From Xestospongia bergquistia (lineage: Eukaryota; Porifera; Demospongiae; Haplosclerida; Petrosiidae): a DNA stretch of 64,000 nt. The position numbers were made by a program, and so were the translations under genes. How positions within the stretch are numbered: position 1 is the first letter of the stretch; each line of letters starts with the position of its first letter. Positions 1-64,000 of the stretch are shown here, one piece after another. The notes beneath the pieces are model-generated. The model was not told where the DNA came from and made no database searches. It worked only from the letters and a program-made list of their open reading frames with translations. Location: NCBI GenBank assembly GCA_963965975.1, contig OZ014418.1, positions 880,501 to 944,500 on the forward strand, in the 5' to 3' direction.

Positions 1-1365
1 AAGCAAGAGCCTTTTCCATGTTGACCTTCAGATCACTCATGGCATTATTTGACTTAAATCAGACCCTAATCCAAGGGGTCCTGAAATTTATCCATTTCAT
101 TTTGAACACACAACTGTTCTAGATCTGCTAATTTCTTTTGAAGACATTGCCTTTTACATGCTTGGTATTCCTAATGGATAAATGAGTAGATGAAATAGAT
201 GTACATTATATCATAAATGGATACATGTGTGGAACAATGGACATGTATTTTCCTGAATGGATGGATATTATAGTTATAGTTGGCTATATGTGCATCCTAC
301 TTCTTCAAAGAGACAAAATGGCTGTCTGTTTGGTTCCACTCTGTCTCCCATTCTTGCTAAGCAGCAACTTCTCTAGTATTCTTAGCTAACGATGATGCCA
401 GTACATCCTCCTTGACCCTCGGCTAGGCTACAACATGTGGTAACTTTTGTGAAAAATATAGTTTTACTTCTATTGGATTATATCGTTAAGTCACGTGATA
501 ATCATGTGACTACAGACCTTTAGGTATCTTGACTTGGAGGTCTCCAGTACTAGCTGAAGCTTGAACATTAGTAGAATGAAAAGAATGTTAGCAGTTTGAA
601 CTCTATAGAAATGGATAGATAAATAAATAGATTAATAAATGAAGGGACAAACAGACACATTATTAAAATACCTCAATATTCCAGGTTCTAGATGATGACT
701 ATCGTGTTAATCTTCTTTTACAATAAATTGACATCCAAAGTGTTCAAAGTGACATGTCTATTTCACTACTTTACTTTGGTAGTCTCTTCAGGAGAACATG
801 AGAAGTTTATATCAATCTTTAACATTTGAATACAAAAATGTTTGGTAGCCTATATCATCTTGATATTCTAAGTTCTACATAGAAAATCATATAATATGTC
901 CATTAATTGATCCATTTATCTAATATCTGTTTGATTATCTATTATTAATCAATTTCCTCTATCCAATTCATCCATTTAATCTAGTAAATTTATAATACAA
1001 GAGACATAAATCATTATTGTATAAATACTTGGACTATCTCAATCTGTCATCAGACAACTAAATACATGTAGTAATAATATAACACTTAGTAGATGAGCTA
1101 ACTTCAATCATCAGGACGATCTTTCCTAATTTTAAACCCAAATCCCTTGTGTAGTTTAACTGAAAGCTCCTAATATTTAGGACTTAGAGGAGCTCTTAAC
1201 TGAGAGGAATATGTAATCACAAGTCTGCAATTCCTATGCTGTGTAGTTGGTAGGTGGAGTTACTAGTTTATTTTTCAGAACGGACGGACATGTTTGATCA
1301 AACTTAAATTTTAACCCTTTAATAACTTGTAATAAGTCTTCCTGTTTTATATAGCTACGTATAAA
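1..1365. other. Intergenic region upstream of SDE2
   Basis: This is AT-rich sequence with no convincing coding exon. At the left edge the minus strand of bases 1-40 starts with an ATG (38-40) and reads MSDLKVNMEKALA to the window edge. This could be the 5' end or an internal exon of a gene lying to the left, but it is too short to identify. The last 100 bases presumably hold the SDE2 promoter; no clear core element was seen. Confidence 0.4.
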
Positions 1366-2872
1366 ATGGCTATTAACTTCTTATTTTTTGGACTAGAGGA
1401 GAACTGCATTAACTTACAACATGAGAACGAAGCATCTTTTTCGTCTTTACTTCAAGAATTAACTTACAAACAGGTATGTATTATTATTAATTATATGGGC
1501 GTGTTATGATCAACTCAAATCTTCAGACTATTAGCAATCCTTCATTGTATTGTTTCACTCACAATGGATCTCCTATCAAAGATATCTCAAACAAACTGGT
1601 GCTTACTGAAGATGAGATCTCGTCAAGACTAGTAATCATCAGGGGACGTCCTCGTCTTTTAGGAGGAAAAGGAGGTGCAAAATTCAGCTGCCATTTTAAT
1701 TATTCCATTTTTCAGCTGCCATGAATTAATTCTTTTTTATAGGTTTTGGAGCTCTCATTCGAGCTATGGGTATGCATATTAATAAGAGTCGTAGCAGAGA
1801 TGCCAGTCGTGATCTGAATGGTCGGAGGATTCGAGATGTCAATGCCGAAAAGCAGTATGTTCCCTTAACCATATATAAAGTCACATTATTACATGTACAT
1901 CTATTGAAAATAGAATGGCTGAGTGGGCAAAAAAGGAGCCTGAACGAAAGAAAAAACAAGAAGAGCAAAAAGCTAAGAGAAGACGAGAGATGTTAGAGGG
2001 TCCAAGACATTTCTTTAATGATCCAAAATACATGCAGCAACTTGCAGAGACTGAGGAAAGCATGGAAGAGGCTTTGAAGCGAGGGCTAGAGGCATCATCT
2101 GAGGGCAATGGTATTGGTTCAAAGAGAAAGGCTGAGCTAGAAGAAACATCAGCTAGACCTGAAAAGAAAAGCAAATTATGGTAAAATAATAACAATAATA
2201 GTGAATAACTTTATATGAATAATTAAAATTTACATGTTTCCAATGTCAGTATGTTTGATGGCGGATAGATGGATGGGCAAAGAAATAGATAAATTATTAT
2301 TTGTTGTTATTTTTAGGCTTGGTCTAGATGACATGGTAGACTCAGATGATTCAGAAGATGAAGGTGATGAGGAAATACATAAAGAGATTGAAGATGGTAC
2401 AAAGAATGGAGAAGTATCAGTACCATCATTGGAACCTGATCTCCCAATACTTCCACCAATAACAGAAGATGAAATGGTACAACCTAAAGGTGACCCAATT
2501 AGCAATGAAGAGATATCTCAAGGATTAGAAGTGGATCCCAAATCAACAGAAGAACCAAGTTCATCAAATAACAAGACATCTAATGGAACACATACTGTAC
2601 AAATCAAACAGCCAGTACAAGTTATCAATCAGGAAGTCATTGATTGTTTCAATTTAGAAGACTATACAAATGCAGACGAGTTAGAACAGTTAGGACCAGA
2701 TGTCCTTAAGATAATCCTTCAAAATAAGGGTCTCAAATGTGGTGGAACATTACAAGAACGAGCACAACGATTATTTTCCATAAAAGGAAAACTCCTTGAC
2801 GAAATTGATCCAAACTTGTTTGCAAAGTCCAACGGAAAACGAAAAGGAAAGGGGAAAGCAAAAAAGATTTAA
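1366..2872 (+). CDS. SDE2: SDE2 replication-stress / splicing regulator
   Basis: Five coding exons (1366-1473, 1527-1674, 1743-1854, 1914-2180, 2317-2872) join in frame to 396 residues. SDE2 is a ubiquitin-fold protein cleaved after a Gly-Gly; the C-terminal part acts in spliceosome assembly and, in vertebrates, in PCNA-linked replication stress control. The N-terminal ubiquitin-like part ends in the diagnostic GGKGG processing site, which an intron splits inside the last glycine codon. It is followed by the conserved FGALIRAMG and [12 protein letters not shown] blocks, a charged coiled-coil stretch ([15 protein letters not shown]) and an acidic linker. A C-terminal SAP-like module carries [16 protein letters not shown], close to the human protein. 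The start is the first ATG of the exon that gives the ubiquitin fold. The identification is secure; exon edges rest on GT/AG sites and phase. Confidence 0.93.
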
Positions 2873-3137
2873 ATTGACATCTCCTTCAATACTATCTCTT
2901 CATTAAAATTACATTTGACAAAATTTTTTAATAGCTATCCTTGTCATATACAGAATACATTATAATAATAAATACAGACATACAATAGATGATGAATATA
3001 TGAGGTTAAAATACACAGTTAGTACATGTAGTTACTTCAATCAAGCAGTATTGTATTCTAGAGTTACACTAACTGTAGACACAATATGTCAATATTAATG
3101 TAACTTCTATATAAATGGAATTTGTTTTGACAGCCAT

Positions 3138-4229
3138 TTACATTGATGCATTGAGAAAATCTAACAGCTGTTGACGATTGATTTCCCTCTCTTTATCTCC
3201 TTTTGTTTTTTTCACTTTCATTTTAATGACTTTTCCTGATACAGCACTTCTCTGTGGAGCTGATCTGTCTGTGATAAACTGAACAAGAGACAAATACTAT
3301 TAATGACAATATAAAGTACAGCTGTATATTTCTATACACTTCACAGGAAACCAACAGAGGTTTAACCATCTAAATATGCAATAATGGGTTCTGTTATTGT
3401 GTATATCAAGTACCTACCAAAATGGTGGATCTTATACCAGCTATTAACTAGTGTCACTTAATATCATCAGTAATAGGCATTATATAATGTCTTGTTATTA
3501 CATACCAAAGGATTATATATACCAGTACAAGCATCTACATAATGCTAATACACTAGATATATTCTTTCTCTTTATTTATCACACACTTTTGAAAGCTGTA
3601 CTGGACCTCTACTTTCAGAATGTTTTCTTTTTCGTTTCTCCTTTTTCTTAGACTTTTCTTTCTTCTTGCTCTTTCGATCATGTTTGTCTTTCTAACCACA
3701 TCTCAAACAGACATGTGTGTGGGAGGATGATAAACAGAGAGAAGACCACCCTCAGAGGAACAGGAGAGACAGTCACAGACATCGTGTGTACAGCTGTCTT
3801 ACCTTTTTTGAATGTTTTTTGTGTTTTTTACTTCTCTCTGTATAATAGCAAATGTATCATAGTTTAGAAGAAGTTAAAAACTCACCTTCACTGTCTGATG
3901 ACGAAGAGTCGTCATCACTATTGGAAGAGGACAACGATTGTATTCTCTCTCTCTTTTCTTTGTCTTTATTTTGTGAATGCCTCTCTGGACTTAATCTTGA
4001 GCTACATCTATTTGGACTTTTATGTTCTTTTCTGTGAGGAGATCTAGAACGTTCTTTGTATTTTTTTTCATGACCATCTACAAAGTTATAAAGGAACTTA
4101 GTATACGAGAGTATTCAAATGTCCACTGATATCAGTGATCATTTGTTTGAAAGTTAGGCAACTCTTACCTTCATCAGATCGGTCAGTCTTATCTCTAGAA
4201 GAACGAGATATTCTACTCTCATCAGCCAT
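3138..4229 (-). CDS. Lys/Ser/Arg-rich nuclear protein, family not recognised
   Basis: Five minus-strand exons (4169-4229, 3886-4077, 3803-3837, 3587-3691, 3138-3278) join in phase to 177 residues starting MADESRISRSSRDK. The middle is basic and serine-rich (SSSNSDDDSSSSDSE, then KKHKKHSKK and KKKEKSKKKEKRKRKH), typical of splicing-speckle or nucleolar proteins. The C-terminus is less repetitive: RSAVSGKVIKMKVKKTKGD followed by REINRQQLLDFLNASM. It looks like a conserved short module, but I cannot name the family. The donor used after exon 4 (gtgtgtga) is weak; reading through it would end the protein at VCDK. The gene is convergent with SDE2 (265 bp between stop codons) and divergent from the kinase gene (136 bp between start codons). 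A nuclear, RNA-related role is only a composition-based guess. Confidence 0.7.
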
Positions 4230-4365
4230 CTTTTCTACTCCACCTATGATGTTTGAGACACTTTGAGCATGCGCAAAAGCTTAAAATTTGGCGCTATATA
4301 GCGGGTAAAAGAGTAAGAGAGGACTTAGAGGTCATATTTTATAAGTTCATTTTCAATTGTCAAAG
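4230..4365. promoter_or_regulatory. Divergent promoter with NRF-1-like, E2F-like and TATA-containing palindrome
   Basis: These 136 bp separate two divergent start codons. In order they contain GCATGCGCA (4267-4275, an NRF-1-like site), TTTGGCGC (4287-4294, an exact E2F consensus) and the perfect 12-bp palindrome CGCTATATAGCG (4292-4303), whose centre is TATATA. The cluster of CpG-containing motifs stands out in AT-rich DNA. The motifs are seen directly; their use is inferred. Confidence 0.5.
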
Positions 4366-5394
4366 ATGATGTGTAGCAGTGCAGATGATATGCAAAGATC
4401 TCCTCTACCTAAAAGAGATAGCCTTCTTACAATGGATCAGAAACACAGCAGTAACGATATTTTTATCTCTATTAGCGGACTTATAGGTGCTGGCAAAACA
4501 ACATTGGCCAATAAATTAGCAGAAAAAATGAATCTCCCCTGTTTTCACGAACCCGTCATGGATAACGAGTATTTAGCTGATTTTTATAAAGATCCAGCTA
4601 GATATAGCTTCCCTCTACAAGTAAAATGATACTTTTATTTTTTTCCATATTTTATCTCACCTTCTTTTCTTGAGGTGTATTTGTTAAATCGTCGTTTCCA
4701 ACAGCACCAGTCTATCATCTGGCAGGGACAAGGTGGAGTCCAAGATCGAACTATTTATGAAGATTCTGTGTTTGCTAAAGTGAGTTAATTCTGTTACAAA
4801 ATTAATAGCCTTTCTCTTATCTCCTTATAAGGTATTAATGGAGTCTAATTTAATGGAAGAAAGAGAATACCGGACATATTGTTCATTGTTTAGTAATATG
4901 TCCAATTTTATGTAAGTTTAGTGGACAGATAGACAAAGTAATATATTTTGAAGAACTCTGAACTCTTCTCTGTAGGAAAAAACCTAATCTCATTGTTCAT
5001 TTGGATGTGTCTCCAGAAGAGAGTCTTCGGAGAATCAAGATGCGTAATAGAGAATGCGAGTCATCCATTTCACTGGAATATTTACAAAATTTACACAGCG
5101 CTTATGAAGCATTCATCGCAGACATTGCTCGTATAATACCAGTTATAAGAGTTAACTACGAACGCTTCCGAACAGCTGATGAAATGGCTGATATGATAGT
5201 GAGGTATGATTGTCTAATACTTATACAATCTTAGTGTTTTGTTTGTGTTGTTCAGGGAATATTCTAAGATGTGTTCCATTCGTTATGTCGATTTCAACGA
5301 GCCTAGTCCTCTTGACTCAAAGAAGAAAATGTCATCACATCCTCTGCGCAATTTGTCCAATGATCTCAGTCAAGTAGAGAACATGGCAATGTAG
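4366..5394 (+). CDS. Deoxynucleoside kinase (dNK/dGK family)
   Basis: Five exons (4366-4620, 4675-4779, 4832-4911, 4976-5203, 5256-5394) give 268 residues. The family phosphorylates deoxynucleosides to monophosphates in the salvage pathway. Visible motifs are the P-loop GLIGAGKTT, the HEP segment carrying the catalytic glutamate, QVYLLNRRFQQH, the D-R-T motif in VQDRTIYEDSVFAK, the helix around LFSNMSNFM, IVHLDVSPEESLRRIKMR and an arginine-rich LID (RRIKMRNREC). The DRTIYED form resembles the dAdo/dGuo kinases of bacteria and amoebae more than the ERSVYSDRY of vertebrate dCK, dGK and TK2. The short charged tail after the core (YVDFNEPSPLDSKKK) has no match I know. The N-terminus could include a short targeting peptide, but this is unclear. 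The start is the first ATG; a second follows at once. Confidence 0.88.
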
Positions 5395-5669
5395 TAACAA
5401 TACTGTTGTCATGGAAACTACATTATCTAGTAACAACGTTTTTTTCTAATTTTTAAACATTTTAGTACTTGTAGAAATAACGTTATTATTAAAAATGAAG
5501 TTTCTTTTTAGAAGATGGAACTAAGTCCATCTTTGTTTGTAAAATCATAGTAATAATGCTATAAAAATGATTTAATAAATAAAGAGAAAACCTAATTGAA
5601 GGACAATGGAAAAGAGGGCTTTACAAATGTTACATTTTAATCTCAATAATTCTCAACTGGAGATTTGTT

Positions 5670-8600
5670 TCATAATCTCCTATTTGGAGAATTAGCATCA
5701 GAGAGTAAGAGTTCATTGAGAACAGACTTCCATCTAATATAATAGCATAATATAAATGATCTTATCTCCTTTAAATTTTGATTACCTCGTATAATCATAT
5801 TCATTGTTCACTAGAAACTCGTACTCAGAGCCAGTGGGTGTGGTTATCTTTATTAGAAACCTGTTGTCCTAATTAAGACAAAGTTTATATAAATAGATTT
5901 ATTGAGATGTTGTTATTAGAATTATTAGAAATGGAACTTCAATTTGACTTGACTATTATTTGTAGTTATTATATAATAGTTAAATAATTATTAATAACCA
6001 TAACAGTTAGTACCATTGTTGTTATTGTCATTATATGTCTAATAATAGTAATTAAATATTAAATTAATATTAATAATTATTAAAACTAATAAACAACTGT
6101 ACCTTCATTGTTGTTTTCATAATACAACCAGTTAGTGGCACTGCCCAACAAGGATCATAAGACTAAAAACAAATGAATTAATAACACTTTGTGTTAAATA
6201 ATGTTATCCTAACCTTGTGATTATGATAGCCAGTAAGAGCTGTATATGTTAACACAAACCATCTCTCAATCCAGTCACTGGACTGTTCTGGTCGACGATA
6301 TTTCATATAGCTACTGAGTGTGTTATCAATACCGGGATATAATACCTATAAAATATAAACATATTGTAAATATAATTAGGAATACAGTAAATAAAATATA
6401 AGTTAATATAAGTTATTATAAGTTAATATAAATTTATTGGACATGATACATAATGGAACTTCTCTATCTCTAAAACAAGTATGTCACCACACGTTTGCTC
6501 TGAATTTGTTTACTCTAGGTTGTCCTTTGTCAATCAATAGTTTGAAGTTAGTAATACATATATACATATAGTTTTTGTAATTTGATAGAAGGAGCAGACT
6601 AAACAGGAATAAACCTATTTGACAAAGCTATCTAATAACATTTAAAAATGAGGACAACCCTTTAATCAATAATTATAATTAAGCCAATAATATCCATGTG
6701 AAAGAGGTTTCATTAAATAAATTGACCTCTGACCTTTAAACCAGCAGCAAAGTCATCCTGTTCATCTAAATTCACTTCTTCAAGCTCCATCATTACTTCA
6801 GCTGTAGCTCCACCCATTGCTCCATCCACCATTACAGCACCAGAGTCAGTCTCTTCTAATCCAACATTAACACTTGAAGATGGACTGACAACCATTTTGG
6901 GAGGTGGGTGTGGCTTGTAAGGTTTTCGTATCCAGAGCGGTTGTCGAGACTCAAAGGAAGGATCTTTCAATACGGCATTGTATTTATCTAAAGAGATAAA
7001 TAAAACATGACTTTTAATATTAATTTATTTTTTAATAATTGTCAATCAGTTAATAAATTAAAGGGGCTCACTCCTTATTTTAGGATCTGCTAACATTTGA
7101 GATATTTTAACAGTTCCAAATGACTTTCTTCTATCTAACTCACAAGCAACAGCAGAACGCAAATTCTATAAACAATATAATTATATATGTGTGTGACTGA
7201 TTTTAATAGAAACTCAACATACTTTGACCCAAATATTTCGTTCCTTGGTATTTCTAGAGTGAGTGAATAAAGTGTAAATGGTTCATAAAGAATGAATGAA
7301 TGGATTGATAGATGGATGGATGGACAGACAGAAGACTGTACCTTGTACAAAATCGAAATGGTTTGGAAACAGTTGGTATAAATAAACAAAATGTATTCTC
7401 TGTTACTTGAGAATGCATTGAAGAGACCTGACAAACAATAATAATTAATAATTATTAATAATTATTATAATTAATAATTATTAATAATTATTAATAATTA
7501 TTATAATTATTAATTATCATTAAATACAATATATATCTCTTTACCTGAAGTAGTTGTAAATCAAATTTCTGCTTTATTTTAAACTTAATATTTCTTGTCA
7601 CTTTAGTCATAATTAGAACATCTGAGAACTAGACAAGTATACTATAAAATATTACAGCTGTTACTTTACTTACTAAGAACAATACTCTAGTTTTCCGACG
7701 ACTCAATTTTCGTCCAGATACTAATTCAACAGGACCTCTCATTATAAATTTCTAAAGATACACTCAATATAATATGAAATCACTCAATACAATATGAAAT
7801 CACTCATTACAATATGAAATCACTCTTACACGTCCTGGTAATACTAAGATTTCCTTTCCAGTAAATAATTTCTGTAATTTCACTATTATCGCCTGCTGCT
7901 CCTAGAACCAAAAATAAAACTGATAGTCACATTAAAATTTGTATAATTCATAAAATTTTATAATAACCCCCAATAGTCCAATTACCAGGTCTTTGATTCT
8001 GTCATTTAAATGTTGAGCTACTTCAGCAATGACCTTCAAAGCATCTTTTTTGAATAAAAAATAAGTATGATATATATATATATTGAGACATACTTTCAGT
8101 ATTTTGACGATCAGGATGATCAGCTGGTAAATGTTTGTAGTAATCTAAAACACAGTTGCCATGGTGATACTACAACAGTGTTTACGTGAGGTACCTTCTA
8201 ATAAAAGTCTATATCGTGGTATCCTTTGGATGGGATAAAGCATGTAACTAGACAATGGTAGTCCTTTACACATAGTACTGTTCTATTGAGTGAGTGAGTG
8301 AGTGAGTGAGTAGAGAGAGAGAGAGAGAGAGATGACAGCCAATGTATTCTATGCACATACCTCAATAAGTTGTACTAATTCTGCAAATGCTTTGTATTGT
8401 TTCAATGCTTCAATATATGACATTTGAGCTTCATCAAATCTTGATGTATACATGGAATAAAGCTATAAGGGGAGAGAGAGGGAGAAAAGGGCAATAATAA
8501 GAGAAGCAGATGACACACAAGATAAAATACCTTAAAGAAATGTGCCCTATCAACTAATACATCAGCAATAACTGGATAGTTATCCCTAAGTAATGTGATA

Positions 8601-9683
8601 GATGTGTGTGTGTTCAATCTCCTTCTATATCACATGACATACTTACCAATTGTTCATTCTTTTTTCCAGCTCTTCCAAGAGGTCATAGTTCAAAGCATGT
8701 ATCTCTCCAATATTAAGGAAGATTTTCTTTCGATATGTGTCTGGGAGAATTGGTTTTTTACTTTTTCGAGCAGTTTTAACAGAACCATGAAGAACCTAAA
8801 AACACAACAATTAAATATAATACTTATAAAGCATCTTTTTTGAAAATCTTACTTTCTCTAATAATCGAATACCTTGAACATAACTAAGGAAATCAAATTA
8901 AAACTATAAGTTATTAGGGGATATCCCAAAGTTACACATACTAATAGGATATTGTCCATATATGGACAATGTGGATTATGTAATGATATGACTGGTTAAC
9001 ATACGTTCTTTCTGAGGTTAAAATCTCTTGTGCTATGTAATAATGATGAGGTCGGAGAACTTCAGATGATTGAACCTAAATAAATGACATCATAGTATAG
9101 TCTGTTACTATAAATAGTCTACCTCAGTTGTAGTCACACCCACTTGACTAGGAGACTGATCAGCAACTACTTCAGTATCTGATGTTCCTTTAACTTTTCT
9201 ATCTAAAGTATTTTCTGGTGTCGGCTGCTGACTACCTTCTCCCTCCAGTAAGCCCACTGTGTCAGAGCTTCGTTTATCACCAGCATCAGTATCTTCATTG
9301 TCATCATCAAATTCAGCATCATATGTACCAAGTTGTGATAAGAAGAAATCAATAACAGATTGAAGGTCTTGAGAAGTAGTTGATAGTCTCAATCCTTCTG
9401 ATGTTGTAGGAGTGGACAATGTAGTGGAGTTAGAACAAAGGTCAGCCCATGGACCCTGTAGAAAATAGAGCCAGTTTAAAGTTACTATAATATGATACTG
9501 TATATAAATGACCTTATTTGGTAGAGTAGACTCTTCTTCATCCTCTTCTTGCTCTGAAAATGTAATAGAGCCTTCTTCAGAATCACTATCACTAAAGTAC
9601 CACTCATCTTCTTCTAGAAACTGTTTCAGTCGTTCATCACTTAATGAACCAACCTGTGCCTCAAGGCTATCCTCTACACTCAT
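5670..9683 (-). CDS. RhoGEF with DH-PH and C-terminal PH domain (FGD-like, no FYVE)
   Basis: This is a many-exon Rho guanine nucleotide exchange factor on the minus strand. It starts with an acidic N-terminus (MSVEDSLEAQVGSLSDER) and a low-complexity linker. The DH domain runs YYIAQEILTSERTYV, PDTYRKKIFLNIGEIHALN, LYSMYTSRFDEAQMSYIEAL, YPIQRIPRYRLLLEDY and KHLPADHPDRQNTEDAL. The first PH domain follows (KFIMRGPVELVS, RKTRVLFLFSDVLIMTK, FNAFSSNREYILFI). A proline-rich linker leads to a second PH domain (DWIERWFVLTYTALTGY to WKSVLNELLLSD). The last exon (5670-5733) supplies the C-terminal PH helix through a phase-2 junction; reading through that donor would stop earlier, at 5782. FGD proteins have DH-PH-FYVE-PH; no cysteine-rich FYVE block is present here. 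Expected role: activating Rho-type GTPases at the cortex. Confidence 0.82.
8951..8970. repeat. Perfect 20-bp palindrome in a RhoGEF intron
   Basis: ATTGTCCATA is followed directly by its exact reverse complement with no spacer. It lies in an intron of the RhoGEF gene, away from splice sites. It could be a protein-binding site or chance in AT-rich DNA. Confidence 0.6.
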
Positions 9684-9843
9684 ACTCAAACACAGTTATG
9701 CAGAAAATAACCAAAAAGAGGTGTGGCTTTTAATTTAAAAATCGTTTCTATTTTTCATTTCTGTACAAATTTCATACACTTTCCGTATACTTTCTCCGGT
9801 TATAATCGTATATTAACAATATACACACTCAAAGGGGGTGGAT

Positions 9844-11738
9844 ATGATGCACAAAAAGATGAGCAGTTTACTAAAGTATTACTTGCTCATTATCCTTTTA
9901 CTGATCCTACTATTCAGTCTAATGATTGCGTGGGAAGTACTAAGATTGGCCAACTCTTGTCACTATGATCTGAATATAGGTTGCAGCAATCCAGTGCAGC
10001 AGACTGTTAATGCAAATCCATCAGATGTACATCAATCAATAAGAACTGATGAGGAGACTAATATAACCATTATGTTATTGGAGAAGTTTTCCAGAGTAAC
10101 TGACAGACCACCTCTTGTCCGATTTGATTGGTATTCACAGAAAAGAACACCAGTCCATATAGGGTAAGTTGGTAGTACTGGTGCAATCAGATTAACAGAT
10201 CTATTCTAGTTATGCAGGGCGAACTGCCATGGCAATCCTTGGGCCTTATGGATTTCAGGAGACACATTCTGATGACTGGGTAAGTAGAAATGCATCAACA
10301 ATCGTGCAATGTTCTATAATATAACTTGCTGGTTTGTAAATTTCAAGGATTTACTGTGGACAATGATACCTCAATGGAGTTATCTTCACACAGCTTTAAC
10401 ACCTGGTCTTCCTCGTCCTTGGCAAGTCCACAACCACTGTCTTTCCTTACATGATGGTAAAGGTATCTCTGGTAATAAAGTATCGCAGTGGCAGTTCTTC
10501 AAATGCATGATGACCAAATATGGTAGTCAACAATTTGATTACATGCCAGAGACGCTAGTTTTACCAAGGTATATGCAGTTAATGGGGCATCAAAAATATA
10601 ACATGTTTTATAATGTTATTTTAAAAAAAATTTTTTAGGGATTTATAATTTTATTTTATTTATTTATTATTTTTTAGGGATAAGGAACTACTTAAAACAG
10701 CACTAGATTTAGATGGCTCTGTGAAACCTTGGATTTTAAAACCTTCCACGGGAAAACGAGCAATGGGCGTCAAGATTCTCTCACATAGTTATCATATCCC
10801 ATCTGTAATTGACCAACATTATGTTGTACAACGTTACATAAATAATCCACTACTAATTAATGGAAGGAAATTTCATATCAGACTCTATTTATTGATAACT
10901 AGCCTTCAGCCTCTCAGAGCTCTTCTACATAGAGAAGGATTGGTTTTGTTTGCCAGTTCTAACTACACAAATAAATTAGATTCATTCCAAAATCTTGGGA
11001 TACATTTAACAAATGCAGCTGTTGCTGACAGACAGGGTAAAGAGAGCAATAGTAATTCTATGCTCCTGTCAGAACTTTGGGATCTATTGAAACATGATCA
11101 TCACTTGAATGTATCTAGCATTTGGGAGAAGATCAAGTTAGTCTTAACTAAAGTGGTTTCCAGCCAGGGTTGCCCAGAAGAGCTAGAAATACGAACTCCA
11201 GGAACCTGTTTTGAACTAATAGGAGTTGATGTAATGTTAGATTCTGAACTCAAAGTCTTCTTACTGGAATGCAACAATGGACCAGAATTATATACTGACA
11301 AAATAGAGACCAGGAAGGTATGCTTCGTACTACTTGTAAATGTTTTAAATTCAATACATTTACAGGCAAATGATCAGGCTCACAAAGCTGTTCTCCAAGA
11401 TATGATACCGTTAGTAACAGCTGTAAGACCTAAGATCACAAATAAAGATATTAAAACATTTCACAGAAGGTTAGCATATATGTTGGTTTCTTCCTTGTTA
11501 TTATTGTCAGACTTCTTGTAGACTTCAATATTATATAGTTGGTCAAGGAAAGCAATATTGTGGAAAGCAGTTAGCTGGATTTGGAGGGAATTGTATCAGA
11601 GATGAAGACATCATGAACTTATGGCATTTTCATTATGAGGTTTGTTATATAGTGCCAACTTTTTTTATTATATTAACAACTCAGGAAACCAATAAAGGAA
11701 GATTTGACAGATTATACCTAGATTCAATTTTATCATAG
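9844..11738 (+). CDS. TTL-domain ATP-grasp ligase with N-terminal signal anchor
   Basis: The protein starts [13 protein letters not shown] and runs at once into a leucine/isoleucine-rich membrane segment (about residues 11-31). An in-frame stop lies just upstream, so this start is firm. The rest is a tubulin-tyrosine-ligase (TTL/TTLL) domain: the ATP-grasp lysine region [19 protein letters not shown], the hallmark [25 protein letters not shown], and the metal-binding segment [24 protein letters not shown]. It ends with a short tail ([15 protein letters not shown]). TTL enzymes ligate amino acids to tubulin or other proteins in the cytosol. The membrane anchor is unusual, and basic residues before it predict a luminal catalytic domain. 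The gene is divergent from the RhoGEF gene (160 bp) and convergent with Dicer copy 1 (59 bp between stop codons). The exact TTLL subclass is not clear. Confidence 0.85.
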
Positions 11739-11797
11739 AAAATTTATAAAATTATATCAAGACTATTTTTTTGTGTATGTCATATAAAATTTTTAAT

Positions 11798-14700
11798 CTA
11801 CAAATTAAAATTTGATTCTGTTTTTAGTTCTTTGATTTTTTCAATAGCTCTTTTTGCTGCACCTACCTTAGCAGCTTTGTATGTCTTAGCAACACATGTC
11901 ACATGAATTCCTTTGTCAACAACTTTTACTGAACATCTGTGTGACCTAGTTTGAGATGGACTATACAATGAAAAAATATAAATTATCACTTTAAAAGAAA
12001 TATACATTTATTATGTTATATAATAATTGTGTATTGATTTTAAACCTTTTTTCAATTATTACTGAAGAAGCAAGCTCAAGTAGTTTTTTAATTGGATGGA
12101 CTGGGACCCCTTCATCTCTAAATTTATCTAAAAAACAGATAAGATATTGATCCATTAAAATCTTCTAGGATTAAGGTACATCTACACATGTAGTTAGTTA
12201 TATTAAGGTGTACAATATGTTCACTTAATTAACATACCTATTAGAGGTTTGAAGAAGGGATAGAATATATTCCACACTACCTCTAAACTCATTCCACTAT
12301 CCAAAAATAGAGCACCTGCCAGAGACTCCAATACATCTCCTAAGGCTTTAGGAGGTTCCAATTCCTCAACATCTTCACAATCATTAGGTACAGCTTCTGT
12401 TTCTGACATATTCTGAGATGATGTTAATTCACTTTGATTTGTATCCTGGATGTATAAATAATAAAATAATAATAATATGACATTTCCATTTATAGGAACA
12501 AGCTTACATCAGAATTTTCTTGCGATTGGAAACGACAATAAATTTCAGATTTTGACTCTCCAGGTTTTGGCTTGGACACTCGTTCCAACGAGTCCACAAA
12601 TTCTGTTATCTGCTTGAAGAGACCTGGAGAAAGTTGCAGCAGATAAGTATGCAGTCCTAACTCTTTGACAGCAATTTCTGCAAATGTGATATTGTTGACT
12701 AAAGCAGATCTCATTTCTGTGATCTGACCCGGAGTGTAGTTAGGAAATTGACAATAAATAAAACAAGTTATTAAATAATCTAAAACTGCATCGCCAAGAA
12801 ACTCTAAACGTTGATAACTATCAGTGAGATGATTCTTTTGAAAAGATGGATGAGTTAAAGCTTGAAGGAGAAGTGCTGGATCTTTAAATGTCCAATTTAT
12901 TTTCTCACACAATGGAGTATAATTACAACGAGTCGAAGTTGGCAGACACATAAAAATCATTTTTTTGATGACTGCATCAGCATTCTCAACTGGATGAAGA
13001 AGAGCAGGAGGTGGTACTTGGCATTGTGTGTGAAAGACAAATGAAGAGTTCTGTATTAGTAGCGGATTCTTTATTGTCGCAGCTGCATCGTTTGAAAGCT
13101 CAATGCTCATAAAACTCTCCTGAGAAGCTGATCTTAATCTAACTTCAACGTCCATTTGGTCATCATCATCCATAGAGATCAGTCTAGCAGGGCTGCTAAA
13201 CTTCATACCCAACCAACGTAGCCATTTAAATCCAGCTTCAATCCCCCCGGCTATGATGTAGGCCCCTAGCATAGCTTCAATACCATCAGCAACATCTTTA
13301 TCAGTAGCTCTGTGATAATAATAACATCTGATACCTTCCGACAATTCTTGAGGAGCTACTGTAGATGGTCCTGCTCCATTTGAAAGAGAGAAGCAAGGTG
13401 GAATCCAATTGGAATGAGGATCAAACTCCTTTGAAAAAAGTCTTCCAGGAATATCCTTTTGTTTTGAGAGATAGCTCAGATTGAAATTGCTAATTCGACG
13501 TTCTCGAGCTGAATTGAGTTTACCTTCATGGTCGTTGCTACGACAACAAAACAGGTCTACAGTTGTGGACAATTTAAGGAAGGAGTCTCCAAGAGATTCA
13601 AGACGTTCTAGATCAATGGAGTCATTAGCAGATTTTGTTGTCAACGACTGTAACAATAAACCATTGTCAGGTTTTCTTAGAGTTCCATTCATCACAGCTG
13701 ATTGTTCTAACTGAGGCATAATGTTAGGATCAACTGGTTCTCCTGTACTCCAGTAAAACAAAGAGTTGAGGTTTCTGACGGCTAGATCACTTTGACCTGC
13801 ACTTGATAACTCTGACTGAGTTGAATACTCATAGCTGGAGGTACATCCAATGGCTGTCTCCTTGGAGATAAGATCAGAGAGTTCATTGATAACAAGCAGA
13901 GCCTCAATACGATAAATAATGGTTGGAACACAGCGACATAACTTCCAAAATGAAGCTGACAATGGATATATTTGACATAGCTCAGGAAATAATTTAATTT
14001 CGTTTCCTTTTAGTCTTTCTTGTTCTGATTCTTGATCCTTGAAACGAGATGATACGAGTTTCAGACTGTTCTTTCCCATCGAGACTGGTTTACATGTCAG
14101 AGATGGCTGAGTGTAATCTTGAATTTCATAGTTGTATTTGTGCAGAAAATATTGAGCATACGTTATTGATTGATCAGAAGGAAAGTTAGTAAGAGGAGTC
14201 TCATTGTGTTCAATATTAGTGACCTCATACAGCTGATACTGACCATGACGAAATTCTTCAGTGTATTTTTTCCTGACTAATGTTCCAATAAAGTTAGTCC
14301 AATCACAAGGCCAAGTAGGTACTTGTAATTCTCCACTGCCAGCTGCTAGAACTCTTTGCACTATCTCATTATCTAAGTAATATACAAGAGGATTAGTACC
14401 CATTACAATGGATACTGGTACGATGAGATATTCTCGATGAATGGGATCAGAATTACTGACATCTGTTGAGAACTCAATATTAAGTGGTATTTTCTTGAAT
14501 AAGGTAGAATGAAATTCTTCATATACTTGTATTTCATGAGGAACCAATGCTAGGTTAGTTAGTGGTACTAATGAAACAGATACTTCAGAACGTCCAATGT
14601 AGAGAGAAAATGGCGGTATCTAAATACAAAAAATGACAAAACCATATTTAGAGTCAAAGCCATGCAGCTGCTCATATATCACCCTGCCCATGTACTTACT

Positions 14701-17700
14701 ATACAATATGTAGTACATAGAGAGGGTAATGCTCCATAAATGTACTACATGTAGTATGTGGGTAGAGTGATGTTTCATACATGTATTAAATGTACTAATA
14801 TGTATCCTGTATAACACAACCTACAATGACATGTATTACTTGACAATGTGCAACAAACTATCTGATAAGAGGTAACCACAATTTAATTACCTCCATTCTG
14901 AGAATATATATTTAATTGGTTAAATATACTAAAGAAATTGTTTATGTAAATCTAATTGTATGAAGATAAGAGAGACTGGCACACACCTTGGTAAATGGGA
15001 TGGGTTTATTGGTAAGGATACCCAGTGTCTGGTATGGTTGATCAGAATTGTCTTGAGATGGATATAGTTTTCCATTTAGTTTCATAATGAAACCATATAG
15101 GTGATTGTCTCCTGGTACTGGTTTACTGTTGTGTAAACATTTGGCAACCTAAATGGACAGATGGATGGATGGATGAATTAATGGACAGATGGATGAATGG
15201 ATGATACTTACTTCATTTCTATAATACATCACTTTACGCTGTGTTCCAGCATGTGTCTTTTTCTTTGCTGTCATTTTCACTTCATCCTCCTCGTCTGAGT
15301 CTACATCTTTGTGTGATATTGGTTTCAAGTGATCATCTAATTCTCCTTCAATATGTAATTGCTTAATAGCCTCAAGAGCAGCTGCCTTCTTTGCCAGGTT
15401 CACTCGAGGAAGAGGAGGACCCTTGAATAATGAAAGTAGATTTAATATGAAGTATTATATTTAGTTGTAATATTAACAAACATAACAAATATATAATTTG
15501 CTTTTTTTTTTTTAAATCCAAACCATTAATGGTTTTACTAACATCTCCATTATCAGTGTTCAGATCATACTAGTATTATATATATATAACACAATCTTAG
15601 TTGTTTTAAGGACTCACTGCTTTCAGTTCCTTTACGGGACAATTCATGGGTAGTTGAATCTTAACAGCAAACAATATGGGATACCACATCTGATCAAGCT
15701 GGCATATGCCTCCACCCACGTTCTCATCTTCAAAAACTGGAGCAAGTATAGTGAAACGATCGTGTGGTAGTTTTTGACAGTATCTAATGAAAAGTGAATA
15801 GTCAAGAATTTACTAATGGTAGCTCTCCTAGTTCACTGTGGTAATTATTAGTATTCTAGTGAACATCAATACTTACCAAGATGACTACCATTAACAAATC
15901 TATTGACTTTTACATGTGGCTTTTATCCTTGCACTTATTAAAGTGACCTCATACCTGTGTAAAAGAGAGAGGCTTCCATCGATGGTCATTTGTGGACCAT
16001 CTACTCCATACGGTTGATAGGGTTCAATTAGATGCTTAAGACGTTTCTCCACCTCATCCTCTCCTGGGACTTCACGACCATGACAAATTTCCTCTAGCTT
16101 TTTCTCCAGCTGGAAGTAACAATCTAAATCACTTCGACGGTCAGCATAGTCTTCTCTGTTGACAAGAAGAAGATAACGTGAGTTTTTGGCTCTTGCTCTG
16201 CCTTTTGATTGAACGTGGGATTGAAATGTCTTTGGGAAGTCATAACGTACCACTAAGTTACATTTAGGTATGTCTAGACCTTCTTCGACAACGCTTGTAG
16301 CAACAAGAAGGTTTAGTTGACCAGTTCGAAATTTTCTTAGTACTTCCTGTTGTTTCTTGACATTCATGTTAGCTCCTTGTTCTAAAATGCGACCCCCTCG
16401 TCCAGTATGACCAACGATAAAAGAACAATTTAAATGACCTAGACAACCATCATGATGTTGCTGAATTAACCGAGCAAGACATACAGCTGTGCTTCTCCTT
16501 TCCACAAAGACAATACTGCATACTTTGTCTGGAGAGTTTGACAAGCAGGGATTAGTGTCTGCTAAAATGTGCAGCAAACTTGTAAACTTTGGACTGTGGT
16601 CATCACCCTCATTCTTAAGAGCTTTTTTACACTCCACAGCAAATATATCAAGATTTAAAAGAACCATTTGAGTTAGTTTACTCTCCCAGTTATTTGGATG
16701 GTTTTCTAGAATATCTTCAATTTCTATTTTCATGAGTTCCACTGCCTCAATAGCACTTGTTATACTAATGTTATCTAATGCATAGACACACTCTTCAAGA
16801 TAGCCTCTGAGTTTTACATCAACGCTATCTTTGGACTTGGATTTCTGGTGACATTCTAGAAACTCCACTATTTTATCCAAAATTGGTTTCAAAATGCCTG
16901 TTTGTGAATCCAGAGAGCGAGATGAATAACACACTAAAGTCTCATCAGGATTTGTTGCATATTTTGCAACTTCAGCTAAATCACCAGCTGTTTCAGTGCG
17001 ACAGTGTAATGTTTCCTCTAAATCTTTTAGTTTCCTTTCCAGCTGCTGTGGTTTGCATTTCCCACTGATTATTGAGGCTGATAGTCCTAAAATTCTGGGG
17101 CGATTGTTTTCAGGACATTTGGGATAGAACTTCATGATTTGAACGTAAGGATCATTCTTGACAGCGTGGTGACACTCATCAAAAATTATTAAATTTATCC
17201 GCGAGAGATTAACATAACTATGAGTGAGAATATCTAGGAAGATCTGTCTAGTCATAACAAGAATGTTGTTTTGATCAAGTTCATTATTCCACTTTGCTTG
17301 ATTCCAACTGTCAACGCCCATTTCTCCATAATAATGGCCAACTTTAAGAGGTGTATGTGCTCTGATGTAGTCCGCCTGCTGTGTTACCAAAGGAACTGTC
17401 AAAAGAAGAGACATTTGTAGTAATGTAAATTCTTTGTGACTACTACAGGAGTAGTATGTACAACATTAACAAGTACTTTGCCTATAGCTATCTAATTTAA
17501 TATATAAAAAAGCTATTATGGGCCTACCTGTGTTAACGAGAAACATTGTTCTCTTTGCATTCAAGTCTTCTTTGTATGAGGATATAATGGAGTAAGAGAG
17601 TTGCTTGATCAACATAACTGCTATGAACGTCTTCCCTGCTCCAGTGCCTAATAGCACTATCGTGTCACCATCTAAGGCTGCATCTAACAGCTCAAGCTGA

Positions 17701-17744
17701 TAAGGACGAGCCTCTGTTAACTCTGTATCACTTTTCTCTTCCAT
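11798..17744 (-). CDS. Dicer, copy 1 (full length, 1586 aa)
   Basis: Nine exons (17528-17744, 15955-17395, 15618-15783, 15212-15421, 14987-15148, 12508-14619, 12238-12445, 12046-12127, 11798-11960) join in phase to 1586 residues. Dicer cuts double-stranded RNA into siRNAs and miRNAs. Domains in order: a RIG-I-like helicase (GTGAGKT 33-39, DECH 145-148, [33 protein letters not shown]); the Dicer dimerisation fold (DUF283) about 553-680; platform and PAZ about 760-980 ([17 protein letters not shown]); RNase IIIa (ERLESLGD, acids E1073 and D1077, then D1177 and E1180); RNase IIIb (RLEFLGD, E1338 and D1342, then D1473 and E1476); and a C-terminal dsRBD. All catalytic acids are present. The start codon is 75 bp from that of ALKBH6 on the other strand. 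It is a paralogue of the Dicer at 19375. Confidence 0.96.
15810..15897. mobile_element. MITE-like inverted-repeat element in Dicer copy 1 intron 2
   Basis: An 88-bp stretch is bounded by imperfect inverted ends, TTACTAATGGTAG (15810-15822) and CTACCATTAACAA (15885-15897), matching at 11 of 13 positions. Its interior resembles, in one orientation or the other, the 53-bp tandem repeat in CCDC88 intron 1 (shared strings such as CTAGTGAACATCA and TACTTACCA). This suggests a small dispersed non-autonomous element. No flanking target duplication was confirmed. Confidence 0.5.
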
Positions 17745-17819
17745 AGCTGCAGCAGCGCCTAATCCAATCCGGGGCCGGTCTTCCCCTCAATTCTGCAAAG
17801 TAATGAATTCAATTTACTA
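17745..17819. promoter_or_regulatory. Shared divergent promoter of Dicer copy 1 and ALKBH6
   Basis: Only 75 bp lie between the two start codons, so both 5' UTRs and the core promoter must be very compact or overlap the genes. It contains a CCAAT string (17764-17768) and a GC-rich patch (CCGGGGCCGG), unusual in this AT-rich window. No TATA box is seen. Promoter function is inferred from position. Confidence 0.5.
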
Positions 17820-19122
<1,303 letters not shown>

Positions 19123-19374
19123 TATGACTGAATATAATTGTAATAAATGTATTACTAGTAAAAGATGTTATAAGTGTGAATTTTGTAGTGTTTTAGAATA
19201 ATCACTACTGGCTTACTATAGTGACTGATTTCAGGGAATTCCCTGATTTTTTTTAATGGGGAAAGCTTGGGGAATTTTGCTTTTTCTTGCACAACATGAA
19301 GCTTTATAAGATAGTCAGCATGATTTAAAAGGAAACTTATTCAAAGAAGAGCAATATCGGAATTGTTAACTGTA

Positions 19375-22300
19375 ATGGCTGAGGGTGTAACTTCTGCAGC
19401 TGTGGTTCAAGGAGGAGGAGGAGTTATGGAAGAAGAGAAGAAAGAGGTCAAACAAGGTCGTCCTTACCAAGTAGAGCTAGTTGAATATGCTCTGCGAGAA
19501 AATACAATTGTTAGTCTTGGTACTGGAGCTGGTAAGACGTTTGTGGCCGTCATGTTGATACGTGAGATGAGTCATATGACATCAGAAAAGTTTACCGAAG
19601 AGACTGGACAAAGAACAATATTTCTAGCTCATACTGGTAAGTGAAATACAGCCTGTGTGTGTGTTAACTAGATGGACAGAATATGTCCATTCATTTATCT
19701 GTCCATCCATCAAAATATTCATCCATCAATTAGTTTCGCAAAGCTAGCCCCTCCCCCTTGCAGTATGTGGCTGGCTATGTGAGGCTATCTGTCTATCTAT
19801 TCAACAATTTAACTATTAACTTTTACATTAACAGTACCATTGGTCAAACAACAGGCCAATTACATCAAAGAAAATACAAACTTAAAAGTATCCGATTTTT
19901 GCGGTGATGCTAAAAATGTCGACAGCTGGTCTAAGGAGACATGGTATGATCACTTTAATAATAATAACGTCCTCGTTTTTAGTCGAGCTATTTTTCTTGA
20001 CTTACTTCTTAAAGCTTTCATTAAACCTCGTCAACTTAATCTTATCATCTTTGATGAATGTCACCATGCAACAAAAAATGACCCCTTTGTCCAAATCATG
20101 AAAGTTATCAAAGATGCACCCGAAGAGCAGCGACCACGTATCCTTGGTCTCTCGGCTTCTCTCTTGGGAAAAAAGGTAAAACCTGGAGAACTTGAAAAGG
20201 GAGTGAGAGCACTGGAAACCGTTCTAATGAGCACTGCTCGTACCACTCGAGATCTCTCAGATATGGTCAAGTATGCCACCAATCCTGATGAGAAGATATG
20301 CAACTTCAATTCTAGAGTAGATGAGGTTGCTGCATCTCTTAAATGCATTATTGATCCAACTCTTGATTTCTTGCGCACAAAAGTGGACAAGAGACAAGTC
20401 AAAAGTCCAATTGAAGAGACGGCAAGGAACCTGTTAGATGATCTTCAATCTATTCTTGTTGATCTGGGGCCTGCAAGTGCAGCTGGATTTGTAAGCCAAG
20501 CTATTAGAGAGTTAAAGAATACTATGAAATTTAGTAAACCAGAAGACCAATGGGACAACTTGTTAGGTTGTTTGGTGTTAAGCCAACTTACCATCTTTGA
20601 GACCAAATCACGCGAGTTTAAGCATCAATACGGCAAGCTACAAGACAGCAATAAAGTCCATGCTATGTTTCTAGAGATTGCTGACATGGCAGTCAGAAGT
20701 GGAGAAATGGATATTGCAGAAGATACTAGTTCTGAATTGAAATCAAAGAAGGAGGTTAAAACTTTACGAGGGATCATCTTTGTCGAGAGGAGACACGTTG
20801 CATCATGTTTGTCTAAATTGATTCAAGAGAAGAGCCGTAGTGATCCTGATTTACAGCATATATCATGTGATTATGTCGTGGGTCATAATGTTGGTCAAAA
20901 TTCCACCATTTTGAAGAAAGAAGCCCGTATGAAGTCTAAGGAGCAGGAAAGAGTCTTGTGTAAATTTCGTAAAGGAAAGATCAATCTTCTGGTGGCTACT
21001 AGTGTCATTGAAGAAGGAGTTGATGTCCCAAAGTGTAATTTAGTGATAAGATTTGATATGCCTCAAAATTTTCGTTCGTATGCTCAGTCTAAAGGTCGTG
21101 CCCGAGATAAACCCTCGACCTTTCTCCTTTTAATAGGAGACCATCAATTAAACAGTCTAATGGATATTGAGAACTATCATAATCTGGAGAAAGAGCTCAT
21201 TGTTCTTTGTCAAGAAGACAGAAAACTTCCTTCTGAGGAGGAGATACAAGCCAAAATGGCCGATAAGATACCTCCATATATGCCCTATGGACCCGAGGGT
21301 GCACGAGTAACAACTGGTAACAGCTTGACTCTCTTGCACAGGTACAGTCTAAAGTCAGAACATACTTTGTAATACAATGTTAACTCTAATAGGAAAAATA
21401 AAGTTTAACTTATTGAGTCTAATAATTGTAATTATAATTATAGTAATTGTCCCATCTACTATGTGGTAATGTAACTATCCCATCTACTATGTGCTTTGGT
21501 AGCTGTCCCATCTACTATGTCGTAATGTAACTATCACTTCTACCCTGTCCTAGTGTAATTGTTTCGTCTACTGTGTCTTAATGTAATTGTCCCATCTAGT
21601 ATGTCCTAGTGCAATTGTCCCATGTACTGTATCTAATATAATTGTCGTATTTACTGTGTCCTAGTGTAATTGTTTCGTCTACTGTGTCTTAATGTAATTG
21701 TCCTGTCTACTGTGTCCTATGGTAGCTTTCCCATCTACTGTGTCCTAACGTAACTATTTGAGGAGACTATTTTCTCTCCTAGGTATTGTCAACGGTTGCC
21801 TTGTGATGAGTTCACTGTTCTGGTGCCATCCTTTGAAGTAAGAAAAATACCTAAGGACAATCCTGGTAATCTTGGTAAGGTGATCTACACTGAGGATGAA
21901 GATGAAGACCCTAACTTCAACTATATCTGTTCTCTCTCCTTACCTTTTAACTGTCCCATTAAGAAGATTATTGAAGTGGGTTGAAGACAACAAGATGATT
22001 GATCACATTGTTCTTTCATTTCTCCCTCAGAGTCCTCCTATGGGTAGTAAACTACAGTCACACAGAGCAGCTGCAATATTTGCAATTGAAAAGCTGCATA
22101 AACTCAAAGAATTAGATGATATTTTCAAACCCACTCCATTACCAGATTCAGATGATGAAGATGTACGAGAGGAAAAGAAGATACCGTTGGCAGGTACAGA
22201 CAAAAGATCACAGCTTTACAAAAATGAAGTAAGATAAATTGATTTGTAATTATTAATAATATCATTTAATTAGGTTGCTACCGTATTGAGCAGCTGTTAT

Positions 22301-25300
22301 CCTCAAGAACAATCTCCTGACAATTTTTTATATGTGTTTGTTATAAGAGAGAAAGATAGCGGAATATTGTACCAGTCCCAGGTAGAAGTGGAATCTCCAA
22401 AAGCTCTTGGTATATTGTTAAAGAAACGTCTACCTCATTGGAAGGTAATGTGTGATATCATTGATCCATCTATTCATCAATCCGCTCACCCTTTCGTCCA
22501 TCCATTTATTTATTCATCCATCCATTCTTCTAGATACCTGAGTACTCTCTCTATGTGAAAGAACTCGGCATTAACAAAGAGTTAATAGTCACCCTTCAAC
22601 CATTTCCCATCACTGCAGAATTTGCATCAGAGGATCTCAGTGTTCTTCAATCTTGTCATATTTCTATGTTCTCAAATATACTCTGTGTACAGCCTCCTGA
22701 ATTAACCGCCAATTTTGAACACTCACAAAAGGATTACATCATTGTTCCTGTTACTATAAATAGAATGGATGGCAATGAAATAAAGGAGGTAGCCATTGAC
22801 TACAACATCGCAAGCGCAATCAACGACATATCGGAAATTCAAAAATTCCCAGATCCTCCTTATTCAGCAGAAAAATTTAAGAATTCTCTCATTAGTGTTC
22901 GTCATAGAGACTCTATTTCTCATTCTGGGTTACTGGAACTTTACAGACCGATGCTAGATCCTTCACTGTCTCCGCTCTCTCCTTTTCCTGATACAAAGTT
23001 TGCTAACTTTTTAGAGTACTACAACAATAAATACAACTATGAGTTGAAGGACTTAGAACAGCCTGGTTTGATTTGTACTCGAGTGAGTATGTCATTCTTG
23101 AAAGTCTTTACTTCTCGTTACACTCAAGATGTTCTCATAAGCCAGAAAAACATTCCAATTACCTTGTTTCCAGAATTGGTACAAATATATCCTCTCTCTG
23201 CTAGTTTTTGGAGACTACTTCAATGTTTACCTGCTTGTTTGTGGCGACTAGAGTCACTCGCTCTTGCTGAGGATTTTTCTGGTACAGTGATGTTGGAAAC
23301 TGGTATTGGTCACCTTCACTATGATACTGTATTGTTTACTGATACTGTTGTCAAGGGATACGTGGATGCTGGATTCGGTGATATCCCATCTAAAACATTT
23401 AAAGTGAAAGGTGATGTCATACCAGAGAGTATCAATGATATTCCGAGTCAACTAGATAACAGAGGGCCTGATAATGGTTTAATATTACAGGCTCTCACTC
23501 CCAAGGGGGCAAATGATTCAATTGATTTGGAACGGCTGGAGTCATTAGGAGACTCTCTTTTAAAGTTATGTACCTCCATTTATTTGTTTAACACTCGTAC
23601 TTTAGCTCACGAAGGTAAGCTATCAGAAGCTCGTGCCAGACGAGTCTCAAATGTCAATCTTTTCTGCCTTGCTAAGAAAAAGGGAATAGTTACAAAAATT
23701 TTGGCCAACGATTTTGTTATGGGTGGAGACAGCTCTAGTGGTTTTGATAGGATAAGATGGATTCCCCCGGGTTTTGTCATTGCAGGAGAAACCTTGCCTC
23801 AGAGTCCTAGTACTTTAGAGGAACGTTATCATTATCATCGGGTCACTGATAAAGGTGTGGCTGATGTCGCTGAAGCTCTCATAGGCGCCTATACTGTTGC
23901 AGGGGGTTTACAAGGGGGTATAGCTTTTATGAAATGGCTTGGGGTTAAATTTGATATGCCACCTGATATATTAAAGTCAACTGCTGAACCTTTTGAGATT
24001 GAAAACTCAAAAATGTCTCTCCTTTTTGTTAATTCTAGTGCAATTTTTAAATCATATTTTGGTGAGCCTAAGTCTCCCAGATTTATCCCAAAAAATGCTG
24101 ACGATATAGATCGTATGATATCACAAACAGCCAGAGTCCAACAAAGAATCCATTATCAATTCAAAAATCATCTTTTACTGATAGAAGCTTTGACACATCC
24201 ATCATACGCTCGTAACAATATCACTGATTGTTATCAGAGGCTAGAGTTTTTAGGAGATGCAATTTTAGACTATGTAGTGACCTGTCAAATTTATCAGTCA
24301 GATGCTTCCTCAACTCCAGGAGAGATCACTGAACTGCGTTCAGCTATTGTCTGTAATAAACGATTTGCTGAGCTGGCAGCGGAGCTAAACTTACATTGTA
24401 GCATGTTGCATAGCTCTCCTGATTTGTTTAAGAAGATGGGCAAGTATGCTCTAGCTCTGAAGGAGAGACAGTTAGGTGAGATTCAACTTGGACTGCAAAA
24501 TTTATATACCAATGAAGAAGACAATGTGAGTATATGTACCTAGTATGGATGAATGATTGATTGATGGATGAATGAAAGGATGGATGGATAGATCAATAGA
24601 GTAATGGATTGATAAATTTATTTCTTAGATTTCAGTGAGAGTGGATTCTTTGACTGGAGAAGACTTGGTTTGTGATGAAGATGACGTTGATGAAGATGAA
24701 GATAATGAGCTGTTGGACCCGCCCAAATGTCTTAGCGATGTATTTGAAGCCATAGTTGGTGCAGTATTTGTAGACAGTGGTATGAGCTTAGAGACTGTAT
24801 GGACGACCTTTGAACCTATCTTAAAACCATTACTAGGTATGTTGACTATAGTGTGTTCTATTCTACTTAGCCTCATACCCAGACCTTTGACAAACACCTA
24901 GGTACGAGGCTATGTTCGTCTACTATTCCATATATTTGATGTTTAACTAAAATGAATCTGATTGGTCAGTTCATGCTTTAGTGTTAGGGTGTGGTTTAAG
25001 TATATCTAACCAATCAAATTCATCTTAGATAAGTATCTATGGAATTACACATTCTATAGTTGACTATTTTTTTGTTTTATTAACAGAGAAATTTAAAGAT
25101 AATATTCCAGTTCCTGCAATTAAGGAATTATATGAGAAAATACCAACAGGATTGATTGTTAAGAGAGAAATGTATGTGTTTATAGTTTTATTATATTTAT
25201 ATCACTTGGTTTGTTTTATTTTTTAGTCTATATGGTCAAAAATGTCGATGTGTTATTGAAGTTAGAGGACAAAATATTAGAGCATGTGCTGATGCTATGT

Positions 25301-25362
25301 CTTATCGAAATGCTAAGAATGCAGCTGCCAAGAAAGTTCTAGCTCAACTTAATCAAAATTAA
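19375..25362 (+). CDS. Dicer, copy 2 (full length, 1583 aa)
   Basis: Nine exons (19375-19636, 19835-21341, 21783-21975, 22031-22228, 22274-22444, 22534-24525, 24629-24836, 25087-25171, 25227-25362) give 1583 residues. The intron phases (1,2,0,0,0,0,1,2) are identical to those of copy 1, and exon 7 is 208 bp in both. Domains in order: helicase ([44 protein letters not shown]), dimerisation fold, platform/PAZ ([17 protein letters not shown]), RNase IIIa (ERLESLGD with E1113 and D1117, then the VADVAEA acids), RNase IIIb (RLEFLGDA and LSDVFEA) and dsRBD ([14 protein letters not shown]). All acids are kept. It differs from copy 1 by a glycine-rich N-terminal extension and by extensive divergence between and inside domains, so the duplication is old and both copies look functional. 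The start is the first ATG; upstream in-frame codons are non-ATG. Confidence 0.96.
21451..21757. repeat. 28-bp minisatellite, about 11 copies, in Dicer copy 2 intron 2
   Basis: Consensus roughly CCCATCTACTGTGTCC followed by TAATGTAATTGT. Ten units are 28 bp and one is 27 bp, ending a few bases before the polypyrimidine tract of intron 2. Units differ by point changes, and the pattern TTCGTCTACTGTGTC recurs in two units, suggesting higher-order duplication. It explains why this intron is much longer than its neighbours. Confidence 0.85.
24926..25044. mobile_element. MITE-like hairpin element in Dicer copy 2 intron 7
   Basis: Two arms of about 40 bp (24926-24969 and 25006-25044) are imperfect inverted repeats: the left holds AATGAATCTGATTGGTCAG and the right its near complement starting CTAACCAATCAAATTCAT. 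The loop is about 36 bp. The arrangement fits a small non-autonomous DNA transposon or a fold-back RNA inside the intron. No coding capacity. Confidence 0.5.
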
Positions 25363-25657
25363 AAATAGCGATAAATTTTTCATAATAATAATTATTAATA
25401 TAATTTTTTTCGATTAACGATTTTAATTAGTTAAAATTAATTATTGATGACCACACCCATGCTATCTGAGAGAAGAGAGGGTGAGTGTCTGCACTATATA
25501 TATTATAAATCCTTTCTTATAATAATGCTACATTTCTTAATTAATTTTAATATGTTAAAAATCTTTTTGTTGTAATAAAATTGAGTAAATTAATAGGCAA
25601 TAAAAGGGAAAAACTTAGTAAGACTGCTGTTGATGGGAAGTGTCACGTGTTTGTCAC

Positions 25658-28600
25658 ATGACCATCATGTCCACTGTGTGTTCTCATTGCGGAGGGACTG
25701 ATATAGAATATGATGGAGCTCGTGGTGATGCTGTTTGTACTAATTGTGGATCGGTCCTCGAGGATAATATCATCGTCTCGGAGGTGACTTTTCAGGAGCA
25801 AAGTAGTGGAGCATCATCTCTCGTTGGACAATTTGTCTCAGCGGAAGGTAGATTGAATGAATGGACATATATAGACTAATGGACAGATAAAAATTGATGG
25901 ATGGACAAACAGATGGATATACAGATGGTGAAAGTAAATAATAGTCAATAGTTATAAAAGGGTTAAATTTAGGTGGTAGTAGTTCTAAAGCTCCTCTTTC
26001 TGGGTCTGGATTTCATCATGGATTAAATCGAGACTCTCGTGAGATAACTCTACAACAAGGCAAGAAATTATAAATAAGATTTGAATTGATAATCACCATG
26101 GATACCTCCTATAGCCAAACGAAGGCTGACTCATTTAGGGAACCTTTTAAAACTAAACCAACATTGTATAGATACAGCGTTTGGTTTTTTCAAGATGGCA
26201 TTACAACTCAACCTCACTCGAGGTCGTAAGTCAAGTATCATGGACACAGCTTGTCTCTACTTGGTTTGTCGAAGTGAAGGCACACCACGTATCCTCTTAT
26301 ATATTCATATATTGTTGCCATGGTGATGTGTGTATTTTTATTAACTGTATTATATAGATATGTTATTAGATTTCAGTGATGTGCTACAAGTAAGAGAGAT
26401 ATGATAATTTTTTTATTAATCATTACATGTACATTACTAGATAAATGTATACTCATTAGGAAGAGCATATTTGAAATTGTCCACAGCTTTACATATTAAT
26501 CCTCCGGCTATTGGTAAGTTTATACCAACTGAATCACTAGCTTTTCTCTCTCTCTCCTTTCTAGATCCTTGTCTTTACATACACAGATTTGCTCATAAAT
26601 TAGAGTTAGGTGATAAAGTTCATGATGTTTCCATGACAGCGCTGAGATTGGTAGCTAGAATGAAACGAGATTGGATACATCATGGTCGCCGACCAGCTGG
26701 TTTATGTGGTGCATGTAAGTCATAACATATATACTGTGTTTTGATTGGTCAATATTGCCGCCTTTTCTAATTAGCATTACTGGTGTCTGCTAGATTACAT
26801 AACTTTAATCGTTCTGTTAGAGAAGTTGCCAGAGTGGTTAAACTCTCAGAAGGAACAATTCGAAAGAGGTGACCTATATGAAACTGACATTTATATATGT
26901 ATATGTAGACTGGGTGACTTCAAGGATACCCCATCAAGTCGTCTTACAATTGATGAGTTCCTTAAAATTGATTTGGAACAGGAACATGATCCTCCTTGTT
27001 TTTTGGAGGCTAAGAAAAGAGTCAAACAACTGTACCAGGTATTGTTGCTATAGTTACATACATGTACATGTAGATAATTGTTCAATTTCATTATCTATGC
27101 CTTCACCCAGACCTCTAGTGACATGAGTGGGACATCATCACAGTCGCAGTCACAAGACGACAGCTTATCACAACTCCTAAGTGAAGAAGACCAAAGCACA
27201 GAGGTACATCTAACTGAAGCAGATGATGAAGACACTAGCGGTTATAGTGGTATCAAATTAAAGTCTGTACAAGATATCATAGCTAAGGCACGAATGGCTG
27301 AGGCGTTCTACAATGTCCCTACTGCTGGTCTTTCCGATAACCTGTCTGATTTAGCTCAGTTTGTTGAGGAGAAGGAGATTGATGATATTGAGCCTGCAAA
27401 CAGTCAGTGATTTTGTTGAAAATATAAATTCACTGTGATCTTTATTAGCTCAAGATTGTGATAAGAAAGACAGTGAGAAAGTGAAGGACATTGTTAAAGA
27501 GAACACAGGAGATGGTGAACTGGAGTTAGATGGCATTAATGATGAAGAGATTGATCAGGTATGGAACATGTCAGTTATTGTACGATACACTTTTATATCT
27601 AATGACTCATACCAGCTGTTACATAGCTCTGTTTGTAGATGTTGCTCTCAGAAGATGAAGTGAAAATCAAGTCTCAATTGTGGTTTGCTGAAAATGCTGA
27701 TTTCCTCAAAGAACTAGAAGGTAATAATAAAGATATGTCATTTATTTATTTTGAAAGATACCAACAACTTTATTTTGTCAACAACAATTTAAAAATTTAT
27801 TTATTTTATTTTTTAGCTAAAAAAGAAAAATTAGCAGCACTAGAAGCAGAGAAGGCCAACAAAACAAAAAAAGTATTTCACTACTAATTAATCTAATTAA
27901 CTACTAATTAATTAACATACATTACTAACACTATTCACACACTTTGTGTTAACTTTTTGTTCCTAGAAACCAGTTCGAAGACGGCGCAGAGAACCTCAAT
28001 ATCAAACACCAGCTAGCACAGCAGGAGAAGCCATTGAAAGGATGCTTGTTGAAAAAAGAATATCGTCAAAAATCAACTATGATGTTTTACGAGATTTAGA
28101 CAAACAAACTCTTGATTTGGACTTGGACGAACAAGTTGATACTAGTGTTAATAACTTGGACATTAACAAACAGGTTCTTGAAACTGGTTTACCTGTCAAA
28201 GTCGAAGAAGCACAGGAATCTACTTTATGTATTAGTAGATATACAAAAGGTTCTAATAGAGTACCATCTCTAGCAATAAGAAAGAGGGCTCTTGTGTCAA
28301 GAACAGCAATAACAAATGAATCAAAGTACTAATTAGGTTTAAATTAGTTCTATTCTACACTGGCTTGCCATGTTGAGTGCTAACTACCTCTCAGCCATTG
28401 TTCTCTTAATTTAACCCCTTTCTAGAGCCAATGACATTTTTGATATTATCGTATTATCTATAATAAGAGTAATATTTGTTTTTTAGGTACAGATGTACTG
28501 ATACAGTAGACCTAATTTCAAGAAAGGTATCATTTAATTTAGTATAATCACTTATTCTGCTATGTTTGCTCTGACCAGCTCCCTCCCACAACTTCAACAA

Positions 28601-29012
28601 AACCATCTTCTCCCGTCATTAGTGATGTTGCAAAGGACACTTCTACAGAGAAAGATAGCACTATTGTCCAGGACAAGAGGGTGGAGCTTGATATTGTTGA
28701 AGAGACTGGACCAGTGGAATATGTTGAAGAAGATGAGGAAGGAATTGAAGATGATGATATGGAGAATTTGGCATACGAGGGAGACCCCTTGTTAAATAGT
28801 GATTACGAAGATGGTAAATTATTTAGCTTTTCTGTCCATTCATCCATTTACCCATTTATTTGTCCATTTGTTTATTGATCTATCTATTAGTTGTCCATTA
28901 TGTGTTCATCTGTCCATTTCCCTGTCCATCTATCCATTCATCCCATCCATCCTGAGTTGTTAGTTGATGTAATCTTGTTTATTTGTTTATAGATTGTGAA
29001 GATTACCTTTAA
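25658..29012 (+). CDS. BRF1: BRF1, TFIIIB subunit for RNA polymerase III
   Basis: A multi-exon gene. The N-terminal zinc ribbon is [21 protein letters not shown] then [15 protein letters not shown], with the two CxxC pairs. Two TFIIB-like cyclin folds follow ([97 protein letters not shown]). The C-terminal half has the BRF-specific block ([53 protein letters not shown]) that binds TBP and Bdp1. BRF1 recruits Pol III to tRNA and 5S genes. The last exon is only a few codons (ends CEDYL). An ATG at 25667 gives [10 protein letters not shown], the length closest to human BRF1; the first ATG is at 25658. It is convergent with the glycosidase gene, with 154 bp between stop codons. Confidence 0.95.
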
Positions 29013-29166
29013 TTTTGAATTTTTCATCAAATCATTAATTTATTACAACCTGTGATATAATTAATAATAATTTATATTAAAACATCAGATATTTCCTCTC
29101 AATTAAGAAAATATATAGTTATATAAAATAAAAAAAAAACATTACACACACACACACACACACACA

Positions 29167-31245
29167 TCATGTGGAACACACTTTACAAGATTGGCTTTCA
29201 ACAATTTTAACTTTCTGACAACTTTGATCTGAACTATACCCTCGTATAATTAACCCCTCTCCTGACCTCAACTGAAAGGAAGCTAAATTGATATTATTAC
29301 GATCAGGATAAGTTGAAACAACTAACTCAATGTTTGTAAGAGATAAATCGACACCAGTTGTGAGGTTTTTCTCAGAAAAGTTGATAGCAATGATGTAATT
29401 CTCTTTGTAATTCTGACTATCTGACTGATAACGCATATAAACTAGAATATCTTGTGTGGCATTCAAACATTGGTAGTCTCCTTCAAGGAAGGCTTGTTTA
29501 CTCCTCAAAGTTAGCAGTTGTTTATACAGGTGTAACATTGAGGAAGAGTTAGCCTTTTCCACCTCAACATTGTATAGAGAATAATTTGATGCCAGTGGTA
29601 ACCATGGCGATGCATCAGGAAATGTGAAGCCAGAGTTATTGCTCGTATTCCATTGCATTGGTGTTCTCTCTGCATCACGACCTTCATATTTATCTTTTCT
29701 CTCTGTTGAGGGGACATTCACATCAGTCATAAGAATCTCCTCACCATAATAAGTTATAGGCGTACCAGGAAGTGTTAAAAGAAGCATATTTAGAGCTCGT
29801 GCAAGATAGACACCAACTCTAGATGCAACCCTGGAGTTGTCATGGTTACCGAGAACCCAATTGGCAGTACTAACCGTGGGCATATTGTCCAACCATTTTT
29901 TGATGATACAATTTACAGAAATACCAGTCCAATTATGATTGCCCAATAGAAAAAAATTAAAGGGAAAAGTAAATTCATTACTACCGTTACCATAATATGA
30001 CATGACTTGATCAAGAGTGTCATAGATTTCACCTATCAAGATTTTCTCCTCTCTTGACTTGATGGAGTACTCATTTAATAGTTGACGCCACTCTTGACAT
30101 ATGGTATGTATTCCAGGATAGTTTGTAGTTAAGTTATGAATGAGAGAATTATAACAATAAGGATCACTGATATTGTCTGCTAAACACTCATTGCTTGGGA
30201 AATCAGGATTGCGGACCTCATCTCGCAATTGGGGATCTTCGAGAAGAAACTCAACAGCATCCACACGAAAACCATCTACTCCGATATCCAGCCAAAACTT
30301 TAAGACATTTTTCATAGCTTGTCGGACTTCAGGGTTTGAGTAATTGAGATCAGGTTGGAAGGAGGAGAATTGGTGAAGATACCATTGGTCCGTAAGTGGG
30401 TCATAACTCCAGGAGCTATTGCCAAACACACTGATCCAATTATTAGGGGGCTCGTCCTCGCTTAATCCATTGGCCCATATGTACCAGTTCCTTTTAGGAT
30501 TAATTTTGTTGCTACGACTTTCTATAAACCAGGGGTGTTCATCAGAGGTGTGGTTAGGGACAAAATCAAGGAGAAGATGGATACCGTTGTCATGGAGATC
30601 GTTTAAGAGCTCGATAAATTGTTGCATGGTACCGTATGTTTCATTTATTGCAGTGTAATTAGATATATCATAACCATTATCTTTTTGTGGTGACTCAAAT
30701 ATAGGATTTAACCATATTGCTTTGATACCCATATCTCTGAAGTAGTCCACACGACTACGAATTCCTTCAATGTCACCTATACCATCTCCATCACTGTCTT
30801 GAAATGATTGCGGGTAACATTGATAAATAACACTTTTACGCCACCAAGATTCATCTTCACCAGTTGCTATGACAACTAATGTAATTGCCACGGCAACCAA
30901 ACCAATAAGGACAACTGCAGTACCAATACCACAAATCCATCTCATCCATTTGTGAATTTTTTTTTGTGTTGGACGTTGTACATGATGTGATGATCGACGT
31001 CTTGGAACATTGATATCAACACTAGAACTTTTATCTTCAATTGAGAATGGGAAATCAGCCAATTTTTTCTTGTTTGGAGATCGTTGGTTGATTGTCAATG
31101 AAGCATTTGGTTTAGAAATAATTTTTGGTCTAGGTTCTTCAGAGTACGACAACGGGACTATTTCTGACTCTACTGTTTCTTGTTCTTCCTGCTCGACAGA
31201 CTGGACACGTAGTAATATAACTGTATCATCATCAATGTCAGCCAT
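29167..31245 (-). CDS. Intronless type II membrane GH13 protein (rBAT/maltase-like)
   Basis: A single exon of 692 residues: a cytoplasmic N-terminus, one membrane segment (about 104-128) and a large extracellular GH13 domain, the layout of SLC3A1 (rBAT). All four alpha-amylase motifs are intact: DFVPNH, GFRVDAVEF (arginine 327, nucleophile D329), LIGEIYD (acid/base E406) and LGNHDNSR (D469). The domain starts WWRKSVIYQCYPQSFQDSDG. rBAT and 4F2hc carry a cysteine between membrane and domain that bonds the transporter light chain; here that stretch (ATGEDESWW) has none. An anchored alpha-glucosidase is therefore at least as likely as a transporter heavy chain. The lack of introns is odd among intron-rich neighbours and may mean retrocopy origin. 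The start is the first ATG after non-ATG codons. A (CA)n run adjoins the stop codon. Confidence 0.9.
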   Translation of the reverse strand: MADIDDDTVILLRVQSVEQEEQETVESEIVPLSYSEEPRPKIISKPNASLTINQRSPNKKKLADFPFSIEDKSSSVDINVPRRRSSHHVQRPTQKKIHKWMRWICGIGTAVVLIGLVAVAITLVVIATGEDESWWRKSVIYQCYPQSFQDSDGDGIGDIEGIRSRVDYFRDMGIKAIWLNPIFESPQKDNGYDISNYTAINETYGTMQQFIELLNDLHDNGIHLLLDFVPNHTSDEHPWFIESRSNKINPKRNWYIWANGLSEDEPPNNWISVFGNSSWSYDPLTDQWYLHQFSSFQPDLNYSNPEVRQAMKNVLKFWLDIGVDGFRVDAVEFLLEDPQLRDEVRNPDFPSNECLADNISDPYCYNSLIHNLTTNYPGIHTICQEWRQLLNEYSIKSREEKILIGEIYDTLDQVMSYYGNGSNEFTFPFNFFLLGNHNWTGISVNCIIKKWLDNMPTVSTANWVLGNHDNSRVASRVGVYLARALNMLLLTLPGTPITYYGEEILMTDVNVPSTERKDKYEGRDAERTPMQWNTSNNSGFTFPDASPWLPLASNYSLYNVEVEKANSSSMLHLYKQLLTLRSKQAFLEGDYQCLNATQDILVYMRYQSDSQNYKENYIIAINFSEKNLTTGVDLSLTNIELVVSTYPDRNNINLASFQLRSGEGLIIRGYSSDQSCQKVKIVESQSCKVCST

Positions 31246-31324
31246 GATTAGAAAATACACCTACTGTTTGTCTTGTATTAAGACACACCATCAAAGGGGC
31301 GTGGCCACGTCGTCGCATGTACAC
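31246..31324. promoter_or_regulatory. Divergent promoter with GC/KLF-type box
   Basis: 79 bp lie between the start codons of the GH13 gene (minus) and EAPP (plus). GGGGCGTGGCC at 31296-31306 matches a Sp/KLF-type GC box, followed by CACGTCGTCG. This is the only clear GC-rich element here. Function is inferred from position. Confidence 0.45.
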
Positions 31325-32633
31325 ATGGAATTAGGGGGAGATCCTTTGGAAAGTGACCCTTATGCAGGATACGTTATAGAAGACAGTGATTTAGAGTACT
31401 CAGACTGTTCAGAGGGAAGGTATGATGCTCTATTTAAACATAAATATCTTATTTTAACCCTTTGTCAGCTCTGATGATGAGTTATCTCAAGTAAAGACTA
31501 AATCTATTGGAGAGAGGTTACAAACACGATCAGAATTAGGTCAAGATGATGATGGTTCAAGTGATGATGACTTTGAAAAAGAAATGGAAGCTGAAGCAGC
31601 TCGTCTACTAGCTTCAAAAGCTCATAGTAGTTCATTGTCTAGTCGAGGCCTGGAAGAACCAAGTACTGCATCCAATGGAAGTCAAATATTGGATGTTCCT
31701 ACATTAGATGAGAAAGAAAGCAAGAAAGAAGAATATTATGATGCTATATATTTTGATTCCTCTAGTGATGAGGAAGATACTGAGGGTGTGTTTGATTTTA
31801 AACTCTACTGTTAATCTAAATTATGATATATCACATTAATTTTTGTGTTTAGATGTTCTTCCTGGTGAGTCTAGAGACATTGTGAAGAAGAAGAAAACCA
31901 AAGTACGCAAACTGACAAATGACGAACTCTTTTATGATCCTAATATGGACGAAGATGATGAGAGATGGGTACAACGTCAGAGACTGGCTTATCATAATGG
32001 TGGGTATTATTTATTTATATGACTATGAATTTTATTAGTTGTTGTCTTGTAGTGAGAGTATCTGAAGAGTTACAAAAGAAACAAAAACAAAAATCTTCAA
32101 CTGAGGAACAACCCACGTCTGAGGATACAGCCCAAAAGGTTGATGTTCCTCAGTCTGATGCTGTTTTAAATTGTCCAGCTTGTCTAAGTACTTTATGCTT
32201 AGATTGTCAAAGGTAATCAGTATATTTCAGTAATCTGCTTTGTAAATTAAAACAATATTAAGACTTAGGCAAAATCAGTATATTTCAGTAATCTGCTTTG
32301 TATACTAGCAAAATTAAGCTTGTATCGTGTTATTTCTCTGTCTACTTGGCTCATTGTTTATTTAATTTTTTTAGACATGAGTTTTACACAAACCAATATA
32401 GGGCAATGTTTGTATTGAACTGTAAAATTATTAAGGATGAAATTTTACACTACAAACCTAAACCTCAGCAAGGAAGGAAAGGAAAGAGGCGGAGTCAAGA
32501 TGGCAGTAAGGATAGAGGAGAAACAGAGGAGGATTATCATCCCGTACGATGCAATATATGTAACACTGAAGTTGGCGTTTATGATAAAGAAGAAGTTATT
32601 CATTTTTTTAATGTTCTAAGCAGTCCACCTTAA
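31325..32633 (+). CDS. EAPP: EAPP, E2F-associated phosphoprotein
   Basis: Starts MELGGDPLESDPYAGYVIED and has a long acidic, serine-rich N-terminal half (DDDGSSDDDFEKEMEAEA, YFDSSSDEEDTE). The conserved core is NDELFYDPNMDEDDERWVQ, then SDAVLNCPACLSTLCLDCQR, HEFYTNQYRAMFVLNC and VRCNICNTEVGVYDKEEV, and it ends HFFNVLSSPP. These match human EAPP, a nuclear protein that binds activating E2Fs and affects E2F-driven transcription. Cysteine pairs (CPAC, CLDC, CNIC) suggest a zinc-binding fold. The start is the first ATG that opens this frame. It is paired head to head with the GH13 gene. Confidence 0.92.
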
Positions 32634-33329
32634 AAATTAATATATAATTTTAAATCATTTATTCCTTTAACAACATCTGAGGTAATTGTATGATAAATTG
32701 TCAAGTGCATTCAAGCGTATTTGATATGTATGATGATAGTGTTTGATGTTCTTTTTGATGTCTCTTTCCTACACATGTGTAAATAATTCTCAATGGATTA
32801 ATAAATACAGCTGGATAGGAGTTGTCAGTTTTCATCCTACACGTAATACTCATGACTATGAATAAATAATATATCAATATGTTTATTGTTCTGAAGTGTT
32901 TAGATACTATTTAATTTAATTCATGCTAATTAGACGAGCAGTTAATGAGATCACGTGATCCTAACCAACCATGAATTTGATTTTATTGTCGCACGTTTTT
33001 TAGTGAGTTTTGTGTTAATAGGTCTAACAGATTAACTTGTTAAGTTGCCATTCATTATCCTAAAAGATAAGAGAGGGAGAAGGTGTAAGTTAGTCCGATA
33101 AAACTGTTTTTAATCTAGTGGTACCTCTTGAGAAAGTGTCCAACTGAAGAGTATTGGGTGAGTTACTCTGTTGTGTAAACTATTAATTTGTTTATGGCTC
33201 TAAAAACACAGTTACCATTATAATAATACTTTTGATAGAGTCTTACCTCGCGTCTCTCTTTCTCAGATCAACTTTTTTATTGGTAGACATTTTTGTATCA
33301 CACATCCACCCTCCTATTGCTCTTCAATA
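32634..33329. other. Intergenic region between EAPP and CCDC88
   Basis: No coding exon is seen. The right half probably holds the promoter and 5' UTR of the CCDC88 gene. No TATA or GC-box cluster stands out. Confidence 0.35.
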
Positions 33330-44600
<11,271 letters not shown>

Positions 44601-45420
44601 AAAATGATGTAACTATATTATAATAAATGTACTGCTGAATACAAATAATTTAGCTGCAATTTTGACAGGCTTATTGTAAATTTCTATTTTTTTGTTGTAG
44701 ATTACAATGTTATTATTAAGCAAGTAATTTACAATTCTAATAGTGTAGTTAGGTCGATAATTATTATGTCTAAAGTAATTTTAATGATAATTAATTGAAT
44801 GATAAACTGGAGCATGATCCAATTGATCTCATTTTGTCTGCTCGGTAAATTTAATGTGTTCTGATTGGCCAGTTTTCTTAATTCTCCTAAATTTCAAAAG
44901 GTTACACATCTTATTCTATGACAGCTGTCAAATGAAGTGAGCACTTGTGGAAAAACTGTAATCATTATTAAAATACTTTTTGTTGCTATAGTTCATTCCA
45001 ACATAAATTTCTTTAAATGTTCCTTCAAATTATTAATATGAAATGTTATTTTTAATTAAACAAATAAAATGACATTTCATGACTTTTCTTTAAAAACTTC
45101 TAATTTTGAAAAACAATGTCATGATTTTATATTAAAAAATAGAAGGGAAACAAAAAATGATCCAAACTGACAAAACTTTGTAACTAAAAGAAAAATATAT
45201 CTACTAAATTTTATTTCTTAAATTAAAAAAAAAACATGAGCTAATGGCAGTCTCCTCAAAACAAGAAAATCATTGAAACTTAATGAGATGGTACAGCAAT
45301 TGATAAAATATGAATTGAATATTATCCATTTTCTTTAACTAATAGAAAACTAGTTAACTTATTTTTTAATATATTTCAATTGTCTAGTTCTAGGGAAGGA
45401 AGTCTTATATGAGGCAAAAG
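44601..45420. other. Convergent intergenic region between CCDC88 and kindlin
   Basis: 820 bp of very AT-rich DNA between two stop codons. It presumably contains both 3' UTRs; AATAAA occurs on the plus strand just after the CCDC88 stop codon (near 44623). No other feature is seen. Confidence 0.4.
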
Positions 45421-46344
45421 CTAATTAAATTTAGCCATCGTTTCTGCACCCCATCCTTCTAAATTAGAAGTAACTCCTCCTGTTAACTTGACAAACATTC
45501 CCACGTCCAAATCTTCTCCAGGTTTACGCAGAGACAACCAAATATTCCCGCCAATAAACTCGTGGACAATTTTGAGATCTGCTGATGTACAAGTAAAGTT
45601 GATCTTATCTTGTTCATGATCAATTCTCATTTGTTTCGACTCCCAATTAACATTCCAGGATCTCATAGCACTATATCGCCAAGTATTCTTTTCTTCCATT
45701 GAATGTGCATCAAACAAGATTAACCGGTTATAGGCGATACCAAGAAGTTCCTAACAAGGAACAAATTCAATAGACCTAAAGGGACACTCTAAAAACTTAC
45801 ATCTTTTTTAGAGCGGCCAACTCTGATGACAAAGTAAGTTATACCAAATCCTTGAAGAGCCTGCCAGTTTCGTATATATTGCATTTTAGCATCCATTAGA
45901 CTCATGTTTAACATGGATGAATGAGACTCCAGGATTTGCCGGGCAATCTAATGGGAAAAAGCTCTAAACAATGCATCAATATACATGTATAAATCACATG
46001 GAAGCATTAATACAAGTGTATTATATAAATGGTTTATCTATTACTGACCACTTTTCCTCTATATTTTTTCAACATTCTAGGACCAACAAAATCTTCTGGT
46101 CTCAATTCATCCTGTAGAGAAAATAAACACCACTTTGTCAAACCTTGTTATCTTACATGATCTGCAGCAGCTGCTGGATTAGCATCTGATTTATTTTGCA
46201 TGGCTACAAATGCCTTGATACTTTGCAATTCTTGTTCATAGCCTTGTTTGACGAGACGACGTCCCTTCATTGCCATCCTACACCCTGCCATCCAGGAACA
46301 ATACTCATCAGACTAAAAGATATAAATATCTTATGAATAATTTG

Positions 46345-46390
<46 letters not shown>

Positions 46391-49300
46391 GTATCAAAGT
46401 ACATTCGAACTTCTCCTGTCTCATCGGAGCTAGGTAGTAAGATCCTAAAGCAATATTTCCTCTTAGCTATGTCCAGATCAGGGATAGCCTCAGCTCCTAC
46501 AATATATTTACAGTAGCAGCTATATCTAGCATGAAGTCTATTACCTGTGAGGTTAAATCGTTGAAGGGGAGGTTCCCCCTGAGTATAAGAGTCTTCGTGT
46601 TTATAATACGCCAGTGAAGTCCCTTTGAGGAGGAAGAAATATCTCTTGGCTACTTTGAGTGTCATCCGAGTTCCTCTAACAATAAAGAATGAAAACATAC
46701 TGGTTAAAAATTGAAATAGTTAGATTACTTGCTAAATTTGCAGTAACCAGTCAACTGTAGAGCTCGACTCTCAGCCTAAGTGAACATAGTGTATTGTTGA
46801 TAATAAACATTGTTGACTTACAGCAGTAGGATCTTTAGTCTGTCCCAGTTCAATCTAAATAGGACATCAAATAGAATTATCTTTCCTTTTTACAAGCAAC
46901 ATACCTGTAGTTGATCTATAGCAGCATTGATATCAGTAATAGGCTCATCTACTGTTTGTGCTACAGGTCCTTGATGATATGCAGGAGAAGTCTGGGCTAA
47001 CTTCACTTGAAACTAGATGGATAGATGAATGGATGGACAGATAGATGGTTAAAAGAATGGACAAATGGATGGATTAGATAGACAGATAAACAAATGAATG
47101 GATGAATAGTTTTCTTACTTGGAGAGCAGCAAAAGTATATGCTTCTTCTTCAGTACAGTCAACCTCTTCAGTAAGTATGGACCATTTAGCTTGTGTATAT
47201 AACTGATTAATACGATTCTCATCAACCTATAAACAAATCTAGAATGCTATCCTGTACATGTAATAAACATACCCTCGGATCAATGTCCATAAAAGGATAA
47301 TACTTGAAACGTAAGTACAGGAGATCACCCTCATTAACATCTTGTTCAAATAGCGTCTTTGATGAGTCCAACCAACTAGACAAGACAACATTTAAATGTG
47401 AAGTGTGCTTTAAACATCAGTGCTCCATAATATCATAACATGTGTACTCAACTACTATTGGCTTTGAATGCATGTAGTCCTGATAGTGTGGGTTTAGGTT
47501 CCCAATAAAGGTATTAATAATTATATTAACACTAAATAATAAGTCCTTAACAAATTGTGCTAATCATTGTTCCTCCCATTGTTACTGGTCCATATATGTA
47601 CATACCAAATGTCATATGTAGTACAACACAACACTTATAATATCATTATATTTACTATAATTAGGTAAATTAATAATATAATCATTTACACTACCAGCAT
47701 TGACTATTATATAGTGTTTATGTCCTATGTTCAGTATTGACTATCAGTAAGTTCCTATGTCATAGTAATAGTAATACAATTAAGAATAACAGCTGTGTCT
47801 ATTATAATAAGTGCTCTTTATTCATCTTAGGTATTGTTTGTGGAACAGTTAGAGTAACCAACCTACAGATATAATTAGTTCATGTAGCAGCAGTTAATTT
47901 TAACAGACCACTTTGTGATACTTTTAAATTTTTATCTACTAGTTCACAAGGTAGCCATTAAAAATAGCGACCACAGAGATCTGTTCTTTGTCTACAAGGG
48001 ACTATTGTTAAACAAGTCAAAGGAAATGTGCTTCAGGACACATGTTATAAGACTTCAATCAACTACATTCCTCCAGGCTGTTTTCACATGTCAACAGTCA
48101 TTCATTATATACACTATATTTTGTTAATATATAACATAAACAGAGTTTTTGTTATGCAATTATAATGTTATGGTCACACTGAGACCTCTATACAATACAA
48201 CTCATACTAGTATGATCATCAAATTACACCCAAAACAGTAACCTTACTACGTTGTTATACAATACATGCACATATTGAGGGTTTGATACAATAGGGTGTA
48301 TTCAAACATAAGGAAACACTAACACCATTAATAGCTTCTTAATATTTCAGTAAGGAATTTACAGTAGAGGAGGTATTAGGTGTAGGTAGTTGTGTAGACA
48401 TAATATCTTACTCACAGGCCATTGATGAAGGCTTTCTCAATAGAAGAACGATTGAGCTTTTCAGAGAAGAAGCCACCATCGGGAGCCTCTCCAAGTTTGC
48501 GTATAATCACGGCACCACTGTCCATACCACCTCCAGGTAACATAGCATCAGGGTCTAGACTAGCTGGTAGCCGATTCTTATGACCAGGGCTACTTGGAGG
48601 AGTATTTGTATCGACACCTTCTAAAACTGGAGTTCCTTCTCGTGAGCCTCCCCTGGCTTTAGACCTGTGGTAGCCAGTTGCTTTCACATATCCTTCTCGA
48701 TCAAATGGCGATTTCATCAATGAGAGCTCTTCAGCATGACGAATATTGAAACTATCGCATATCTCCTTGACAACATAAAATGTCATCATGGCAAAGTGGA
48801 CTTTCATATAATAACGACCTTTGTCCGGGAGCTCAATGATCAAGTGTCTATGAACACTGGTGAACTCCAGGACCGCATTGGACATGATACCGTAGGCATA
48901 GAGAGTTTGTCTCACTTTGCTTAGCCATATTTGTTTGTCTGGCCACCATAAAGCATAGTTAGACCAGTCTCCTTCACCTAGAGAGAGAGAGGGAGGGAGA
49001 GGGAGAGATATATAATAGTACAGGTAGTTTGTTTTATTACAAACTGTTTACTTATAACATTTATAAAATATCTATCATTACTCTAAACATCTGTTATTAT
49101 AACAACACACTATTTAGTCTACTTTACTAGCTACCTCATAAAAACTCCATTACACACATACACATATCAAAATGACAAGCATAGACAACCAATAAGAATG
49201 GCACTACAAATAGTAGATAAGTTTAATAGTTATTAAAAGATGAAGCAAATAACTGTTGTCTAGGTAACAAGGGAAAACTCACATGGAATTAGAAATTTGT

Positions 49301-49617
49301 CAATTAGTCTACAATATCATCATTCCCTATGATAATCATTTCGGTTATATTTTGTACATCAACTCATAAATTATACATATATTATGTAGATTATAGATTA
49401 TGTAGCTTTACATCCCGTGCAATTCTAAGTGATCAATTGTTACACGCTCTCTGATATTCCTAGTTGTATTACTACTAATCTTACCCAATTTAGAAGCAAC
49501 TTTCAATATGATGGCTTGAACTGACTCATTGCTTGTCACACGTAGCTTTCTCGTAATTCCTTTCACAGGTACATTTACTGAGAGATCCCAATCTAACTCC
49601 TTGCGTTCATCAGCCAT
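45421..49617 (-). CDS. Kindlin / fermitin, integrin co-activator
   Basis: Starts [20 protein letters not shown] (kindlin F0). Exons then give the F1 region ([20 protein letters not shown]), a serine/proline-rich F1 loop, [21 protein letters not shown]2 ([18 protein letters not shown]), an inserted PH domain ([20 protein letters not shown]), the rest of F2 ([20 protein letters not shown]) and F3 ([46 protein letters not shown]). Kindlins bind beta-integrin tails with talin at adhesions. In vertebrates the F3 integrin-binding pair is QW before NVNWE; here it is SW, so the glutamine is replaced while the tryptophan stays. The intron before the F1 loop is about 1 kb (47380-48411) with nothing recognised in it. 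A (GA)n run follows one donor (46353-46387). Confidence 0.94.
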
Positions 49618-49753
49618 CTTTCTTAACAGGTGCTTTCTTTTCTTTGCAGTGAAGTGTCTTCAACCACGTTTAATATGCGGAGATGTAACGGAAATATACG
49701 AAAAATGTATTAAATTATTGTGGTTTAATATCAAAAAATAATATTAACAATAA

Positions 49754-51993
49754 TTATATTTTGACAACAGCTCTCAACTGGTCCAATTTATCAAGATGAA
49801 TTTGCAAACATAGCCCGTCTACAGATTGATCAAGTGATTTAGTCAGTCCATCACTAACACCTAATTGATTCAAATGAGCTAGCAACATACAAGTCTGTAA
49901 GAAATGGAAAAAATACAAAATAATAAAATTATATTTAAATAATATATAATTTACCTGTTCATTAGTGGGCAGAAATTGTTCTAGTTTCCAATTTCGTGAT
50001 TCTTCAAAATTTATACCATGTTGTACATATCTCCAATGCACTGGACAATTAGCTAAGAGATAAAGACCCACGGAGATAGCGTAACCTCCCCAATTAGAAA
50101 CTCCAGCCATAATAACATAATCACTTGCAACACTGCAACCAAGAACAGCTCCATTCTTCATAACTTTCTCAACTTTCTCCTTTATCTTTCCTAAACCAAG
50201 TTCATTTCCTCGATCTCCAATCCCAATTGTCACTATGGAAGAACTGTTCTGTGCATTTAAGAATACTTCATCGACTGGTTCAAGATATTCTGTGACATCT
50301 CTTCCCTTAGAAGTATAATGGCAACCATCTTTAGCAAGTCCTGTCCTCTCGATTGCTACAAGGCAATCAAATCCTTCACATTTTGATAGGATCAAATCTT
50401 TGCAAGATAGAAACTTGATCTTTGATTTCAAAGCTCCTGAAGAAACAAGAATTTCAATAGAGGATTCTATTAATCCTTTATTTCGTTCTTCTGAGACAAT
50501 GACAACCTTCTTTCCAAGTGTTTGTAGAGCTTGTGCTATTGACAAAGCTCCTGGAGGACCGTCTGTCTCCTCCAGATTTTGGCAGCCGGCGTTACAAGGG
50601 AAACCAAAAATAACAGCTATAGAATGAGCATGAGATAGAGTGAGAACTGATTTCATGAAGTCATCTTCTTCTCGTAATTCTTGAACCCCACAACCTCCTG
50701 GATCATCAAGTATTATCTTCTCCAATTCTTTTAGTTGTTTCAGATCCCGACCAGAAGCAATTGATGCATAGTAGGGCATTTTTAATGGTGCTATATCTAC
50801 AACTAAAGGTACATCATCTTGAGAGGAGACTTCAATATAAGACGATTCAGTATGAAGGTCAGTAATAAACATCGAAGAAGGATAATGAGTGAAAGCTAAA
50901 TTAGGTCCTATAAGAAAAACCAGATATTAAAAAACTCTCTCATATAAAGGAAAATTGACATCCTCTATTATTTCAGGATACTAGTTCTAGTCAGTGATAA
51001 TGTACTTAATGCATTACTAAGGGAGGTCTATACTTGGATTATATCCAAGACCTTAAAGTGCTTGGTATAGAGAGAGCTTTTATACAATTAATACAATTCA
51101 AATAGTTAGTATGTTGTTATCAAAACTTCTTAATCCTTACCTAAAGCTTCTATTGCCTGTATTCCAGTGACTCCACAAGCCCAGAAAACCGAAACCTCAT
51201 CATTGTGCGTAAGTGTGCTATCACTAAAGAATGTTTTTTTCATATCATATATCCCAATCTTTCTTGGGTCTCCAATATGAATAGGAGCTCCATGGGACTT
51301 TGGGTAACTTGACGTAATAGTAACCACATCTTGAAGATGTTCCCTCTTAATAGGTCGCATTGAGACAATCATTTTTGTACCAGTAAATTTGTTATTTACA
51401 TCATAGCAACTAATGTCGGTCATGTAAACGCTTACAGCTGTTTTTTCTTCTACATTTCGAATATTTATTCCTGCATTAAGGAGAGCTTGTTCAAACGAGA
51501 AGCTACACCCCAAATAAAATGATACTTGTCCTGTCCAATCAAAACCAGATAAATCTAACATATCCTGCACTTGTCGACCATGACTGAAAATAACATATCG
51601 AGGGAGATCAGTTCTGCAGAACAAAAAAGTTATAAAATCAATTGATGTTGTTATTTGTCATTACCTAACATCTGAGTTTTCTGCCAGTGGAGGAGCTACT
51701 AATTCTCCTGGCAAGCTACGATAAAGAAGCGGTAAAGGTGCTGAATTCCTCTTGCAAAACTCCTCAAAGTTATCAGCATCATGAGCTGGTACCACGGCTA
51801 AATTAGCTTGAACGTAACCCAAGCAGAATCCACTTGTTGGGCCGTAATATTTATTGGCTTGAAAAAGTTCTCTTGCTTCCTTTGGACTCAAGGAAGACGC
51901 GTTTTCAGGTGCTAACAGAAATTTTGGCTGGTCTGCCATCAAGTTGCAATTATTTAGCTCCGCCCCACTAGAACCACACCCCTCAAATTCCAT
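49754..51993 (-). CDS. DGLUCY: D-glutamate cyclase (DGLUCY, DUF1445 + DUF4392)
   Basis: DGLUCY converts D-glutamate to 5-oxo-D-proline and is mitochondrial in mammals. The N-terminal half is a DUF1445 hydro-lyase-like domain (LSPKEARELFQANKYYGPTS, VIFSHGRQVQDMLDLSG, YLGCSFSFEQALLNAGINIR, VSVYMTDISCY, FWACGVTGIQAIEALG). The C-terminal half is the DUF4392 cyclase domain (VIFGFPCNAGCQNLEETDGP, SKCEGFDCLVAIERTG, VTIGIGDRGNELGLGKI, ASDYVIMAGVSNWGGYAISV). The first in-frame ATG is at 51993; a second at 51939 (MADQPKFLLAPENAS) is equally possible and lies nearer the start of similarity. The gene is divergent from CFAP36 and its stop codon lies 136 bp from the kindlin start codon on the same strand. 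Confidence 0.92.
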
Positions 51994-52044
51994 AGAAACA
52001 AAACAAGGTGACCATACCACTGCAACTATCACTTTTTCTACAGA
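51994..52044. promoter_or_regulatory. Divergent promoter between DGLUCY and CFAP36
   Basis: Only 51 bp (105 bp if DGLUCY starts at 51939) separate the two start codons. No known motif is clear. Promoter function is inferred from position alone. Confidence 0.35.
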
Positions 52045-53613
52045 ATGGCGGCGGATGTTGAGTGGATGATGGACAGTCTGGTCCAGTTTCTAATGTCTCC
52101 AGTCTGGAGTTTTCACGTGAACAATTTTGTTGATCAGAATTGCTTGAGTGAGTGATCATAACATCATACCAGTATTCATGTGTTTTATTTTTACCCTATC
52201 AATCTTTCCTTGCTTCAGTTTTTGATACCGAAGAGGAAAATAAATTTTCATACACAGATGCTCATCGACAATACCAAACTATTGTAAGATTATGACATAA
52301 TTCCCATTTAATAATATAATAATAATTATAATACACTCTGTTATTGTCTCCAAATAAGGTTGAAAATCTGTTGCAAGAATTCATGAAAGAGTTACATATG
52401 ACTATGCCTCAGCTCATAAATGCTTGCTCTGAAGGAATCGCTAAGTCTACAAAACTTCAGGTATGTTATTGATGCCTCAAATTACGTTTGATCACAATTT
52501 TATTATATATATACTTTAGAAACTATTTCAACCATTATTAGCCGTGGACGATTTCTTGTTGTTCAAATCAATAATGGTACAACGCAATCTCCAGTTAGAT
52601 GAAGAAGTGCTTAAGAACTTGCAAGATTCAGAAACTTCTCCCATTCACAATAAAGAAGTCTCATCAACTCCAACTTCATCAACACATGTGAATGAGGAAG
52701 ACAAAATATTGCAGGATATCTTACTAAAGAGTAAAATAGAACATGAACAACATGTTCAACAGGAGGAGGAACAGTTTCAGAAACTAATAAGACAAGCCAC
52801 AGAAGAGAGTTTGAAAACTTATGAACTAGAAGTAAAGAAGTCAGCGCAGGCAAACTCTAGTGATCCAGTACTTACTCCAGTAAGTATTGCAACTAAAAGT
52901 CAATCTAATAGTGTTGGATCTGAGACTGAACTCGTGCAGACAAAGCTGTCTTCTAAAGCAGCGATCCTTCCAGCTCTTCCTTCTCACTTGATTAGTAGTA
53001 TAGCCAGCTCATCTGGTCCAACAAGTCTGATTGAACCTAATGCTGCTATTCCCCCCATAACTAATATTCCTACTAAAAATGTTTCACACTTTGAAACCCT
53101 CTCTAATCTACCAAAACAAACTAGCACTACCATCTTAGAACAGCCACTACAACTACCAATGACATCTCCTTTGAGTGAATCAACAACTCTAGGAGCTACA
53201 GAAGCAGCAGCAAATTGGCTTCAGAGTGCAAGAACTGAAGTACAAACTCATACATCATCTCTTAATGTGAGATAGCTGTAGTAATATTAATACTTGCTAT
53301 ATTCTGATTGTATTTTTATACTGTGTAGGGTACTGTAATGATCAATGAGGAAGACAGTGTACAAAAAAGGGAAGACTATTTGAAGCGACAACGAGACCAG
53401 TTGATTGCACGCAAAGTGAAGAAAAGAGAAGCTGAGTTAAAAGATTTCTTAAAAGATAATCCACCATCCTCTGAGAATGGATCAGTAACACATCCTCCTA
53501 TGAATAATATTGCTGTGAATTGTCAAAAAGAGAGAAAGCCAATTAAAGGCAAAGAAAAGAGAAAAGCAAAGCCTGTACTAACTCCTGCAGTGGCTGACAA
53601 AATAACACACTGA
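52045..53613 (+). CDS. CFAP36: CFAP36 (BART-domain ciliary protein)
   Basis: Starts MAADVEWMMDSLVQFLMSP. The N-terminal BART-like domain (WSFHVNNFVDQNCLIFDTEE, SYTDAHRQYQTIVENLLQEF, FQPLLAVDDFLLFKSIMVQ) matches CFAP36/CCDC104, which binds ARL3 in cilia. A glutamate/lysine-rich coiled coil follows (ILQDILLKSKIEHEQHVQQE), then a low-complexity serine/threonine/proline stretch, then the family's C-terminal coiled coil (EDYLKRQRDQLIARKVKKR). It has a few short introns and one large exon (about 52520-53273). The final exon ends at 53613. Ciliary function fits flagellated sponge cells. Confidence 0.9.
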
Positions 53614-53793
53614 GACTTGATAATTGTATAGTTTTGTGTTATTTTTGTTAAATAACAATTCTATTGATATTGAAACTAAAACCTAACTTGAAAAGAATTT
53701 TTTTGTTATATGTGTGAAATTAAAGTTATTTTACAATAAGAAATGAATGACAGATTGTTTTACAGACTGTCATATTATATATAATTATTTTGA

Positions 53794-53807
53794 AATAAAT
53801 GTTTATT
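53794..53807. terminator. Palindromic two-way poly(A) signal between convergent genes
   Basis: AATAAA on the plus strand (53794-53799) and AATAAA on the minus strand (53802-53807) form the palindrome AAATAAATGTTTATTT. The minus-strand copy directly abuts the stop codon of the 72-residue gene, so that mRNA would have a very short 3' UTR. The plus-strand copy lies 180 bp after the CFAP36 stop codon. The signals are seen; their use is inferred. Confidence 0.55.
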
Positions 53808-54026
53808 TTAACTACCATAGTTGAGATTCTCACCAGGTCCCCGAGCTCTGGTATAGGAAGTATTTCTTTTCCAGACTAGGTAACACAGCAAGGCCGTTAA
53901 GAAGACAGTGACTGTGAAGAAAATTGCAAATAAAACGCCAAAAGCAATAGCAAGATCATAATAACCACCGGCAGCTTCAGCTGGTGGAAAGCCGTGTCCT
54001 GGAGGAGGTGGTGGACCCCAGCTCAT
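53808..54026 (-). CDS. 72-residue single-pass membrane protein, unknown
   Basis: One coding exon. It starts with a glycine/proline-rich stretch (MSWGPPPPPGHGFPPAE), then one hydrophobic segment (about residues 26-48, AIAFGVLFAIFFTVTVFLTA), a KR dipeptide and a short polar tail ending NLNYGS. No signal-peptide cleavage is obvious. The charge pattern favours an outside or luminal N-terminus and a cytosolic tail. I do not recognise a family. The clean membrane segment, convergent poly(A) signal and absence of competing frames argue that it is real. A 5' UTR exon may lie upstream in 54027-54130. Confidence 0.6.
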   Translation of the reverse strand: MSWGPPPPPGHGFPPAEAAGGYYDLAIAFGVLFAIFFTVTVFLTALLCYLVWKRNTSYTRARGPGENLNYGS

Positions 54027-54727
54027 GCTCCTTCAATAGTGAGCACTGACAGTCTAGGAACCTGAGAAATTGAAGCTAAGATCTAAGTGTATAATCTCAT
54101 GCACTAACTTTATACTTCAGATGAAAGCCTGTTGTGGGTTGTGATGGCCCGGCTGGATTTAAGACAAATGCACCTGCAATTTATGTCAGTTACAGTTGTA
54201 GATAATACACTAAAAAGATACGATAATTCCTGGACTAATCTGTTCACACACAAGATGTACAAAGACAAAAATACCAGTTACATGTTAAGCCTACAGCACT
54301 TATACAAAGTAAATAACATAGTGTCATCTGAGAAAAAGACCTGGGTCATCTGATCATAAAATACATCAGTCTTATAACATACTTATACAGTCAAAAAAGG
54401 ATTGTTATTCAAATGAATGACTCAAGGGTTAATATCTTTCAAGGATGGTCCTAAGCTGAGTAGCTACCTGTAGAAACAACTCTTTATTAGAAAAATTGTT
54501 TAAGTGATAATTCCTGCCAGAGGCAGTAGGATAGAAAATGCTTTGTGTCAAGGATAAAATGGTCTTAGAGAAACTCCAGCACAACTGTGATGACATATGA
54601 GAAATGTATGTTTTTTAAAATATGTTTATTCATAATTGTGTAATATCGAACATAACTTTTATTTTATTATTTTTTGCAAATAAAATTATAAGAAAGAGAT
54701 CTGCTCCGTCATGTGACAGAGAATAGC
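54027..54727. other. Intergenic region between the small membrane protein and PPP4R3
   Basis: About 700 bp. The left part probably holds the promoter and 5' UTR of the 72-residue gene. The right part is the 3' flank of PPP4R3; the minus-strand sequence after its stop codon is AT-rich. No further gene is seen. Confidence 0.35.
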
Positions 54728-59561
<4,834 letters not shown>

Positions 59562-60004
59562 GGTGATTTCATCCACTTTTTAATAATATCTCAGTAGGTG
59601 TGGCCTGGTTACCTTGGAGACAATGTGGAAGTGGTAGATAGGTAGGTACTCAGGAGAGAAAATATATGAAGAATTGGGAAAGGAGTTGAAAAGTTTGTAG
59701 CTTGAATTAAGAATATGAAGAAGGATATAGAGAAGTCAAATACATTGATACTATCACCTAGGAATGAGAACAATGAATGATACCAATGAATAGACTAACT
59801 GAGCAATGAATACTTACATTCAAGAATAGTTAATCTTCAGATTTCTGCAAACCTTGTCTTTATACCGCCATCTTATAACAGAATGCACGTGAGAGGAAAA
59901 CTCCACCTCCTTAGTCCTTCTAGGCCATACGGAGATCTACGGATGTGTGTTTTAGTATTCTTTCTCCGATTGATTTTCCGTACTTAATAGTATACAGTGC
60001 CCAC

Positions 60005-60883
60005 ATGAGGAATTTAAGACGGCCAATAAAAGAAAGTGCACACCCATCGTTACCTCCTAGGACAATGGATATTGAAGATGCTTTAAAGAGAGCTGGCCAC
60101 TTTGGTATACTCCAAAAGAGAGCAGTTTTCTTGGTCGCTATCTTTCAGCTTGTATCATCTATAAATGTCTTAGTGATAACATTTGCTGGTATGACACCAA
60201 ACTGGCATTGTTATGAAGAAAGCAAACCAAATCACTTGTTAAATTTAACATATGATGAACGATGTCACATGTATGACAGTAACGCTGGGAATTGTACACC
60301 TGTTTATGACGAGGGATTTTATTCTGTGACAAAAGAGGTGGGTGTGGCTAATTATAATTAATTGTGCATACTAAATTCCTCTCTCCCTCTCTTTAGTGGA
60401 ATCTAATCTGTAAAAAATCTAATCTTATCAATCTCTCGCAAAGTGGTTTTTTCCTAGGATTTCTAGTAGGTGCTTATGTTCTTGGAGGGTTAGCTGATAG
60501 TGTGGGACGTAAGAAGGTTATACTAATCTACCTCATTGGTTTCACAATTCTACCTGTTTTAACGGCAATATCTACAAATTTTTATTTATTTTCTCTCCTT
60601 CGATTGGCAATGGGATTTGTAGTCTCTGGAGGAATCCCTTTTTTTGTTCTCATCTCTGAGATTTTGGGATCCAGTTATCGAGGTCTTTTATCAGTGTTAA
60701 TTTCAGCCTTCTTTGGTATTGGATTTGTCACACTCTCTCTTGCAGCATATTTACTTGGAGAATGGCGCAGTCTGGTTTTCCTTGCAGCCATTTTGACTGT
60801 TCCTTTTCTGTTCTTATACAAGTAAACTTATTTATTATATTATATATATATATATATTATGTATATATATATTATAAATTATA

Positions 60884-60914
<31 letters not shown>

Positions 60915-61454
60915 ATATATACACACAATAATATATATATAATATATGTTGTTTAGAATATAATTGATTTCATAAAGAGATCAATATATTAATATAGTTT
61001 TAGTTCTAATGTCTTAAGGAGGTGTTCATTATATATAACTCTACTCCCCTTGATATATCTCTATAGTATGTTTAATGTCATTTATTTCACTGTTGTTAAT
61101 ATACTAGGTATTTCCCTGAGTCACCTCGTTGGTTGTTAAGTATTGGTAATGTGAAGGAAGCAGAACAGGTCATTAAATATATTGCAAGAACTAACAAATG
61201 TACTTTACCTTCGGACTTCACTTTGTATAATGATGTTAAAGAAAATGGTGGTTCTTCAGTTGGTCTTGTTGATCTACTTAGACACAATATAATGTGTAAA
61301 AGAACTCTCTTAATAATGTGTTCATGGTAAATTATTAGAGTGGATAGATGGATGGATAAAGGGTAAATGGACAGATAGAAGAGTGATGGACAGACAGACA
61401 GATGTCTAAAGGGCAATAATGGTAGAATTTGTGAAAGACAAAACTCTTAATACA

Positions 61455-61503
<49 letters not shown>

Positions 61504-61788
61504 TATTAGGTTTACTATATGTATGGTGTACTATGGCCTATCTTTAGGTGTTGGCAATTTAAGTGACAATATTTACATCAGTCTCTCATTATCTGGTCTG
61601 GTAGAAATACCATCAAATCTATTGACATATTTTATAATGGACAGGTATTGTAGTTATTACAGTTATATCATTATATGTGTCTATTTTGTATAGACTTGGA
61701 AGAAGGTTGTGTAATTCTGGTTTTCTGTTTCTTAGTGGCATTGCCAGTATTGGTTGTGCTATTGTGCAGTTTTCTGAAAGTATGTAGA

Positions 61789-61841
<53 letters not shown>

Positions 61842-62109
61842 ATCTTTACTTTTCTTTACTTTTGTGTAGTTGATTATAGTGGGATACAGGTACTTCTCTC
61901 TCTCATTGGAAAGTTCTTTGTCTCTGCTGCTTTTTGTGTTATCTATACATATACTGCTGAACTATACTCTACTGATGTCAGGTACAGTGCTTAACTTTTT
62001 TTGTATCATTGTTTTGGTTTTTTATCTATAATAGAAACTTAGGTATGGGGATAGCAAATGTATCTGCAAGACTTGGTGGAATAATTGCACCTGTAGTTAT
62101 ATTGCTGGT

Positions 62110-62161
<52 letters not shown>

Positions 62162-62388
62162 AGGGAGGGAGGGAGAGAGGGGGGGGGGGAGGGAGAGAGA
62201 GAAGGAGGGAGGGAGAGAGAGAGAGAGATCTAATGACTTATTTTTTGTTTTCAAACTAGGACAATATTATGCCTGGTTTGTCAATGATGGCAATGGGTTC
62301 ATTAGCTTTTATTACCAGTATCTTGTGTCTTGGTTTACCTGAAACACTTAACACTCCTCTCCTTAATACAATTAATGAGGTCACATGA
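60005..62388 (+). CDS. SLC22-type organic ion transporter (MFS)
   Basis: A multi-exon major facilitator. The N-terminus MDIEDALKRAGHFG is the typical SLC22 start (ATG 60065); an in-frame ATG at 60005 adds 20 residues, so the true start is open. After the first membrane helix comes the large extracellular loop with four cysteines and N-glycosylation sequons (NLTYDERCHMYDSNAGNCTP). Signature motifs follow: GLADSVGRKKV, SPRWLLS and DRLGRRLCNSG, then later helices (YTYTAELYSTDVRNLGMGIA, ARLGGIIAPVVILLD). It ends LGLPETLNTPLLNTINEVT. Family members move organic cations, anions or zwitterions; the substrate cannot be told. Introns hold (TA)n, (ATT)n, (CT)n and (GA)n runs. Confidence 0.9.
60838..60932. 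repeat. (TA)n-rich tract in SLC22 intron
   Basis: Alternating TA runs with short AT interruptions fill much of this intron. It can form cruciform or hairpin structures but has no coding sense. Confidence 0.8.
62110..62228. repeat. (GA)n / GGGA-rich microsatellite after an SLC22 donor
   Basis: A GA run starting six bases after the donor (CTG|gtaaagagag) turns into GGGA/GGAG repeats and a G9 run. It is one of two clear cases where the purine strand is on the sense side next to a donor. Confidence 0.85.
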
Positions 62389-62849
62389 CACTGTCCCAAT
62401 ACATGTACTGAATATTTTCATAATAAGTTAATCATCTGTGACAATAAATGTCACTAGCTCTAAATAATTTTAGTTCATAAACCTACTAATTTATCACATG
62501 TATTCCTCAATATAATATATTTTATTTTACTTTGAACTATTATTGTAATATTATTATTTATCAATGTATCATTAGTTGTGTTATATTATAAATCAAGTAA
62601 TTAGTTCATCAATAATTAACAACTCTTTTTGTTAATTTTTGTTAATACTGAAAGATTTAAAATAAATTTATTTATTTATTAACACTAAGTTTCTTGATTA
62701 GGTGTTGTTTTTAATAGTTTACACCTAGCGGTCCTAGGATCAATTTTGGCTTGCCTAGCGGTCCTAGGATCAATTTTTAAAGTTACCATGCACATTAGTA
62801 AATCATTAATATCTTTTAATATTAGATTGATAAGGAGGTTAATAAATTT
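62389..62849. repeat. Convergent intergenic region with a 30-bp-period direct repeat
   Basis: AT-rich region between the SLC22 and LYST-like stop codons. At 62724-62747 and 62754-62777 the 24-base string starting CCTAGCGGTCCTAGGATC is repeated exactly. Within each unit CCTAG and CTAGG are inverted around GCGGTC. Nothing else is recognised. Confidence 0.6.
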
Positions 62850-64000
62850 TTAAGATATTAGTTCTTGAGCCAGTAAATTCATGTTATGAAAGGAACGATC
62901 AGCTATGTCAAAACTCTTGCCTAGGGGGAGTGAGAGAGACAGAGAAAGCAACTAAATACCAAACAGACATAGAAAAGAATACCTTGAAAGTCTAGGAACA
63001 TGTTGGTAAAAGGAGGTACTCGTACTAAAAAGTGTAGGACAATACCACTGTTAGAATAGTGAGAGCCATAATGATAAGGTTTGGATGAGAGTTGGGTTAG
63101 TCCTGGCATCATTGAATCTCTATTAGCACACTCAGATTGAAGATACTAACAATAAAACAATTAGATAATTTATAACAAAGCTATTCAGATTATGCTGAAA
63201 TCTTCAACTATAATATGTAATTATATTTACTCCTTACATTGTATGTGTCAATATATTTCTGTATTTTAGTATCATCTTGAATTGATATTGGTTTCTCTAG
63301 TTTCCTATAAATTATATTTTATAACAATTATTAATTTTGTCCTGTTACCTGAAGGAAGTATCTTGTGAGAGATCAAGTTCTTCACTTGTATAGTCTGATA
63401 GTATGAAAGGGAAGACTGAATATTGCATGAGATCATTAAATGTACGACCAGCGAGTTTATTGAGCTCCATTAAATACTCAAAGTTTGTTATCTCTCCTTG
63501 TTGCCAACTGAGAGAGAGAGAGAGAGAGAGATGAAGAGAATGGTTATAGTTGGTACTTACCCTAGAGAACCATCCTTAATTTCCCACTTTCTCCATCACC
63601 AGAATCCACGAGATTTGGCATAGCCAACTCAAGCAGACCATTGTGTACTTTGTCACGTTCCTAACAATAAATCACATGATTATCACATGATTGTTTCATG
63701 TAAAGTCTCTTCAAATGACCGTTGCATGTTAAAACAATATCACATGACTATCGCACGACTGACCCATGTAGTATCAAATGAGAGTAACGTAGTCACTCCA
63801 TTGATTAGAAATATCTCAAGAGTGTTATCCTTTAACATGTAACACCTGCAATGAATTTCTACAACATCTATATGTCGCCATGACAACAATTGTGTTTCTC
63901 GTCACAAGGTACAACCTAACATGACATAAAGGAGCTATTGTATTTGACATCATTGTTACCCAAACCTTGGTAATATTAGGATCTCCCAGAGGTACATCTC
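62850..64000 (-). pseudogene. LYST-like BEACH gene fragment, 3'-truncated and probably broken
   Basis: Minus-strand exons continue off the window edge. They encode the end of a BEACH-linked PH domain (CYMLKDNTLEIFLINGVTTL), then a BEACH domain: [83 protein letters not shown] and FDIADRSFHNM. The pattern is closest to LYST/LvsB, lysosome-related trafficking proteins. Two things are wrong. The exon at 63561-63660 ends in an in-frame TAG and its phase does not match the next exon. The frame also stops at 62850 partway through BEACH, leaving no room for the rest of BEACH or the WD40 repeats before the SLC22 gene. It may be a decayed partial duplicate, or a real short protein with a sequence error. 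Family call fairly sure; pseudogene status inferred. Confidence 0.6.

Follow-up and report, generated by a model that had tools for sequence, protein, structure and literature searches.

Two Dicer genes in a single animal have been described before, among others in sponges. Two Dicers each are reported from the demosponges Stylissa carteri and Xestospongia testudinaria, with one Drosha per genome as in the genome studied here (PMC4752309), which agrees with the preliminary description of the present locus in its statement that several sponge Dicers are on record. The S. carteri models are truncated and the portion of that paper drawn on here does not give gene order, introns or the relation of the two copies for either species, the likeness being one of count. 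For the sponge Halichondria one Dicer transcript and no virus-derived small RNAs are recorded (PMC6085071, in part), which is evidence against sponges as a whole having an antiviral system built on two Dicers. In the fly, Dicer-1 and Dicer-2 both have the domains found in the two genes described below (DcrM and DcrP), but in Dicer-1 HRSSKE and EDCH replace helicase motifs I and II and in Dicer-2 Phe-Thr replaces the Tyr-Tyr pair of the PAZ domain, in both respects unlike DcrM and DcrP. Human DICER1 matches both copies in domains and in RNase III acids. AncD1D2, a laboratory reconstruction of the ancestral animal Dicer limited to the helicase–DUF283 region (PDB 9mw6; PMC10159624), scored 597 bits with DcrM, 579 with human Dicer, 506 with DcrP and 379 with Dcr-2.

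The window analysed is the whole 64-kb stretch at bases 880501-944500 of contig C8, in an assembly of 146.46 Mb in 21 contigs. The two Dicer genes lie in it head to head, with ALKBH6 as the single gene between them (positions are those of the window):

17744-11798, minus strand: DcrM, Dicer gene, nine coding exons, 1586 aa (spliced model, Pfam domains, catalytic residues)
17744-17528, 17395-15955, 15783-15618, 15421-15212, 15148-14987, minus strand: DcrM exons 1-5
14619-12508, 12445-12238, 12127-12046, 11960-11798, minus strand: DcrM exons 6-9
17745-17819, no strand: 75-bp spacer, bounded by the DcrM and ALKBH6 start codons, that may serve both genes as a divergent promoter
17820-19122, plus strand: ALKBH6, seven coding exons, 237 aa, between DcrM and DcrP (gene model, PF13532, PDB 7vjs)
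19375-25362, plus strand: DcrP, Dicer gene, nine coding exons, 1583 aa (spliced model, Pfam domains, catalytic residues)
19375-19636, 19835-21341, 21783-21975, 22031-22228, 22274-22444, plus strand: DcrP exons 1-5
22534-24525, 24629-24836, 25087-25171, 25227-25362, plus strand: DcrP exons 6-9

Both Dicer models were spliced at GT..AG junctions and their frames are unbroken, with no internal stop in either. They confirm the coordinates, exon counts, intron phases and lengths claimed in the preliminary description and, together with the Pfam domains and motifs, its picture of two complete Dicers flanking one gene. The phase series (1,2,0,0,0,0,1,2) is common to the two genes, all eight intron positions coincide to within 0-1 alignment columns and 625 of 1510 aligned residues (41.4%) are identical. 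The N-terminus of DcrP may be 17 aa shorter than modelled, because its second in-frame Met (residue 18) lies, as judged by eye, near the start of DcrM. Intron 2 of DcrP contains a 28-bp minisatellite of about 11 copies (21443-21757). When DNA repeats between the copies were sought as traces of the duplication outside the exons, nothing turned up but short stretches of conserved exon and simple sequence. This limit on inter-copy repeats, the 41% protein identity, introns unlike in length and sequence and the presence of one ALKBH6 make it exceedingly improbable that an assembly artefact or a haplotype duplication has given rise to the pair. We found no account of the head-to-head Dicer/ALKBH6 order in searches of openly licensed PMC papers.

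The ALKBH6 product matches PDB chain 7vjs (alkB homolog 6) with an E value of 1.2e-69. The gene runs parallel to DcrP, whose start lies 252 bp beyond its end, and is divergent from DcrM; it is possible that the 75-bp spacer acts as a shared promoter through which DcrM and ALKBH6 are co-regulated. On the other side of DcrM a tubulin-tyrosine-ligase-like gene (10649-11797) is directed at it, and AATAAA signals lie at 11691 (plus strand) and 11669 (minus strand). From the position of these signals the 3' ends may overlap slightly, and the two genes could possibly form a natural antisense pair. A candidate BRF1 gene is suggested, on our reading of the sequence, by a zinc-ribbon start near 25634. 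An Rfam scan of the 64-kb window gave no matches. The other genes noted in the window are:

2219: SDE2
29170-31260, minus strand: alpha-amylase-domain gene
48415-49047: kindlin, N-terminal part
49757-50926: D-glutamate cyclase-like gene
58106-58765: PP4R3

Pfam searches of both Dicer products recovered DEAD, Helicase_C, Dicer_dimer, platform, PAZ, two RNase III stretches and the Dicer dsRBD. Dicer_dimer (DUF283) scored 76.5 and 65.0 bits in the two copies against a cut-off of 23.7. The platform and PAZ of DcrM (49.7 and 28.9 bits) were over their curated cut-offs, and those of DcrP were slightly under (platform 24.9 bits, cut-off 26.5; PAZ 26.2 bits, cut-off 28.8), so that the PAZ of DcrP may be weaker than assumed. 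Alignment with human, fly and plant Dicers placed the RNase III acids E, D, D, E at all eight positions in each copy, and helicase motifs I, II, III, V and VI aligned in both with GTGAGKT, DECHH and KGRAR intact, which confirms the earlier claim of intact helicase motifs and RNase III acids. Drosha, taken as two RNase III domains without the Dicer helicase and PAZ, does not describe either gene, as both have these two domains. The best solved relatives are human Dicer chains (751 bits for DcrM, 686 bits for DcrP), fly Dicer-2 reaching 459 and 400 bits, respectively, and against these human scores the mutual phmmer score of DcrM and DcrP is 1031 bits. Both proteins are thus predicted to cleave double-stranded RNA as complete enzymes.

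The relation of the copies was examined in a tree of six proteins (DcrM, DcrP, human DICER1, fly Dcr-1, fly Dcr-2 and Arabidopsis DCL1; 1223 gap-free columns), a sample in which human and fly are the only other animals. It unites DcrM and DcrP as sisters, and sister to neither fly Dicer, with support of 100 under both LG+F+G4 and LG+C20+F+G4; the placement of Dicer-2 is poorly supported (52 and 61). Of nine topologies tested, the three that unite the pair were not rejected (AU 0.60, 0.49 and 0.08, the last with Dicer-2 beside the whole pair), and the six that separate it were rejected with AU no higher than 7e-6 and a loss of 41-52 log units. The alignment was also divided into four domain blocks, namely helicase+DUF283 (548 columns), platform-PAZ (284), RNase IIIa (146) and RNase IIIb+dsRBD (227). 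The best tree unites the copies in all four (support 96.7/96, 94/95, 94.8/93 and 83.6/78). AU falls below 0.05 for every one of the six separating topologies in the first three blocks and for four of the six in RNase IIIb+dsRBD, the other two not being rejected there (AU 0.20 each). A mosaic origin or gene conversion, also considered, left no sign in the four blocks, the weak point being these two topologies. Union of the copies in the whole tree and in each block supports a single whole-gene duplication that post-dates the split from fly and human Dicers, within the sampling of six proteins. The preliminary description had taken the copies for sister duplicates and had named a tree placing them in separate ancient animal clades as the finding that would speak against this; with human, fly and plant Dicers as the comparison no such tree was obtained, and the sister relation stands for six sequences that include no other early animal.

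Two other placements of the duplication bear on this result. According to the first the copies are orthologues of the early-animal Dicer-1 and Dicer-2 lines, still adjacent. The pair is old, and an early animal Dicer-1/Dicer-2 duplication is favoured in the part of PMC10159624 used here, but all eight introns are common to both copies, and we hold this origin to be very improbable. Topologies that place one copy beside Dicer-1 and the other beside Dicer-2 were rejected with AU below 1e-42 and a loss of 52 log units. According to the second the duplication is older than sponges and shared with other non-bilaterian animals. This would be compatible with our sequence set, which had no other non-bilaterian Dicer, and two deeply divergent Dicers are reported from sea anemones (PMC6085071, in part); against it, the shared introns suggest that the gene structure was already fixed when duplication occurred, and we regard it as rather unlikely.

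The duplication nevertheless appears to be old, an age supported by the 41% identity. Over common columns DcrM and DcrP are 43% identical, compared with 40% for DcrM and human and 38% for DcrP and human. Agreement between the two genes is 0.52, 0.64 and 0.37 at codon positions 1, 2 and 3, compared with 0.26, 0.28 and 0.29 expected from composition alone, and it follows that the protein is constrained and that third positions are near saturation. The earlier claim of an old duplication with both copies retained therefore holds up, the codon-position agreement pointing to selection on the protein. Branch lengths of the copies are 0.57 and 0.77 and the stem is 0.26; as a rough estimate that takes rates as even and places the entire stem after the split, the duplication would lie within the first third of the lineage's own history.

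Taking the evidence as a whole, we favour, with a probability of roughly 0.7, the explanation that DcrM and DcrP are retained sister paralogues and predicted complete enzymes, their activity, roles, promoter sharing and age being what we infer from the sequence. One gene already holding the eight introns would have duplicated, after its lineage had parted from that leading to fly and human Dicer, to give two full paralogues, both of which were kept. In each, a helicase with intact ATPase motifs would draw in long double-stranded RNA, the PAZ domain would take 3' overhangs and the two RNase III centres would cut the two strands. The head-to-head order is probably a neutral relic, except that the 75-bp spacer may allow DcrM and ALKBH6 to be regulated together.

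The preliminary description had proposed a division of labour between miRNA and antiviral siRNA, and for this we obtained no positive support, since neither copy has the hallmarks of fly Dicer-1 or Dicer-2. The degenerate helicase motifs of the Dicer-1 type are absent from both (GTGAGKT and DECHH intact), and topologies with either copy alone beside fly Dicer-2, of which there is one in the tree, were rejected. The PAZ aromatic pair, whose residues we presume to have a role, is Tyr-Phe in DcrM, Tyr-Tyr in DcrP and Phe-Thr in fly Dcr-2. At the positions of human Y936/R937 DcrM has Y/T and DcrP H/R, one human residue being kept per copy. We also compared six basic positions which we take to be the 5'-phosphate pocket of human DICER1: one residue is kept in each copy, five of the six are identical in neither, and at two further positions DcrP carries a basic residue of another kind. 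Fly Dicer-2 showed none of the six in the alignment, in a region that aligns poorly. Both Drosophila Dicers have a 5' pocket according to the part of PMC10328071 used here, and because the Dicer-2 result does not fit this and the alignment is poor, the comparison was given no weight. The parts in which DcrM and DcrP differ most are the dsRBD (25% identity), HEL2i (28%), PAZ (32%) and platform (33%), and these parts also rank high in divergence when DcrM is compared with human Dicer. In relative-rate tests with human, Dcr-1, Dcr-2 and DCL1 as outgroups (p = 0.054, 0.19, 0.06 and 0.38) DcrP was the faster copy with all four but never significantly. Only tentatively, then, might one see partial specialization, with DcrM as a conservative generalist for pre-miRNAs and endogenous double-stranded RNA and DcrP biased towards long double-stranded RNA and siRNA, in overlapping roles; the assignment is weak because the difference in rate is not significant. 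Possible to a similar, limited degree is that the copies are redundant or dosage copies that do the same work, retained because of dosage or because they serve different cell types or stages. The identical catalytic and motif residues retained in both, and again the absence of a significant rate difference, fit such redundancy, but 41% identity implies a long time for copies to remain fully redundant, and the PAZ and platform profile scores are unequal.

The genome was searched for further Dicer-type and silencing genes, the profile searches scoring the best candidates only, exon by exon. The RNase III profile gave seven matches, four in DcrM and DcrP, two at C11:4.343 Mb, in a gene that motif and frame reading would name Drosha-like, and one at C9:7.066 Mb, in what looks by frame reading like mitochondrial ribosomal protein mL44. 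All three Dicer_dimer matches fell in the DcrM and DcrP genes. With DcrM as query the 21 matches were to these two genes, then to C3, with single short matches on C5, C10 and C12. The best candidates of the RNase III, Dicer_dimer and DcrM searches, exon by exon, included no further Dicer gene of the 146 Mb genome, and of 289 pattern hits in a search for relatives in viral contigs none was confirmed. A RIG-I-like gene cluster lies at C3:1895751-1906825, with four C-terminal-domain matches within 10 kb and Dicer-type helicase matches. Six Argonaute-type loci were found (C1:16.08, 16.13 and 16.20 Mb, C10:5.95 Mb, C7:1.97 Mb and C9:1.45 Mb), which by sequence form one group of the C10 and three C1 loci, containing all three ArgoMid matches, and a second of the C7 and C9 loci that is presumably PIWI. 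A recent duplication accounts for two of the C1 loci, whose proteins are about 89% alike. The genome also has at least 47 homeodomain matches, seven of them within 40 kb (C13:145926-186068) in a group that resembles the NK cluster known from a sponge. This gene content agrees with the sponge origin assumed in the preliminary description but is no proof of it. One cellular RNA-dependent RNA polymerase (RdRP) was found in the genome, fused to an SF1-type helicase (AAA_11, AAA_12):

C14:4665311-4671331, minus strand: cellular RdRP, intronless frame of 2007 codons with the motif GSDLDGD; AAA_28, RdRP, AAA_11 and AAA_12 domains

The RdRP part matches PDB 7w82 (RNA-dependent RNA polymerase) at 6e-62 and 7eu0 (RNA-dependent RNA polymerase 2) at 1.4e-58. 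Its GC3 of 0.286 resembles that of the Dicers (0.294 and 0.318), which speaks against contamination. As far as the parts of these papers used here go, RdRP was not found in three sponges (PMC4752309), Amphimedon is without it (PMC6211395), and an RdRP with an AAA_12 domain is described from amphioxus, with sponges unmentioned (PMC6396948). One could imagine a two-Dicer silencing system built independently of that of insects, in which DcrM would serve Drosha products and DcrP, with its intact helicase and weaker PAZ, would dice double-stranded RNA synthesized by the RdRP-helicase fusion, so that a sponge would have siRNAs amplified by RdRP; we consider this speculative and improbable.

Two complete sister Dicers that parted long ago, share their introns and show no plain sign of specialization offer a good test bed for how Dicer copies diverge. 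If broader sampling upholds the tree, the multiple Dicers of early animals need not trace to one Dicer-1/Dicer-2 split. The co-occurrence in one genome of Drosha, an RdRP, RIG-I-like genes and six Argonaute-type loci makes the antiviral means of such animals a testable question.
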